This document shows positions 1 through 64,000 of a stretch of 64,000 nucleotides of DNA, one piece after another. The DNA comes from Streptomyces sp. KMM 9044. GTDB taxonomy: Bacteria > Actinomycetota > Actinomycetes > Streptomycetales > Streptomycetaceae. Under the pieces are notes generated by a model. The model was not told the DNA's origin and searched no databases. It saw nothing but the letters and a program-made list of their open reading frames with translations. The DNA lies in the NCBI RefSeq assembly GCF_024701375.2, contig NZ_CP113910.1:6634001-6698000 (forward strand), in the 5' to 3' direction. The stretch's first letter is position 1. Each line of letters opens with the position of its first letter. The position numbers were made by a program, and so were the translations under genes.

Positions 1-1805
1 GCAGCCCTGCCCGACGCCCTGGTCCTGCCCGTCCCCGATCAGCACGACCGGGTGGAGCTCGCCCGAGCCATCCGCGCCGCTCTCACAGGAGTGGACGCCG
101 CCGGAGTGGTCGTCCTGCCCGACACCGTCGCGCAGGCGCTCATCGCCACACAGGCACTGGGTGACGCCGAGATCGGCGGGCCCGTGTGGTGGATCACCCG
201 TGGAGCAGTCGCACAGCACGACGACGACGGCTCCCCGCATCCGGAGCAGGCCGCCGTCTGGGGGCTCGGACGGGTGATGGCGCTGGAGCACCCCGACCGT
301 TGGGGCGGCATGATCGACCTGCAGCAGAACCCGGACCGGGACGTGGCCGGCCTGGTCGCGGCGGCACTGGCCTCCGCGACGGAGGACCAGCTCGCGTTGC
401 GCGACGACTGTGCCTTCGCCCGGCGCCTGCGACAGGATCCGGCGCCTCGGGCCGCCACCGGTCAGGGTTGGAAGCCCTCCGGACGAGTCCTGGTCACCGG
501 GGGCACGGGAGCCCTCGGCGCCCACGTGGCACGCTGGCTCGCCCGAAACGGCGCGAGCGAACTGGTTCTCACCGGCCGTCGAGGACCCGAGGCTCCCGGA
601 GCCACCGAACTCGCGTCAGAAATACGGGAGTTGGGGGCGCGTGAGGTGAGTGTCGAGGTCTGCGACATGGCCGACCGGGCATCGGTCGCCGCGCTCCTCT
701 CCCGGCACCGCGTCGACGCCGTCTTCCACGTGGCCGGTGTCCCGGACCACAAGCCCTTCGACGAGATCGACAACGCCTATCTGGCTGCGGTGTTGGGGGC
801 GAAGGGGTGGGGTGCGGTGTATCTGGACGAGTTGACGCGGGGCTGGGATCTGGATGCGTTTGTGGTGTTTTCCTCTATTGCGGGTGTGTGGGGGAGTGGG
901 GGCAGGGGGCGTATGCGGCGGCGAACGCGTGGGCTGATGCGGTGGTGGAGGCTCGGTGTGGTCGTGGGTTGGTGGGGGCTTCGGTGGGGTGGGGGCCGTG
1001 GTCGGGTGGGGGGATGGTGTCGGATGTGGGTGCGGTGGAGTTGGGGCGTCGTGGGTTGCGGGTGATGGATCCGGGGTGTGCTCTGGTGGGGTTGGGGAGT
1101 GTGTTGGAGGGTGGTGGTGGTGCGGTGGTGGTGGCTGATGTGGAATGGGAGCGGTTCGTTCCCGCGTTCACCAGTCGTCGTCCCAGCCCCCTGCTGAGCA
1201 GCCTCCCCGGCCTCAACGGCACCGAGACCGACTCCGCCGGTGAGAAGACGACGGGGGACGCCCGCGCCGCCCTGACCGCCCGCCTCGCGGGCCGGCCCGA
1301 GACGGAACGCCGCCGGGCTCTGCGGGAACTGGTCTGTGAGCGGGCCACCCTCGTGCTGGGTCGCACCGCCGACGCCTCCATGGACGTCAACCGTGCCTTC
1401 CGGGACGTCGGGTTCGACTCCCTCACCGCTGTGGAACTCCGCAACCGGCTCAACGCCGAGACCGGTCTGCGACTGCCGTCCACCCTCGTCTTCGACCATC
1501 CGACACCGCGCCACCTCGCCGACCACCTGCACGACGAACTCTTCGCAGGGCCGGAAGCCGCGCCGGGTGGGTCCGCAACACCCGCCGGGTCCTACGGCAG
1601 CGACGAAGCGCGTTTCCGCAGCACCCTCGCCGCCATCCCGTTCTCCCAGTGGCAGCAGAGCGGTCTGCTCACGGCGGTGCTGACACTGGCGGAGTCCGAC
1701 GCGTCCGGCACGCCCGAGGACGACGGGGACTCTGCCCACGGTGCGATCGGCGAGATGGATGTCGACGCACTCGTACAACTGGCCCTGGGCGACTCCACTT
1801 CCTGA
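1..1805 (+). CDS. Modular type I PKS, 3' end (KR-ACP-docking), frameshifted
   Basis: This is the end of a polyketide synthase gene whose start lies outside the window. Reading from base 1 gives the ketoreductase (KR) structural half, then the catalytic half with the NADPH motif GGTGALGAHVARW near base 500. The frame breaks at the G run 898-902: one more G would restore the conserved GQGAYAAAN with its catalytic Tyr. The other frame then continues through an ACP (GFDSLTAVELRN near 1410) to a C-terminal docking tail ending MDVDALVQLALGD. The KR has a Trp eight residues before the Tyr and PDH in place of LDD, which predicts an A-type (L-hydroxy) KR. The next PKS gene starts 68 bp downstream, so the two are probably co-transcribed. 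The same frameshift recurs in the next gene, so it may be an assembly error. Confidence 0.88.
790..1197 (+). repeat. KR-domain direct repeat, copy 1
   Basis: This 408-bp stretch matches 10352-10759 with no difference that I could see. It covers the second half of the KR, including the frameshifted G run. It is rich in G and T at third codon positions, unlike the C-ending codons around it. Identity stops abruptly on both sides, as expected from recent gene conversion between modules. Confidence 0.9.
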
Positions 1806-1873
1806 GGCACCGTCCCACCCCCTCCTTCTCCCCGGCCGCCCGCGTACGGGCCCACGAACCAGTGGAGCTGAGC

Positions 1874-4800
1874 ATGTCCACCTCCGAAGAGCGTGTCGTC
1901 GCCGCGCTGCGCGCGTCCCTGACCGAGAACGAGCGCCTGCGCCGGCACAACGACGAACTCGTGCGGACGGCGACCGAACCGATTGCCATCATCGGCATGG
2001 CCTGTCGCTTTCCCGGCGACGTCACCACCCCGGAACAGCTGTGGGACCTGGTCGCGGCCGGCGCCGACGCCGTCACGCCCTTCCCTGCGGATCGAGGCTG
2101 GGACACGACCGGTGACGCGTCCACGGCCACCACACACCAGGGCGGATTCGTCACCACGGCCGCCGATTTCGACGCGGGCTTCTTCGGGGTGTCGCCGCGT
2201 GAGGCGCTGGCGATGGACCCCCAACAGCGCCTGATCCTGGAAACGTCCTGGGAGGCCCTGGAACACGCGGGCCTGGCTCCCACCTCCGTGCGCGGCAGCC
2301 GCACCGGCGTCTACGTCGGCTGCAGCAACCAGAACTACGGCGCCGTCTCCGGCGACGACCTGCCCGAAGGCATCGGGGGCCATCTGCTCACCGGCAACGC
2401 GGCGAGTGTGGTGTCGGGGCGGGTGTCGTACGTCCTGGGGGTGGAGGGTCCCGCGGTGACGGTCGACACCGCCTGCTCGTCCTCGCTGGTGGCCCTGCAT
2501 CTGGCCGTACAGGCCCTGCGAGCCGGAGAGTGCGACCTCGCCCTCGCCGGCGGCGTCACGGTCATGTCCACACCAGCTGCTTTTGCCGAGTTCAGTCGTC
2601 AGGGGGGTCTGGCGGGTGACGGTCGGTGCAAGGCGTTCGCGGATGCGGCGGACGGGACGGGGTGGGGTGAGGGTGCGGGTGTGCTGCTGGTGGAGCGGTT
2701 GTCGGATGCGCGCCGTCATGGGCGTCGGGTTCTTGCGGTGGTGCGTGGTTCGGCGGTCAATCAGGACGGTGCGTCGAACGGGCTGACGGCGCCGAACGGT
2801 CCGGCTCAGCAGCGGGTGATTCGTGCTGCGTTGGCGGGTGCGGGGGTGTCGGCGTCCGAGGTTGATGTGGTGGAGGCGCACGGTACGGGGACGCGGTTGG
2901 GTGATCCGATCGAGGCGCAGGCGTTGCTGGCGACGTACGGCCGGGAGCGGGTCGAGGGCCGGCCGTTGTGGCTGGGTTCGGTGAAGTCGAATGTGGGTCA
3001 TACGCAGGCGGCTGCGGGTGTGGCCGGTGTGATCAAGATGGTGCTGGCGTTGCGGCACGGTGTGGTGCCGGCGACGTTGCATGTGGATGCGCCGTCGTCG
3101 CAGGTCGACTGGGCGTCGGGCTCGGTACGACTGCCGACCGAACAGCAGCCATGGCCCGACACCGGCCGTCCGCGCGTGGCAGGTGTCTCGGCCTTCGGGG
3201 TCAGTGGCACCAACGCCCACGCGATCCTGGAACAATCCCCCCTTCCGGAAGTGCCAGATGAGCCTCTGGTCGCTCCCGCGGATTCCGCACCCCTCGTATG
3301 GCCGTTGTCCGGCCGCACCGAGGACGCCCTGCGTGCCCAAGCCCGCGCCCTTGCGGCCTTCGCCGACCGACACCCCGAGGCCGCCCCGAACCGGACCGGT
3401 CTCGCCCTCGCGACGACACGCACACACTTCGAGCATCGGGCGGTCGTTGTCACTGACGATCCCACTCGCCTCACCGAAGCACTGAACGGTCTCGCCGACA
3501 GCGTCACCTCGGCAGACACCATGGTCGGCCAGGACCGCGGAGAGTCACGACAAGCGTTCTTGTTCTCGGGGCAGGGTGCGCAGCGGCCGGGGATGGGCCG
3601 GGAGTTGTATGAGGCGTTTCCTGTCTTTGCGGATGCTTTCGACGCGGTGTGTGGGTTTGTCGGTTCCGGGTTGCGGGATGTGGTGTTCGGCGGGGGTGCC
3701 GGGCGGTTGGGTCGTACGGAGTGGACGCAGCCGGCGTTGTTCGCGGTCGAGGTGGCTCTGTTCCGGTTGGTGGAGTCGTTCGGGGTGCGTGCGGATTTCG
3801 TCATCGGTCATTCGGTCGGTGAGATTGCCGCGGCGCATGTGGCGGGGGTGTTGTCGCTGGAGGATGCGTGTGCTCTGGTGGTGGCGCGTGGCCGGTTGAT
3901 GCAGGAGTTGCCCTCGGGTGGGGCGATGGTGGCGGTGGAGGCGGCCGAGGACGAGGTTGTCCCGTTGCTGGACGCGGCGTTGGTGTCGGTCGCGGCGGTG
4001 AACGGTCCGCGGTCGGTGGTGATCGCCGGTGTCGAGGCGGCTGTCACGGAGGTTGCGGAGAAGCTGAAGGCGCGGGGTCGGCGCACGTCCCGTCTGCGGG
4101 TGTCGCACGCGTTCCACTCGCCGTTGATGGAGCCGATGCTCGGCGCGTTCCGTGAGGTGGCGGAGCGGATCGGCTACGGAACCCCTGTCATTCCCGTGGT
4201 GTCGAACGTGACCGGACGCCTCGCCACCGACGGTGACCTGACGTCGGCCGAGTACTGGGTGCGTCATGTCCGTCAGGCGGTCCGGTTCGCCGACGGTGTG
4301 AGTGCTCTGGCGGCCGAGGGCGTGACGCGGTTCCTGGAGATCGGCCCCGACGGCACTCTCACCGCCCTCGCCCGGGACTGCGTACCGGACCACACCGACG
4401 ACGCGCTCTTCGTCCCGCTGCTCCGCAAGGATGCCTCCGAGCACACGGCCGTGCTGCGGGCGATGGCCCGCTTCCACGTCGACGGCGGAGAGGTCGACTG
4501 GAATGTCCTGCTCGGCAGCGGCGACGGTGCCCCGGCGGTGGACCTGCCCACCTACCCGTTCCAACGCCAACGCTACTGGCTCGCCCCGAACCAGTCGGCG
4601 CCCGGTGTCCCGGCCGGCCCCGCGCACGCCTCCGCGGTGATCGACGACGCATTCTGGGCCGCTGTCGAGTGCGAGGACCTTCCCGCGCTGGCGGCGGATC
4701 TCGACCTCGCACCGGACATCCTCGGCCCGGTGGTTCCGGCCCTCTCGAAGTGGTACAGGCAGCGACAGGACCAGGCCATGGTCGACGCGCTGCGGTACGA

Positions 4801-7800
4801 GGTGTCCTGGAAGCCTCTGACCAGGGACGACGAGATCACCCCTGCCGCCGGTGCCTCTCGCACCGGGAACTGGACCGTCCTGGTACCGGCCGACCTGGAC
4901 GTCGCCTCGCACGGCGCGGTGAACAGCCTCGTCGCGGGCCTCCGCAAACAGGGACTCACCCCGCACGTCGTCGAGGCGGATCTCGTGGACCCGGAGGCGC
5001 TCCGACTCGCTCTTGGCGAGACCGGCGCCTCGGACGGCACACGGGCGGCGGACGGGATCCTGTCGTTGCTGAGCCTCGACGAGTCCGCCGATCCGGTCGT
5101 GGGGACAATCGCCGCGCTCCGCTCGCTCGCAGAGCCCGAACCTCTCGGTACACGACTCTGGGTCCTCACCCACGGGGCCGTCGCCGTCGGAGGTCCTGAT
5201 CGTGTCACCCGCACCTCACACAGCGCCGTATGGGGACTGGGCCGCGTCGCGGCTCTGGAACACCCGGACATCTGGGGCGGGTTGATCGATCTGCCCGCGC
5301 AGGTGGACGACCGCGTGAGCGCACGTCTCGCCGTCGCACTCACCCGCCTCGGGCCGGATGAGGATCAACTCGCCATCCGGACTCACGGCCTCTTCGGCCG
5401 CCGACTGTCCCAGGCCGCGCCACTGCCGCAGCTCACGGCCGACGGCTGGGAGCCGCGCGGTACGGTGCTGATCACCGGCGGAACCGGCGCTCTTGGCTCA
5501 CATGTGGCCCGCTGGGTGGTGGCGCGCGGCGCCCGTGACCTGCTCCTGGTGAGCCGCAGCGGCGAAGCGGCCCCCGGCGTCGCCGAACTGCGCGCGGAAC
5601 TGCAGGAGGCGGGGGCCCAGGTCACCCTGGCAGCCCTGGACGTCTCCGAACGCGACGACCTCGCCGCGCTCTTGGCCGAACATCCTGTCGACGCGGTGTT
5701 CCATACGGCCGGCGTTCTGGACGACGGCACGCTGCTCACGACGGATGCCGGTCGTGTCGAGCGGGTCATGGGCCCCAAGGCCACGGCGGCCCTTCTGCTG
5801 GACGAGCTGACCCGGGACCGCGACCTCTCGGCGTTCGTCCTCTTCTCCTCCCTGGCCGGAACGCTGGGCAGCCCGGGACAGGGCGCCTACGCCGCCGCCA
5901 ACGCCGTCCTCGACGCCCTCGCCGAGCGGCGCCGGGGTGAGGGTCTGCCCGCCACGTCGATCGCGTGGGGCCCGTGGGCGGGCGATGGTATGGCCGCCGA
6001 TTCCGGGGGCCGACGTCGTGGCGAGGGCGCCGTGACCGCGCTCGCCCCGGGGTTCGCCCTGTCCGCGCTGGGCGCGGCTCTCGACGGCGACATCACCACC
6101 CAACTGGTCGTGGACGCCGACTGGAACCGTTTCATCCCGGCGTTCACCACGACTCGCCCCAGCGCACTCCTCACCCCCATGGCCCCGCCTCCTGCCGCCG
6201 GCCCCGCGCCCGGTGGCAGCGCGCACACCGGTGCGGCCGGGGACGACCTGCGCTCCCGCGCCGCGGGCCTGTCGAGCGAGGCCGGGCAACGCCTCGTACT
6301 CGACGAGGTGCAGAAGCTCGCGGCGATGATGCTGGGGCATACAGGTCCCGGGCAGGTGGGTGCTGAGCGGGCGTTCCGTGATCTGGGTGTGGATTCGTTG
6401 ATCGCGGTGGAGTTGCGCAACGTCCTGGCGGTTGTTGCGGGTGTGGCTCTTCCTGCGACGGTGGTGTTCGATCATCCGACTCCACGGGCGCTGGCGGAGT
6501 TCTTGTACGGGGAGTTGTTCGGTGCGGACGGTGCCGCTGCGGCGGTGTCGGACGTGGCGGCCGTGACGGTGCTGGACGAGCCGGTGGCGATCGTCGGAAT
6601 GGCGTGTCGTTTCCCGGGTGATGTGGAGTCCCCGGAGGATCTGTGGGACATGCTGGTGGATGGCCGAGACGGCATCGCCGACTTCCCTACCGACCGAGGC
6701 TGGGCCGCCATCGAGCACGTGTACGACCGCTACGCACAGGGTGACGGCGGAACCACGGAGTTCACCCGTCGTGGTGGCTTCCTGTCCGGTGTGGGTGGTT
6801 TTGATGCGGAGTTCTTCGGGGTGTCGCCGCGTGAGGCGTTGGCGATGGATCCGCAGCAGCGGTTGTTGTTGGAGGTGTGCTGGGAGGCGGTGGAGCGGGC
6901 GGGTGTTGATCCTCGGTCGTTGCGTGGTTCGCGGGTGGGTGTGTTCGCGGGGACGAACGGTCAGGACTATCCGGCGTTGTTGAGTGTGTCGGAGGGTGAC
7001 TTCGGCGGTTACGTGGGCACCGGCAATGCGGCGAGTGTGGTGTCGGGGCGGGTGTCGTACGTCCTGGGGCTGGAGGGTCCCGCGGTGACGGTCGACACCG
7101 CGTGTTCGTCGTCGCTCGTGGCGTTGCATCTGGCCGCACAGTCGCTTCGGTCGGGGGAGTGCGATCTGGCGTTGGCCGGGGGTGTGACGGTGATGTCGAC
7201 GCCAGGTGCTTTCGTGGAGTTCGCGCGTCAGGGGGGTCTGGCGGGTGACGGTCGGTGCAAGGCGTTCGCGGATGCGGCGGACGGGACGGGGTGGGGTGAG
7301 GGTGCGGGTGTGCTGCTGGTGGAGCGGTTGTCGGATGCGCGCCGTCATGGGCGTCGGGTTCTTGCGGTGGTGCGTGGTTCGGCGGTCAATCAGGACGGTG
7401 CGTCGAACGGGCTGACGGCGCCGAACGGTCCGGCTCAGCAGCGGGTGATTCGTGCTGCGTTGGCGGGTGCGGGGGTGTCGGCGTCCGAGGTTGATGTGGT
7501 GGAGGCGCACGGTACGGGGACGCGGTTGGGTGATCCGATCGAGGCGCAGGCGTTGCTGGCGACGTACGGCCGGGAGCGGGTCGAGGGCCGGCCGTTGTGG
7601 CTGGGTTCGGTGAAGTCGAATGTGGGTCATACGCAGGCGGCTGCGGGTGTGGCCGGTGTGATCAAGATGGTGCTGGCGTTGCGGCACGGGGTGGTGCCGG
7701 CGACGTTGCATGTGGGGGAGCCGTCGTCGCATGTGGACTGGTCGTCGGGTGCGGTGGAGTTGCTGACGGAGGCGCGTCGGTGGCCGGAGTCGGTGGAGCG

Positions 7801-10800
7801 TGTGCGTCGTGCGGGTGTGTCGTCGTTCGGTCTGAGCGGTACCAACGCCCACGTCATCCTCGAAGAGGCGCCTGCGGATCCGGCTCCTGAAGAGTCCGGG
7901 ACAGGTGACGGAGCCGTGCTGCCCTGGCTTGTGAGCGCCCGGAGCGCCGAGGCCCAGCGGGCTCAGGCTGGACGGCTGCTCACCGTACTCAGGGAGCGCC
8001 ACGACTCTGCTTCTGTGGGACTGGCCCGGGCACTCGCGTCCACCCGTACTTCGTTCGAGCGGCGAGCCGTCGTACTCGCTTCCACACAGGAGGAGTTCGT
8101 CGAGGAACTGCAAGCCCTGCACCTGGGCGAGACCGGCCTGCGCACGGTCACGGGCGTTACCCGGGAGGGCGGCAAAACGGCGTTCTTGTTCTCGGGGCAG
8201 GGTGCGCAGCGGCCGGGGATGGGCCGGGAGTTGTATGAGGCGTTTCCTGTCTTTGCGGATGCTTTCGACGGGGTGTGTGGGTTTGTCGGTTCCGGGTTGC
8301 GGGATGTGGTGTTCGGCGGGGGTGCCGGGCGGTTGGGTCGTACGGAGTGGACGCAGCCGGCGTTGTTCGCGGTCGAGGTGGCTCTGTTCCGGTTGGTGGA
8401 GTCGTTCGGGGTGCGTGCGGATTTCGTCATCGGTCATTCGGTCGGTGAGATTGCCGCCGCGCATGTGGCGGGGGTGTTGTCGCTGGAGGATGCGTGTGCT
8501 CTGGTGGTGGCGCGTGGCCGGTTGATGCAGGAGTTGCCCTCGGGTGGGGCGATGGTGGCGGTGGAGGCGGCCGAGGACGAGGTTGTCCCGTTGCTGGACG
8601 CGGCATTGGTGTCGGTCGCGGCGGTGAACGGTCCGCGGTCGGTGGTGATCGCCGGTGTCGAGGCGGCTGTCACGGAGGTTGCGGAGAAGCTGAAGGCGCG
8701 GGGTCGGCGCACGTCCCGTCTGCGGGTGTCGCACGCGTTCCACTCGCCGTTGATGGAGCCGATGCTCGGCGCGTTCCGTGAGGTGGCGGAGCGGATCGGC
8801 TACGGAACCCCTGTCATTCCCGTGGTGTCGAACGTGACCGGACGCCTCGCCACCGACGGTGACCTGACGTCGGCCGAGTACTGGGTGCGTCATGTCCGTC
8901 AGGCGGTCCGGTTCGCCGACGGTGTGAGTGCTCTGGCGGCCGAGGGCGTGACGCGGTTCCTGGAGATCGGCCCCGACGGCACTCTCACCGCCCTCGCCCG
9001 GGACTGCGTACCGGACCACACCGACGACGCGCTCTTCGTCCCGCTGCTCCGCAAGGATGCCTCCGAGCACACGGCCGTGCTGCGGGCGATGGCCCGCTTC
9101 CACGTCGACGGCGGAGAGGTCGACTGGAATGTCCTGCTCGGCAGCGGCGACGGTGCCCCGGCGGTGGACCTGCCCACCTACCCGTTCCAACGCCAACGCT
9201 ACTGGCCAACGGCCACCGAGCAGGGTGCGGCGCCGGCGTACCCGTCGCTCTCCGAGTGCGATGCCTCCTTCTGGGCGGTCGTCGAGGAGGGAGCGCCGGA
9301 GCTGGCGGACACGCTCGGGGTCTCGCAGGAGGCGATGAACGCCGTTCTTCCCGCGCTGACTGCATTGCGCCGCGAGCAGCTGGAACGCGCCGAGGTCGAG
9401 GGCTGGTGTTATCGCGTCGACTGGGAACCAGTGGTTGTGCCGGACGAAAGACCCGTCACCGGACGGTGGTTGCTCCTACAGAAGCCCGATGACATGCCGC
9501 TCGCGGGGCTCGAACAGTTCGTTCCGGGGCTGGAGCGGCTGACTTGCGACGCCTTGGACCGCAAGGGGCTCGCCCGTCTCCTGGAGCAGGCCGTCGAAGG
9601 TGAGGAGCCGGCCGGCGTGCTCTCCTGCCTGTCCCTGCCCTCGCCCGGGGGCGGCCGGCCCGCGTCGGAGGCCGGCCGCGCCGTGGAGAACGTGATGGCG
9701 CTGGTTCAGGCGCTCGGCGACGGCGGGGCAGCCGCACCGCTGTGGGTCGTCACGCATGCGGGGTTCGGGCCCGGCCGCGCGCCCGACGAACCGGCGCAGG
9801 CCGCCGTCTGGGGGTTCGGCCGGGTGGCGGCGCTGGAGTGCCCCGACCGCTGGGGCGGTCTGGTCGATGTGCCGCCGCATCCGGCTCCCGATGAACTCGG
9901 CTCCCTGGCCTCGGTGTTGTCCCACGCGGGCGAGGACCAGGTGTCCGTGCGCGGTGCGGCGACATACGCCCGCCGTCTCCGCCCGGCCCCGTTGCCCGCC
10001 TCGGCTCCGACCGCCACCCGGGACACGGACCACAGGATCCCGCAGCGGCTCCTGGTCACCGGTGGCACCGGTGCGCTCGGGGTACGCGTCGCCGAATGGT
10101 TCGCCGGGCGCGGGAGCACGCAGCTCGTGCTGACGAGCCGGAGCGGCCCGGACGCCCCCGGCGTGGCCGACACGGTCGCCCGGCTACGGGCGGCGGGCGC
10201 GGAGCGGGTGGAGGTCGTCGCGTGCGACGTCGCCGACAGGCTCCAGGTCGCCGCGCTGCTCGACGCGCACCCCGTCGACGGGATCGCGCACGCGGCCGGC
10301 ATCCTCGACGTCGACCCGATCGACGCCACGACCCCCGACGATGTGAATCGCGTGTTGGGGGCGAAGGGGTGGGGTGCGGTGTATCTGGACGAGTTGACGC
10401 GGGGCTGGGATCTGGATGCGTTTGTGGTGTTTTCCTCTATTGCGGGTGTGTGGGGGAGTGGGGGCAGGGGGCGTATGCGGCGGCGAACGCGTGGGCTGAT
10501 GCGGTGGTGGAGGCTCGGTGTGGTCGTGGGTTGGTGGGGGCTTCGGTGGGGTGGGGGCCGTGGTCGGGTGGGGGGATGGTGTCGGATGTGGGTGCGGTGG
10601 AGTTGGGGCGTCGTGGGTTGCGGGTGATGGATCCGGGGTGTGCTCTGGTGGGGTTGGGGAGTGTGTTGGAGGGTGGTGGTGGTGCGGTGGTGGTGGCTGA
10701 TGTGGAATGGGAGCGGTTCGTTCCCGCGTTCACCAGTCGTCGTCCCAGCCCCCTGCTGACCAGCCTCCCCCAGGCGGCGGAAGCGCTGGCCGCGCTCGAC

Positions 10801-11379
10801 AGGCCGGGCCCCGGCACGCCACATGAGGCGCACGGTTCCGGCGGGGTGCCTTCCGCCCTCGTCGAGCACCTCGCCACCCTGTCGCCCCAGGGGCGCACCA
10901 CCGCGCTCCTGGACCACGTGCGAAGGGCCGCGGCCAGGGCCCTCGGGTATGCCGAGACCACCGCCGTCGCCCCCGACCGCGCCTTCCGCGACATGGGGTT
11001 CGACTCGCTCACGGGAGTAGAACTGCGCAACGCCCTCCTGGCCGACACCGGTCTGCGGCTGCCCGCGACGCTGGTGTTCGACTATCCGACCCCGGCCGTG
11101 CTCGCCCGGTATCTCGACGGCGCGCTGGCGGGAGAAACCGGCTCCGTCACGACCATGCTCGCCCAGGTGGAGAGCAGCATCGCCCGCATCATGAAGACCA
11201 ATCCGGACCAGGACGTACGGACCTTGCTGGGGACCCGGCTCAGGGCTTTCCTCAGCGAGATGGAGGACACCGGCGCCGTCGACGGTGACGACGCGGGCGG
11301 CCCGGCTCTCGGCGCCCGGTTGGACGACGCCAGTGACGAGGAACTGTTCGACCTCATCAGCCGCGAGCTGGAGCAGTAA
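1874..11379 (+). CDS. Two-module type I PKS (KS-AT-KR-ACP x2), frameshifted in second KR
   Basis: This gene encodes two extension modules. The ATG at 1874 opens an N-terminal docking helix (MSTSEERVVAALR). Approximate residues are: KS1 from 35 (Cys in VDTACSSS near 200), AT1 from 562, KR1 NADPH site near 1197, ACP1 Ser near 1506, KS2 from 1569, AT2 from 2104, KR2 NADPH site near 2725, then ACP2 (MGFDSL) and a C-terminal docking tail ending ELFDLISRELEQ. Both ATs have GHSVGE and HAFH, which predict malonyl-CoA. KR1 has LDD and no Trp (B-type). KR2 has LDV and Trp at Tyr-8 (A-type). There is no DH, ER or thioesterase, so both modules should leave hydroxyl groups and pass the chain to another protein. 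The frame breaks at the G run 10460-10464; an extra G restores the reading. Confidence 0.93.
2597..3060 (+). repeat. KS-domain direct repeat, copy 1
   Basis: This roughly 460-bp tract of KS1 is repeated at 7226-7689 in KS2. I saw no mismatch until base 3061 (T against G). Its G/T-rich codon style differs from the flanks, which fits gene conversion. Confidence 0.88.
3554..4580 (+). repeat. AT-domain direct repeat, copy 1
   Basis: The tract covers essentially the whole acyltransferase domain and matches 8180-9206 over 1027 bp. I noticed three differences: near 3647 (GCG/GGG), near 3830 (GCG/GCC) and near 3980 (GCG/GCA). Confidence 0.9.
7226..7689 (+). repeat. KS-domain direct repeat, copy 2
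   Basis: This is the second-module copy of the 2597-3060 KS tract, in the same orientation and offset by 4629 bp. Confidence 0.88.
8180..9206 (+). repeat. AT-domain direct repeat, copy 2
   Basis: This is the second-module copy of the 3554-4580 AT tract, offset by 4626 bp. The linker between the KS and AT tracts is not conserved between the two modules. Confidence 0.9.
10352..10759 (+). repeat. KR-domain direct repeat, copy 2
   Basis: This is the second copy of the 790-1197 KR tract, offset by 9562 bp. It carries the same five-G run (10460-10464) that breaks the frame. Confidence 0.9.
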
Positions 11380-11393
11380 TGGCGCGAGCCGAC

Positions 11394-11487
11394 GCCGGGA
11401 AGCCGTGAGTGGCAGGTTTCCCGGCAGTCGCGGCCGAAGGACCTGGTGATATGAGTCAGCGGCCGCGCCGGAAGAGGTGCGGCCGCT
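11394..11487. terminator. Two hairpins between convergent PKS and luxR genes
   Basis: Two inverted repeats sit just after the PKS stop codon. GCCGGGAA (11394-11401) pairs with TTCCCGGC (11418-11425), and AGCGGCCGC (11458-11466) pairs with GCGGCCGCT (11479-11487). The region lies between genes that converge, so a bidirectional terminator is likely. There is no T-run, as is common in actinobacteria. Confidence 0.55.
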
Positions 11488-11568
11488 GGACAGATGTGGT
11501 GGATGCCACGGCGGACCTGCTGCCGCCGGGAGCGTGTCGTGCGTGTTCTTCGCGCGGTGGGGAGTCGC

Positions 11569-12189
11569 CTACTTGATGAATTCCGGCAACACCCGCGGCG
11601 GCCACTGGCCCACCGTCAGCATGCCCACGGAGTGGGCGCGCGCCACGAGGGCGGCCCGGTTCGGTGCCTTGAGCTTCCGCAGCATGAGGCCGACGTGGTA
11701 CTCGACACCTTGCCGGCTGAGGTAGAGCCGGGCGGCGAGCTGCACCGTGGAGGCGCCACTGGCGACCCCTTCAAGGACCCGCGCGTCCAGCTTGCTGAGC
11801 AGTGCCTCCCGGGAGCCGACGACGGCCTCGGGCTCGCTGCCGGTCGTGCCCTCGTCGGGCCGCACCTGCACGACGATCCCCGCGAGGTGCCCCGTGGTGT
11901 TCTGCACGGCGATGCCGGTCAGCTCGCCGGAGAAGGCCCGGCCCGAACAACCCATACCGACCATGCGCTCGGCGAAGCGGTTGGAGCGTCCCTCCGAGAG
12001 GCGGTTGAAGTGCCGGTTGAGCAGCGAGGGAGAGCTGGGGTGCAGCAGCTCGTAGAGATTCCGTCCACAGGTGTCGGCCGGGCTGCGGCCGAACTGGCGG
12101 GAAAAGGCGGGCTCCGCTGCCACGATGTGCATAGCGGTATCGATCTGTGCCGTGTATACGCGGCGGCTGTCCTCTCCGCGTGGGCGCAC
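11569..12189 (-). CDS. PAS-LuxR transcriptional regulator (PimM-like)
   Basis: This is a cluster regulator with an N-terminal PAS sensor domain (VYTAQIDTAMHIVAAEPAF onward) and a C-terminal LuxR-type helix-turn-helix (STVQLAARLYLSRQGVEYHV). The C-terminal pattern SVGMLTVGQWPPRVLPEFIK is what I recall for the PAS-LuxR activators of polyene macrolide clusters. I chose the GTG at 12189, which gives 206 residues, close to the roughly 190 of PimM. The frame stays open upstream to 12348, and no ribosome binding site clearly settles the start. The gene converges with the PKS genes. Near-matches to the PimM operator at 22975, 23040, 31227 and 31292 suggest that it activates the P450, sugar and acyltransferase transcripts. 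Confidence 0.87.
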   Translation of the reverse strand: MRPRGEDSRRVYTAQIDTAMHIVAAEPAFSRQFGRSPADTCGRNLYELLHPSSPSLLNRHFNRLSEGRSNRFAERMVGMGCSGRAFSGELTGIAVQNTTGHLAGIVVQVRPDEGTTGSEPEAVVGSREALLSKLDARVLEGVASGASTVQLAARLYLSRQGVEYHVGLMLRKLKAPNRAALVARAHSVGMLTVGQWPPRVLPEFIK

Positions 12190-12352
12190 ATCGTGCGGAG
12201 GCCGGTTGGGGGCTAGGCCAGGTTGCGATTCCGCCGTTCTGTCCCTGTTGTGCGAGGTGCCTTCTATTCGCGTGGTCAATGCGCCGCACCGTCTTTCTGC
12301 ATTCCGATGTGGGGGTTCGCTCCGAAGGGTCTGAGCAGAGATGGTCAATGTT

Positions 12353-12383
12353 GGATCGATATCTGGCCTATCTGGGTCGATCC
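12353..12383. promoter_or_regulatory. Inverted repeat upstream of the PAS-LuxR gene
   Basis: GGATCGA (12353-12359) is mirrored by TCGATCC (12377-12383) with a 17-bp spacer. It lies in the gap between the PAS-LuxR and LAL genes, about 165 bp upstream of the chosen luxR start, within a stretch with several GATC/TGATC motifs. It could be an operator, but the factor is unknown. The rest of the gap (12190-12552) is AT-richer and shows no gene. Confidence 0.35.
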
Positions 12384-12552
12384 TGATCGCACCTGATCAA
12401 TTGTGGTCGAGCCTAAGGATGCGTCTGCGGAGGGTCAAGCAAACTTTTGCGTGACTGCAAAACATTGTGGTTCGGTGGTTCGGTGGTGCGGTGGGCGGGT
12501 CGATATTCGGCCACGGTTGGCGTTTATCGCTGCTGTCCGTTTGTGAGGGGGT

Positions 12553-15441
12553 TCACAGTGGCTGGTCGTCCCCGAGGACCTTGAGTGCCTTAATGAGGTC
12601 GGAACGTCCAGAAATATCAAGTTTCCGATAGGATCGGGTCAGATGTTTCTCCACCATGCGTGACGACGTGCCCAGCCGACTGGAGATCTCGGAGTTGCTG
12701 AGGCCGGCCGCGGCCAGCTCCGCGACCTTTCGTTCGGACGGCGTGAGCCGATGCCCCGCCTGTTCGGTGCCCTTCGAGCCGCCGCCCGTCAACTGCTCGC
12801 GAATGCTCCTCGCGAGACTGTGGACTCCGTATTCGGCGGCCAGCTCCTGTGCCCGTTTCAGGGCGGCGGTCCGCCTGGTGCGACCCGTTTCCCCATGGGT
12901 CCCCAGCGCGTACAGCGCACGACACAGCTCGTAGCCGTTGCTGCCCTTCTCCAGGACCGCGACGGCCTCTTCGAGGCACTCGAAGCTCTCCTGGCCGACG
13001 GTGATCCTGCCCAGGACCACGAGAGAGCGGCCGACACCGGCGGGCGCCCCCCAGGCGCGGGATCGGTCCACGTCCGTCCGGGCCACGGCCAGGGCTTCGT
13101 CATGTTCGCCCAGCCGGTGGTGCATGAGTGCGGTGCGGGACGGCCACGGCAGGACGATCGGGTTGCTCCAACCGATCTGCTCCGTGCGCAGGCCTGCAAT
13201 CCGGTAGTGGTAGAGCGCGCCGCGGGGCTCGTTGCGCCGGGCGGCCAGGGAGCCGCGGGCCATGTGCAGCAGCGCCGTCAGGTACTGGTTCTCGGCGTCC
13301 AGCCGGTGATGTGTCAGAAGCCGCTTTGCCAGCTCCGGCTGGCCGGTGGCGAGCGCGACCCTCGCGAGAGCCCCCACGCACATGGTGGGCAGACCACTGG
13401 TCTCGGGCCCCGCGAGGGCGTCGGCCCGCAGCACCTTGTCCCCGGCGTCGGCCGGATGCCCGTCGGCCAGCGCGACCACGGCCTGTTCGCACCGGATGAC
13501 GGCCTGCTCGACGTCACCGCCCCGGCGCTGAGCCAGCCGGTACGCCTCGTGCAGCCAGCCGGCCGTGCCCTCCGTCCGTCCGGCCGCGGCCAGAACGGTC
13601 ACCGCCAGCGGGATGGTGGAGTGGACGTGCTCGGGTGCGGGCGGTTCCTGTTCCAGGAGCCGGGCGGCAAGGCCCGCCAACCGGTCGGCGGGGGCGGCGT
13701 TGGCGAGGAAGGCTATGTACATCAGGGAGGTGACCAGCTCTCTTTCTCCTCTGGTGCCCAGCCGGGGAGACGGCCCGAGGTCGCGGAACCTGCGCAGCGC
13801 CCGCGTGATGTGCGCGGGGTCCTGCGCCGAGAGGATGTGCTCGTGTGCCTCCAGGCGCAACATCAGTTCCTGCTCCACCCAGTCGTCGCTGTGGCAGCGG
13901 CTCAAGGTGTCGGCGACCTCGGCCCGGACGTCGTCGATACGGAAGGTCGGCGGGTCCATCTGCAGTGGCCCCAGCCGTGCCACCGCGTCAGCACGCTCCA
14001 TAACCGATTCGAGCAGGGGTACGGCCTCCACGATGTGCCGCACCGAGGCGGCGGTGGTGAAAGCGCGTTCGGCTGTCGCCAGGTCGACGAGCAGCCGGGC
14101 TCGGTCGCGCCCGGAGAGCGAGCCGTCCAGCAGAGCGCGTCGCAGATATCGGGCCGAGTCCCGCGGCGAGCCGCGACGCAGGGCGCTGTCCGCGGCGGTC
14201 CGCAGGATCCGCACCGCCCGTTGGCCCCGCAGGTTGCTTGCCGCCATCAACTGTTCCGCGGCGAGTTCGGCCGGATGGCCGGTGCGGTGCAGCAGTTCGG
14301 CAGCCGCCTTGCGCATCGCGGTGCGTTTCTGGGGCGGCATGTGCTCTTCGAGCAGGTCCCGCAGCACGGTCCCCGAGGTGAGTCTGCAGGAGTGCGGATC
14401 CACGAGACTGGCGAGCCGTAACACGTCGATCGCCTCCGCCTCCTGTGCCTCGTCGACTGCGGCGAGGCATGCCACGAACCGCGAGTCCGCGACTGCGCCG
14501 AGCACGGTCAGCGCGTACGCCGCCCGCCGTACGTGATCCGGCTGCGACCGCAGGAACGCGGCCAGGCGCTGTCGTATGCGTTCTGGGCGCAGGGCGGCGA
14601 CGATGGCGGCGTGCGCCGAGGTGGGACGCAGCCCCAGGTACAGCGCCTCGTCCAGCAACGCCCGCAGCAACAGGGGATTGCCGCCGGAACGCGTGGCCAC
14701 CGTCTCCACGAACGCCGCGTCGGCCGCGCCCCCGAAGCCCTCCTCCACCAGCGGGCGCACGCTGTCGCGGCCGAGCGCCGACAGCTCCACTGTCCGGTCG
14801 GCGGCCTCGTCCGCGGACGGGGGAGAGTCCTTGGCGGGCGTGAGCAGTTGTCGAACGTGCTGCCGGGTGCCACCCACGTCGCCCGGCAGCACGGAGAAGA
14901 CGAAGAGGATCCGCTGCTGCCGACGCCGCGCCAGGGATACGGCCAGTGCCTGGAGCGACTCCGTGTCCGCCCACTGGAGGTCGTCCACCATGAGCACCAC
15001 CGGCCGGTCCGCGGACATGGAGTCCAGTAACGCCGCCAGCCACCGGGGCGCCTGCCGCCGACACGGCGCGGAACACGAGAGAACCGCCGAGAGCATACGG
15101 TCGGAGTCCGCCGACAGGCCGGACGGGATCGAGGACGACGCGCCCTCGGGCAATGAGGCGGCCGCGTCCCGCAGCCAGCGGTCGCTGCCCTCGCCCGGTC
15201 CCAGCGCCGAGTCCACCAACTGCCGGACCACCCCGAGTCCGAAGCCTTCCTCGGCCTCCGAGGCCTGGGCCCTGAGCAGCAGTGCCCCCTGCTCACCCGC
15301 GAGCGCCGCCAGGGCCTCCAGAAACGACGATCTGCCCACGCCCAGAGGGCCGCGTACGACCAGGAGTGAACCCCGCCCGCTCCTGGCCCGGAGGAGAGCC
15401 TCGGTGGCCTGCGCCAGCTCCGACTCGCGTTCCCAAAGCAT
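12553..15441 (-). CDS. LAL-family LuxR regulator with ATPase domain
   Basis: This 962-residue large ATP-binding LuxR regulator has an N-terminal nucleotide-binding domain: a Walker A-like GPLGVGRSS (usual Lys replaced by Arg) near residue 30 and Walker B VVLMVDDLQWAD near residue 150. A long helical middle part follows. The C-terminal LuxR helix-turn-helix begins LTPSERKVAELAAAGLSNSE and ends in RKLDISGRSDLIKAL. The ATG at 15441 is preceded by GAGGAGC about 8 bases upstream. LAL proteins commonly act as pathway-specific activators of macrolide and polyene clusters, and two in tandem next to PKS genes fit that role. The Lys-to-Arg change in Walker A may weaken ATP hydrolysis. Confidence 0.9.
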   Translation of the reverse strand: MLWERESELAQATEALLRARSGRGSLLVVRGPLGVGRSSFLEALAALAGEQGALLLRAQASEAEEGFGLGVVRQLVDSALGPGEGSDRWLRDAAASLPEGASSSIPSGLSADSDRMLSAVLSCSAPCRRQAPRWLAALLDSMSADRPVVLMVDDLQWADTESLQALAVSLARRRQQRILFVFSVLPGDVGGTRQHVRQLLTPAKDSPPSADEAADRTVELSALGRDSVRPLVEEGFGGAADAAFVETVATRSGGNPLLLRALLDEALYLGLRPTSAHAAIVAALRPERIRQRLAAFLRSQPDHVRRAAYALTVLGAVADSRFVACLAAVDEAQEAEAIDVLRLASLVDPHSCRLTSGTVLRDLLEEHMPPQKRTAMRKAAAELLHRTGHPAELAAEQLMAASNLRGQRAVRILRTAADSALRRGSPRDSARYLRRALLDGSLSGRDRARLLVDLATAERAFTTAASVRHIVEAVPLLESVMERADAVARLGPLQMDPPTFRIDDVRAEVADTLSRCHSDDWVEQELMLRLEAHEHILSAQDPAHITRALRRFRDLGPSPRLGTRGERELVTSLMYIAFLANAAPADRLAGLAARLLEQEPPAPEHVHSTIPLAVTVLAAAGRTEGTAGWLHEAYRLAQRRGGDVEQAVIRCEQAVVALADGHPADAGDKVLRADALAGPETSGLPTMCVGALARVALATGQPELAKRLLTHHRLDAENQYLTALLHMARGSLAARRNEPRGALYHYRIAGLRTEQIGWSNPIVLPWPSRTALMHHRLGEHDEALAVARTDVDRSRAWGAPAGVGRSLVVLGRITVGQESFECLEEAVAVLEKGSNGYELCRALYALGTHGETGRTRRTAALKRAQELAAEYGVHSLARSIREQLTGGGSKGTEQAGHRLTPSERKVAELAAAGLSNSEISSRLGTSSRMVEKHLTRSYRKLDISGRSDLIKALKVLGDDQPL

Positions 15442-15938
15442 CGTGCTGCTCCTCGGAATCGCCCATGCAGAAGAAATCCGGAATTGTCCGGGGGGGATGA
15501 CCCACTTGTCCTTGAAATCTTGAGCGTCAGCAGATCATGGGGAGGGGGGTGTCAGCAAGGGAAAACGGACAGACGATCAATCGTGATTCGAAAATACCAC
15601 TGTGTGTCAATTTGGGGGTGAGAGTCCAAAAACGATCGGCGTGACGGCCGGCCGGGAAGGTGGTAGGTTCGCTTTTGTGTCCTGGAGGGCCTTCCCTCTC
15701 GCATGCCCCAGAAGAACGCGAGGAATGGGCCAGTGCATCGCGCGTAGACCCGCCCCGCAATGAACTGGAGGGGTTGAATCGTTTCGGGGTGTCGGTGGCT
15801 GCGGCGATCCCGTGGGTCGACACCAATTCATCTGGTAGCCCACTACCTGACGAAAAATGCGACAGCGGCTGCAACGGATACTGGACGGCTGAGGCGCGGA
15901 CAACGGGATGACCGTCAGGTGCCTCGGCCTGGATGGTG
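15442..15938. other. Intergenic region between two LAL genes
   Basis: I see no convincing gene here. The part near 15540-15620 is AT-rich for this genome and probably holds the promoter of the downstream LAL gene. A small inverted repeat, GGTAG (15834-15838) with CTACC (15843-15847), is the only symmetrical motif that I noticed. Confidence 0.5.
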
Positions 15939-18833
15939 CTACCGCTCGTGGACGGCGGCCCCGTCCATTTCCGACATCTCCAGGGCGGTGCGCAGTTCCC
16001 GCCTCCCCGACAGACCCAGCTTGCGGTACGCCGAGGTGAGATGGGCCTCGACCGTCCGCTGCGTCACGAACAGTCTCTCCGCGATCCACGCGTTGGACCT
16101 GCCGTCCGCCGCGAGGCGGGCCACCTGTGACTCGCTCTGTGTCAGCGTGTCCAGCCCCCGGGAAACCGGCTGGCGCGGCCGGGCGCCGGTGGCGAGCAGA
16201 GCGCGGTGGGCGTCGGCGTGCAGGGATCGGGCGCCGATGGCGTACGACTCCTCCCAGCCCTGGCGCGCTACCTCGCGGGCGGCCTTCCGGTATCCGAGCC
16301 GGTGGAGTGCCACTCCCCGGGCGACCCGTACCCGCGCCCGCAGCAGTGCCGCCCGGGTGCCCACGAGTACCTGCTCCGCTTCCTCCAGCAGGGGCGGCCG
16401 CTCGTCCTCGGACACGGCCGCTGCCCACAGACCGAGCCCCGCCCCGAGGACGCACGGCAGGTCCGCGGACCGGGCCGTGGCGACGGCCTCCTCGGCCAGT
16501 GAGAGGGCCGCGTGACTGTCGCCCAGGGCCAGATGAGCGTGCCCCGCCCAGTACCACCACGACGAGACGGACGGGTTGGTGCGCTGCCACGCCGTCTGCC
16601 TGCGTCCGCACTCCAGGAGATCCTCCAGGGCCTGCTTCGGTTCCTGGCGCACCAGGTGCAGTCGGCCCCGGGCGCAGAGGAGTTCGTTCCACTGCCAGGA
16701 GTCCGGAAGCGGGTCGTGCAACTCCGCCTCCAGAGAGGTGAACTCCGCCGGATCTCCGACGTCGACAAGGGTGTGGAACCGGACGGCCAGCGACAGCGCC
16801 CGTTGTGGGCTGCCGAGCTCGACCGTGGAGTTCCCGAGGGCGCTGGCGGTGGTGCGCAGTGCCGCGTCGAGAGAGCCGAGCCGCAGGTGGGCTTCCGCGC
16901 TGAGCGTGAGCAGATCGGGACAGGTACGGTCGAGCGGCGCGTCGGTGGCCTCGATCAGTTGCCGGCAGACGAGTTCGGCCTCATGCGGCCGATCCGCGTA
17001 GAGGAGCACGGCGGCGGCGCAGGCGAGGTGGTCGGGGGCGTCCGTGGCCGGTGTGCCGTGGCGGCACACCGTGCGGGCCGCGGCGAGCGAGTCCGCGACA
17101 CGGTTCGCACGTGTCACCGAGAGGAGGGCGCGGGCCACGAGGAGGGCGCGCTCGTCGGGCGTTTCGCCGGGCAGCGAGAGGTCGAAGGACGCGGTGCCGA
17201 GCAGCTCGGCGATGGAGGCCCGGTTGGCGGTGGCCGCCAGCAGCACCTGGGCCTCCAGCAGATGAGGGGCACTGGAGGCGGAAAGGGACGCCGCCGCGTC
17301 GGAACGGTACTGGGCGAGCAGCTCCAGCGCGCGGGCCACCTGTCCCTGCCGGGTCAGCGTCCCCGTGAGCGCGCCGAGCGTCCGCAGCCGCAGATCGGAG
17401 TAGGGGGCCGACTCCAGCGCCGACGTCAGGTGGCGGATGCTTGCCTCCGGGTCCACCCACGTCTCCGCCAGGCCCAGTTCGGTCAGCAGGCCCGGGTCGC
17501 AGTCGCTCTCGGTGCCCTCCGGCACGCACGCCCGCAGCAGCTCCACCGCTCGCTCCGGCGAGAGGTGGAGCATCGCCTCCCGGGCCGCCTCCCGCAGCAC
17601 GACCCGCGCCCACGGCTCGGCCGCTGTCGTCGGCGCCCGGCGCAGATGCTCGGCGACGTCCGCGGCGCTCTCCCCGCCGTCGTGCAGCAGCCGGGCGGCC
17701 CGGCCGTGCGCGGCGGCGCGTTCCTCGTCCGACATGTCGGCGAGCACCGCGTTGCGTATGAGGGCGTGAGCGAAGTACCAGTTCGTGCTGTCGGCCGCGG
17801 TGATCAGCCCGAGGGAGATCAGGACGAGCAGTGAGCGGTCGAAGACGGAGTTGTCCAGATGGGCCAGCCGTGCGCATGTCTCCAGGGAGGCGCCGTCGCC
17901 GAGCACGGCCAGTGCCCGCGCTCCCTGGACGGTCGCCTCCGGCTGCCGGTGCAGCAGCCTGGTCACCCGCAGCCGCACGGCGGGAACGTCCTGCTCATCC
18001 ACCGGCGTGAAATAGTCGGCGGTGAGCGGGAGTTCCTCGTTCCGCAGCTCCATGAGGAACTGCGTCACCGTCAGCGGGTTTCCGTTCGTGGCGGCCAGAC
18101 ACGCGTCCTGGAACGCGAGGCACGTCTCCGCCCCGATGAGCTGCCGGGTGAGCAGACCGACACCGTCGCGGGTGAGCGGGCGGAGCCGCAGGACCTGGCA
18201 CAGCGGGGACGCGGCCACCTCGTCGAGTGCCGGGACGTCGGTTCCGCCGCGCCGGGCGAGCACCAGGAACACCGGCAGTCCGGCCAGCCGACGGGCGGTG
18301 TGCGCGAGGAACCGCAGCGACGCGTGGTCGGCGTCGTCCGCGTCGTCGACGACGATCAGCAACGGTCCGCGAGAGGCCGCGGACCGGACACACCCGTGCA
18401 GTTCGGTCAGGACGCTGAAGGACGGGTTGCCCGTATCCAGGTCGTACCACGCCAGCGAGGGCGAGCCGGTCTCGATGTCCCAGCCACTGGGTATGCCGGG
18501 CCGAGGAGCCACGGGCAACCCGGCGGGTCCGCCGTCATGCAGCTCGGCGAGCAGGGCGAGCGCGGTGCTCAGGGGCAGGCGATGCCCCTCCCGCCCCGCC
18601 CGGGTCCGCACGACGCGCAGATCCAGGGAGCGGGCCTGCGCTGCCAGCCCGCACAGCAGAGTCGTCTTGCCGATGCCGTCCGGGCCTTCGAGGATCACCA
18701 GGGCGGGGGCGCCCGCCGCGGTTCGCCGGGCGAGCTCACCGAGGACAGTGAGCTCGCGCTCGCGCTCCACCGGCTTCGGGCGGGATCCGTGCGGCCGTGC
18801 CTCCGGAGAACCGCTCGCGCACGCAGTGGTCAT
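15939..18833 (-). CDS. LAL-family LuxR regulator with intact Walker A
   Basis: This second LAL regulator has about 964 residues. Walker A is intact (EGPDGIGKTTLLCGLA, near residue 45) and Walker B is LLIVVDDADDAD. The C-terminal helix-turn-helix runs from LTQSESQVARLAADGRSNAW to RKLGLSGRRELRTAL. I chose the ATG at 18833 (MTTACASGSPE), preceded by GAGAGAGG; an open frame extends further to 18917. The gene is transcribed in the same direction as the other LAL gene and the PAS-LuxR gene, but 497 bp separate it from the next gene, so each may have its own promoter. The tandem 15-bp repeats at 18924 lie in its promoter region. Confidence 0.9.
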   Translation of the reverse strand: MTTACASGSPEARPHGSRPKPVERERELTVLGELARRTAAGAPALVILEGPDGIGKTTLLCGLAAQARSLDLRVVRTRAGREGHRLPLSTALALLAELHDGGPAGLPVAPRPGIPSGWDIETGSPSLAWYDLDTGNPSFSVLTELHGCVRSAASRGPLLIVVDDADDADHASLRFLAHTARRLAGLPVFLVLARRGGTDVPALDEVAASPLCQVLRLRPLTRDGVGLLTRQLIGAETCLAFQDACLAATNGNPLTVTQFLMELRNEELPLTADYFTPVDEQDVPAVRLRVTRLLHRQPEATVQGARALAVLGDGASLETCARLAHLDNSVFDRSLLVLISLGLITAADSTNWYFAHALIRNAVLADMSDEERAAAHGRAARLLHDGGESAADVAEHLRRAPTTAAEPWARVVLREAAREAMLHLSPERAVELLRACVPEGTESDCDPGLLTELGLAETWVDPEASIRHLTSALESAPYSDLRLRTLGALTGTLTRQGQVARALELLAQYRSDAAASLSASSAPHLLEAQVLLAATANRASIAELLGTASFDLSLPGETPDERALLVARALLSVTRANRVADSLAAARTVCRHGTPATDAPDHLACAAAVLLYADRPHEAELVCRQLIEATDAPLDRTCPDLLTLSAEAHLRLGSLDAALRTTASALGNSTVELGSPQRALSLAVRFHTLVDVGDPAEFTSLEAELHDPLPDSWQWNELLCARGRLHLVRQEPKQALEDLLECGRRQTAWQRTNPSVSSWWYWAGHAHLALGDSHAALSLAEEAVATARSADLPCVLGAGLGLWAAAVSEDERPPLLEEAEQVLVGTRAALLRARVRVARGVALHRLGYRKAAREVARQGWEESYAIGARSLHADAHRALLATGARPRQPVSRGLDTLTQSESQVARLAADGRSNAWIAERLFVTQRTVEAHLTSAYRKLGLSGRRELRTALEMSEMDGAAVHER

Positions 18834-18923
18834 CAAGCGTGTCCCTCTCTCCCGGGGTGCCGCCGACGCCACCGGGACATCTGCGCCCAAACCTCGGACA
18901 CCGTCCATGGGGACCACGGGTGG

Positions 18924-18964
18924 TGTCCGGCCAAATACTGTCCGGCCAAATACTGTCCGGCCAA
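18924..18964. repeat. Tandem 15-bp repeats upstream of a LAL regulator
   Basis: TGTCCGGCCAAATAC is repeated 2.7 times head to tail. The block lies about 90 bp upstream of the LAL start codon and 36 bp before the IS630 insertion. Iterons of this kind could be regulator binding sites or a replication-slippage product. Confidence 0.75.
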
Positions 18965-19001
18965 GGTCATCTTTGCCTATACGGGCCTAGCAGATCTCCT
19001 A

Positions 19002-20170
19002 GAGTCTCGTGATTCCGTCGGCGTTACGTGATCTTGTGTGGCAGGGTCTCTCGGTGTGGAGCTCTCCGTGGAACAGGCCGCAGAGTTGCGGGAGTTGGTG
19101 AACAGTCGGGATGTACCCGCCGACATGGCGACGCGGGGCCGGATCGTGCTGTGGTCGGGCGAAGGCCGTCGACGCAAGGACATTGCCGAGCCGCTTGGCG
19201 TATCGCTGCCGACGGTGGACCGCTGGAAGCGGCGTTATGCCGAAGTCGGACTGGCCGGGCTGGAAGGCGACCGGCCCGGCGGGGCCCGGGAACAGGTGCC
19301 GGCGCGGGTGCGGGCCCGTGTGATCGCGTTGACCCGCATGACGCCGCCGGATGGCACGGGGCTTTCGCACTGGTCCACACGCGAGTTGGCAATATCTGAA
19401 GCGGACCGAGGGCATCTGCGTGTCCTGGCACTACATCGCGCGGATCTGGCGCGAGGAGCATCTCAAGCCGCACCGGAACGGCACCTTCAAGATCTCGAAG
19501 GACCCCGCGTTCGCGGAGAGGGTCGCCGACGTGATCGGCCTCTATCTTGCCCCACCTGGTGGCGCGGTGGTCCTCTCGATCGACGAGAAGACGCAGATCC
19601 AGGCGCTGGACCGGACCCAGCCGGTGCTGCCGGTCGCCTTCGCGGCGAGCGAGAAGCGCACCGCCGACTACGTCCGTCACGGCACCACGAACCTGTTCGC
19701 CGCCCTGAACGTGACCACCGGCGAAGTGATCGGCGAGTGCGGGCCGACCCGGAACGGCAAGGACTTCCTGGCCTTCTTGAAGAAGGCCGTCAGACCGCAC
19801 GCCGAGAAGGACATCCATGTCGTCCTGGACAACCTCTCGACGCACACCACCCCGGAAGTCAAGGAGTGGCTGGCCAAGAACCCGCACGTCCACTTCCATT
19901 TCACTCCCGTCGGGTCCTCGTGGCTCAATCAGATCGAGATCTGGTTCGGAATCCTGACCCGGCAGTCCATCCGCCGAGGCACCTTCTCCAGCGTCAACGT
20001 CCTGATCAAGCAGATCCGCGACTACATCAACTCCTGGAACGAGAGCGCGAAACCGTTCACATGGACCGCGACCGCCGGCGAGGTCCTCGCGAAGGTCGAA
20101 CTCGTCGCGACCAACGTGAAGAAACTCGTCAATAACAACTCGAACTGACATGAACAGGATCACGAGACAC
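19002..20170 (+). mobile_element. IS630-family insertion sequence
   Basis: The element is 1169 bp. Its ends are GAGTCTCGTGAT on the left (19002-19013) and the inverse of GTGTCTCGTGAT on the right (20159-20170). TA flanks both sides (19000-19001 and 20171-20172) within a CTAG context, the target duplication expected of IS630/Tc1-type transposition. It separates the LAL regulator promoter from the P450 genes. Confidence 0.9.
19038..20148 (+). pseudogene. IS630-family transposase, frameshifted
   Basis: The first frame gives the helix-turn-helix part (LSVEQAAELRELV ... RKDIAEPLGVSLPTVDRWKRRY) up to about 19390 (STRELA). The DDE catalytic part continues in another frame from WQYLKRTEGICVSWHYIARIW to KKLVNNNSN, and includes VLSIDEKTQIQALDR, VVLDNLSTHT and GSSWLNQIEIWF. 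The shift is one nucleotide skipped, or two missing, near 19390. Some IS630 elements use programmed frameshifting, but I see no clear slippery sequence, so this copy may be inactive. Confidence 0.85.
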
Positions 20171-20330
20171 TAGTTCCGATAAATGGGAGGTACTTGAACT
20201 CTTTATAATTCCTCCGTGCAGCCTCCATGAGCGGCCCTGTCGCTCGTGCCGCGGTGGGCAGCCGCGCAAGGCCGCACCGATGTGAGGACCTCCGCTCCGT
20301 GTGTGACGCGGTGATCTCTTCTCGGCCGCC

Positions 20331-21551
20331 TCAGTCCCAGGCCACCGGCAGCCTGTCGACGCCGTAGTGCACGGCGCGGTCGCGCAGCGGCACCTCCTGG
20401 GCCGGCGTCGCCAGCCGCAGCGTCGGGAACCGCTCGAAGAGGCCGCGCAGCCCGATGCGCAGACTGGTCCGGGCCAGATGCTGGCCCAGGCACTGGTGGG
20501 CGCCGAAGCCCAGCGCCAGGTGCTTGCGGGGGACACGGGTGACGTCCAACTGATCCGGGGAGCTGAAGACCTCCGGGTCACGGTTGGCGGCGGGCAGGGA
20601 CAGCACCACGGTCTGGCCCGCCTTGATCGTGGTGCCGCCGATCTCCACGTCCTCCAGCGCACACCGGCTCGACCCCATATGGGAGATCGTCAGATAGCGC
20701 AGCAGCTCGTCCACCGCACCCGTCTCGTACAGCTCCGGCCGCTCGCGCAGCAGCGCCAGCTGGTCCGGGTGCTCCAGCAGAGCGAACGTGCTCAGGGAGA
20801 GCATGTTCGGTGTGGTGTCGAGCGAGCCGCCCAGGGTGAGAACCCCCAGGTTGACCAGTTCGTCCTCGGTCAGCTCGCCGGTCGCCGCCAGCCGCCCGAA
20901 GAAGTCCTCGCCCCGTTCGGCCATCCGCTCCCTCACCATCGGCCGGATGAGCCCGTCCATCGACTCCAGGTGATGGATGAACTCCTCCAGCGTGTAGGTG
21001 AGCGTCATCAGTGCCGAGAGGTGCTCCTGGATGCCGTCCATCAGCTCCGGGGAGACGCCCATCAGCGAGCACACCGAGCGCAGGCTGGCCTTCTCCGCGA
21101 AGTCGGTCAGCAGATCGGCGGGTGAGCCCGCGGCCGCCATCTCCTCCAGCGTCTCGTCGACGATGCGCTTCAGGTGGGGCTCGTACTGCTGGATGCGCCG
21201 CAGCGTGAAGTGACCCGCCAGCAGCCGCCGGTACCTGGTGTGTTCCGGGGCGTCCATCTTCGCGAACGACCCGGGGAGCGAGGGCTGCGGCGCGTACTCG
21301 GTCATCGGGAACGGCGGCGCGACCACGTGCGCGAGCAGTTCGTTGCGGTGGCTGAACCGGTCGTCGGCGAGGATCTGCCGGACCAGGTCGTGCCGCGTCA
21401 CCAGCCAGCCGGAGGTGTCCTTCGGTGCCACCTGGAACGTGACGGGACTGACCGGCTGCTCGGCGCGCAACCGGGCGTACTCGGCGGGCGGGTCGAACGG
21501 GCACTTCCCCCGCTCCGAGGGAATCACGGGAGGCTCGGGCCTGGTCTTCAT
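20331..21551 (-). CDS. Cytochrome P450 (first of two tailoring P450s)
   Basis: This 406-residue soluble bacterial P450 probably hydroxylates or oxidises the polyketide. The heme-binding motif is LGFGAHQCLGQHLAR, with the Cys ligand near residue 355. The K-helix ExxR is in VDELLRYLT. The I-helix reads LTLGGSLDTTPN, so the usual acidic-Thr pair is represented by DTT. The start ATG follows TATGGAGTGACCTC. The gene lies 66 bp after the other P450 on the same strand, so they form an operon read from the 22.8-23.1 kb divergent promoter. The IS630 right end lies about 160 bp past its stop codon. Confidence 0.94.
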   Translation of the reverse strand: MKTRPEPPVIPSERGKCPFDPPAEYARLRAEQPVSPVTFQVAPKDTSGWLVTRHDLVRQILADDRFSHRNELLAHVVAPPFPMTEYAPQPSLPGSFAKMDAPEHTRYRRLLAGHFTLRRIQQYEPHLKRIVDETLEEMAAAGSPADLLTDFAEKASLRSVCSLMGVSPELMDGIQEHLSALMTLTYTLEEFIHHLESMDGLIRPMVRERMAERGEDFFGRLAATGELTEDELVNLGVLTLGGSLDTTPNMLSLSTFALLEHPDQLALLRERPELYETGAVDELLRYLTISHMGSSRCALEDVEIGGTTIKAGQTVVLSLPAANRDPEVFSSPDQLDVTRVPRKHLALGFGAHQCLGQHLARTSLRIGLRGLFERFPTLRLATPAQEVPLRDRAVHYGVDRLPVAWD

Positions 21552-21617
21552 GAGGTCACTCCATAGGGCGGCGCGAAGCGAGAGACGAGTCGGGAAGGGA
21601 CGACGGACGCGGACGCC

Positions 21618-22841
21618 TCAGGTGCGTTCTACGAGCAGCGGCAGATGCCGTGCGCCGAAGACGTTGGTGCCGTGCCAGGCGAGCCGCGCTTCGGGGTCCA
21701 CGGTGATGCGGGCGTACCGGTCCAGCAGGGCCTCCAGCGCGATCCGGCCCTCCAGCCGGGCCAGCGGGGCCCCGATGCAGTAGTGGATGCCGTGCCCGAA
21801 CGCGGCCTGGCGGGCGTTGGCGCGGTGAGTGCGGAACTCGTCCGCCTGTTCGAAGACCTGCTCGTCGCGGTTGGCCGAGAGCAGCCACAGGTACAGCAGA
21901 GAGTCCGTGCCGACGTCCAGACCGGCGATGTTCGTCTCGGCCGTGGTGACCCGTTCGATCCGGGTGAACGGCGGGCGCAGGCGCAGCGCCTCCTCGATCA
22001 CCGCGGGCACCAGCGAGCGGTCCGCCCGCACCCGCGCGAACAGATCCGGATCCCGGTCCAGACAGATCAGCGCGTTGCCCAGGAGCACCGACGTGGTGAT
22101 GTGCCCGGCCAGCAGCAGCAGGGTCGCGAAGCTCGCGATGTCCTCGTCGTCGAGCCGCTCACCGTCGACCTCGGCGCCGACCAGGGTGCTCAGCAGGTTC
22201 CCGTCCGGCTCCTTGCGCAGGGCCTCGATGAAGCCCTGGAGGTAGGCGGAGATGGTGACCGCGGTCTCCTCCATCCGGCGCACACTCTCCGGGTCTTCCG
22301 GATCGGTGGACAGCAGCTGGTCCGCCCAGCCCTGGAAGCGGTCCCGGTCCTCGACCGGCACCCCCAGCATGCGTGCGATGACCGTCACCGGCAACGGGTT
22401 GGCGAGCGTGTCCACCAGGTCGAAGGCGCCCTCGGGAGCGGCGTCCAGCAGTTCGCCGGTCAGATCGGTGATCCACGGTTCGAGACCGGAGATCAGCCCC
22501 GGGGTGAACGCCCGGCTCACCAGACGGCGCATCTTGCCGTGCAGGGGCGGATCGAGCAGCAGCAGCGTGCCGCGCGGGGCCTGCTTCTCGCCGCCCGACA
22601 GCCGGCCCACCGTGTCCGAGGAGAACGTCGCCGGATCGGCGAGGATCCGCTGCACGTCCGCGTGCCGGAAGACATGAACCCTGCCGGCGCCGTCCCGCCA
22701 CGCCGGCTGCTCCTCGCGCATCCGCGCCGCCCACGCCAGCAGCGTGGCGCCACCGTCCGGCGCCACGGCCGGCTCACGCTCGGTCCAGGAACCGGCCTCG
22801 GGTGTCGGGTCGAGCACGTCCGAGGTGCCTTGCTGCGCCAC
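21618..22841 (-). CDS. Cytochrome P450 (second tailoring P450)
   Basis: This P450 has about 407 residues, with heme motif FGHGIHYCIGAPLARLEG, K-helix EEALRLRP and I-helix LLLLAGHITTS. The I-helix lacks the acidic residue usually before Thr (Ile instead of Glu or Asp), which can alter proton delivery. I chose the GTG at 22841 because AAAGGGGAA lies about 8 bases upstream; the frame remains open to 22973 but the extra residues are unlike a P450. It is first in its operon and transcribed divergently from the ferredoxin, its likely electron donor. Confidence 0.93.
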   Translation of the reverse strand: MAQQGTSDVLDPTPEAGSWTEREPAVAPDGGATLLAWAARMREEQPAWRDGAGRVHVFRHADVQRILADPATFSSDTVGRLSGGEKQAPRGTLLLLDPPLHGKMRRLVSRAFTPGLISGLEPWITDLTGELLDAAPEGAFDLVDTLANPLPVTVIARMLGVPVEDRDRFQGWADQLLSTDPEDPESVRRMEETAVTISAYLQGFIEALRKEPDGNLLSTLVGAEVDGERLDDEDIASFATLLLLAGHITTSVLLGNALICLDRDPDLFARVRADRSLVPAVIEEALRLRPPFTRIERVTTAETNIAGLDVGTDSLLYLWLLSANRDEQVFEQADEFRTHRANARQAAFGHGIHYCIGAPLARLEGRIALEALLDRYARITVDPEARLAWHGTNVFGARHLPLLVERT

Positions 22842-22974
22842 CCGGATTCCCCTTTCGCAGATGTCGTACGACGGTTCCGGACGGCGCCGTGCCACTGCGG
22901 CGGCGCCGTCGCCTTCCGTCCGCCGATCACTCCAGCACGGCGGCCCCGTGGCGGACCAGGGAAGGCCGTGCAAT

Positions 22975-22990
22975 CTAGGGATTCACCGAG
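22975..22990. promoter_or_regulatory. Candidate PAS-LuxR (PimM-type) operator
   Basis: CTAGGGATTCACCGAG matches 14 of 16 positions of the published PimM consensus CTVGGGAWWTCCCBAG, which I recalled rather than searched. It lies in the 310-bp divergent promoter between the P450 operon and the ferredoxin-glycosyltransferase operon. Confidence 0.65.
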
Positions 22991-23039
22991 TACCGGCCGC
23001 CGCGGTCGATCGCCGGGCCGCCGCGCCGGTGCCGAATCT

Positions 23040-23055
23040 CTAGAGGAAATCCCAG
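23040..23055. promoter_or_regulatory. Second candidate PAS-LuxR operator
   Basis: CTAGAGGAAATCCCAG keeps both CTAG/CAG ends and the A/T centre and matches 12 of 16 consensus positions. It lies 65 bp from the better site in the same divergent promoter, nearer the ferredoxin gene. Confidence 0.45.
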
Positions 23056-23151
23056 ACAGCGGTCTCCCGGCGGCCGAACCCCCGCTCCCGCACCGCAAGA
23101 TGGGCTCGCCCCGGCATCCCACCGGACCGGCACGCACGCAGGAGGCCTCCC

Positions 23152-23361
23152 ATGGACATCGCGATCGACCACGACAGGTGCATCGGCGCCGGTCAGTGCA
23201 CCCTCATCGCCCCCGAGGTCTTCGACCAGCGCGACGACGGACTGGTGCTGTTGCTGGTCGAGCGCCCGGACGACGCTGGGCTCGACGCCGCCCGGGAGGC
23301 CGTCGAGTGCTGCCCGATGAGTGCCCTTTCCGTGGGCGAGGACCGTAGGCCCCCGGCCTGA
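23152..23361 (+). CDS. 3Fe-4S ferredoxin
   Basis: This 69-residue electron carrier probably feeds the two divergent P450s. The cluster ligands are in CIGAGQC and ECCPMSAL. The C-x2-A-x2-C spacing, with Ala where a 4Fe-4S ferredoxin has Cys, is typical of the 3Fe-4S type that accompanies Streptomyces P450s. The ATG is preceded by AGGAGG at good spacing. The glycosyltransferase starts 39 bp downstream, probably in the same transcript. No ferredoxin reductase is present nearby. Confidence 0.95.
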   Translation: MDIAIDHDRCIGAGQCTLIAPEVFDQRDDGLVLLLVERPDDAGLDAAREAVECCPMSALSVGEDRRPPA

Positions 23362-23400
23362 GCGCCGTCCCGGGCCGCCCCCTGAGGAGGAGATCAACCG

Positions 23401-24648
23401 ATGCGCGTCCTGTTCGCCGGCCTGCCGGAGAAGTCGCACGTCCTCACCATGGTTCCGCTCGCCTGGGCTCTGACGGCCGCCGGGCACGAGGTGCTGATGG
23501 CCAACGCGCCGTCCCTGACCGACGCCATCACCGGCGCCGGACTGGTGGCCGCCCCGGTCGGCAGCGACCACTACCTGCACCGCGACATGGCCGTCGCACG
23601 CGACTCGCAGGACGCGGACGTCGCCAACTGGAGCCGTCTCGGCTACGGCGACGTCGACCACGCGAGCCTGCTCGCCCGCTACAGGATCAGCGTCCCGTAC
23701 GGGTTCGCCCGCTACAACGACCCGATCCTCGACGACCTCGTCGGCCTCGCCCGTGACTGGCGGCCCGACCTCGTCGTCCGCGACCCCATCGCCTACGCGG
23801 GCGGTATCGCCGCCCGCGCCTGCGGCGCCGCCCACGCCCGTCTGCTGTGGTGCGCCGACGTCTACGGCCAGGCCCGCGCCACGTTCGTCGAACTCGCCGA
23901 GGACATGCCCGAGGACCAGCGCGCCGATCCGCTCACCGACTGGATCGACGAACGCGGAAGCGCCTACGGCGTGCGCTGCGACGAGGAACTCCTCAACGGA
24001 CAGTTCACCATCGACACGCTGCCCCCGAGCCTGCGCCCTCCCTCCGACCTGCGCCGGCTCTCCATGCGGTACGTGCCCTACAACGGCGCGTCCGTGCAGT
24101 GGCCCTGGCTGCGCGAGAAGCCCAAGCGGCCCCGGGTGTGCGTCACTCTGGGCCGTACCAACACTGAGGCCTACGGCGGCGACTACGTGGCCGTGGCCGA
24201 CATCCTGCGAGCCCTGTCCCGGCTCGACGCCGACATCGTCGCCGCCCTCATGCCCGAACAGGCCGAGAAACTCGGTGACCTGCCCCCCAACGTCCGGGCC
24301 GTCGGCGGCCTCGCCCTCAGCACCCTGCTCCCCAGCTGCACCGCCGTCGTCCACCACGGGGGCTGGGGCACCTTCTCCACCGCCCTGGTCAACGCCGTGC
24401 CGCAGCTCGCCCTGTCCACCCTGGTGGCCGACCAGGAACTACGCGGCCGGACACTGCAGGACAGCGGGGCCGGACTCCACGTGCACCACACCGACGCCGA
24501 CGCCGACCGGGTCGCGGACCTCACCCGGCGCCTCCTGGAGGACCCCTCCTACGCCGCCGAGGCACGCCGTCTGCGCGACGAGTCGGCCGCCATGCCCACG
24601 CCACACGACCTCGTCCGGGAACTGGAACGCCTCACCGCAGCCGGCTGA
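23401..24648 (+). CDS. Macrolide-type glycosyltransferase (GT1)
   Basis: This 415-residue glycosyltransferase resembles the EryCIII/DesVII group, which moves a dTDP-deoxysugar to a polyketide aglycone. The N-terminal acceptor domain starts MRVLFAGLPEKSHVLTMVPLAWAL. The donor-binding C-terminal domain contains AVVHHGGWGTFSTAL near residue 315. The ribosome binding site is GAGGAG. Enzymes of the EryCIII/DesVII type often need a P450-like helper (EryCII/DesVIII), and none is seen in this window. Which sugar and which position are unknown. Confidence 0.92.
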   Translation: MRVLFAGLPEKSHVLTMVPLAWALTAAGHEVLMANAPSLTDAITGAGLVAAPVGSDHYLHRDMAVARDSQDADVANWSRLGYGDVDHASLLARYRISVPYGFARYNDPILDDLVGLARDWRPDLVVRDPIAYAGGIAARACGAAHARLLWCADVYGQARATFVELAEDMPEDQRADPLTDWIDERGSAYGVRCDEELLNGQFTIDTLPPSLRPPSDLRRLSMRYVPYNGASVQWPWLREKPKRPRVCVTLGRTNTEAYGGDYVAVADILRALSRLDADIVAALMPEQAEKLGDLPPNVRAVGGLALSTLLPSCTAVVHHGGWGTFSTALVNAVPQLALSTLVADQELRGRTLQDSGAGLHVHHTDADADRVADLTRRLLEDPSYAAEARRLRDESAAMPTPHDLVRELERLTAAG

Positions 24649-24739
24649 ATCCCCCGGTGCCGGCCCGACCCCCATTCGCCCACCCTGAGGAAGGAGGACG
24701 GCGCACCCCTCGGCACGCCCTGAGACGCGCCGCACCCAG

Positions 24740-25744
24740 ATGAGTCAGACGCGCATTCTGGTGACCGGCGGTGCCGGCTTCATCGGATCCCACTACGTCC
24801 GGACCCTGCTCGGACCCCTCGGCCCCGACGACGTCACCGTCACCGTCCTCGACTCCTTCACCTACGCCGCCAGTCTCGCCAACCTCGACCCCGTCGCGGA
24901 CAGCGACCGCTACCGGCTCGTCGTCGGCGACATCTGCGACAGCGCTCTCGTCGACAGCCTGATGGCCGAGCACGACCAGGTGGTGCACTTCGCCGCCGAG
25001 TCCCACGTGGACCGCTCCCTGGCCAGCGCCACCGAGTTCGTGCGCACCAACGTGCTCGGCACCCAGACCCTGCTGGACGCGGCCCTGCGCCACGGCACCG
25101 ACCGGTTCGTGCACATCTCCACCGACGAGGTCTACGGCTCCATCCCCGAGGGCTCCTGCTCCGAGGAACAGCCCCTGCACCCCAACTCCCCGTACGCCGC
25201 GTCCAAGGCAGCCAGTGACCTGGTCGCCCTGTCCTACCACCGCTCGCACGGCCTGGACGTACGCGTCACCCGTTGCTCCAACAACTACGGGCACCACCAG
25301 TTCCCGGAGAAGATCATCCCGTTGTTCGTCACCAGGCTCCTCGCCGGTGACCGGGTTCCCCTCTACGGCGACGGCCTGAACGTGCGCGACTGGCTTCACA
25401 TCGACGACCACGTCCGCGCCGTCGAACTGGTCCGCACGGGCGGCAGGGCCGGCGAGATCTACAACATCGGCGGCGGCACCGAACTCGACAACCGCAGCCT
25501 CACCGAACTCCTCCTCGAGGCCTGCGACGTCGGCTGGGACAGGGTGGAGTACGTCATCGACCGCAAGGGCCACGACCGCCGTTACTCCGTGGACTGGCGC
25601 AAGGCCCACGTCGAATTCGGGTACAAACCGCAGAAGGACTTCACCGAGGGCCTCGCCGAGACCGTCGCCTGGTACCGGGACAACCCGCAGGTTCCGGCAG
25701 ACGCCGCCCGTCCCGATCCGCGGAACGGGACCGCCCCGTGCTGA
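24740..25744 (+). CDS. dTDP-glucose 4,6-dehydratase (RmlB-like)
   Basis: This 334-residue short-chain dehydrogenase makes dTDP-4-keto-6-deoxyglucose, the branch point to all 6-deoxysugars. It shows the NAD motif GGAGFIGSHYVR, the catalytic STDEVYGSI, YAASKAASD (Tyr and Lys) and RCSNNYGHHQFPEK. The start has only a weak ribosome binding site. A strong AAGGAGG lies about 45 bases upstream with no start codon at the right distance. The next gene begins inside its stop codon region, which implies translational coupling. Confidence 0.95.
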   Translation: MSQTRILVTGGAGFIGSHYVRTLLGPLGPDDVTVTVLDSFTYAASLANLDPVADSDRYRLVVGDICDSALVDSLMAEHDQVVHFAAESHVDRSLASATEFVRTNVLGTQTLLDAALRHGTDRFVHISTDEVYGSIPEGSCSEEQPLHPNSPYAASKAASDLVALSYHRSHGLDVRVTRCSNNYGHHQFPEKIIPLFVTRLLAGDRVPLYGDGLNVRDWLHIDDHVRAVELVRTGGRAGEIYNIGGGTELDNRSLTELLLEACDVGWDRVEYVIDRKGHDRRYSVDWRKAHVEFGYKPQKDFTEGLAETVAWYRDNPQVPADAARPDPRNGTAPC

Positions 25745-26529
25745 CATGGCGCACCCTCGGCTCCGTGCGGGCATCGGCCGACGGCCACGACGTCACCCCG
25801 TCGGCGCCGAAGGTGCGCCAGGTGCTGGCCCTGCTGCTCGCTCGACGCAACACCGTCGTACCGCTCGACGCCCTCACGGCCGAACTCTGGCCGGGCCGCC
25901 CGCCCCGCAGCGCCACCGCGACCGTGCAGACCTACGCCTACCAGCTGCGCAAGGCGCTGCACGGCGGCGACGGACCCGGCTCGGGCGAGGAGGGGCCACT
26001 GGTCACCCACGCCCACGGCTACCTGCTGCAGGTCGGGCCCGGGGAGTGCGACGCGGAGGAGTTCGCGCTCCTCACCGGCCGGGCCCGGGCCGCACTCGCC
26101 GACGACGACCCACCGGGCGCCGCCGCGCTGGTCGAGCGGGCCCTGCTGCTGTGGGACGGACCGCCCTTCGCGGACGTCCCACAGGGCCCGGCGCTGCACG
26201 GACACGTCCTGCGCCTCGAAGAACTCCACCTTCAGGCCGAGGAGTTGCGCGTCGCGGTCGGCCTGCGCCTCGGCCGGCACCGTGAGCTCGTCGGTGAGCT
26301 CAAGGAACTCGCCTGGGCCCACCCGCTGCACGAGTGGTTCCAGGGCAGCCTCATCATCGCCCTGGAACGGTGTGGCAGGCGCAGCGAGGCGCTGGACGTG
26401 TACCAGCGGCTGCGCGCGATGCTCCGGGACGAACTGGGCCTCGATCCCTCGCCCGGTCTCCAGAACCTGCGCCAGCACGTGCTGACCGATCGTGTCAGCA
26501 CGGCCGACCTGGACCTCCTGCCGGGCTGA
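25738..26529 (+). CDS. SARP-family (AfsR/DnrI-like) activator
   Basis: This 263-residue Streptomyces antibiotic regulatory protein has an N-terminal OmpR-like winged helix (LTWRTLGSVRAS ... SAPKVRQVLALLLARRNTVVPLDALTAELW, residues 1-95) and a bacterial transcriptional activator domain (about 105-245, with LEELHLQAEELRVAVGLRLGRHRELVGEL). The GTG at 25738 overlaps the dehydratase stop codon by 7 bp, so the regulator is coupled to a sugar gene, which is unusual. SARPs bind heptameric direct repeats near -35; I did not find a clear set here. Confidence 0.9.
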   Translation: MLTWRTLGSVRASADGHDVTPSAPKVRQVLALLLARRNTVVPLDALTAELWPGRPPRSATATVQTYAYQLRKALHGGDGPGSGEEGPLVTHAHGYLLQVGPGECDAEEFALLTGRARAALADDDPPGAAALVERALLLWDGPPFADVPQGPALHGHVLRLEELHLQAEELRVAVGLRLGRHRELVGELKELAWAHPLHEWFQGSLIIALERCGRRSEALDVYQRLRAMLRDELGLDPSPGLQNLRQHVLTDRVSTADLDLLPG

Positions 26530-26557
26530 TACCGCCCGCCGGGGCAGCCGGTTCCGC

Positions 26558-27571
26558 TCAGGTCCGCCGTCGGTCGACGGCGGATCCGCCGTGGTGCTCC
26601 ACGGCTGCCCGCCACAGGTCCGCCACCATGTCGCGGGGCGTGCACCTCGGCTCCCAGCCGAGCACCGTGCGTGCGGCCGACACGTCCACGGCCATCCAGT
26701 CCGTGTCCGTCAGCGGACGCGGCCCCGTGACGGAACCCTCCACCAGCCGGGCCGGCCGCCCGCTGAGCGTGATCAGCAGGTCCACCATGTCCCGGACGTG
26801 CTGCGAGGCCCCGCTCGCGATGTTCAGCACGTGCCCGCCGGCGCCGGGGACGCACAGCGCGGCCACGACGGCCCGCGAGACATCCTGGGCGTCCACGAAG
26901 TCGCGGACGCTGCGCAGCGGTGACACCCGCACCTGCGCGGGCCGTCCGTCCGCGGCGTCGTCGAGCAGCTGGGCGGCCACCTGTCCGAGGAGGCTGCCGC
27001 GCGGGGTACCCGCGCCGATCACGTTCGACAACCGCAGTACCACCGCGTCCACGGTGCCCTGCTCGACGGCCCGCAGTACCGCGCGGCTGCCCTGCAGCTT
27101 CGTGCGTCCGTAGTCCGTCGTCGGTTCCTCCGGCGAGGACTCGTTGAGCCACACCCCGTTGGGCTGCGGCGTGTACTCGTGCACGGAACCCAGCTGCACC
27201 AACCGCGGCCGGGGCTCGGCGACGGCGAGAGCCGAGAGCAGCCTGTCCACCAGCAGCCGGTTGTTGCGGCGCATCCCGTCGGCGGTGGGGGACCAGACGT
27301 CGCCGGCGGCGTTGACGACGGCCACCGGCCGTTCCGCGTCGATCAGTTCGGTCAGGGCCCCCGGCCCGTCGGCGACCAGGTCCATGGGGTGCAAGGCCCA
27401 GGACGCGGGTGTCTTTCGCGGATGACGGGACACGGCGAGAATCTCGTGCCCGGCACGCTCCAGCGCGGCCCCCACCTGGCGGCCCACGAATCCGGTCGCT
27501 CCGAGGAGTACCACCCGGCCGGTCCCCGTGTCCGGGCCGTCCGGCCGTTCCAGCGCACCGATCTCCGCCAT
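26558..27571 (-). CDS. NDP-hexose 4-ketoreductase-like (extended SDR)
   Basis: This 337-residue NAD(P)-dependent epimerase/dehydratase family protein has the nucleotide motif LLGATGFVGRQVGAAL near residue 22, VVNAAGDVW, LVQLGSVHEY and catalytic YGRTK. Similar proteins in deoxysugar pathways reduce the 4-keto group late in the pathway. That function fits here because the 4,6- and 3,4-dehydratases leave a keto sugar to be reduced. It converges with the SARP gene (28-bp gap) and diverges from the 3,5-epimerase gene. The stereochemistry of reduction cannot be read from the sequence. Confidence 0.82.
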   Translation of the reverse strand: MAEIGALERPDGPDTGTGRVVLLGATGFVGRQVGAALERAGHEILAVSRHPRKTPASWALHPMDLVADGPGALTELIDAERPVAVVNAAGDVWSPTADGMRRNNRLLVDRLLSALAVAEPRPRLVQLGSVHEYTPQPNGVWLNESSPEEPTTDYGRTKLQGSRAVLRAVEQGTVDAVVLRLSNVIGAGTPRGSLLGQVAAQLLDDAADGRPAQVRVSPLRSVRDFVDAQDVSRAVVAALCVPGAGGHVLNIASGASQHVRDMVDLLITLSGRPARLVEGSVTGPRPLTDTDWMAVDVSAARTVLGWEPRCTPRDMVADLWRAAVEHHGGSAVDRRRT

Positions 27572-27786
27572 GCCACCGCTCCTTCCGGGCCCGCTGCCCG
27601 CACGTCTGTCGGCCTCTTCGCCCGCACGAGGGTCGGCCTCTCAGGCCATGCGACGCGGGCACACGGACCTCACACGCCCACTGAAGCAGCCGTGGATCGA
27701 GGACTCCTCCAGGCTCCGTCGACTCCATCCGCCCACCGCCGGAACTCGACCGGTTCTCGATCACGACGTTCTACGATGTGATCATC

Positions 27787-28404
27787 ATGAAGGTTCGAGA
27801 GATGGCTGTGCCGGACGCCTACCACATCACGCCGCATCAGTTCCTGGATGAACGCGGCAGCTTCTACGAGTCGTTCCGGCACGACCGGCTGGCCGAGCAG
27901 ATCGGCCGCCCCGTGCCGGTGGCGCAGGTGAACTACTCGGTCTCGCGCCGCCGCACCCTGCGCACCCTGCGCGGGCTGCACGGCATGCTCCTGCCGCCGG
28001 GCTAGGCCAAAGTGGTGTGCGTGGTGCGCGGCGCCGTCCTCGACATCGTCGTGGACCTGAGGGTCGGATCCCCGACCTGGGGCGTGCACGAGGCGAACTG
28101 GATGTCCGCGGAGTCGGGCGAAGCGCTCTTCGTCGCCGAGGGCCTGGTGCACGGCTTCCTCGCCCTCACCGACGACACCTGCGTGTCGTATCTGTGCTCC
28201 ACCGAGTTCGTGCCCGGCACCCAGGTGGACATCGACCCCCTCGACCCCGAGCTCGCCCTGCCCTGGCGCCTGACGGAGATGCCCCTGATGTCGGTGAAGG
28301 ACTCGTCGGCGATCACCGTCGCCCAGGCCAGGGACACCGGACTCCTGGCCGACTACGAGGACTGTCTGACGCACTACGCGGCGCTCCGCGAGGCCGCCTG
28401 CTGA
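27787..28404 (+). pseudogene. dTDP-4-keto-6-deoxyhexose 3,5-epimerase, internal amber stop
   Basis: The RmlC-like cupin reads MKVREMAVPDAYHITPHQFLD through LRGLHGMLLPPG, meets TAG at 28003-28005, and continues in the same frame as AKVVCVVRGAVLDIVVDLR to the end. A CAG-to-TAG change (Gln in PPGQAK) would explain it. The family His is in RGLHGM and the second half is complete, so only one base stops the protein. A GTG at 27778 is an alternative start. There is no ribosome binding site, and TACGAT at 27772-27777 could be a -10 box for a leaderless transcript. The enzyme would convert the D-sugar to the L-series; if the stop is real, L-sugars need another source. Confidence 0.85.
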
Positions 28405-28471
28405 CCAGCGCCGCGCCGGGAACTCCCGCAGCCGCGGGCGGCGCCCGCCCACCCGACCTCCAGGAGAGCCG

Positions 28472-29692
28472 ATGCCGTCCAGTACACCCGAGCCCGCCCA
28501 GCACTACGCCATGCTGCTGTTCGGGGACTTCGGCCACATCGCTCCCACCCTGGGCGTGACCCGCGAACTCCTCGCCCGGGGCCACCGCGTCACCTACGTC
28601 GTCGACGAGACCTTCGCCGCGGTGGTCGAGGAGAGCGGCGCCCGCGCCGTCACCTACGCCTCCGCGCGCGGCGACTTCTACCGCGCCGCCGACCCGAGCC
28701 CCGACCGGCTCGCCCGCGACGGCTACAACCTCCTCCTCGACACCATCCGCACCGTGTTCCCCCTCGCCCAGGACGCTCTGGCCGCCGATCTGCCGGACGT
28801 CGTGCTCTACGACTTCGAGACGGTCGCCGCCGGCCGGGCCGCCGCCCGCGTCCTCGGCGCCGTACCGGTGCAGGTCTGCCCGAGCCACGCGGCCAACGAG
28901 ACGTTCTCGCTGCGCGCCCAGATGTGGGACCCCGGGCATCCACTGATGGCCCGAGGTGCCGAGGTGATCATCGAGTTCATGGGCAAGCACGGCATCGGCC
29001 TGGATGAGATGGGCCGCTACGGCGCCGAGTGGGACGAGCGCAACCTGGTGTTCCTGCCACGCGCCTTCCAGATCGAGGGCGACAGCTTCGACGAACGGTT
29101 CGCCTTCGTCGGCCCCACCTTCACCGAACCCGCCCAGGACCTGTGGTCCCCGCCCGCCGACGGACGCCGCACCGCCCTCGTCTCGCTGGGCACGGAGTCC
29201 GGGGACCGCGGCGGCTTCTTCCGGCTGTGCGCGGAGGCGTTCGACCCCGCCGACTGGCACGTGGTGATGACACTCGGCCGTGGTAGCGACCCCTCGCTCC
29301 TCGGACCGCTGCCCGCCCACGTCGAGACACACCCCTGGCTGCCGCATCCCGCCGTGCTGCCGCATGCCGACGTGTTCGTCTGCCACGCCGGGATGGGCAG
29401 CCTCATGGAGGCACTGTTCTACGGCACTCCCGTGGTGGCAGTGCCCCGCGCCCACGAACTCGCTCTCAGTGCCGGGCGGTTGGAGCAGTGCGGAGTGGGC
29501 CGCAGCCTGCCCAGGGCCGGACTGACCGCCCAGGTCCTCGCGGAGTCGGTGGCCACGCTGCTCACCGACCCCGAGGGGCCGGCCGCCCGCGCCCGGATGC
29601 GGCAGGGCGTGCGCACGGCGGGCGGTGCCGTCCGAGCCGCTGATCTGCTGGAGGCCTGGGCCGCCGCCCGCCCCGTGCCCGCGGCCGGCTGA
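28472..29692 (+). CDS. Second macrolide-type glycosyltransferase (GT1)
   Basis: This 406-residue glycosyltransferase has an N-terminal MLLFGDFGHIAPTLGVTREL and a C-terminal donor site DVFVCHAGMGSLMEALFYGTPVVAVP near residue 310. It is closer to the OleD/MGT type than the first glycosyltransferase, so the two probably act on different acceptors or sugars. Its ATG follows CCAGGAGAGCC. It lies 67 bp after the 3,5-epimerase, likely in one operon, and ends at a strong hairpin. Confidence 0.92.
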   Translation: MPSSTPEPAQHYAMLLFGDFGHIAPTLGVTRELLARGHRVTYVVDETFAAVVEESGARAVTYASARGDFYRAADPSPDRLARDGYNLLLDTIRTVFPLAQDALAADLPDVVLYDFETVAAGRAAARVLGAVPVQVCPSHAANETFSLRAQMWDPGHPLMARGAEVIIEFMGKHGIGLDEMGRYGAEWDERNLVFLPRAFQIEGDSFDERFAFVGPTFTEPAQDLWSPPADGRRTALVSLGTESGDRGGFFRLCAEAFDPADWHVVMTLGRGSDPSLLGPLPAHVETHPWLPHPAVLPHADVFVCHAGMGSLMEALFYGTPVVAVPRAHELALSAGRLEQCGVGRSLPRAGLTAQVLAESVATLLTDPEGPAARARMRQGVRTAGGAVRAADLLEAWAAARPVPAAG

Positions 29693-29709
29693 ACGTCCCG
29701 CGGTCGCCG

Positions 29710-29770
29710 AACGGGGCCCGGGGCCGTGTGGGACGCACCAACAGCGTCCTGCACGGCCCCGGGCCCCGTT
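29710..29770. terminator. Strong bidirectional hairpin terminator
   Basis: A 19-bp perfect stem (29710-29728 with 29752-29770, starting AACGGGGCCC) encloses a further GGACGC/GCGTCC pairing and a 7-base loop. It lies between convergent genes, 17 bp after the glycosyltransferase and 7 bp from the stop codon of the dehydratase. Confidence 0.88.
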
Positions 29771-29777
29771 CGCGTGC

Positions 29778-31079
29778 TCAGTGGGGCAGCGTCACGTACT
29801 CGATCACCGTGTCGATGCTGTGGTCGATCATCTCGTCGGTGAGCCCCGGGTACACCCCGATCCAGAAGGTCCGCTCGGTCGTGATGTCGCTGTTGGTGAG
29901 CGGCCCGCTCACGCGGAACTCGCGTCCCTCGTAGGCGGGGTGGCGGGTGAGGTTGCCGGCGAAGAAGCGCCGGGTGGCCACCTTGCTGGTCTCCAGGTGG
30001 TCGATGAGCGCGCCCGGCGCGAACGGCGCGTCCGGCCGGACCGTGATGGCGAAGCCGAACCAGCTCGGGTCACTGCCCGGCGTCGCCTCCGGAAGCAGCA
30101 GGTGCGGCAGCCCGTCCAGGCCCTCCCGCAGCCGGGCCCAGTTGTGCCGGCGAGCTGTGCCGAACTCGTCGATCCGGCTCAGCTGCTGAAGCCCGAGCGC
30201 TGCGGAGATGTCCGTCGACTTCAGGTTGTAGCCCACGTGGGAGAAGATGTACTTGTGGTCGTAGCCCTCCGGCAGCGACCCCATCTGGTGCTCGAAGCGC
30301 TTGAAGCAGCGGTTGTCCTCGCCCGGCTCGCACCAGCAGTCGCGACCCCAGTCGCGCATCGACTCCACGATCCGGGCCAGAATCAGGTTGTCCGTCACCA
30401 CGCAGCCGCCCTCGCCCATCGTGATGTGGTGGGCAGGGTAGAAGCTCTCCGTCGCGAGATCTCCGAAGGTCCCGGTCAGCTGCCCCTGGTAGGTGCTGCC
30501 CAGGGCGTCGCAGTTGTCCTCGATGAGGAACAGGTCGCGGTCCTCGGCGAGTTGGGCGATCTCCCGCACCTGGAAGGGGTTGCCCAGCGCGTGCGCCATC
30601 ATGATCGCCCGGGTGCGCGGGCCGATCGCCTGCTCCACCCGCTCCAGTGAGGCGTTGTAGGTGTGCAGTTCGACGTCGACGAAGACGGGTGTCAGACCGT
30701 TCTGCAGGATCGGGTTGACCGTCGTGGGAAATCCGGCGGCGACCGTCACCACCTCGTCGCCCGGCTTCAGCCGGTCCTCACCCAGTTGCGGCGAGGTCAG
30801 ACTGCTCAGCGCCAGCAGGTTCGCCGACGAGCCGGAGTTGGTCAGATGGGCCTTGCGCAGACCGAAGTACTTGGCCAGGGACCGCTCCAGCCTGCGCGAG
30901 CTGACGCCCGCGGCTATCCGCATGTCGAGCGCCGCTTCCACGAGCGCCACCCGGTCGTCCTCGGTGAGTACCGCACCCGAGGCCAGCACCGCGGTGACAC
31001 CCGGCACGAACCCCGACGAGACGGTGGAGCGGTGGTACTCACGCACCAGGTCGAGGATCTCGGTCTTGTCGTTCCCCAT
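29778..31079 (-). CDS. NDP-hexose 3,4-dehydratase (E1/SpnQ-like, Fe-S PLP enzyme)
   Basis: This 433-residue member of the DegT/DnrJ/EryC1 fold group removes the 3-hydroxyl of a 4-keto-6-deoxyhexose. The aminotransferase Lys is replaced by His in YPAHHITMGEGG, the mark of the dehydrating branch (E1, ColD, SpnQ). Cys residues in GRDCWCEPGEDNRC fit the [2Fe-2S] ligands of the E1/SpnQ type. The ATG at 31079 (MGNDKTEI) has AGGAGG about 12 bases upstream; the longer open frame to 31190 is not needed. It predicts a 3,6-dideoxy or 2,3,6-trideoxy sugar. The E3-type reductase that usually supplies electrons is absent, so host redox partners may serve. Confidence 0.92.
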   Translation of the reverse strand: MGNDKTEILDLVREYHRSTVSSGFVPGVTAVLASGAVLTEDDRVALVEAALDMRIAAGVSSRRLERSLAKYFGLRKAHLTNSGSSANLLALSSLTSPQLGEDRLKPGDEVVTVAAGFPTTVNPILQNGLTPVFVDVELHTYNASLERVEQAIGPRTRAIMMAHALGNPFQVREIAQLAEDRDLFLIEDNCDALGSTYQGQLTGTFGDLATESFYPAHHITMGEGGCVVTDNLILARIVESMRDWGRDCWCEPGEDNRCFKRFEHQMGSLPEGYDHKYIFSHVGYNLKSTDISAALGLQQLSRIDEFGTARRHNWARLREGLDGLPHLLLPEATPGSDPSWFGFAITVRPDAPFAPGALIDHLETSKVATRRFFAGNLTRHPAYEGREFRVSGPLTNSDITTERTFWIGVYPGLTDEMIDHSIDTVIEYVTLPH

Positions 31080-31226
31080 CGGCTGATGGCCTCCTGTGTG
31101 TGCCGGTGGGGACGAGACGGACGGCCGGCTTGCAGTCGAAGCGGGTCCCCACGCCCGTATCGATCGATCGGGGGAACCCCAGACCAGCACGTATGCCCGG
31201 CCGCTGGCCAGGAAGGCCGGGCAACT

Positions 31227-31242
31227 CTAGGGATCCACCAAA
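31227..31242. promoter_or_regulatory. Weak candidate PAS-LuxR half-site
   Basis: CTAGGGATCCACCAAA keeps the left half (CTAGGGAT) of the PimM consensus but only 11 of 16 positions overall. It lies in the divergent promoter between the 3,4-dehydratase and the acyltransferase. Confidence 0.4.
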
Positions 31243-31291
31243 AGCATGGGGGGTCCTCGGCATCCCTCGCCGAGGCATCCCCGCGCAGGGT

Positions 31292-31307
31292 CTAGGGATT
31301 TCATCAC
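31292..31307. promoter_or_regulatory. Candidate PAS-LuxR operator before the acyltransferase
   Basis: CTAGGGATTTCATCAC matches 13 of 16 consensus positions, including the whole left half and centre. It starts 79 bp before the acyltransferase ATG, a plausible position near a -35 element. Confidence 0.6.
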
Positions 31308-31370
31308 TGCCGGTCCCGCACGCTGGAAACGACCGGCCGCGGGCCCCGCAGACACTTCTGGAGACGCGTG

Positions 31371-32732
31371 ATGAGACATGGCCCATCGGGCGCCCCCGAG
31401 CGCACGGTCGTCCTGCGCGGCCAAGGCCCGTCCGGCGCGCGGGTCCGGCTGGGCGTCCACGACCTGGTGAACGGCACCTTCGCCACGCTGTGGACCTTCT
31501 ACTACCGGCAGACGCTGGACGACGGCGCCCTCCAGGACTCCCTGCGACGCACCCTCGCCCACTATCCGCTGCTCACCGGCCGCCTCGAACGGGATGCGGA
31601 CGGCGGCCTCAGCATCGTGTGCAGCGACGCCGGCGCGCTCTTCGAGGTGTCCCGCTCCGACCACGCCATGCAGGACCACGGGCCCGACCGACCCGTCGGA
31701 CAGGACCTGCGCCGTTACGTCCGCTCCGTCAACCCCTTCCGCGTCGTCGGCCACAACACTCCGCTGCTCACCGTCAAGGTCACCCACATGCGCGGCGGAG
31801 GTTCTGTCCTCGGCGTCTCCATCAACCACAGCATCGTCGACGGCGGCGGGACCTTCGGCTTCCTGCTCCACTGGTCCCGCGTCCACGCGGGTCAGGACCA
31901 GGCCGCACCGCCGTACGACCGCCACTTCCTCGACGGCCTCGCCGAAGAAGCGCATCCCGCGCCGGATGATCCCCAGTACGCCGTGGTCACCCGCCGGAAG
32001 AAGTTCGGCTTCTTCTGGACGGTCAACGCCCACGCCCGTCATGTACGCACACTCACCGTCAGGTTCCCGGTCCGGGACGTACTGGCACTGCGGGAGGCGG
32101 CACGGGACGGGCAGGACCGGGACCGGGCGCCCGCCTCCAGCGGTGATGCTCTCGGCGCCCATCTGTGGCGGGTCCTCGGCGCTCTGCGTGACCGGGCTCC
32201 GGACGCCGAGGAACGCCTGGGGGTCGTGGTCGGCCTGCGGCAAACGCTCAAGGAGCGCCTGCCGGACGGCTACGGAGGCAACGCCGTGTCCAACACCACG
32301 GCCGTGCTCCCGGCTCGCGAGCTGCGCGAGGAACCCCTCGCCCACGCCGCCCAGGCGGTGCGGGACGCCGTGGATCGCGTCACCCTGGCCCGGGTGTGCC
32401 AGGAGACGGCGTTCCTGGACGCCCAGCGCCGGGCCGGACGCTCCCGACGCGTGCTCAGCCGGATGACGCTGGACGCCTTCGAGGGCACGGTCGCCCTGAA
32501 CAACATGAGCCGGCTTCCGGTCTACGCCGTCGAGTTCGGCACCGGACGACCCTTCTGGTTCGAGTATCCGGCGAGCCTCATTCCCTGGACCGTCCTCGTC
32601 ACGCCCACCCCGGACGACGACTACAGCCGCGATGTCCACCTCAGCGTTCCCCGCGACGCCGCGGACGCCCTGCGCGGCCCTGAGTGGTCCGCGCGTCTGC
32701 GCGACCCCGCCGGCTGCCTCGACCTTCCCTGA
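31371..32732 (+). CDS. BAHD-like acyltransferase (HxxxD family)
   Basis: This protein of about 453 residues resembles the plant-type BAHD/Transferase family, which moves an acyl group from CoA to a hydroxyl or amine. It shows the catalytic HSIVDGGG (His and Asp, near residue 155) and, near the C-terminus, VEFGTGRPFWFE, which corresponds to the structural DFGWG. The start ATG at 31371 follows a TCTGGAGA site; GTG at 31368 is an alternative. Such proteins are uncommon in bacterial clusters. Here it may acylate the aglycone or a sugar. It is the last clear cluster gene before the fragment zone. Confidence 0.85.
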   Translation: MRHGPSGAPERTVVLRGQGPSGARVRLGVHDLVNGTFATLWTFYYRQTLDDGALQDSLRRTLAHYPLLTGRLERDADGGLSIVCSDAGALFEVSRSDHAMQDHGPDRPVGQDLRRYVRSVNPFRVVGHNTPLLTVKVTHMRGGGSVLGVSINHSIVDGGGTFGFLLHWSRVHAGQDQAAPPYDRHFLDGLAEEAHPAPDDPQYAVVTRRKKFGFFWTVNAHARHVRTLTVRFPVRDVLALREAARDGQDRDRAPASSGDALGAHLWRVLGALRDRAPDAEERLGVVVGLRQTLKERLPDGYGGNAVSNTTAVLPARELREEPLAHAAQAVRDAVDRVTLARVCQETAFLDAQRRAGRSRRVLSRMTLDAFEGTVALNNMSRLPVYAVEFGTGRPFWFEYPASLIPWTVLVTPTPDDDYSRDVHLSVPRDAADALRGPEWSARLRDPAGCLDLP

Positions 32733-32778
32733 CTACGGGCCCCGTTCCTCCACCGTTTCCCTGCGTGGCGTCGGCTCT

Positions 32779-32893
32779 CTATGCCCCCGCGGCCTTGCGT
32801 AGTTCCGCCACGCGATCGGTCCGCTCCCACGTGAAGTCGGGCAGTTCACGGCCGAAGTGGCCGTACGCGGCGGTCTGGGCGTAGATCGGCCGC
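32779..32893 (-). pseudogene. metK: metK 3' remnant (S-adenosylmethionine synthetase)
   Basis: On the minus strand the last part of MetK reads [20 protein letters not shown] and then [17 protein letters not shown] before the stop codon. No further MetK sequence lies upstream, so only about 37 codons survive. MetK genes sometimes belong to biosynthetic clusters to supply SAM, but this remnant cannot be functional. Confidence 0.85.
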
Positions 32894-32894
32894 C

Positions 32895-33090
32895 GGTGCC
32901 GTCACCGCGAGCGCGGTGGGGGCGATCATGCCCTTGCGGTCGTGCGCCCGGACGTGGAAGACCACGGCGCCGCAGAAGTACAGGAACACCCCCGCGCCGG
33001 CGGTCACCGCCAGAGGCGGCAGGGGCAGCCCGACGAGCAGGCCGGCCGCTCCGGCGATCTCCAGCAGCGGCAGCCGCGGCAGGGTCTGCG
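32895..33090 (-). pseudogene. DoxX-family membrane protein fragment
   Basis: The minus strand encodes LPRLPLLEIAGAAGLLVGLP, then LPPLAVTAGAGVFLYFCGAV and VFHVRAHDRKGMIAPTALAV, which is the middle to end of a DoxX-like four-helix membrane protein. The upstream end stops at the transposase fragment, and there is no start codon or first helix. It is sandwiched between two other remnants. Confidence 0.7.
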
Positions 33091-33690
33091 CAGGTCCTCG
33101 ACCAGGTGCCGGGCCAGGCGGAGTTGGGTATGGGCTGCGATGACGAGCCAGGTCCAGCGGTCCGCGGCAGCCGGCTCACGAAGCTTGGGTGTGGTCCAGC
33201 CCAGAGTCTGCTTGAGCATGCGGAAGGTGTGCTCCAGGTCGAATCTGCGCAGGAAGGCCTGCCAGAGGCGGTCCACATCTGCGGCGCTGGCGCCGGTGGC
33301 GGACCACCACAGCCAGATCGGCTTGGGATTGCGGTCGCCGCGCAGGTGGTCGACCTGCAGACGGATGACGGTGCCTTCGATGACCGGCAGCTGGGCGAGG
33401 TGGCCGGCCCAGGCCGAGCGCCGGGTCAGCAGCGGGTGCAGGCGGTCCCAGGCGGTAGCGAGGGCCTGTCCGTAGTGCATGGTGTCGCTCACCGTGGTGC
33501 GGGACGGGACAGGATGGGTGCTCGGATCCTCGAAGCCGAACCCCTCTCCATGCCGGGGCTTGCGTCCGCGCTTGCCCGCGGGCTGGGGCGGCGGCGGAAA
33601 GAACAGGACGCGGTCAGAACGCATCCGGCCCAGCACTTCCACGGGCAGATCGGCCAGCAGAAAGGCCAGACGGTCTCGCACGGTCGGGCG
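33091..33690 (-). pseudogene. Transposase fragment, both ends missing
   Basis: The frame gives VRDRLAFLLADLPVEVLGRM, a Pro-rich loop, and RRFDLEHTFRMLKQTLGWTT ... RHLVEDLRR, then runs straight into the DoxX fragment. The DLEHTFRMLKQ motif carries the catalytic Glu of an IS4/IS701-like DDE transposase. The N-terminal catalytic Asp regions are missing. No inverted repeats were seen. Confidence 0.75.
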
Positions 33691-33849
33691 CCCACGTCCG
33701 CAAGATCGCCCACGATCTACGACTGGACCGCAGCTGGCGCGGCGGCCGCAGTAGCCGGATGCAGCTGCTATAAGGGCCGAGGCATCGCGGGCCGGAAGGA
33801 GCGTGGCTGCTGGACGGGCGCCTTCGGCGACGCTATACGGGCGGGGAAC

Positions 33850-34602
33850 TCAGTTCTCGTACTCGTCCGGGTCGAAACTGTCGTACGGATCTTCCTGTAC
33901 GGATCCTGCTTCGCCGTACTCCTTCTCGTACGCGTTCTCGGCCGCGGCCCGGCGCGCCATGGCATCGGACCATGCGCGGGCCCAGATGCGCAGGTCGGCG
34001 ATGGTTTGTTCGTCGAGTCCGTACGCGGCGAACTCGGTGTCGTCGATCCAGTCGGCGCCGACCAGGCGGGCCTGGAGTTCGGCGGGGCCGAAGAGGGTGT
34101 CGGGGCGGGCGTGGCGACGGCCGAATTCTTCCAGGTCGGCGGTGGTCCAGCGGTGGGAGGCGGCGTAGACGTCGATGAGGTCGCGGGCGGCGCCGCGTTC
34201 GGCGATGGCTCGGACCTTGGTGCCGATGACGTCCTGCTCGGACAGGACGGGACCGTAGGAGGTCGGGACGGTGGGGTGCCAGAAGACCTCCTTGAGGATG
34301 TCGACCTCGCACTCCTGACCGCTGTCGGGATCGGTGACCAGGAAGCGGGCGGAGAGCGGGGAAACCTCGATGGTCTCGGCCCGTCATCCGAGCCGGGTCA
34401 GACCGTCGACCAGGTAGTGGGCGATGTCGGCCATGGGGGCAGGGTTCTGGGTGGCGACGTCCAGATCCTGGCTGGGGCGGTCGACGAGCTGGTGCGCCTG
34501 GACGGCGTAGCCGCCGGTCAGCACCAGCGGGTAGGGCGAACCGAGGGCGAGGACGTCTTCGAGGAGCCGGGCGTGCAGCTCCGGCATCGGTGGTTTCTTC
34601 AC
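33850..34602 (-). pseudogene. AbiEii/AbiGii-like nucleotidyltransferase, internal TGA
   Basis: The protein begins MKKPPMPELHARLLEDVLAL with the nucleotidyltransferase motif VLTGGYAVQAHQLVDRPSQD (GG and DxD-like DLD). It meets an in-frame TGA about 73 codons in (near 34385), then continues in the same frame as RAETIEVSPLSARFLVTDPD to DSFDPDEYEN and a stop. TGG to TGA would explain the break. AbiEii-type proteins are toxins of bicistronic systems. It overlaps the upstream gene by 4 bp (ATGA-type), as such pairs usually do. Confidence 0.75.
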
Positions 34603-34967
34603 GCGGCGGTGGCCTGGCCGGCTTCACGCAGCTCGGGGAAGGCGCCCTCCCAGGCGTCGCGGACGGCGGTGCCGATCAGGGTGCGCAGAGTCGGCCATAG
34701 CTCGATCAGCAGGTCGGCGTTGAGGAAGCGGCACAGGTCCTCGCGCATGCCCTCGGACAGCACCGTGCGGTACAGGCTCATCCGTAGCCGCGGCCGGTCC
34801 AGGTCGAAGGAGCGCAGCCCGGACCAGGCCACCGTCAGCGGCAGCTCGACCACGCCGTGCACCGGTCCGCGCAGCTCGTCCAGGGAGCCGGGCAGCCGCC
34901 GGACGAACTTGATTCGGTACGGGTCGGCGACGCCCGGGGCGAGTGCGACGGCTTCGGGGAGCGACAT
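34599..34967 (-). CDS. Partner gene of the AbiEii-like protein
   Basis: This 122-residue protein (MSLPEAVALAPGVADPYRIK ...) is translationally coupled to the downstream nucleotidyltransferase gene. It has no recognised domain. Its position suggests an antitoxin-like or regulatory partner, which is inference only. It is intact, while its partner is broken. Confidence 0.6.
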   Translation of the reverse strand: MSLPEAVALAPGVADPYRIKFVRRLPGSLDELRGPVHGVVELPLTVAWSGLRSFDLDRPRLRMSLYRTVLSEGMREDLCRFLNADLLIELWPTLRTLIGTAVRDAWEGAFPELREAGQATAA

Positions 34968-35572
34968 GGCGTCGATTATCCCCGATCGACGCCCGTTGGC
35001 AGGAACGGTCTGACATCCAGGCCCAGATTGCTCGGGGATTTGGTGAAGCGTGCGCAGGCTTCACCGCGAGCCTGGCCCCTGGACCCGGGGGCTTGGGGCG
35101 GCGGAGGCCAACCTCCGTGGCCGTGCGTCAAGGCGCGCTCTGCCCTGACGGTCGCCCTGGCGCCGGGGCGCCGCTGGACGTGACCGAACCGGCCGCGGCG
35201 GACGCCGGAAGCGCGCCTCGTCCGGCTCATCCTCACGGCCGCCGCCGCGCTGGACGACCTCACCGGCGATGCCTGGGACACGGTGGATGACCGGCTGCGT
35301 TTCTCTCGTGGCGAGGGTTGCGGCCTGGGCCGGACATGAACCTCAGCTGACCCGCCCCACCCGGGGTACGGAAGGGCCCGCACGGCAAGCGTCGGCAAGC
35401 CGTGCGGGCCCTTCCGCGTCATCCCCTGCTTCGCGGACGCACACGTCCTAGTGGGGTGTATCCCGCCTCCCCGGATGGGAGATGAGTGGGAGACAAGTGG
35501 GAGATGATCATGGCGTGGTGCTGCAATCAGGCGCTAGAAAATGCTCGATAGCGCTACCTGCGCGGCCCTGGT
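34968..35572. other. Intergenic region without clear gene
   Basis: I see no supported gene in these 600 bases. The only clear feature is the hairpin at 35369-35416. Confidence 0.5.
35369..35416. terminator. Perfect 18-bp hairpin
   Basis: CGGAAGGGCCCGCACGGC (35369-35386) pairs perfectly with its inverse at 35399-35416 around a 12-base loop. It is probably the terminator of a lost or shortened gene, since no intact gene ends next to it. Confidence 0.75.
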
Positions 35573-35718
35573 TCAGCCCGCCGACTCGGCCGCGTGCGGG
35601 CTCAGGGCACCCACGCCGACCAGGACGATGATGACGATGCCGAGCACGATGCGGTAGTAGACGAACGGCATGAAGCTCCTGGTCGAGATGAACTTCATGA
35701 ACGAAACTATGTCGACGT
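35573..35718 (-). pseudogene. uppP: uppP 3' remnant (undecaprenyl-diphosphatase)
   Basis: The minus strand reads VDIVSFMKFISTRSFMPFVY, then YRIVLGIVIIVLVGVGALSP and HAAESAG before the stop codon. This is the last transmembrane region of an undecaprenyl-diphosphatase. Upstream sequence does not continue the family. It is the third housekeeping remnant in 3 kb. Confidence 0.75.
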
Positions 35719-36405
35719 GTCCTGAGCGGCTTTGACCTGCTGGTTTCCACCATTTTCAAGATCGAACGGTAGAGCGGTGGGAGATGGCGCCTTTCCAGTG
35801 CCCTCCCTCGCCGACCACGAACGGCGCAGCCACCTGCTTTGCAGCGGATCGGCAATCTCCAGCTCCATGGCAGGGCAACGTGCGAGTGGAGACCATCCAC
35901 GCCGGCGATCTCGCGGCCCCTGCGGGTCTCCACGGCGATGCGACTGTGTCGATCTTCGTCCAGCCACTCCTTGCCGCCGTGACGAAGCAGGTACAGCCGC
36001 TTTCCGGTGTTCGTGGTCGCGGGGAACCGGCCCCTGCCCCGCGGCCAAACTGTCCGACAAGGCACTGGCCGCAGTGCGCGCCCCGGTCGCTCACCAGTCC
36101 GGATGAGATTTTCGGCAAGGGCAGGACGCGTGAGGCCGACTGGGACGACAACGGTGCCCCGGATGAGCTGATCGGCACGCGAAGAGCTGTGCCGCGGTGA
36201 CCCGCATGCCCTGGCGGTCGCCGGAGGCGCTCCAGCGGTCACCGCACTCCAGCGGGCGCTGGCCGCGGTTCTGCGTCTGCCCGCCGGGTGATCCCCGCAC
36301 CGGGGCACCGCTGCTCTGGCACTCGTGCCCGTACGGGGCGGTGTAGCCGGTGGTCGGGTGCACGGTCGCCTCAGGTCGTCGGTACCGTCGGCTAGCGTGC
36401 GCGGT
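35719..36405. other. Region without recognised gene
   Basis: A minus-strand frame reads TTNTGKRLYLLRHGGKEWLD ... RIAVETRRGREIAGVDGLHS, which has ordinary composition but no start codon context that I trust and no recognised family. It may be another decayed gene. The promoter of the ATPase gene should lie at the right end. Confidence 0.4.
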
Positions 36406-37989
36406 ATGCGCTACTTCAATACGGCCGGGCCGTGCGTCCCCACGCGTCACTACATGGTGTCGGCCCAGGAGCGGCTGCCCAGGGCCCGCGGGTACATCGA
36501 GCAGGGTCAGTACTTCGTGGTGCACGCGCCACGGCAGACCGGGAAGACGACGGTGCTGGCGGCGATGGCCCGGGAACTGACGGCCTCGGGCCGGTACGCG
36601 GCGCTGCACTTCTCGTGCGAGAGCGCGGAGGTGGCCGGTGAGGACTACGGCCAGGCCGAGCTGCTGGTGCTGGAGGCGATTCGGCGGTCCGCGGAGTCCG
36701 CCGGGCTTGCTGATGAGCTCGCGCCCTGCGTCTCCTGGCCCGACGCGGTGCCCGGGTCCCGGCTCACGCGGGGGCTGGCTGAGTGGGTGCGGAGCTGTCC
36801 GCGTCCGCTGGTGCTGTTCTTCGACGAGATCGACGCGCTGCGGGGGGAGAGCCTGCGCAGTGTGCTGCGTCAGTTGCGCGATGGCTTCACTGTCAGCCGT
36901 GGCGGGTTCCCGCATGCGGTGGTGCTGTGCGGGCTGCGGGATGTGCGTGACTACAAGGCGGCCTCGGGCGGGGATCCGGGGCGCCTTGGTACGTCGAGTC
37001 CTTTCAACATCAAGGTGGCGTCGCTGCGGTTGGGCGACTTCGCCGAGGCCGAGGTCGCCGAGCTGTACGGGCAGCACTCCACGCAGACGGGGCAGGATTT
37101 CACGGTGGATGCGCTGGAGCGTGCCTTCAGCTTTACCCAGGGACAGCCGTGGCTGGTCAACGCGCTGGCCCGGGAGGTCGTCGAGGAGATGGGGGTGCCG
37201 TCGGACACGCCGATCACGGCCGAGCACATGGAGGAGGCGAAGGAGCGGCTGATCCTGGCGCGTGCGACGCATCTGGACTCGCTGGCCGCCAGGTTGGGCG
37301 AGGACCGGGTGCGGCGGGTGATCCAGCCGGTGATCGCGGGCGAGCTGCTCCTGCCGACGGACACGTACGACGACGATCTGGCATACGTGCGCGACCTGGG
37401 GCTGGTCGCTCCGGACGCGCCGGTGCGGGTGGCCAATCCGATCTACCAGGAGGTCATCGTCCGGGTCCTGGGAAACAACACGGAGAGCCAGGTCGTCGAC
37501 GCCCCGAGCAGCTTCCGGCTCCCGGACGGCCGGATCGACATGGACAAGCTGCTGTGCTCCTTCGCCGAGTTCTGGCGGGAGAACGGCGAGATCCTGGCCA
37601 CCGCCTCGACCTACCCGGAGGCCGCAGCACAGCTGGTGATGATGGCCTACCTGCACCGGATCGTGAACGGGGCGGGTTTCATCGACCGGGAGTACGGGGT
37701 CGGCCGGCGGCGCGTGGACCTGCTGGTCCGTCAGCCGTACACCGCTGCCGACGGTTCTCGGGCGGTGCAGCGCGAGGCGCTGGAGCTGAAGGTGTGGCGC
37801 CAGGGCCGCACCGACCCCCTCGCCGAGGGGCTGGCACAGCTGGACGACTACCTGGACCGCATGGAGCTGTCCACGGGCACCCTCGTCGTCTTCGACACCC
37901 GCCCGCAGGCAGCCCCGGTCCACGAGCGCACCGCCTTCTCGCAGCAGACCACGCCCTCCGGACGCACCGTCACCCTGCTACGTGCCTGA
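36406..37989 (+). CDS. AAA-like ATPase with C-terminal nuclease-like domain
   Basis: The protein has about 527 residues. The N-terminal part has Walker A HAPRQTGKTTVLAAMA (near residue 45) and Walker B PLVLFFDEIDALRGE (near 140), followed by an AAA-lid-like helical part. The C-terminal part ends with GVGRRRVDLLVRQPY ... EALELKVWR, which fits a PD-(D/E)xK nuclease core (Asp, then ExK). This layout resembles predicted AAA-ATPase/PDDEXK proteins of unknown role, some of them linked to mobile DNA or defence. The ATG at 36406 (MRYFNTAGPCVPTRHYM) begins the conserved part. No partner gene is adjacent. Confidence 0.75.
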   Translation: MRYFNTAGPCVPTRHYMVSAQERLPRARGYIEQGQYFVVHAPRQTGKTTVLAAMARELTASGRYAALHFSCESAEVAGEDYGQAELLVLEAIRRSAESAGLADELAPCVSWPDAVPGSRLTRGLAEWVRSCPRPLVLFFDEIDALRGESLRSVLRQLRDGFTVSRGGFPHAVVLCGLRDVRDYKAASGGDPGRLGTSSPFNIKVASLRLGDFAEAEVAELYGQHSTQTGQDFTVDALERAFSFTQGQPWLVNALAREVVEEMGVPSDTPITAEHMEEAKERLILARATHLDSLAARLGEDRVRRVIQPVIAGELLLPTDTYDDDLAYVRDLGLVAPDAPVRVANPIYQEVIVRVLGNNTESQVVDAPSSFRLPDGRIDMDKLLCSFAEFWRENGEILATASTYPEAAAQLVMMAYLHRIVNGAGFIDREYGVGRRRVDLLVRQPYTAADGSRAVQREALELKVWRQGRTDPLAEGLAQLDDYLDRMELSTGTLVVFDTRPQAAPVHERTAFSQQTTPSGRTVTLLRA

Positions 37990-38031
37990 CGGCCGGGAGA
38001 CCCCAGCCAGGAGCGCCCCCGGATCTTCCTC

Positions 38032-38365
38032 CCGTGGCCGTGTTCCCGGAGCAGCACGGGTTCGGTGCGGGAGCCGAGACCTTCGGCGCCCTGCACCGGC
38101 CGGGGCGCCGTCCGGGGTTCGCCTTCGAGCTCGGCTACGAGGTCCATGACAGGACGGTCCGGGTGGTTCAGACCTCCCCGCTAGCTCTCCCGAGCTGACC
38201 ATGAGTACCTCATTGGGCCGGCCGGTCCGTGCGGCCCGCGCGATGTGGGCGCAGCATCTGCCCGATCACGTCTTCGGCTACCAGGCCCATGCCCCCTGGA
38301 CCAGCGAGTTCGAGCAGCACCGCCGCTTCGCCGCCCGTCGCATCGTGCCAAGGCGTCTCGCCTGA
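38032..38365 (+). other. Two short possible ORFs or remnants
   Basis: GTG near 38032 to 38199 would give VAVFPEQHGFGAGAETFGAL ... VRVVQTSPLALPS. ATG 38201 to 38365 would give MSTSLGRPVRAARAMWAQHL ... RRFAARRIVPRRLA. Both have normal composition and sit head to tail, but neither matches a family that I know. They may be small genes or ends of broken ones. Confidence 0.35.
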
Positions 38366-38568
38366 CGATGTCAGGCAGGGGGCGCAAGGCAAGCAGCTCT
38401 GTAAGTGCGCTCCCCATCTCGACGATCGACCGGCTGTGAGTTCGGGTCTGACTCAAGCATCAAGGAAGGCTGAGATCTGACTTCGGACCGCATCCGGAGG
38501 CCGAATCTGGCGCACGCACTCCGCGGCCTCCACTGGACTTCCGAATACGTTCCGAATACTATGGATCC

Positions 38569-39033
38569 ATGACCATCGCAGCAGACCTCCCCGCGGCGAC
38601 TCGGCGCTCCTCGGACCTGAGTAAGCGCTCCGCCGAGGTCTTCGCCGAGGCCGAGGACCACCCCGTGACGGTGACCCGGCGCGACGGCGAGGCTCTGGTC
38701 CTGATGTCACAGCGCGAGGCCGAGGGCCGTGCCCGCTTGCTGAACTTTGCCGCGCAGCTCATCACCGTCACCCTCGACGACCGCGGCTCGCTCGCCGAGC
38801 GGATGTCCAAGGCCTTCCCTTGGATGCTCGCGCTGTCGCCGGCCGACCGGGAGTCCTGCGCGCAGGACCTCGTCGATGCGGCGCGCGCGTCGTTCGCCAC
38901 CGACCAGCCGCACCTCGCGATCGCAGAGCTGACCTCCTGGAAGGAGACGGCCACGGCCGTCGCGGCCGGGCTCAGCAGCGGCAGCGCCGGTCTGGAGTGG
39001 CTCGACGACGATGAGACCGTGGAGCGTCCCTAA
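38569..39033 (+). CDS. Phd/YefM-like antitoxin
   Basis: This 154-residue protein begins MTIAADLPAATRRSSDLSKR, followed by HPVTVTRRDGEALVLMSQRE, the Phd/YefM fold pattern (Ser/Arg recognition strand, then an RDGEALVLMS hairpin). The C-terminal half is longer than in common Phd proteins and probably wraps the toxin. It lies 2 bp before the next gene, as expected for a toxin-antitoxin operon that represses its own promoter. Confidence 0.75.
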   Translation: MTIAADLPAATRRSSDLSKRSAEVFAEAEDHPVTVTRRDGEALVLMSQREAEGRARLLNFAAQLITVTLDDRGSLAERMSKAFPWMLALSPADRESCAQDLVDAARASFATDQPHLAIAELTSWKETATAVAAGLSSGSAGLEWLDDDETVERP

Positions 39034-39035
39034 CC

Positions 39036-39386
39036 GTGGCGGCCGCCAGGAAGGGCGAGCTGGTTCCTCGCCCTCCGAAGAAGATCGAGTACGAGATCCG
39101 CTTCGCCACAGCCGACGCGCAGAAGGGTTGGCGCGACCTCGTCGCGACGATCCGCAACCCCATGACGGAGACCTGGGACTTCCTCACGCGGACGCCACTG
39201 TCCACGACGCCGACGAACTATCGGCTCAAGGGTGAGCTCGGCGTCATCGGGCGTGGCGGCGCGACCCATGAGCGGTGGCAGCACACACCGACTGCGAAGG
39301 GCACCGCGCGCATCTGGTTCTACGTCCACGAGCGCACGGTCTTCCTGGAGCAGGTGCACACGAGCCACCCGAACGAGACGAAGTAG
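39036..39386 (+). CDS. Probable toxin partner of the Phd-like protein
   Basis: This 116-residue basic protein (KKIEYEIRFATADAQKGWRD ... TARIWFYVHERTVFLEQVHT) starts with GTG 2 bp after the antitoxin stop codon. The strand pattern EIRFATADAQKGW ... RIWFYV ... VFLEQVHTSHP resembles RelE/ParE-type toxins, which cut mRNA or inhibit gyrase. The assignment rests on gene order and overall pattern, not on confirmed catalytic residues. Confidence 0.6.
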   Translation: MAAARKGELVPRPPKKIEYEIRFATADAQKGWRDLVATIRNPMTETWDFLTRTPLSTTPTNYRLKGELGVIGRGGATHERWQHTPTAKGTARIWFYVHERTVFLEQVHTSHPNETK

Positions 39387-39888
39387 GCCAGCTTCGCAGC
39401 GTCGCGCATCGTCGGTGAGCGCGCATCTGAGTGGGATGATCGCTGTGTGACTGCCGCGGCTGGGCACTTTGAATTCACCCGAGGGTGGCGCGGCCTTGGG
39501 AAGGGGCGACTCGACCTCCCGATCACTCCGCGGATGGGAAGCCTCTGCGTGAAGCGGCTTCGCCAGCTTGAGATCTTGAGATACGGAGCGGGCGAGAACA
39601 GCGCCAGCCTGTGCCGTTCGGAAAGCCGTCGTCGCAGGTGGCATCGGTGACGGGTCATCGGCTGGCAGCATGTCCGGGTGATCATGTCCTTGCTGTACAA
39701 GGTGACCCGAAAGTTGCTCTGCTTCCCCTCGATGCTGCTCCGCGGGGATGCGGCGAGATGGGCGCTTGGGGGCGACGACCGGTTGGCCGCGACTCCCAGC
39801 GTGTCTCGGAGCCCTGTGTCAACATCCGCTTGGTTGGTGGTGCCCGGCCCGTACGATGGCGGTATCTCGGGATGAGCAGGGAGGTGCG
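39387..39888. other. Intergenic region, no clear gene
   Basis: I see no supported coding sequence here. Only the last 20 bases, with GGGAGGTGCG before the next ATG, have a clear role. Confidence 0.5.
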
Positions 39889-40455
39889 ATGACCGCGATG
39901 TATCCGGAGTATGCGCAGTGGCTGCGCCAGGTGCGCAGCTCGATGAAGCTGCCCAAGGCGGTCAAGCTGCTGTTCGACCAGGGGCGCCTGTACATGTCGC
40001 CGGTGACGGAGGCGCACAGCGAGGCGGATGATTCGATCCGGTTGCAGCTGGCGGAGCAGTTGGGAGGGGAGTCCGGTCTGCACGTCACGCGGGACAAGGG
40101 CGTACTGCCGGAGAGGGACGGTTACACGCCCGAGCCCGATGTGCTGGTGGTCGACGCAGGTGCGCTTGGTCCGGGTGATGCCTTCGTCGACCAGAAGCAT
40201 GTTCACTTCGTGGCCGAGAGCGTGTCCCGCTCGACGGTCGGGCAGGACTATGGGCGCAAGCTCAACCAGTATGCGGCGCGCGGGATTCCCACGTACCTGA
40301 TCGTCGATGTGTTGACCGGGGAGTGTGTGCTCTACCAGGCGCCGAAGGGCGACGAGTACACCTCGGCGGTGCCCTACCGGTTCGGTGAGGAGATCGATTT
40401 TTCCCTCGCGGGAGTTGCGGTGACAGTGCGCACCGACTTCAAGAAGATCCGCTGA
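39889..40455 (+). CDS. Uma2-family (DUF820) endonuclease-like protein
   Basis: This 188-residue protein has the restriction-endonuclease-like core of the Uma2 family: GYTPEPDVLVVDA, then VHFVAESVSRSTVGQDYGRK LNQYAARGIPTYLIVD. The Asp, the Glu and the Lys in DYGRK fit a PD-(D/E)xK site. The ATG at 39889 follows GGGAGGTGCG. Uma2 proteins are abundant in Streptomyces and cyanobacteria, and their role is not settled. It stands alone. Confidence 0.85.
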   Translation: MTAMYPEYAQWLRQVRSSMKLPKAVKLLFDQGRLYMSPVTEAHSEADDSIRLQLAEQLGGESGLHVTRDKGVLPERDGYTPEPDVLVVDAGALGPGDAFVDQKHVHFVAESVSRSTVGQDYGRKLNQYAARGIPTYLIVDVLTGECVLYQAPKGDEYTSAVPYRFGEEIDFSLAGVAVTVRTDFKKIR

Positions 40456-41181
40456 AGCCGCTTCTTCCCGGCCTTGATCCGGTGCGGTTCCCCGGCCCTG
40501 CTGGTTGGCTGGGGCCGCCGGCCCCGGCACCGCGCCGGTGTCACGTATCCCACGCTCCTCCGTTCGGCGGACCGGGCGGTTTCCGTAGCGTCCACTCGCG
40601 CTGTCCGATCGCATGCCCGGGAACCCGTGGCAAGCTGCCCCCGCCCCCAAGGCCACCGCTCGTATCTCGACCTCGCTGGTCGTGTGCGGTGGCGCTGAGT
40701 ATGACTTCGATGGTGTGGGTGCGGTCCGGTACGAACTCCGGTCCGGGCGGCGTGCCAACGGCGCCGGTGCAGAGGGAGCCGTGAGCGCCGCGGCGACGAC
40801 TTCGTGAGGCCCGCACACCATCCCACCTCACCTGCACGCTTCACGATGCATGGGCCGCACTGCTGGCTCGACGCACCGACACTCGCTGACAGTGGGGTGG
40901 CCCGGCCGAGCCTGCCGCCGGGCCACCCCGCGGCAACTGATCCGTCCGCCCCGGGTAGAGCCCAGAGTCCCGGCGTCGCATACTCAGGTTCACCAGTCGG
41001 GGCGAGCGATATCGGGGGAATAGTGCACGGTCGGAACAACCCCCTCCCGCCAGTATTGCTCGACTTTCGTCGTTCTGACCAACTGCCATGCCAAGTCTGC
41101 GCTGGCTGCGGCTGCCCGGGGTGTGTCAATTTAACGGCTGGTCTTGGTTGTTGAGGTTCAGTTGTTGGCCGGGGTGAGCCG
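40456..41181. other. Intergenic region, no clear gene
   Basis: I see no supported gene in this 700-base stretch between the Uma2 gene and the ISAs1 element. Confidence 0.5.
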
Positions 41182-42642
41182 CAGGGCCCCGGCGAGTGTC
41201 GGGAACATCCTGTTCTGGGGTGTTGATCTGGAGGGTGGGCCCGGGAAGCAGGTGAACACGGCACCTGTGGATCATGGAGTTCTCTACGCTTCAAGATCCA
41301 CGAAGGTGCCGTGTTCGTTCCTCCATCATCCCCTGTCGCTGCCCCCGCTTGCGCGGTGCCCCGCCTGGAAGCCCTCGGCGAGGGAGCCGCCAAGGACCAA
41401 GTCCACTGCCTGGTCGCCGAGTTCGAGTCGGTCACCGATCCGAGAGGGGCGCGCGGGGTGCGCTACCGGCTCTCCTCGCTGCTGGCCCTGATGGTCTGCG
41501 CTATGACCCCGTCCGGACACGACTCGATCACCGCGGCGGCGGAGTGGTGCCGACGCGCGACGCCGGAGGAACTGGCCGCCTTCGGCCTGCCCTACCATCC
41601 GCTCCTCGGCCGCTACCGGGTGCCGAGTGAGAAGACTCTGCGCAGTGTCCTGGGACGCCTGGATCCCGGCGAGATCAGCGCGGCGGCCTATGGCTACCTT
41701 CGGCCCTTGCTGTCCCCACGGCCCCGCCGGCCGGAACCGGTCATGCCCGACGGCGGCACCGAGCGTGAACAGCGCCGGGCCCACCGGACAGCCGCCCACG
41801 CCGATCCGGTACGCATCCGGCGGCGGGCGATCGCGGTGGACGGCAAGTGCCTGCGCGGCGCCCGCCGCCCGGACGGCAGCCGGGTCTTCGTCCTGTCCGC
41901 CGTCCGTCACGGCGACGGCGTCACGCTCGCCTCCCGCGAGATCGGCGCGAAGACCAACGAAATCCCCGAGTTCGCCCCTCTCCTCGACGGAATCGACGAC
42001 GCAGATCTCGCGGGGACGATCGTCACCGCCGATGCACTCCATGCCCCACGCGACCACGCCACCTACCTGCACGAACGCGGCGCTCACTACCTGCTGACCA
42101 TCAAGAACAACCAACGCGCACAAGCCCGTCAGCTCCACGCCCTGCCCTGGAAGAAGATCCCCGTGATCCACCGTGACGACGCCCGGGGCCACGGCCGACA
42201 CGAGCAGCGGCTCGTGCAGGTCGTCACCGTCGACGGCCTGCTCTTCCCGCACGCGGCCCAGGTCCTGCGCATCCAGCGCAGACGCCGCCTCTACGGCGCG
42301 AAGAAGTGGTCCAGCGAGACCGTCTACGCCATCACCGACCTGCCCGCCGAGGAAGCGAACGCCGCCGAGATCGCGTCCTGGGCTCGCGGGCACTGGACCG
42401 TGGAAAACACCGTCCACTGGTGCCGCGATGTCACCTTCAACGAGGACAAGTCCCAGGTCAGGACCCACAACGCGCCCGCCGTACTCGCAGCCCTCCGCGA
42501 CCTGATCCGCAGCACACTCAAGCTCGCGGGTTACATCAACACCGCCGCCGGACGACGAGCCCACACCGAACGCCCCCGCGTCCTCGCCCTCTACGGCATC
42601 ACATGATCAAACCGGACGATCCAGGCACTCGCCGGGGCCCTG
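41182..42642 (+). mobile_element. ISAs1-family insertion sequence, copy 1
   Basis: The element is 1461 bp with 16-bp perfect inverted repeats (CAGGGCCCCGGCGAGT at 41182 and its inverse at 42627-42642). I found no matching target duplication. The right end cuts an IS3-family orfA, so the element landed in another IS or recombined there. Confidence 0.88.
41311..42606 (+). CDS. ISAs1-family transposase
   Basis: This 431-residue DDE transposase is intact. It has the N-terminal associated domain (EFESVTDPRGARGVRYRLSS), then the catalytic core with IAVDGKCLRGARRPDGSR (first Asp), TIVTADALHAPRDHA (second Asp) and HWTVENTVHWCRDVTFNED (Glu). The start is GTG 41311. The other copy at 43.5 kb is frameshifted, so this one could mobilise both. 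Confidence 0.92.
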   Translation: MFVPPSSPVAAPACAVPRLEALGEGAAKDQVHCLVAEFESVTDPRGARGVRYRLSSLLALMVCAMTPSGHDSITAAAEWCRRATPEELAAFGLPYHPLLGRYRVPSEKTLRSVLGRLDPGEISAAAYGYLRPLLSPRPRRPEPVMPDGGTEREQRRAHRTAAHADPVRIRRRAIAVDGKCLRGARRPDGSRVFVLSAVRHGDGVTLASREIGAKTNEIPEFAPLLDGIDDADLAGTIVTADALHAPRDHATYLHERGAHYLLTIKNNQRAQARQLHALPWKKIPVIHRDDARGHGRHEQRLVQVVTVDGLLFPHAAQVLRIQRRRRLYGAKKWSSETVYAITDLPAEEANAAEIASWARGHWTVENTVHWCRDVTFNEDKSQVRTHNAPAVLAALRDLIRSTLKLAGYINTAAGRRAHTERPRVLALYGIT

Positions 42643-42784
42643 GGGTCTCGGCCGAGCCGATCCCGAGTTTCTGGGCGACCGCCCTCAAGGCGGCCGACTC
42701 GTTCGGATAGTCATTACGGACCTCGGCGACCATACGGACCGCTCGTTTGCGCAGCTCAGGGGGATAGGAGGAGGGGCGTGCCAT
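42643..42784 (-). pseudogene. IS3-family orfA fragment, cut by ISAs1
   Basis: The reading starts MARPSSYPPELRKRAVRMVA ... AVAQKLGIGSAET and is lost at the ISAs1 boundary. This is the N-terminal helix-turn-helix of an IS3-type OrfA. The rest of the element is not found on the other side of ISAs1. Confidence 0.8.
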
Positions 42785-43006
42785 GACTCAATCCTTACAT
42801 GGAATCGAGTCTCCACCGAACCCGGAACGGTTCACACACCGTAGAGGCGGTCCGCCTGCAAGAACCCGCCGACCATATGCGCCCTCTATTCACCTCATCG
42901 AGTTATTTACGTTGATTCCTCCACCTATCTGCTGATTGGTGCCCTGATGATGTCCGACGAGAGAACCCCGTTTCCTGGGGTCCTCCATGGACGAAAGGAC
43001 ATACGC

Positions 43007-43387
43007 ATGCGAGGCAAGCAGGCGATCGGTGCGGGCATTCTGACGCTGGCCCTGGTATCCGGAGCCGGGTGGGCGGCCCAGGCCACCCCCAGTGAGTCCG
43101 CCACCGGCCAGGCCACAGCGGCCAAGGCACCGGCACGGGCCGCGGCCGTGGACGGCTATCAGATCGTCCGGCTCCCCAACGCCGACGTGCCCAACTTCCA
43201 GCGCCGGACCGTCTACTGCCCGGCGGGTAAGCAGGTCATCGGCGGCGGCGCCGAAGCCCAGGGCAACGGCGCAATCCTGGTCGGCAGTTTCCCCACGGAC
43301 GACGGTCGCGGCTGGATCGCACTCGGCCGCCAGGACGGCTACTCCACCGTCGGCATCAGTGTGTACGCGATCTGCGCCAACCCCTGA
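43007..43387 (+). CDS. Small secreted protein of unknown function
   Basis: This protein of 126 residues starts MRGKQAIGAGILTLALVSGAG WAAQA, a classic Sec signal peptide (Arg-Lys start, hydrophobic core, Ala-x-Ala cleavage). The mature part has two Cys (VYCPAGKQV and YAICANP) that could pair, and a VIGGGAEAQGNGAILVGSFP pattern. I have seen this pattern in Streptomyces hypothetical secreted proteins. GAAAGGA precedes the ATG. It lies between two ISAs1 copies in the same direction. Confidence 0.8.
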   Translation: MRGKQAIGAGILTLALVSGAGWAAQATPSESATGQATAAKAPARAAAVDGYQIVRLPNADVPNFQRRTVYCPAGKQVIGGGAEAQGNGAILVGSFPTDDGRGWIALGRQDGYSTVGISVYAICANP

Positions 43388-43535
43388 CCGGCAGACCCTG
43401 AGAAGCCATCCGCTTACCACTCGGCAGACTTGACCAGTCGAGCACGGTTCCTGATCGGGTGATCTCTCGGAGGCCAGGGCATAACGGCAGGGCCTCCTGG
43501 TAGCTCGGGGTTGCGATCCCAACCAGGCAGCACCA

Positions 43536-44989
43536 CAGGGCCCCGGCGTTTGCCCGGATCGCCCCGGCCTGGGCCGGTTGATCATGCTGGCGGGCCCCGG
43601 AAGCAGATGAACACGGCACCTGTGGATCATGGAGTTCTCTACGCTGCAAGATCCACGAAGGTGCCGTGTTCGTTCCTCCATCATCCCCTGCCGTCGTTCC
43701 CGTCTCTCCGGCGCCCCGCCTGGAGGCCCTCGGCTCGGATGCTGCGCGAGGCCAAGTCCGCGGCCCGGTTGCCGAGTTCGAGCCGGTCACCGATCCTCGC
43801 GGGGCGTGCGGGGTGCGCTACCGGGTCTCCTCGCTGCTGGCCCTGGTGGTCTGTGCGATGACCCCGGCGGGCCATGACTCCATCACCGCGGCGGCGGAGT
43901 GGTGCCGACGTGCGACGCCGGAGGAACTGGCCGCTTTCGGTCTGCCCTACCATCCGTTGCGCGGCCGCTACCGGATCCCGAGCGAGAAAACCTTGCGCAC
44001 CGTTCTGGGGCGGCTCGATCCCGGTGAGGTCAGCGCGGCCGGCTACGACCACCTGCGGCCCCTGCTGTCCCACTCTCCCGAGCCGCTCATGCCCGACGGC
44101 GGCATCGAACGCGAACAGCGCCGCGCCCACCGGGCGGCCGCCCGCGCCGAACCGGTGCGCTCCCGGCGCCGGGCGATCGCGGTGGACGGCAAGTGCCTGC
44201 GCGGCGCGAGGCGCCCGGACGGCAGCCGGGTCTTCGTGCTCTCCGCCGTCCGGCACGGCGACGGCATCACCCTCGCCTCCCGCGAGATCGGCGCGAAGAC
44301 CAACGAGATCCCCGAGTTCCAACCCCTCCTCGACCAGATCGACGACGCGGACCTCCAGGGGGCGGTCGTGACCGCCGATGCCCTCCACGCCCCACGCGAC
44401 CACGCCACCTACCTGCACGAACGCGGCGCGCACCACCTGCTGACCATCAAGAACAACCAGCGCGGCCAAGCCCGTCAACTCCACTCCCTGCCCTGGAAGA
44501 AGATCCCCGTCATCCACCGCGACGACGCCCGCGGCCACGGCCGCCACGAACAGCGTCTCGTCCAGGCCGTCACCGTCAACGGCCTGCTCTTCCCCCACGC
44601 GGCCCAGGTCCTGCGCATCCAGCGCAGACGCCGTCTCTACAGGGGCGAAGAAGTGGTCCAGCGAGACCGTCTACGCCATCACCGACCTGCCCGCCGAGGA
44701 GGCGAGTGCCGCCGAGATCGCGTCCTGGGCTCGCGGGCACTGGACGGTGGAGAACACCGTCCACTGGTGTCGGGATGTGACCTTCAACGAGGACAAGTCC
44801 CAGGTCAGGACCCACAACACGCCCTCGGTCCTCGCCGCCGTCCGCGACCTGGTCCGCGGTGCGCTCAAGCTTGCCGGGTACGTCAACACCGCCGCCGGAC
44901 GCCGAGCCCACACCGAACGCACCCTCGTCCTCAGCCTCTACGGCATCACATGATCAAACCGGACGACCCGGGCAAACGCCGGGGCCCTG
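43536..44989 (+). mobile_element. ISAs1-family insertion sequence, copy 2
   Basis: The element is 1454 bp with 22-bp perfect inverted repeats starting CAGGGCCCCGGCGTTTGCCC (43536-43557 and 44968-44989). It is a diverged relative of copy 1, in the same orientation. Together they enclose 893 bp with the secreted-protein gene, so the set could act as a composite transposon. Confidence 0.88.
43666..44953 (+). pseudogene. ISAs1-family transposase, frameshifted
   Basis: The protein follows copy 1 closely up to RRRLYR near 44643, where one extra base (CTCTACAGGGGCG against CTCTACGGCGCG in copy 1) shifts the frame. The true C-terminal part, with HWCRDVTFNEDKSQVRTHNT to the end, continues in the other frame to 44953. 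This copy is probably inactive. Confidence 0.85.
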
Positions 44990-45056
44990 GGGTCGGGGGT
45001 GTGGTGGTGTCGCCCAGGGCCAGTGTGGCCGTCGGTGTGCTCGGGGTGTAGGTCGG

Positions 45057-46448
45057 TCAGCCGAGTGCGGGTGGGCGGTGGACGGCCACGAACAGGCCCT
45101 GGTAAGCGTCACGCCGGGGCCAGTTGACGGGCAGGTGGGCGGTCAGCTTGATCCTCGCGGTGCGGGCCAGGCGGGCGGGGACGTGGGCGAGGTGGGCGCG
45201 GAGGGTGGCGGTGGTGGCCTTGGCGTGGAAGACGGAGGTCAGGGAGCCGGCGGCCCGCAGCAGGTTGTGCGACATCGTCCACAGGGTCAGCCAGGCGGCG
45301 TTCGCCTGGAAGTGACCGGAGGGCAGGTGGGCGGGGGCGGAGGATTTTCCGTCGGCGATCGCCTGCTCGACGATCGCGTGCTGCCGGTGGTGCAGTTCTG
45401 CTTCCAGCATGCCGAAAGGGCTGTCGGCGAAGATGGGGTGGTAGCGCCAGGAGTCGAACAACTCGCCCTGCCCGGAAGGTGTGTGGGGGTTCAGGCGTCG
45501 TACCTTGCGCACGATGAGGCGGGCTGTGACCTGTTCGTTCTTCCTGCGGCCGGTGAACGTGGTGTACTCGATCTCGGCGACCTCGGCATCCGAGATCATC
45601 TCGCCGGTGTCGGGATCCACGAAGGCGTCGGGGTATCGGATCGGTGTCCAGGCGTCGTCGTCGATGCGGCCGATCGCGGTGGCGTTGGACGGGTTCATGC
45701 CCGTGGTCAGGGAGAAGTGGGCGCCGGCGGTGCGGCAGGCGGCGGCCACATCGGCGGTGTAGAACTTGCTGTCCGCGCGGACCATCCGGATGCCCGTCCC
45801 GCCGGACTCGCGGGCGATGGTCAGGGCCTGGGCCACGAAGCTCTTCGCGCCGCGGACGTCTGCGGCCTTGCCGCGGCGCAGGCGGACCGCGCCGATCACG
45901 GGCCGGGCGAGCGGGGTGGACAAGGTGGCCACGATGGGGTGCAGGGTGCGTTGTCCCTTGAGGCGGCCGTGCTCGGCGCCCTGCTTCGCGTAGCCGTGGA
46001 CCCGGCGGTGGGTGGGGTCGATGTCGATGAACATGAGCTCGCCCGCGCCGGGCAGCAGCGGGGTGTGCCGGGCCGGGGAGGCCAGAAACTCGCGGTGAAC
46101 CCGGTTGAGTTGCTGGTTGTGGCCATGGGTGAAGGGCCGCGGGAAGGTGCCGGGGGTCGACGGGGCGCGTATGCCGGTGAAGGCCCTCGCCATCGCGCCG
46201 TGCCGCAGCCGGTCGGCATCATCGATGGAGTCGGCACCGGCGCACATCGCGCCCAGCAGCGACATCACCTTGGCCGCCGCGTGCGCGCCACCGCTGTTGT
46301 CGGCGCCCTCGATGCGAACGCCGGCAGCGAGCTCGGGCAGCCCGGCCCGCTCGGCGAGCGCGACCAGCGGCGGCAGCCCCGCGTCAGCGATCAGATTCGG
46401 CTCGTCGAAGAGCGCGGAGACATGGACGGCGGCATGGGAAGATCGCAT
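45057..46448 (-). CDS. IS1380-family transposase
   Basis: This 463-residue transposase has LMFIDIDPTHRRVHGYAKQG (DxDPT), VRADSKFYTADVAAACR and a C-terminal ANAAWLTLWTMSHNLLRAAG. These are typical of the IS1380 group. The start follows GGCTCTTCCAAGATGCG. The ends of the element are not certain: the left end lies between 44990 and 45056 and the right end before the methyltransferase remnant (46523 or so). Confidence 0.9.
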   Translation of the reverse strand: MRSSHAAVHVSALFDEPNLIADAGLPPLVALAERAGLPELAAGVRIEGADNSGGAHAAAKVMSLLGAMCAGADSIDDADRLRHGAMARAFTGIRAPSTPGTFPRPFTHGHNQQLNRVHREFLASPARHTPLLPGAGELMFIDIDPTHRRVHGYAKQGAEHGRLKGQRTLHPIVATLSTPLARPVIGAVRLRRGKAADVRGAKSFVAQALTIARESGGTGIRMVRADSKFYTADVAAACRTAGAHFSLTTGMNPSNATAIGRIDDDAWTPIRYPDAFVDPDTGEMISDAEVAEIEYTTFTGRRKNEQVTARLIVRKVRRLNPHTPSGQGELFDSWRYHPIFADSPFGMLEAELHHRQHAIVEQAIADGKSSAPAHLPSGHFQANAAWLTLWTMSHNLLRAAGSLTSVFHAKATTATLRAHLAHVPARLARTARIKLTAHLPVNWPRRDAYQGLFVAVHRPPALG

Positions 46449-46451
46449 CTT

Positions 46452-46522
46452 GGAAGAGCCTTGTCATCGTGCGTGCTGGAAGCCTCAAGAACTCCCATCA
46501 TTGCAGCTCACAAGGCTCTTCC
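46452..46522. repeat. 13-bp perfect inverted repeat upstream of the IS1380 transposase
   Basis: GGAAGAGCCTTGT (46452-46464) is mirrored at 46510-46522 with 45 bases between. It lies just before the transposase start. It could be the transposase leader hairpin or part of the element end. Confidence 0.7.
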
Positions 46523-47416
46523 TCGTTCCCGGAGAAGTTGTCCACAGATGTCAGCCGGTGGATCCGGGATCAGAACCCCAGGCTGAACGACGACGGACTC
46601 GAGTTCTACTACCGGGACTTCTACGACGGTCTCGGCGAAGAGAACATGAACAAAATCTTCGCGACAAAGCGCGCCGGGCACGACGGGCGGACCCGCATGG
46701 TCGCCGCCCACGTCAAGCCCAAGCAGTGGCTCGACGTCGGCACGGGACACGGGCACTTCCTGGCCGACGCCAAGAGGATGCTGCCGGACATCGAGTTCGA
46801 CGGGCTCGACCGGACCGACGGAGTGCTGATAGCCCAGCAGAAGTGCAGGCTCCGCAAGGCGTACCAGGGCAGCTTCGTCGACCTGGCCCCCGGGTTCGCC
46901 GCCGAGTACGACGTGATCAGCATGTACCACTACCTGGAACACACCGCGGACCCCAAGGCGGAGATGGCCGCCGCGGCGGCGGCCCTGCCCTCGGGCGGGT
47001 ACCTGGCCATCGAGCTGCCCGACCCGGAGTGCGCCTGGGCCAAGCTCCTCGGCAAGTGGTGGATCTCCTGGCTGCAGCCCCAGCACCTGCACATGATCCC
47101 GATCGCGAACCTGCGCGCCGAGCTGAAGTCCCTGGGGCTGACCGTCGTCTCCGAGCAGCGGGCCGAACCGCACAACGGGCAGGACGTCGTCAGTGCCGCG
47201 GTCCTGGCGATCAATGCCGGGCTGATCGGCGGGGAGGACCTGGCGTGGCGACCGGCCCCACCGACCCGCGCCCGTGCGCTGCTGCGCAAGATCACCTTCA
47301 ACGCGAGCGTGCCGGTGCTGGCGCTGGCCTATCTGGTGGACCGGGTCTCCGCGGCGGTCGGAGGCGGTCGCGGTCTGTCGAACACGTACCGGGTGCTCGC
47401 CCGCAAGGCATCCTGA
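46469..47416 (+). pseudogene. SAM-dependent methyltransferase, 5' end replaced
   Basis: The class I methyltransferase core is intact: KPKQWLDVGTGHGHFLADAK (SAM motif I), DGLDRTDGVL, EYDVISMYHYLEHTADPKAE and GGYLAIELPDPE. The first 25 or so residues of the frame (MRAGSLKNSHHCSSQGSSSF) come from the IS1380 end, so the natural N-terminus has been lost at STDVSRW. The core could still be made if a start codon near the junction is used. The substrate is unknown. Confidence 0.75.
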
Positions 47417-47557
47417 CGGGGCGAGGGGTGGCCGGGCGGCCGGCCACCCTCGCCCCTCCGTACGCTCACCCAGTGTGCCGAACCTGTCACCCGGCATGTC
47501 GACCGCGTCGAGTCCAAGCCGGTGACCAGCAGCTTTCCGATTTCGCCGGGTGCGGGC

Positions 47558-47590
47558 TTGACCTTGACACCGTGACAACCTTTCTACTGT
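47558..47590 (+). promoter_or_regulatory. MerR-type promoter and operator before the HEAT gene
   Basis: TTGACC (47558) and TCTACT (47583) are separated by 19 bp, the long spacer typical of MerR-controlled promoters. A near-palindrome, TTGACACCGTGACAA (47564-47578), fills the spacer. No MerR gene is in the window, so the regulator may be elsewhere. Confidence 0.5.
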
Positions 47591-48380
47591 GGTGCAGGAG
47601 GTGGTCCCGATCAACACGACCAACGTGACCGCGCAGCACACCCGCTTGATCAACGCTCTGGGTGCCGGGGACTCTTCGGTCCGGCTTCAGGCGGCCCTGG
47701 CGGCCGGCTCGAACCCCGACCCCGTCTTCCTGGAGACCCTCGTCGAGCGGTGCGCGGTCGAGCCCGACTTCTTCGTGCGAGACATGCTCTCCTGGGCGCT
47801 GATCCGCCTCTCGCCGGAGATCACCCTGCCCCGCATCCGCAAGGAGCTGGACTCCGAGCGCAATCAGGCCCGCAGTCAGGCGCTGCACACGCTGTCCAAG
47901 ATCAACGACAAGAGCACATGGGCCTGGATCACCCGCGACATGCCGCGCGACGCCGACGACGAGGTCGCACGGACCGCGTGGCGCGTGGCGGTCGTCCTCG
48001 TACCGGAGGACGAGAGGAAGGCCCTGGCCGAGGAGTTGGTCCTGCAACTCGGCCGCGGCGACCGCAGCGTGCAGCTGAGCTTGAGCCGGGCCTTCGTCGA
48101 CCTCGGTGAGGTGATCAAGCCCGTCCTGGAGAAGGCCGCAACCCACCCGGACCCGGACGTGGCGGCGCACGCCCGTGCCACCGAACTGCTCCGCAAGAAC
48201 CCGGAGACCGGCTTCGACGCGGCGATCGAAGAGGCGAAGCGCATGGTCAGGCTCGGCCCGGACCGCGCGGCCGAGGCCGAGGCGGCCATCCGGGCGGGGG
48301 AGACCCCGGAGTCCGCGGCGGCGGCCGAGCAGACCGAGCCGGCCGAGCAGACCCGGGCCGCCGAGTCCGCTGAGAACTAG
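47589..48380 (+). CDS. HEAT-repeat protein
   Basis: This protein of up to 263 residues is built of short paired helices (LQAALAAGSNPDPVFLETLV, VRDMLSWALIRLSPEITLPR, AGDxxVxxxLSRAFVDLGEV type), which is a HEAT/PBS-lyase repeat fold used for protein binding. An Ala/Glu-rich tail follows. The exact start is uncertain: the strong AGGAGG lies inside the first codons of the open frame. The stop TAG is part of the CTAG target of the next IS element, so the insertion left the protein unchanged. Confidence 0.75.
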   Translation: MVQEVVPINTTNVTAQHTRLINALGAGDSSVRLQAALAAGSNPDPVFLETLVERCAVEPDFFVRDMLSWALIRLSPEITLPRIRKELDSERNQARSQALHTLSKINDKSTWAWITRDMPRDADDEVARTAWRVAVVLVPEDERKALAEELVLQLGRGDRSVQLSLSRAFVDLGEVIKPVLEKAATHPDPDVAAHARATELLRKNPETGFDAAIEEAKRMVRLGPDRAAEAEAAIRAGETPESAAAAEQTEPAEQTRAAESAEN

Positions 48381-49474
48381 GTCCTGTCTGAGATTCAGAT
48401 CATGAGTTAGGTGGATCGCCTGCGCGCGGAGGCTCGGTCTTGATAGGTCATGAGTCATGGCGCGAGGCGATCTCACCGATGAGCAGTGGTCCCTGGTTGA
48501 ACCCCATCTCCCGTATGCCGCGGTCGGGCCCATCCCTGATCTGCGAAAGTACTTCAACGCGGCGATGTGGCGGTTCCGCACCGGGGCTCCCTGGCGTGAT
48601 CTGCCGACCGAGTTTGGGCCCTGGCAGAGTGCGTACGACCGCTTCCGGATCTGGGCGAAGCGGGGCATCTTCCAGCAGGTGATGGAAGCGATGATCGCCG
48701 AGGCTGCCGCCCGTGACCAGGTTGACATGGGTCTGGTCAGCGTGGACTCGGCAACCTCCCGCGCTCACCACCATGCCGCCGGGATGGTCCTCGATCCCGA
48801 GCAGCCGGCGGCCCTTGAGGCCGCCGCCGAAGCGGAAAAGGGGGCGGCAAGGAGGGACAACAGCCGCAGGACGGACAAGGTGATGCCCAAGGCGAAGACG
48901 AGGCACGCACCGAGCGGCGACGGATCCGCAGACGGCGCCGGGCCCGGTTGAAAGCCGCTGAACTGGGACGTTCCCGAGGCGGGCTGACCAGCAAGATCCA
49001 TGTTGCGGCCGATCGCCGGTGCCGGCCGCTGGTGTTCGTCCTCACCCCTGGACAGGCGGGTGACAGCCCGCAGTTCACCGCGGTCCTCAAGCGGATTAAG
49101 GTCCGCGGCCCCGTCGGACGCCCCCGGACCCGGCCGGACGCCGTGGCCGGGGACAAGGCGTACTCCTCCCGGAAGAACCGCCGCTACCTACGCATACGCG
49201 GGATCAAGGCGGTCATTCCGGAGAAGGCCGACCAAGCCGCGAACCGCAAGAAGCGCGGCAGCGCCGGCGGCCGACCCATCTCCCACGACGCCGAGCTGTA
49301 CAAGGACCGCAACACCGTGGAGCGCTGTATCAACCGGCTCCGCAACTGGCGTGGCATCGCCACCCGCTATGACAAAACCCCGCAGAGCTACGAAGCCGGA
49401 CTCCATCTCTGCGGCGCGATGCTCTGGATCCGCAGCATCACACCGCACTCATGATCCGAATCCCAGACAGGACC
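48380..49474 (+). mobile_element. IS5-family (IS427 type) insertion sequence
   Basis: The element is 1095 bp with near-perfect inverted repeats beginning GGTCCTGTCTGRGATTCRGA (R = A/G difference between ends). TA is duplicated on both sides within CTAG (48377-48380 and 49474-49477). A truncated second copy of the same type lies at 61225. Confidence 0.9.
48457..49454 (+). CDS. IS5-family transposase in two overlapping frames
   Basis: ORF A (48457-48951) carries DLTDEQWSLVEPHLPYA and the first Asp (GLVSVDSATSRAHHH). ORF B (48948-49454) is in the -1 frame and carries LTSKIHVAADRRCRPL, AVAGDKAYSSRKNRRYLRIR (second Asp) and ELYKDRNTVERCINRLRNWR (Glu). A -1 ribosomal frameshift joining them is normal for this IS group. 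AAAAGGGGG near 48837 is a possible slip site. The element looks complete and may be active. Confidence 0.88.
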
Positions 49475-49549
49475 TAGGCGCGAAGAACACGCCCGCGCGG
49501 CGTCCGAAGTCCCGACCGCTGCCGTCGGCATGCCCAGCCAGCCATGCGG

Positions 49550-49572
49550 AATGATAGATAACTGGTATCATT
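49550..49572. promoter_or_regulatory. Palindromic operator before the fic gene
   Basis: AATGATA (49550-49556) is mirrored by TATCATT (49566-49572) with a 9-bp spacer. It ends 5 bp before the fic ATG and overlaps the likely ribosome binding region. Its position predicts autorepression by the Fic protein or by an unlinked repressor. Confidence 0.6.
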
Positions 49573-49577
49573 GACTC

Positions 49578-50720
49578 ATGCTGTATAGGACTCCCACCCT
49601 CGACGCTTCAGACCTCAAGGTCCTGCACGAGGTGGACGGCCTGCGCGTGCAACTGCGTGACGCGGTGCAGCAGGCGCCGATGAAGTGGACGCAGGATCTG
49701 CGCAAGGCGCTGACCGCGAGCGCGATCGCGGCGTCGAACACGATCGAGGGCTATCAAGTCGACGCGAAGGACGTCGCGGACCTGATGGACGGCGAGCGTG
49801 AGGTCGACGCCAGCGAAGAGAACAAGGCGGAGACCCTCGCATACCAGCAGGCGATGACGTACATCCAGTCACTCCACGACGTCACCGACTTCCGGTACAG
49901 CAAGGAGTTGCTCAACGCGCTGCACTGGATGCTCCAGGGCCACCACCACCCGCTGCGCACCGCCGGGCAGTGGCGCAAGACGTCGATCCGGATCACCGCG
50001 CCCGGCGACGAGCTCGCCACCGACTACGACGGCCCCGACCAAGAGCTCGTGCCGGGCCTGATGGCCGAGCTCGTGGACTGGCTCAACGACGGCGACACCG
50101 AAGGGCACGTCCTGATCCGTGCGGCGATGGCCCACCTGAACCTCGTGAAGATCCACCCATGGTCCGACGGGAACGGCCGTATGTCCCGCTCCCTGCAGAC
50201 CCTGCTGATCGCCCGCGGCGGTGTCCTCGCGCCCGAGTTCTCCTCGATCGAGGAGTGGCTCGGGATGCCCGGCAACACCTGGGAGTACTACAAGGTGCTG
50301 CGGGAGGTCGGCGGGCCGGTGTACTCGCCCGAACGCGACACCCTGCCCTGGATCAAGTTCAACCTGCGCGCCTACCACGAGCAGGCCCAGCGAGTGCAGC
50401 ACCGGGTCGACCGCTCGAACCGGGTCTGGATCGAGCTGATGGAGCACGCCGAGGGGCACGGGATCAGCGAGCGGCAGGTCACGGCCCTCCACGAGGTGGC
50501 CATGGTCGGCCGGGTACGCCGCTCACGCTACGAGCGGCAGGAAGCGATCAACACCCAGCAGGCCACGCGGGACCTGCAGGCGTTGACAAAGGCCGGCGTG
50601 CTGACCGCGATCGGACAGACAAAAGGTCGCCACTACGTCGCGGGCCCCCGCTTCCCGGGGAACGTCATGGCGACCGCCCGACGCCCGCACCGCATCATCA
50701 ACCCCTACGCGAACACCTAG
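49578..50720 (+). CDS. Fic-domain protein (probable AMP transferase)
   Basis: This 380-residue protein has the Fic core motif HPWSDGNGRMSR (catalytic His near residue 195), so it probably attaches AMP or a related group to a protein. The inhibitory helix is built in at the N-terminus (AASNTIEGYQV, with the S/T-x-x-x-E-G pattern), so the enzyme is self-restrained. A C-terminal winged-helix-like region (ISERQVTALHEVAMVGRVRR ... ALTKAGVLTAIGQTKGRHYV) may bind DNA. It stands alone after the IS5 element. Confidence 0.92.
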   Translation: MLYRTPTLDASDLKVLHEVDGLRVQLRDAVQQAPMKWTQDLRKALTASAIAASNTIEGYQVDAKDVADLMDGEREVDASEENKAETLAYQQAMTYIQSLHDVTDFRYSKELLNALHWMLQGHHHPLRTAGQWRKTSIRITAPGDELATDYDGPDQELVPGLMAELVDWLNDGDTEGHVLIRAAMAHLNLVKIHPWSDGNGRMSRSLQTLLIARGGVLAPEFSSIEEWLGMPGNTWEYYKVLREVGGPVYSPERDTLPWIKFNLRAYHEQAQRVQHRVDRSNRVWIELMEHAEGHGISERQVTALHEVAMVGRVRRSRYERQEAINTQQATRDLQALTKAGVLTAIGQTKGRHYVAGPRFPGNVMATARRPHRIINPYANT

Positions 50721-50779
50721 AAGACTCATGAAGATCTTGCTGAGGGGGCGTCCGGCCGTAGGCCGGGCGGCCCCTCGGT

Positions 50780-51059
50780 CTATGCGGTGGCCGGGTTGAT
50801 CGTCCAGGTTCCGTTGGTTCGGGTGAGTCCGAGGTTGATCAGTCGGCGGAGGTTGAGGGCGGCTGCTCGGGTGTGGAGCCAGGTGTCGTTCTTGATGGTG
50901 CCGCGGTAGCGGAGTTTGCGGTTGCCGTGCTGGACGAGCCAGGCGACGGCGCGTTCGACCGGTGGTCTGAAGCGGCGGTAGTCGGCCTGCCAGTCGGGAT
51001 CGGTGGCGGCCTGGTGGCGGGCAGCGGCGAGCAGGTCGTGGTGCGGGCGGATGGTCAGG
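50780..51059 (-). pseudogene. Transposase C-terminal fragment
   Basis: The minus strand reads LTIRPHHDLLAAARHQAATD, PDWQADYRRFRPPVERAVAW and LRYRGTIKNDTWLHTRAAAL NLRRLINLG to the stop at 50780. It is the end of a DDE transposase (IS1182- or IS5-like), cut off by the IS3 element at 51060. Confidence 0.75.
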
Positions 51060-51119
51060 GGGCTTCACCCCGGATCGTAGACACCTTGGACACTGGACCT
51101 TGAGGGTCCAGAGGAAGAG

Positions 51120-51458
51120 ATGTCACTGATGGTGATGAAGGTGTACTCGGCGGAGTTCAAGACGGATGCTGTCGCGCTGTACCTGTCGGACCCGAAGAAT
51201 ACGTTCGAGGGCGTGGGCAAGGACCTGGGGATCAGCCGGGAGACGCTGCGCAACTGGGTGCGCACCGAGCGGGGCCGCAAGGGCCACACGGCGGGCACCA
51301 GCGGCTCGCCGCGGGCGGCACAGACTGCCGAGGTAACCTCCGACGATGTGCTGATAGAAGAGAACAAGCAGCTCAGGGCCCGGATCAGGGAGCTGGAAAC
51401 CGAACGGGAGATCCTGCGGAGGGCCGCGAAGTATTTCGTCGGCGAGACCAACTGGTGA
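51120..51458 (+). CDS. IS3-family OrfA
   Basis: This 112-residue DNA-binding protein has a helix-turn-helix (KTDAVALYLSDPKNTFEGVG KDLGISRETLRNWVR) and a C-terminal leucine-zipper-like helix (ENKQLRARIRELETEREILR) for assembly with OrfB. It overlaps orfB by 4 bp, which allows a -1 frameshift fusion. Confidence 0.9.
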   Translation: MSLMVMKVYSAEFKTDAVALYLSDPKNTFEGVGKDLGISRETLRNWVRTERGRKGHTAGTSGSPRAAQTAEVTSDDVLIEENKQLRARIRELETEREILRRAAKYFVGETNW

Positions 51459-52345
51459 GCCGTTTCCAGTTCGTTGATGATCATCGAGGCGCGTTCGGCG
51501 TCAAACGGCTGTGCCGGGTCCTGGAGGTCTCCAGGTCCGGGTTCTACCGGTGGCTGAAGGCCGCCCCGGCCCGCCTGGCGCGAGCCCGGGACGATGCCCG
51601 CCTCGCGCGGCGGATCCGGGAGATCCACAAGGAGTCCGACGGCACCTACGGCATCCCGCGCATCACCGCCGAGCTGAAGGCCGCCGGGAGCGACGTCAAC
51701 CACAAGCGCGTCGAGCGGGTGATGCGCCGCATCGGCCTCCAGGGCGTGCACCTGCGCAAGAAGGTCCGCACCACGATCCCCGAGCCGGAAGCGGCCCCGG
51801 TGCCGGACCTGCTGCGGCGCGACTTCACCGCCGACGAACCGAACACCGGGTACGTCGGCGACATCACGTATCTGCCCATCGGCGATGGTCAATTCCTCTA
51901 TCTCGCAACGGTGTTGGACCTGCATTCCAGGCGGCTCGCGGGCTGGTCGATCGCCGACCACATGCGCACCGAGCTGGTCACCGACGCGCTCGAAGCCGCC
52001 GCCCGCACCCGGGGCGGCAGCCTCGACGGGGCGGTCTTCCACAGCGACAACGGCGCGCAATACGCGTCGAAGGAGTTCGCGAAGGTGTGCCGCCGGCTCG
52101 GTGTGACCCGCTCGCGCGGCGCGGTCGGCACCAGCGCGGACAACGCCGCCGCGGAGAGCTTCAACGCAACCCTGAAAAGAGAGACCCTGCAAGGGAAGAG
52201 GCACTGGTCAGGAGCACGCGAGGCCCGCCTCGCGGTGTTCCGGTGGGTCACCCGCTACAACACGCGACGCAGGCACTCGGGGCTTGGCTACATCAGCCCG
52301 ATCGCCTTCGAACAGCGATCAGCTACGCTGGCCTCTGCCGCATAG
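51455..52345 (+). CDS. IS3-family OrfB transposase
   Basis: This 296-residue rve-type integrase core has the DDE residues in VGDITYLPIGDGQFLYLATV (Asp), AVFHSDNGAQYASKEF (Asp) and SADNAAAESFNATLKRE (Glu). The HTH_21 domain (YGIPRITAELKAAGSDVNHK) is at the N-terminus. The copy is intact. Confidence 0.92.
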   Translation: MSRFQFVDDHRGAFGVKRLCRVLEVSRSGFYRWLKAAPARLARARDDARLARRIREIHKESDGTYGIPRITAELKAAGSDVNHKRVERVMRRIGLQGVHLRKKVRTTIPEPEAAPVPDLLRRDFTADEPNTGYVGDITYLPIGDGQFLYLATVLDLHSRRLAGWSIADHMRTELVTDALEAAARTRGGSLDGAVFHSDNGAQYASKEFAKVCRRLGVTRSRGAVGTSADNAAAESFNATLKRETLQGKRHWSGAREARLAVFRWVTRYNTRRRHSGLGYISPIAFEQRSATLASAA

Positions 52346-52375
52346 CAAACGGTGTCCACGCTTCAGGGGAAGCCC

Positions 52376-52562
52376 CCCTGGACGAACTGCGCAGGGCCCT
52401 GGCCTGATGAATGAGGTGCCTGCCGGCTGGAGGATCGTCCGGCTGGCCGACGTGCTGAGCGAACCAATGGTCAACGGCCGGTCCCCGCGCCCCGGCGAGG
52501 GCGGACTGCCCGTACTGCGCATGCCGGCGCTGCGGGCAGCGACCGTGGACTTCACCCAGTCC
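52376..52562 (+). pseudogene. hsdS: hsdM tail and hsdS N-terminal fragment (type I restriction)
   Basis: After the IS3 end, PLDELRRALA and a stop codon match the last residues of a type I methyltransferase subunit. The stop overlaps an ATG at 52407 that starts MNEVPAGWRIVRLADVLSEP MVNGRSPRPGEGGLPVLRMP, the first target-recognition domain of a specificity subunit. The frame then leaves hsdS and runs on as histidine kinase. The rest of hsdM and hsdS is absent. Confidence 0.75.
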
Positions 52563-52599
52563 AAGAGCAGCGACCGCAGACGACGGCGGCCGTCGGCCG

Positions 52600-53461
52600 C
52601 GGCGGGCAGTGTGTTCGATGCCGACGAGGAAGTCGGCGGGGATCTTGCCGCGGTGGACTGGGCCGGGACTCACCTCGGGCCGCAGAGTCTGCAGCTGGAC
52701 CGGGCGAAAACCACCTTCTTCTCCAGCATCAGCCACGAGTTCCGGACCCCGCTCACCCTGATCATGGGGCCGGTGGAAGAGCTCCGCACGCGGTTCGACG
52801 GGGGCGACTCCCGGGCGCCCGACGAACTGGAGGCCTTCCACCGCAACGGCCTCCGACCGGGCAAGCTCGTCAACAGCCTGCTGGACTTCTCCGACTCTGC
52901 TGCTCAATTCGGCGAGCGATCACGTGCCATGCTTTCAGGGCTCGGCCGCGCCCGGCCTGCCTGCATCTGCGACGCGCTCTGAAGGCCGTATCGGCACGGC
53001 GTCATCACGCCGGGTAATTGCGCAGCAGAGTCTTCTCCCGTATCAAAGTCGGCCGGATACAGGCCAGATACGAGCCGGTTGACCTGTCGGCGGTCACCGC
53101 CGAGTTGGCCAGTGTCTTCCGCTCCGCGGTGGCCAGGGCCGGTCTTGCCTTCGAGGTCGACTGCCCCTCGCTGGACCAGCCGGTGCACATGGATCGGAGC
53201 ATGTGGGAGAAGGTCGTCCTCAACCTGCTCAGCAACGCGCTGAAGTTCACCTTCGAGGGTTCCGTCCGCGTCTCGGTCCGCGCCGATGGCGGTCATGCGG
53301 TGCTCACGGTCGCCGACACCGGCATCGGGGTGCCCGCCGAGGAGATGCCCAGGCTGTTCGAACGCTTCCACCGGATCGAGACCGCCCGCTCCCGGTCCAA
53401 CGAGGGCAGCGGTATCGGCCTGGCTCTGGTCAGGGAGCTCGTGGGACTGCACGGCGGCTGT
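52600..53461 (+). pseudogene. Sensor histidine kinase fragment, interrupted
   Basis: The fragment has the phosphoacceptor helix (KTTFFSSISHEFRTPLTLIM, His near 52735), then LVNSLLDFS, where a 140-bp insertion breaks it. It resumes as RIKVGRIQARYEPVDLSAVT and the ATPase N and G1 boxes (LLSNALKFTF, VADTGIGVPAEEM, EGSGIGLALVRELVGLHGG). The sequence stops there, so the last part of the ATPase domain is missing. It is fused in frame behind the hsdS fragment. Its natural start and partner regulator are lost. Confidence 0.8.
52893..53032. mobile_element. 140-bp MITE-like element in the histidine kinase remnant
   Basis: The insertion has inverted ends, GACTCTGCTGCTCAATT on the left and the inverse of GACTCTGCTGCGCAATT on the right, with partial pairing continuing inward. 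The direct repeat TTCTCC flanks it (52887-52892 and 53033-53038). Removing the element and one TTCTCC restores LLDFSRIKVGRIQ. It has no ORF of its own, so a full-size relative must supply the transposase. Confidence 0.88.
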
Positions 53462-53474
53462 CCCGGATACCCCA

Positions 53475-53963
53475 TCAGGGCAGTGGCGCCCCGGCTGGCC
53501 GCGTGTCTTGCCCCTCGAGGTGGTGAAGGGCGGTGTCGAGAAGCTGTTCGAGGGCGGCCGCGGTGTCGTCTGGCAGCCGGTCGTGCAGCCTGGAGTGCTC
53601 GGCCGTGGCCGCCGCCAGCACTGACCGCGCGAGCGCCTCGCCCTCGGAGGTGAGCTGCACCCACGTGCTACGGCCGTCGTGGACGTCCGCCTCCCGGTTG
53701 ACGTACCCCGCTTGTGCCAGCCGGAGGATGACGTTGCTGGTGCCGCCGGAGGACAGCCCGCAGGTCGTGGAGAGGCTGGTCGGCCTCAGCCGGTGGTCCG
53801 GGGTGCCGAAGAGGGTCAGCAGCACGTCCGCGTCGGCTGTTGTCAGGCCGGCGTCGGATGCGGCATGGCGGGTGGCCGCGTTCACCACCTGCGCCAGGCG
53901 GGCAGCCTTCTGGGCCAGCCGGGTCAGCGGAATCACGTGTCCGGCCGGGGCGGTGTTGTCCAT
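53475..53963 (-). CDS. MarR-family transcriptional regulator
   Basis: This 162-residue winged-helix regulator has LTTADADVLLTLFGTPDHRL (recognition helix region) and GTSNVILRLAQAGYVNREAD with the wing DGRSTWVQLTSEGEALA. The ATG at 53963 (MDNTAPAGHVIPL) follows AAGGAGAGAG. MarR proteins usually repress a neighbouring gene; the unknown gene starting at 54266 is divergent from it and is a candidate target. Confidence 0.88.
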   Translation of the reverse strand: MDNTAPAGHVIPLTRLAQKAARLAQVVNAATRHAASDAGLTTADADVLLTLFGTPDHRLRPTSLSTTCGLSSGGTSNVILRLAQAGYVNREADVHDGRSTWVQLTSEGEALARSVLAAATAEHSRLHDRLPDDTAAALEQLLDTALHHLEGQDTRPAGAPLP

Positions 53964-54265
53964 CTCTCTCCTTCCGTGCCACGAAACAGCGCAGTCGCGC
54001 GTGCGCACCGCACCGACTCACTACAGCACCGCGCCGCCAGGGTGGAACGGCGGTCGGCCACTGGCACGGCTCCGGCGAACGGGAGGCAGGGCTGCCGGAC
54101 GCGTCGGCACGGCGCACGACGGGCGTGCCGCGAGCTGTCGAGCGCACATCCGCCCGCGAGCGGGACGGCCGAGCCGCGCAACGACCGATTGATGGTCGTC
54201 GCATCCCGAGATATTGTCTCACTGGAAAGCTTTATCAAAAGGCTTTGACGGGGGAGGGAAGGGGC

Positions 54266-54715
54266 ATGGCTTTACCGGAGGACCTTCGCCGGCTGGACGA
54301 GCATGCGCAGTTGTACCTCTTATGCGGCGGGCATTTGACCCGCAATGGGTTACTCTACGGGGCTGTCGAGAGCAACGAGGACGTCGACGGACGACTGGGA
54401 GCCATCGTCGCCGCCGCCTTCGACCGGGCCCTGGACGAGGCCGACCGGCCGGACTCCGACCCCGCCGAGCGCGGACCTCGGCACGAAGTGCCGGTGCTCG
54501 TCACCAACCTGACCGCCGCCCTGCAGGAAACGACCATGGGCTCGCGCTTCCCGAGCGGTTTCGTCCTGGACCAGGGCAGTGAGTCGAGAGACCGGTTCCG
54601 GGCCGCGGAGCTGCAGCTGCGCGGCAGGACGAGGACCGCCGAGTCAGACATACTGCCTGCCATCGAGCCCGAGTTGCAGGGCCCGACCGTCGAGCTGTGG
54701 GATCCTCGGCTCGGC
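54266..54715 (+). CDS. Unknown protein, TTA codons at start
   Basis: The frame from ATG 54266 begins MALPEDLRRLDEHAQLYLLC GGHLTRNGLLYG and continues VPVLVTNLTAALQETTMGSR. Codons 3, 19 and 31 are TTA, the rare Leu codon that depends on the bldA tRNA in Streptomyces, so translation would be late in growth. I do not recognise the family. Around 54715 the frame becomes an amidase remnant and later implausible, so this protein has lost or never had its own C-terminus. It is divergent from the MarR gene. Confidence 0.5.
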
Positions 54716-55519
54716 GCCGGCGGCTCGGAAGGCGGCGCCGCTGCCGCTGTGGCGGCCGGCCTGGGGCCCGTGGCACACGCCTACGGCGCCGACGGCCTCC
54801 TCCCCGTCCCCGCCTCCACCTGCGCCTTGTTCGGGCTCACGCCTCCCGCGCCCGCACCCCGCTGGGTCATGCCGTGGGCGACCTGGCGCGAAGCAGCCGG
54901 ACGGCCGGGGCGCCCCCACCCTACGGCGCTGCGTCGGCTGCACCTGCGCATGAGGCCAGACGTTCTTCGACCGCTGTCCCGGCACGACCATCGAGCAGGC
55001 CTGCAAGAAACGCAGGGGCTTCTCGGCGGACCGCGGTCGCATCATCGGGATCGGGTCCCTGGCCGGCCCCGGCGGCACCGGGCAGGGAATGGTGTGGCTC
55101 ATGCCGGTCGGCGCCTGGGGGATGCAGATGCAGTACCTCCTGTGCACGGTCACGTCCCGGCTGCGCGTCCTGGCCGCACGAGCCGCTGCATCGGCTCGAC
55201 ATTGAGTGCACCCTGCTCGGCGACGTCGGCCCCGAGTGCCAGTACCAGTACCGGGCAGAACGCGCGGCGTGGGGCACGTACGACGGCCAGTCCCCCGGGG
55301 CCGGGTTCATCGAACCGCGGATCGCGGCCCCGCCGCTCGGTGGGCGGGCCGCGTGGTAAGCCCTCTTCCAGCCCGTGGGGGAGCTGCTCACCGGTACCGC
55401 GGCCCCGCAGGAGGCGGTCAGCCGTGCGAGCCGTTGCACGCGTGCTCCTCCGCCACGCGGAATCCGACCGCACGCCGGCCCAGGTCCCCGACGCCGACGG
55501 CGGCTCCGCCTCCTTCTGA
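54716..55519 (+). pseudogene. Amidase-signature remnant and degenerate coding sequence
   Basis: In frame with the preceding gene, AGGSEGGAAAAVAAGLGPVA and LLPVPASTCALFGLTPP match the amidase signature (GGSSGGAAAAVAAG and IPAS.CGLFGLKP), but the catalytic Ser position carries Glu. After about 54900 the frame becomes Arg/Pro-rich. A different frame then gives FFDRCPGTTIEQACKKRRGF and GIGSLAGPGGTGQGMVWLMP, which I do not recognise. The whole stretch reads as decayed coding DNA. Confidence 0.6.
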
Positions 55520-55767
55520 GACAACTACCGCCGGCCCGGTGCCGGGCATCCTCGTCGCCCGCATCGCAGGGGAGACCGAGCCCTGCGGACCGGTCGGCAG
55601 CAGCTGAGCTGCGCCGGCCCGCCGCCGCCGAGTGTCCGAGAAACACGTAACCGGTGGGCGACTGAGCGTTTCGCGCTGTTGCCCACCGTACGACGCCGCG
55701 GCCGTCGCACCCCATGAGCGCCAGACGGGCGGCCCGGTACGAGCTGTCAGGAAAGGTCACGCAGACC

Positions 55768-56808
55768 ATGAACACGGTCAGGTCCACGAGGGTGCCCGGC
55801 AAGGCGAGTCATCCTGAACCGCTGTCGGCGCCGCGGCTCACCGCAGTGCGTCTCGTGCCCGTCGCGGCGCTGCGGGAGGGCGACTCCCCGCGCGCCTGCA
55901 CCGACAACCCCGAGCACCTGCAGATGCTCGCCGCGGCGGAGAGCTCGTTGCCCCCGATCGTCGTGCACCGCGCCACCATGCGCGTCATCGACGGCATGCA
56001 CCGTCTCAGGGCTGCGGTGCTGCGCGGACGGACCGAGATCGAGGTCCAGTTCTTCGACGGCAGCGAGGAGGACGCCTTCGTGTTCGCCGTCGAGAGCAAC
56101 ACCCGGCACGGGCTTGCGCTGACGTTCGCCGAGCGCTCCGCCGCCGCCGTCCGCATCCTGCGCTCGCACCCCCACTGGGCGGACCGGGCGATCGCCTCGG
56201 TGACGGGGCTCTCCGCCCACACGGTGACCGGTTTGCGGCGTGGCGGAGCTGTCGACCGGGAGGCGTCACCGCCGGTTCGGCTCGGCCGGGACGGCCGTGT
56301 GCGTCCTCTGAACACGGCGCATGGCCGACGCGAGGCGGGACGGCTGCTGATGTCCTCCCCGGACGTGTCCTTGCGGGAGATCGCCCGGCGGACCGGGATC
56401 TCCCCGGCCACGGTCCGGGACGTACGCGACAGGGTGCTGCGTGGCTTGGATCCGGTGCCGGAGCGGATGCGCGCCGACGCGCGCCCGGTCCGCCCGGCAC
56501 CTCGGCAGCTCCCGCAGCGGGAGACGCCGGCCCGTGGCGCGGCGCCGGCCCCGGACCGGGATCTGACGGCCGTCTACCAGAACCTGTGCCAGGACCCGGC
56601 CCTGCGGCACAGTGAGAAGGGCCGTCTGCTGCTGCGCCTGCTGAGCGCCCTGGCACTGCCCGTCACGGAGTGGCGGAGCATCGCCGATGAGGTGCCCGCG
56701 CACCGGGCCGGGGCGGTGGCCGACCTCGCCACGGAGTACGCCAGGCTCTGGCGGGAGTTCGCGGACCGCGCCCGGGCGGGCGCCCCGGACTCGCCGGCCG
56801 CTCAGTAG
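55768..56808 (+). CDS. StrR-like (ParB-domain) pathway activator
   Basis: This 346-residue protein has the ParB-like domain LPPIVVHRATMRVIDGMHRL RAAVLRG (residues 60-90) and a helix-turn-helix (DVSLREIARRTGISPATVRD VRDRVLRG, near 205). This order, with the linker VGRDGRVRPLN-type sequence (LGRDGRVRPLNTAHGRREA), is typical of StrR, NovG and related activators of antibiotic clusters. The ATG at 55768 follows GGAAAGG. It converges with the monooxygenase (7-bp overlap). It suggests that a second, smaller or partly lost cluster starts here. Confidence 0.85.
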   Translation: MNTVRSTRVPGKASHPEPLSAPRLTAVRLVPVAALREGDSPRACTDNPEHLQMLAAAESSLPPIVVHRATMRVIDGMHRLRAAVLRGRTEIEVQFFDGSEEDAFVFAVESNTRHGLALTFAERSAAAVRILRSHPHWADRAIASVTGLSAHTVTGLRRGGAVDREASPPVRLGRDGRVRPLNTAHGRREAGRLLMSSPDVSLREIARRTGISPATVRDVRDRVLRGLDPVPERMRADARPVRPAPRQLPQRETPARGAAPAPDRDLTAVYQNLCQDPALRHSEKGRLLLRLLSALALPVTEWRSIADEVPAHRAGAVADLATEYARLWREFADRARAGAPDSPAAQ

Positions 56809-57944
56809 CCCACGGCGCGGATGCGCGGACCGTACGGCGCCGCGTCGAGCCAGTGGCCGGCGCGCGACCAGAGGGGGGATGCGGTCGCCGCAGCCCACTG
56901 GAGCCAGCGTTGCCCGCGCCGGGCCGCCAGCAGGTGTTCGAGGGCCGCGCCCGCCGCGTGTACGTTGGCCTCCGCTGCCGCGCGCCGGACCCGTGCGTAC
57001 TGCTCGACGCTGCCCGCGCGCACCGCGCGCGCGGCGGCGACGGCGTCGCTGATGCCGGAGTTCATGCCGCGTGCGCCGAACGGCGGCAGCAGGTGGGCGG
57101 CCTCGCCCGCCAGGAGGATGCGCCGGTGGGCGTCGGTGAAGCGGGCCGCGAGGCGCTGCTGGAAGCGGTAGACCGAAGACCAGGTGATCCGCGGGTCGGG
57201 GACCTCGGGAAGCACCCGGGGCAGCCACAGGTGCGCCTGGGCGACGAGCTGCCGGCCGTCATCCCCGTGAAGGCACTGGACGTCGACGCGCCACCCGCCC
57301 CGGAACGGCACGAGGAGGACGTTGCGCCCTCCGACGCCAGGGTGTCGGTAGTGGAACACCCGCTCGGCGAGGTCCGGCCGGATGCTGTCGGCGACGTCGA
57401 CGACGACGAACTCGGTCGTCGAGGTCGAGCCCTCCAGGGCGATGCCCGCCTGCGTGCGCAGCCTGGACCGGGCCCCGTCCGCCGCGATGACATGACCGAC
57501 GTCGTGGGTCGCGCCGCATTCCGTCCGCAGCCGGACCCCGTCCGGCGTGCTCTCCACGTCGCGTACGAGATCGCCCCAGACCGACCGGATGCCCGCCGCG
57601 TCGCAGGCTCGGCGCAGCAGGTCCTCGACCACGGTCTGCGGCAGGCTGGTGAACGGCACGGCCGCGGTGGCGCCGTAGGAGTGGACGTGGACCTGACGGC
57701 CGGCCCACAGGGTTCGTTTGGTGCGCCACACCAGCCCTTGGGCGCAGACCCTGTCACCCAGGCCGCGGCTGATGCGGTCGAAATGGTCGAGCGTGGCGCG
57801 GTGCACGAAGATTGCCCGGCTGCCGGGGCGCACGGCGGTGCGCGGCTGCGCTTCCAGCAGGACGGGGTCCAGACCGAGGGAGTGGGCGGCGAGCGCGGCG
57901 GTCAGGCCGACGGGCCCGGCGCCGACTACGGCGACGGCGCTCAT
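56802..57944 (-). CDS. FAD-dependent aromatic monooxygenase (PHBH type)
   Basis: This 380-residue flavoprotein has the dinucleotide motif VAVVGAGPVGLTAALAAHSL at the N-terminus and the second FAD motif ILLAGEAAHLLPPFGARGMN SGISDA near residue 285, with the DG-type motif ADGARSRLRTQAG. It would use NAD(P)H and oxygen to hydroxylate or oxidise an aromatic or polyketide substrate. The ATG at 57944 overlaps the stop codon of the preceding gene, so the two are coupled. It ends 7 bp inside the StrR-like gene. Confidence 0.9.
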   Translation of the reverse strand: MSAVAVVGAGPVGLTAALAAHSLGLDPVLLEAQPRTAVRPGSRAIFVHRATLDHFDRISRGLGDRVCAQGLVWRTKRTLWAGRQVHVHSYGATAAVPFTSLPQTVVEDLLRRACDAAGIRSVWGDLVRDVESTPDGVRLRTECGATHDVGHVIAADGARSRLRTQAGIALEGSTSTTEFVVVDVADSIRPDLAERVFHYRHPGVGGRNVLLVPFRGGWRVDVQCLHGDDGRQLVAQAHLWLPRVLPEVPDPRITWSSVYRFQQRLAARFTDAHRRILLAGEAAHLLPPFGARGMNSGISDAVAAARAVRAGSVEQYARVRRAAAEANVHAAGAALEHLLAARRGQRWLQWAAATASPLWSRAGHWLDAAPYGPRIRAVGY

Positions 57945-58531
57945 GACGCCGTCCTCAGCCGCCGCCGTCCCACGGCGGGGGCGCTGCCGGGCCCCTGCCC
58001 CGGCGACACGCCGACGGGGTTGAACGCCTCCGCCACGTGGAGGGGGAACTCGCCGTCCGGAGGCAGCAGATGGCTCCCGGCCACGGCGGGGAGGACGCCG
58101 CGGCGTCCGGGGCGCTCGGACCGCCGGGCAGTCGGCTGGGTCCGGCGGTGCGGGACGCCGCTCGCGGCGACGGACCGGCCCGGCGGAACAAGGCGGCTGG
58201 TGACGGCGGCGAGCGGCCCGTCGTTGCGCGGGAGCCGACCGATCACCACCGTGCGGGGTACCACCGTGCCCTCTGGCGCCGCCGGCTCGGTGCGGATGAG
58301 CCACGGCGGAGCCGGCGTCGGATGCAGCAGCCGGTGACCGCCGATACGGAGGGACGCCGGCGTCCGGGGCGGCACCTGCAGGCGCAGCGGGTGCCCATGG
58401 TGGTGCTCGGGGAGATCCGCCGTCATCCCCCGGTCGGGGTGCAGCCGGCGCGTCAGGGCGGCGGCGCAGTTGCGCGCGGGGACTGCGCGCAACTGCGGGC
58501 AGCCGACCGGCTGTTCCAGGTGAGCGGGCAT
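57941..58531 (-). CDS. Unknown protein coupled to the FAD monooxygenase
   Basis: The frame from ATG 58531 gives 196 residues (MPAHLEQPVGCPQLRAVPAR ... LRLQVPPRTPASLRIGGHRL ... VVIGRLPRNDGPLAAVTSRL), rich in Arg and Pro. It overlaps the monooxygenase start by 4 bp (ATGA), which supports a real gene. No domain is recognised. The sequence before the ATG, CGGAAGAGAT, could be a weak ribosome binding site. Confidence 0.6.
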   Translation of the reverse strand: MPAHLEQPVGCPQLRAVPARNCAAALTRRLHPDRGMTADLPEHHHGHPLRLQVPPRTPASLRIGGHRLLHPTPAPPWLIRTEPAAPEGTVVPRTVVIGRLPRNDGPLAAVTSRLVPPGRSVAASGVPHRRTQPTARRSERPGRRGVLPAVAGSHLLPPDGEFPLHVAEAFNPVGVSPGQGPGSAPAVGRRRLRTAS

Positions 58532-58616
58532 GGCGTGAGATCTCTTCCGTCGGGAAGCGGAAGCGGGAAGCGGGAGGCCGAGGCCGCTCCGCGAGGGGCC
58601 TCGGCCACAGGAGGTG

Positions 58617-59096
58617 TCAGGAGGAGGGGCTGTAGTTGCCCGGGGCGCGCCGCTGGGCGATCGCGAGCCGGTTGTAACTGTTGATCGCCACGATGACGAA
58701 CAGCAGGTGGGAGAGCTGCTCGTTGCCGAAGACCTTCTGTGTGCGCTGGAAGACGTCGTCCGGGATGTGACCGTCGTGGACGAGCGTGACGGCCTCGGTG
58801 AACTCCAGGGCGGCGCGCTCGCGTTCGGTGAAGAAGGGCGTCTCCTCCCACGCGCTGAGGGCGTAGATGCGCTGCTCCGTCTCGCCGGCGTTGCGCGCGT
58901 CGATGCTGTGCATGTCGATGCAGAAGGCGCAACCGTTGATCTGCGACGCGCGAATGCGGACGAGCTCGAGCAGCGCACTCTCCAGACCGGCCTGCTGGGC
59001 GGACTGAGCGGCCGTGGAGGCCAGGCGGTGCATGGCGGAGTAGGTGCGCTCGGAATGCGCGTTGCAATCCAGGCGCTGGCTGTTCTCGGTGGTCAT
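58617..59096 (-). CDS. Carboxymuconolactone decarboxylase/AhpD-like protein
   Basis: This 159-residue protein has the AhpD redox motif INGCAFCIDMHSIDA (CxxC followed by His), so it is more likely a peroxide-defence or thiol-redox protein than a decarboxylase. The C-terminal half (NEQLSHLLFVIVAINSYNRL) is also typical. The ATG at 59096 (MTTENSQRLDC) is the best start; the frame continues upstream without support. It is on the same strand as the FAD monooxygenase pair. Confidence 0.88.
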   Translation of the reverse strand: MTTENSQRLDCNAHSERTYSAMHRLASTAAQSAQQAGLESALLELVRIRASQINGCAFCIDMHSIDARNAGETEQRIYALSAWEETPFFTERERAALEFTEAVTLVHDGHIPDDVFQRTQKVFGNEQLSHLLFVIVAINSYNRLAIAQRRAPGNYSPSS

Positions 59097-59469
59097 AGCC
59101 GGGATCGTAGGAGCGGCTGTGATCGGGTGGCCAGTGCTCGCCTCCTGCAGTTGAACAGTCGGTTGTTCGCCATTTGACGCTTGACAGAAAGGTGTCTCAC
59201 AGAAAAGGTAAATCGCGAGCAGGGCGGGGAGGCAGAACGCTGGCACGCCGCTTGCCTGTCTCAAGGGTCCGCTGCGCCCGCTCCCGGTTCCGCTGCGCCC
59301 GCCGGCAGGGCGATTCCCCCGACATCACCGACTCGTACCTCCTGTATCCGGCGCCGCGCCGCGCCCAGTACCCGTACGCCCGGCGCCTGGTGGCGCCGAC
59401 CTGACGAAATGGCTGGACGTACATGACTGACCTGGCAAACGACCAGGGCTTGATCAAGTTCCGTGACTA
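59097..59469. other. Intergenic region, no clear gene
   Basis: Nothing clear is coded here. It should hold the promoter of the AhpD-like gene (near 59100-59200). A plus-strand frame ending DSYLLYPAPRRAQYPYARRL VAPT has no recognised family. Confidence 0.45.
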
Positions 59470-59615
59470 GCTGTTTCTCAACCGTCGGGTGTTCGATGGG
59501 GTCCCGTACGGTGTCCTGGATCAGGTGACGGAGTCCGGGAGTGGGCATGAGGACGGGGCCCTGTTCATAGCGTGTCGGTTGTCTAAGCCAGCCACGCGAG
59601 GAACAAAGCCCCGTC

Positions 59616-60562
59616 ATGCAGAACGCTACCGTCGTCCTGTCCGATCGTCCGTTGCCCGACCTGCGGTTCGCCGCGGAGTGTGACTGCCTCGCTCACTTGT
59701 ACGGCAATGCCGGGGACCGGCCGCTGCGGGCCCGCGTCTACGCGACCGATCTGACGGACGAGGAATGGCAGATCGTCCGGCGGGTGATGCCTGTGCCGGG
59801 CTGGCTATGTGGCCGCGGGGGCAACCCGGAGGGTTTCTGCCACCGCGAAATGATCGATGCGGTGCGGTACTTCGTCGACAACGGCATCAAGTGGAGGGCG
59901 ATGCCGGCCGACTTCCCGCCCTGGTCGGCCGTCTACGCATTCCAGCATCGCTGGCACACGGACGAGCTCCTGGACGTACTGCACGAGAGGCTGCGGGAGC
60001 AGGTACGCATCGTGGAAGGGCGGGACGATCCCGAGCCGAGTGCGGCGATCGTCGATTCCCAGTCCCTGCGCGGCGCCTCCACCCTGACCGGGGAGCGGCG
60101 CGGGTACGACGGGGCGAAGAAGGTGTCGGGTTCCAAGCGTCACATCGCCGTGGACTGTCTGGGTCTGCTGCTGGTGGTGATGGTCACCGCCGCGGACCTG
60201 CAGGACCGCGACGCGGGTGTGGCCCTCCTGGAACGGGTGCGTTCCCTTTTCACGCGGGTGCGTCTGGTGTGGGCCGACAGCGGCTATGCGGCGCCCTGGT
60301 GGATTGGGCCCTGCACGCCCTCGGCATGAAGGTCGAGGTGTCCCGCCGCGACGACAGAGCTGGCTTCGTGGTGATCCCGAGACGTTGGGTGGTCGAGCGC
60401 ACGTTCGCCTGGCTGGTGAACTGCCGTCGCCTGGTGCGTGATTACGAGCGCACCGCCGCCGCCCACGAGAGCTACGTGAGGTGGGCCATGGTCACCCTCA
60501 TGACCCGCCGCCTGGCCGCCGCGGACCACGAGGCGGCCGCCGGACGGGCCCGGCCGGTGTGA
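59616..60562 (+). pseudogene. IS5-family transposase, frameshifted
   Basis: The protein (about 315 residues if repaired) has [38 protein letters not shown] (first Asp), [20 protein letters not shown] and [11 protein letters not shown] (second Asp). One base is missing near 60297, and the other frame continues as [40 protein letters not shown] (Glu) to the end. Adding one C in GCGCCCTGG restores it. Confidence 0.85.
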
Positions 60563-60569
60563 GCGCCCG

Positions 60570-61112
60570 TCATCCTGCCGCGGTGAACTCCCGGCCGTCG
60601 GCGCTGGTCAGCCAGTCCCGCTGGACGAGCCGCTTGAGCTGACAGCGCACACCCTCCTGCCGACTGCGGCCGGCCCCCTCACCGAACAATGCCTGGGCCA
60701 CCTCCCGAGCCCGCACCGGTTCCCGCGCTTCCCTCACGAACTCGACGATCTTCGAGTAGAGGCCGGGCAGCCTGCTGGGATCGGAGTCCTCCTGCCGTTG
60801 CGGCACATACCGCGACTCACCTCCGGCTCCGGTTCCAGCGTCGGCACCTGCGCCGGCAGGGCTCTCCACCTCCGCGTCGGCCGGCGCCTCCCTGTTGTCG
60901 GACGGGCTGCGGGAAACAGCAGCCTCACCGGCATCACCGCGCAGTTCCTGTTCGACCTCGTCCCAGATCTCGCTGCCGATACGCCGGCGGGCGATCTCCC
61001 TGTCCACCTGGGCCGCTTCCTCCTCCAGAGCGGTGATCCGCTGCCGGAGCCCGACGGCACGGGCTTCGAAGGCGCGCAGTCGGCGCGTCATGACAGCGGC
61101 GGGCGTGGGCAC
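60570..61112 (-). CDS. IS passenger gene: coiled-coil and winged-helix-like protein
   Basis: This 180-residue protein starts at GTG 61112 with GGAGG 7 bases upstream. The N-terminal part is a coiled coil (RLRAFEARAVGLRQRITALE EEAAQVDREIARRR). The middle is an Ala/Gly/Glu-rich linker. The C-terminal part (LPGLYSKIVEFVREAREPVR AREVAQALFG ... LKRLVQRDWL) looks like a winged helix. It converges with the transposase gene (8-bp gap) inside the same inverted repeats. Its role is unknown; control of transposition or of a host gene are both possible. Confidence 0.7.
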   Translation of the reverse strand: MPTPAAVMTRRLRAFEARAVGLRQRITALEEEAAQVDREIARRRIGSEIWDEVEQELRGDAGEAAVSRSPSDNREAPADAEVESPAGAGADAGTGAGGESRYVPQRQEDSDPSRLPGLYSKIVEFVREAREPVRAREVAQALFGEGAGRSRQEGVRCQLKRLVQRDWLTSADGREFTAAG

Positions 61113-61224
61113 AGCAGAACCTCCGGGCTCGGCAACGAAGACACCACCACCCTGCACACCCGCCCACGAAGATCACAAACCGCAAACATGCAGCTCAGAC
61201 ACCTGATCGGTTGAGAAACAGCTA

Positions 61225-61541
61225 GGTCCTGTCTGGGATTCCGATCATGAGTGCGGTGTGATGCTGCGGATCCAGAGCATCGCGCCGCAGAGATGGAGTC
61301 CGGCTTCGTAGCTCTGCGGGGTTTTGTCATAGCGGGTGGCGATGCCACGCCAGTTGCGGAGCCGGTTGATACAGCGCTCCACGGTGTTGCGGTCCTTGTA
61401 CAGCTCGGCGTCGTGGGAGATGGGTCGGCCGCCGGCGCTGCCGCGCTTCTTGCGGTTCGCGGCTTGGTCGGCCTTCTCCGGAATGACCGCCTTGATCCCG
61501 CGTATGCGTAGGTAGCGGCGGTTCTTCCGGGAGGAGTACGC
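61225..61541 (-). mobile_element. Truncated IS5 (IS427 type) copy
   Basis: From the inverted repeat GGTCCTGTCTGGGATTC inward, the sequence matches the C-terminal third of the 48380-49474 element in reverse orientation (AYSSRKNRRYLRIRGIKAVI ... RNWRGIATRYDKTPQSYEAG). It ends at AYSS, where the IS3 fragment begins. Confidence 0.88.
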
Positions 61542-61778
61542 GGGGCTTGACCCCGGATCGTGGACACCGTTTGCTATGCAGCAGTGGCCAGCGTAATCGA
61601 TCGTTGTTCGTAGGTGATCGGGCTGATCTGGCCGAGTGCGGAGTGTCTTCTTTTCGTGTTGTAGCGAGTGACCCACCGGAACACCGCGAGGCGGGCCTCG
61701 CGCGCCCCTGACCAGCGTTTCCTTCTCTGCAAGGTCTCCCGTTTCAGGCTTGCGTTGAAGGATTCGGCGGCGGCGTTG
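61542..61778 (-). mobile_element. IS3 orfB fragment, interrupted by a group II intron
   Basis: The minus strand carries the IS3 end (GGGCTTGACCCCGGATCG) and the last 55 or so codons of an OrfB (NAAAESFNASLKRETLQRRK ... ALGQISPITYEQRSITLATAA). It is related to but different from the 51060 element. It breaks off in the DDE Glu motif region, where the intron begins. Confidence 0.85.
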
Positions 61779-62999
61779 GTGTGTCCAGAAGGTGATTGTG
61801 AGGTTCTGATGTAGAAGACGGGAACGAACAGTTGCCATGCTGTTGTGGAGATGAAGGTAGGTCCTTCGGCATCGGCATGCAGGTGCAGGTGTCAAACCAC
61901 CATGAGCTGCTGCGGTGAATGAGCCGTGGTGGTGAGCGTCATGGAAAAGCCGTACTAAATATGGCAGGTGTGGGCTGAGAAGGCGAACGCAAGTGAACCG
62001 CCGATGACGTGTCGTAAAGCTTAGACGACATCAAAACCAGGGCCTCAATGCTGTCCTGGGACAAGCCAGACGGGAACCTGTTTACTGGTCTGGCGGTGTC
62101 CGGCATGAAGGTGGCGCGAGCTCAGTCTGGGCTTCACAACGGAACTGGAGAACTCCTCGACGCGAAACCGCGATCCATGGGTTGACGTGGCTCGCGAGAG
62201 GGAGAGGCGCAAGTGGCGAAGAGTCATGAGGGCCGGAGTACCGGTCGCGCGTCGGGAGGGCGGAACGTCCCGTAGTAGTGATGAAACCTCCGTAATAGGG
62301 GTGGAGCGAAGGGGACGTGTTGTTGGGTGTCGATCGGCGATCAACCAGCGATGGGAGGAATCGGATGGTCGAGACAAGGCCAGCGGACAAGCCGTTTGAT
62401 ATTCCGAGGCGGCTGGTCTGGAACGCATACCTGAAGGTCAAGGCCAACAGGGGAGCGGCTGGGGTGGATGGGCAGTCTTTAGCGGAGTTTGAGCAGGATG
62501 AGAAGAACAACCTGTACAAGCTGTGGAACCGGCTGTCCTCGGGAAGCTACTTCCCTCCACCCGTGAGAGCGGTTGATATTCCCAAAGCCGGCGGTGGGAT
62601 TCGGAGCCTTGGGGTTCCGACCGTGGCCGACAGGATCGCCCAGACGGTAGTGGCTATGACATTGGAGCCTGAGGTGGAGCAGATCTTCCATCAGGACTCG
62701 TATGGCTACCGCCCGAGGCGGTCCGCGCTGGATGCGGTGGAGACGTGCAAGCAGCGGTGCTGGAGGCATCCTTGGGTGATCGACCTTGACATCCAGGGCT
62801 TCTTCGACAACGTGCCGCACGGCCCCATCAACGCGGCAGTGGAAAGGCATACCAATCTTCCGTGGGTTCTGCTGTATGTGAAACGGTGGCTAGTCGCCCC
62901 CGTACAACAGCCCGACGGAACGCTCGTCAGGCGGGAAAAGGGGACTCCCCAAGGGTCTGCTATTTCACCATTGTTGTCGAATCTGTTCATGCACTGAGT
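61779..62999 (+). mobile_element. Group II intron, 3' part lost
   Basis: The stretch begins GTGTGTCC, which fits the group II 5' consensus GTGYG, and splits an IS3 orfB codon pair (GAC-AAC). About 590 bases of structured non-coding RNA precede the reverse transcriptase ORF. The domain V/VI end is missing because an IS starts at 63000, so it cannot splice. Confidence 0.8.
62365..62996 (+). pseudogene. Group II intron reverse transcriptase, truncated
   Basis: The LtrA-like protein starts MVETRPADKPFDIPRRLVWN with GGGAGG upstream. It shows RT blocks: NRGAAGVDGQSLAEFEQ, AGGGIRSLGVPTVADRIAQT, YGYRPRRSALDAVETCK, VIDLDIQGFFDNVPH and KGTPQGSAISPLLSNLFMH. It stops there, just before the YADD-type catalytic block, at the junction with the next IS. 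About half of the protein, including the maturase domain, is missing. Confidence 0.9.
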
Positions 63000-64000
63000 C
63001 TTTCCCGGTAAGCGCCCGTCGCTCGCTGTGATCGCGAAGCTGACGCTGCGGCCCGTGCGGTCCCCAAGTCGGGGCAGACGTAAGGCCCCTGGTAGAAACG
63101 ATCTTGCGACAAATTGTTCTGACCGAGGGGCCTCACGTGTCGACCAGTGTCACATATACCGCGGTGCTCGATGTGAAGCGGTCCACCGCCGAGCACCTGG
63201 CCCGGTTGCTGCGCGATCACCGCATCGCGGCCGGAACCCGCAAGGGCAGGCGTGCGCTGGGCTGCTTCCGCCAGGCGGTGTTCGTCCTGCGCTGGTTCAT
63301 CGACGGCACCCGCCTTTCCCAACTTGCCTGCGACAACGGCCTGTCGGCCTCCACCGCCTACCGCTACCTCCACGAGGGGCTGACTGTTCTGGCGGCTGGG
63401 GCACCGGACCTCGCGACCGCGCTGGAGCGCGCGAAGGCGGCCGGGCTGACGCACCTGAACCTGGACGGCACCGTCATCCGCACCGACCGCGTCGCCGCCC
63501 CCGGCCCCAACGGCGCAGACCTCTGGTGGTCCGGCAAACACAAGCACCATGGAGGGAACGTGCAGGTCATCGCCACCCCGGACGGCTGGCCGATCTGGGT
63601 CTCACCGGTCCGCCCGGGCAGGGAGCACGACACCACCTGCGCCCGCCACCACGGCCTGGTCGACGCCCTCAACCGGATCGCCGCCGAACTGGACATGCCG
63701 ACCCTCGTCGACCTCGGCTACGAGAACGCCGGCGACGGCTTCCGCCACCCGCACAAGAAGCCCGCCGGAGGCGAGCTGACCGAGGCCCAGCAGACCTACA
63801 ACAAGGTCATCCGCGGCATCCACGGCGTCTGCGAGCGCGCCAACTCCCTGCTCAAGACCACCTTCAAGGCCCTACGCCGGGTCAGCCTCGACCCCAGCCG
63901 CATCACGAAGATCGCCGCAGCAGCCCTCGTCCTGCTCCAGTTCGAATACGACCGCACCATCTGAACGATCACACAACGTCATGATTCATTACTGGGAAAG
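63000..64000 (+). mobile_element. IS5-like insertion sequence at the window end
   Basis: The ends are CTTTCCCGGTAA (63000) and the inverse of CTTTCCCAGTAA at 63989-64000. The right end coincides with the window end, so the target duplication cannot be read. It truncates the intron reverse transcriptase. Confidence 0.8.
63137..63964 (+). CDS. IS5/DDE_Tnp_4-type transposase
   Basis: This transposase of about 275 residues begins with GTG 63137 (MSTSVTYTAVLDVKRSTAEH). It has a helix-turn-helix (LSQLACDNGLSASTAYRYLH) and a catalytic core: THLNLDGTVIRTDRVAAPGP (Asp), PTLVDLGYENAGDGFRHPHK (Asp) and GIHGVCERANSLLKTTFKAL (Glu). The copy is intact. Confidence 0.88.
   Translation: MSTSVTYTAVLDVKRSTAEHLARLLRDHRIAAGTRKGRRALGCFRQAVFVLRWFIDGTRLSQLACDNGLSASTAYRYLHEGLTVLAAGAPDLATALERAKAAGLTHLNLDGTVIRTDRVAAPGPNGADLWWSGKHKHHGGNVQVIATPDGWPIWVSPVRPGREHDTTCARHHGLVDALNRIAAELDMPTLVDLGYENAGDGFRHPHKKPAGGELTEAQQTYNKVIRGIHGVCERANSLLKTTFKALRRVSLDPSRITKIAAAALVLLQFEYDRTI

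What the first reader, a model, noticed from the sequence alone, without database searches (positions are those of the whole stretch)
59470..61222. IS5-family element that carries an opposite-strand DNA-binding-like gene
Perfect inverted repeats and TA target duplication enclose both a broken transposase and a complete 180-residue gene with coiled coil and winged-helix-like ends. Passenger genes are unusual in IS5 elements. It could regulate transposition or give a host benefit that keeps the element.
Basis: partly seen in the sequence, partly recalled or inferred. Interest (0 to 1): 0.7.

Follow-up and report, generated by a model that had tools for sequence, protein, structure and literature searches.

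The report
Transposon family's built-in DNA-binding partner gene
A jumping DNA element in a Streptomyces chromosome carries, on its opposite strand, a gene for a DNA-binding-type protein that is a regular part of a whole branch of such elements and is shared with other transposon families, so it probably helps control how they jump rather than serving the host.

Summary
The element is 59467-61225: perfect 18-bp inverted repeats, a frameshifted IS5-type transposase and an open 180-codon opposite-strand gene (60570-61112). The "TA" duplication is wrong: six of seven other complete copies have matching TNA flanks; here the right flank is lost where another CTAG-targeting IS begins. The gene is not an accidental passenger. 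All seven complete copies found elsewhere carry it. Of 60 further fetched relatives 56 carry a convergent homologue, one a remnant, two end at contig edges, one lacks it; 0 of 25 sister-clade loci have it. It is under purifying selection (35 of 36 independent pairs dN/dS<1) and co-diverges with the transposase. Homologues are also the first gene of ISKra4-family and IS5_4-like elements and the second gene in another IS5 group, each with its usual orientation. Predicted structure: long helix plus winged helix with a conserved basic recognition helix; no curated family claims it. The clade also has a conserved hairpin over the transposase ribosome-binding site. Best reading: an element-encoded DNA-binding regulator or accessory factor of transposition. 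Distribution, linkage and selection are shown; the fold is predicted; activity and its sign are inferred.

The parts
59467..61225 (.). whole IS5-type element, 1759 bp
   Evidence: inverted repeats; seven 1763-bp copies elsewhere at 98.2-99.4% identity
59464..59466 (.). left flank TGA, probably the surviving half of a TNA target duplication
   Evidence: 6 of 7 other complete copies have matching TNA flanks
59467..59484 (+). left inverted repeat CTAGCTGTTTCTCAACCG
59552..59615 (+). leader hairpin that covers the transposase ribosome-binding site and ends at the base before its ATG
   Evidence: fold; 68 of 89 clade leaders; compensatory changes
59616..60329 (+). transposase, first open piece (DUF4096 and start of the DDE domain)
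60290..60562 (+). transposase, C-terminal part in another frame (approximate start)
   Evidence: intact copies exist in G316 and G379
60570..61112 (-). accessory gene, 180 codons, convergent with the transposase
60915..61103 (-). part coding the long N-terminal helix (residues 3-65), probable coiled coil
   Evidence: coiled-coil proteins top the sequence matches
60573..60782 (-). part coding the winged-helix domain (residues 110-179)
61208..61225 (-). right inverted repeat
61225..61895 (.). start of a different IS5-type element (its end GGTCCTGTCTGGGATTCCGA) that abuts and appears to disrupt the right end
   Evidence: (ORF 61245-61895 minus, NF033580 at 70.5 bits, below cut-off)

Best explanation
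The opposite-strand gene encodes a DNA-binding accessory protein of the element itself: probably a dimer, through the long N-terminal helix, of winged-helix domains that bind element DNA and adjust transposition, most likely holding it down by repressing transposase expression or occupying the ends. It would act beside two cis features of this IS5 sub-clade: a leader hairpin that covers the transposase ribosome-binding site, and convergent genes whose 3' ends usually overlap, so that read-through RNA of one is antisense to the other. Shown here: regular presence and orientation in the clade, co-divergence with the transposase, purifying selection, the hairpin with some compensatory changes, and the overlap. 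Predicted: the fold. Inferred: dimerisation, DNA binding, the target sites, antisense RNA, and that the effect is negative. The window copy has no intact transposase frame but keeps an open accessory gene.
For: Convergent gene in 29 of 30 and 56 of 60 clade loci against 0 of 25 sister-clade loci. Distances of transposase and accessory protein correlate over 83 elements, r 0.86, 0 of 999 permutations as high. dN/dS below 1 in 35 of 36 independent pairs, median 0.38. Winged helix with pLDDT about 90 and a basic, most conserved recognition helix; Arg155, Arg160, Arg164 in at least 74 of 78 sequences. Same protein family beside other transposase types. 3' overlap by open frames in 80 of 88 distinct elements, median 44 nt. 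Leader hairpin in 68 of 89 clade leaders.
Against: No activity was measured. No sequence motif shared by the two ends beyond the terminal repeat was found: mean 7.47 against 7.79 for mismatched pairs, so a common operator at both ends is not supported. The conserved recognition helix across elements with different ends argues against simple recognition of each element's own repeat. Foldseek gives no match at E 0.001 or better, and the fold is generic. The window-type pair itself has dN/dS 1.03 on few changes. One complete-looking relative, L150, lacks the gene.
Confidence: 0.5

Rival explanations
1. It is a positive accessory factor of transposition: the winged-helix dimer helps the transposase to find, bridge or load the ends or the target, and the element moves poorly without it.
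For: Same facts as for the regulator: close and regular linkage and co-divergence; conserved basic helix not tuned to each element's ends; it leads the transposase gene in ISKra4 elements, 20 of 20 over-cut-off loci in six genomes chosen for having hits.
Against: The sister transposase clade does without it (0 of 25), as does L150. An opposite-strand gene is an odd way to keep a helper in step with the transposase (inference).
Confidence: 0.27
2. It acts against other mobile DNA or selects targets, for example by binding a sequence common to many elements or to host promoters, so that the benefit to the element is indirect.
For: Recognition helix conserved across element types; the window genome also holds ISKra4 elements with a homologue.
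Against: No direct evidence; PADLOC gave only weak hits, each in one or two of 78 members.
Confidence: 0.13
3. It is cargo that benefits the host.
Against: Linked to transposases of several types in 132 of 140 frames; no plasmid or phage hit for the window protein at E 1e-5; no metabolic, resistance or defence family above a curated cut-off.
Confidence: 0.07
4. The open frame is a chance opposite-strand frame in GC-rich DNA or an unlinked neighbour.
For: GC-rich DNA has many long frames on both strands.
Against: Selection, profile similarity between groups at E 4e-15 to 2e-34, presence inside the repeats of copies at different places, a confident winged-helix model.
Confidence: 0.03

Closest known systems
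IS5 family, NCBIfam NF033580 (transpos_IS5_3)
   Same: The intact transposase scores 189.6 bits against a cut-off of 110; inverted repeats; short TNA duplication.
   Different: Has a second, convergent gene and a leader hairpin; the sister clade of the same model lacks the gene and, in 12 of 13 loci examined, a comparable hairpin.
ISKra4 family, NCBIfam NF033572
   Same: Its Streptomyces members here carry a full-length homologue of the accessory protein. Four ISKra4 elements with extra genes of unknown function are reported in PMC3942029 (section 11 read); whether any is this gene is not known.
   Different: Another transposase, other ends (GGGTG...), 8-9 bp flanking repeats in the copies seen, and the gene leads the transposase on the same strand.
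IS5_4-like group (NF033581 matched below its cut-off)
   Same: Accessory homologue beside a DDE transposase.
   Different: Gene leads the transposase on the same strand; different transposase.
MecI/BlaI-type winged-helix repressors
   Different: PF03965 at 13.1 bits, below its cut-off of 22.6; the long helix here is N-terminal, whereas those repressors dimerise through a C-terminal part (recalled).
IS493 of Streptomyces lividans (recalled, from no call)
   Same: I recall a 1.6-kb IS with a frame on the opposite strand reported in 1989.
   Different: Could not be compared: sequence and papers not available.
IS-encoded regulators and helpers such as IS1 InsA or the IS66 and IS21 accessory proteins (recalled)
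   Same: An IS that codes a second protein acting on its transposition.
   Different: No NCBIfam model of such a protein matches the window protein.

Membership tests
IS5 family (NF033580 type) | Transposase over the model's curated cut-off | tested here: met
   Intact copy L045 189.6 bits; window's first piece 128.4 bits; cut-off 110
IS5 family (NF033580 type) | Terminal inverted repeats with a short target duplication | tested here: met
   18-bp repeats; TNA in 6 of 7 other copies; in relatives 27 of 41 TNA-flanked pairs agree, 1 in 4 expected by chance
ISKra4 family | ISKra4 transposase | tested here: not met
   The window and L045 transposases gave no NF033572 match among the families listed
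Penicillinase repressor family (PF03965, MecI/BlaI) | Profile score over the gathering cut-off | tested here: not met
   13.1 bits against 22.6; 1 of 78 members at E below 0.01
Penicillinase repressor family (PF03965, MecI/BlaI) | Winged-helix fold | tested here: inconclusive
Known IS accessory proteins in NCBIfam (for example IS66 TnpA) | Match to the family's profile | tested here: not met
   0 families for the window protein at E up to 1
IS493-like elements | Sequence relation to IS493 and its opposite-strand frame | not testable with these tools
   Named sequence and papers not available; resemblance is recalled only

The most novel reading that the evidence does not exclude
One protein family is a transferable transposition-control module: it has been taken up by several DDE transposon lineages in actinobacteria, in three gene arrangements, and because its DNA-reading helix is conserved across them it may act in trans between element types, so that even dead copies such as the window's help to police the mobile elements of the genome.
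Probability: 0.15. Interest if true: 0.85.

Novelty: new variant of a known kind. Interest (0 to 1): 0.57.

Why it matters
Insertion sequences are usually drawn as a transposase between two repeats. Here an IS5 sub-clade common in Streptomyces regularly carries a second, selected gene together with an RNA hairpin over the transposase start, and the same protein recurs beside other transposase types. If it does control transposition, it is a ready system for asking how simple transposons limit themselves, and it identifies many 'hypothetical proteins' of Streptomyces as transposon components.

Tried and rejected
Chance neighbour: rejected by copies and relatives. Conserved programmed frameshift: rejected, since the seven other complete copies have one open transposase frame. 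Shared operator at the two ends: not found. Replacement of the window-type gene by one from another IS type: the protein tree puts the window type (with ten database proteins of unknown context) beside the IS5_4 group, while its transposase nests in the convergent clade; but one clade for all convergent genes is not rejected (p 0.108) and the branches are long, so I do not claim it. Defence families: nine PADLOC models matched one or two of 78 members weakly. Pfam: twelve models matched one to three of 78 members at E below 0.01, several of them helix-turn-helix models; none is taken as membership. Solved relatives by sequence: best E 0.0036, mostly coiled coils. Promoter scan: no sigma-70-type site, 0.0 expected by shuffling, so uninformative here. 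Phage and plasmid hits for the window protein: none at E 1e-5, although 302 Streptomyces plasmid records match its transposase and three that I opened have the convergent gene annotated 'hypothetical protein'. Literature: ten searches listed no paper whose title or abstract start describes this gene; papers other than PMC3942029 were seen as listings only, and PMC3942029 as passages and section 11. The library lacks most subscription papers, so this is weak evidence of absence.

Selection effects. The 60 loci were picked by me from the list, mostly one or two per genome. At least five of the 56 positives have the gene in two pieces (L125, L133, L143, L147, L170). One search dropped 4 elements without the anchor motif, and its ungapped scan missed the window's own hairpin, which folds. 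The leader alignment A2 holds 31 leaders that had passed the hairpin score plus two window-type ones, so it is biased towards pairing; compensatory changes are at 6 of 12 pairs, 4 of 12 without the two window-type rows. The 13 sister-clade leaders were scanned over a shorter region. The six genomes were chosen because they had accessory hits. The 59-row tree left out eight long or partial rows, unlabelled rows and near-duplicates after the quick 78-row tree had been seen; that earlier tree needed 13 changes over seven labels (least 6), or 7 changes with the unlabelled and divergent rows left out.

Full report
What is there. The element spans 59467-61225. Its ends, CTAGCTGTTTCTCAACCG, are perfectly complementary. 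Between them lie a leader, a transposase broken by a frameshift near 60.29 kb, and an open 180-codon gene on the other strand that starts about 110 bp inside the right end and stops a few bases beyond the transposase stop. The window lies in a 7.43-Mb genome. Its genus is inferred to be Streptomyces: in a same-genus genome, G316, the homologue lies on a contig with the same length and position as in Streptomyces sp. NBRC 110035.

Copies. In the same genome the DNA search found only fragments of this element besides the window copy: left ends of 587 and 418 bp, which run into a small element with GGGTGTGGCTC ends and an IS3-like element (identified by eye), and a right end of 104 bp at 80% identity; two more matches are transposases 65-66% identical. 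Elsewhere there are seven complete copies: one in G316 and six in G379, all 1763 bp, all with an open transposase frame and the accessory gene. Six of the seven have the same TNA triplet on both sides, the seventh has tca/tga. In the window the left flank is TGA and the right GTC. Another IS begins at 61225; its end sequences also occur at 48380-49474, flanked CTA and TAG, so it uses CTAG and seems to have entered this element's terminal CTAG.

The gene belongs to a clade. A search with an intact transposase gave hits in 375 of 384 same-genus genomes. Of its 30 fetched loci, three of which are the window's own element or its near copies, 29 have a homologue of the accessory gene 3' of the transposase on the opposite strand; the exception L062 is a truncated copy. 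Of 60 further listed places that I fetched, 56 have it, L141 has a remnant, L138 and L172 end at a contig edge, and L150 lacks it. In the neighbouring transposase clade 0 of 25 loci have it, while the five convergent-clade loci returned by the same search do. In a search with the NF033580 model in five genomes, 13 of the 30 fetched loci have it, each with a transposase score of at least 348 bits against L045's; none at 259 bits or below does. Ends flanked by TNA could be defined for 41 distinct elements, and 39 of them are 1580-1763 bp long with the gene inside; the flanking triplets agree in 27 of 41.

Selection and linkage. Over 83 elements transposase and accessory distances correlate at r 0.86, 0 of 999 permutations as high. 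Of 36 independent pairs 35 have dN/dS below 1, median 0.38, with the last part of the alignment, where the genes overlap, left out; the window-type pair gives 1.03 on few changes. Both parts of the protein are constrained, medians 0.39 and 0.36 over 319 non-independent pairs. In 80 of 88 distinct elements the convergent open frames overlap at their 3' ends, median 44 nt; a few large values come from extended frames. In the window they do not overlap.

Wider family. Profile searches show the protein, long helix and winged helix together, in other settings. It is the leading gene of ISKra4-family elements, followed on the same strand by the transposase: 20 of 20 fetched loci over the ISKra4 cut-off in six genomes chosen for having hits, and, in a draw of 150 genomes, 4 of 5 new over-cut-off loci, the fifth being a partial transposase; L302, which passes only as joined pieces, is not counted. 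It is the leading gene of an IS5_4-like group, and the second gene after the transposase in an IS5 group outside the family of the window's genome, with seven copies in G475. With the profile, 30 of 345 genomes drawn from the class have a match at E 1e-6, in 12 of 126 genera. Of 140 distinct frames, 97 are convergent with IS5_3-type transposases, 19 and 12 lead IS5_4-like and ISKra4 transposases, 4 follow an IS5_3-type one, 7 have no transposase found and 1 was labelled divergent, which one search shows to be convergent with a long overlapping frame. Profile comparisons between groups give E 4e-15 to 2e-34. In a selected 59-row tree each context forms one group, 5 changes, the least possible; a less selected 78-row tree needed 13 over more labels.

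Leader hairpin. In 68 of 89 clade leaders two arms (typically CAGGGCCTCCTG and CAGGAGGCCCTG) pair across the presumed ribosome-binding site of the transposase. The window's leader folds into the same kind of hairpin with internal loops, 59552-59615, -42.9 kcal/mol for the folded stretch, z -2.97. Six of 12 consensus pairs show compensatory changes, four without the two window-type rows. In 13 sister-clade loci only one comparable repeat was seen.

How it most likely works. Shown: the gene is a selected, regular part of the element. Predicted: the transposase start is masked by the hairpin and the protein is a winged helix. Inferred: the protein dimerises, binds element DNA, and lowers transposase expression or end activity. 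A positive helper is the main rival. Against the simplest repressor model stand the lack of a shared motif at the ends and a recognition helix conserved between elements with different ends; the latter leaves open an action across element types.

Known or new. Extra genes in IS elements are known in kind, and ISKra4 members with extra genes of unknown function were reported (PMC3942029, section 11). IS493 of S. lividans, recalled from memory only, may have shown an opposite-strand frame in 1989. None of the ten searches listed a description of this protein family or its spread over IS types; the library is incomplete. I therefore call it a new variant of a known kind: an IS with an accessory gene.

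Noticed in passing
L056-L058 (G284), e.g. L056:5221-5829 minus strand: This multi-copy ISKra4-family element also carries a gene that resembles chloramphenicol phosphotransferase CPT (86.1 bits, below the model's cut-off of 250).
   Followed up: no
L002, about 2088-2324: A small insertion with GGGTGTGGCTC-type inverted ends, like those of ISKra4 elements, interrupts the left-end fragment of this element: possibly a non-autonomous ISKra4 derivative (by eye).
   Followed up: no
window 61225-63984: Cluster of mobile remnants beside the element: an IS5-type fragment, a truncated group II intron reverse transcriptase (62317-62997, 266.3 bits, cut-off 300) and an IS5_4-like transposase at 63104-63964.
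   Followed up: partly
window 58617-59264 minus strand: Gene just left of the element matches the AhpD alkylhydroperoxidase core domain over its cut-off (59.5 bits, cut-off 27.8).
   Followed up: no
L210 (CP003277.1, pSHJG2) 2450-3860: A plasmid copy of the convergent pair is annotated 'Tn5741 family transposase' plus 'hypothetical protein'; no paper in the library holds the word Tn5741.
   Followed up: partly
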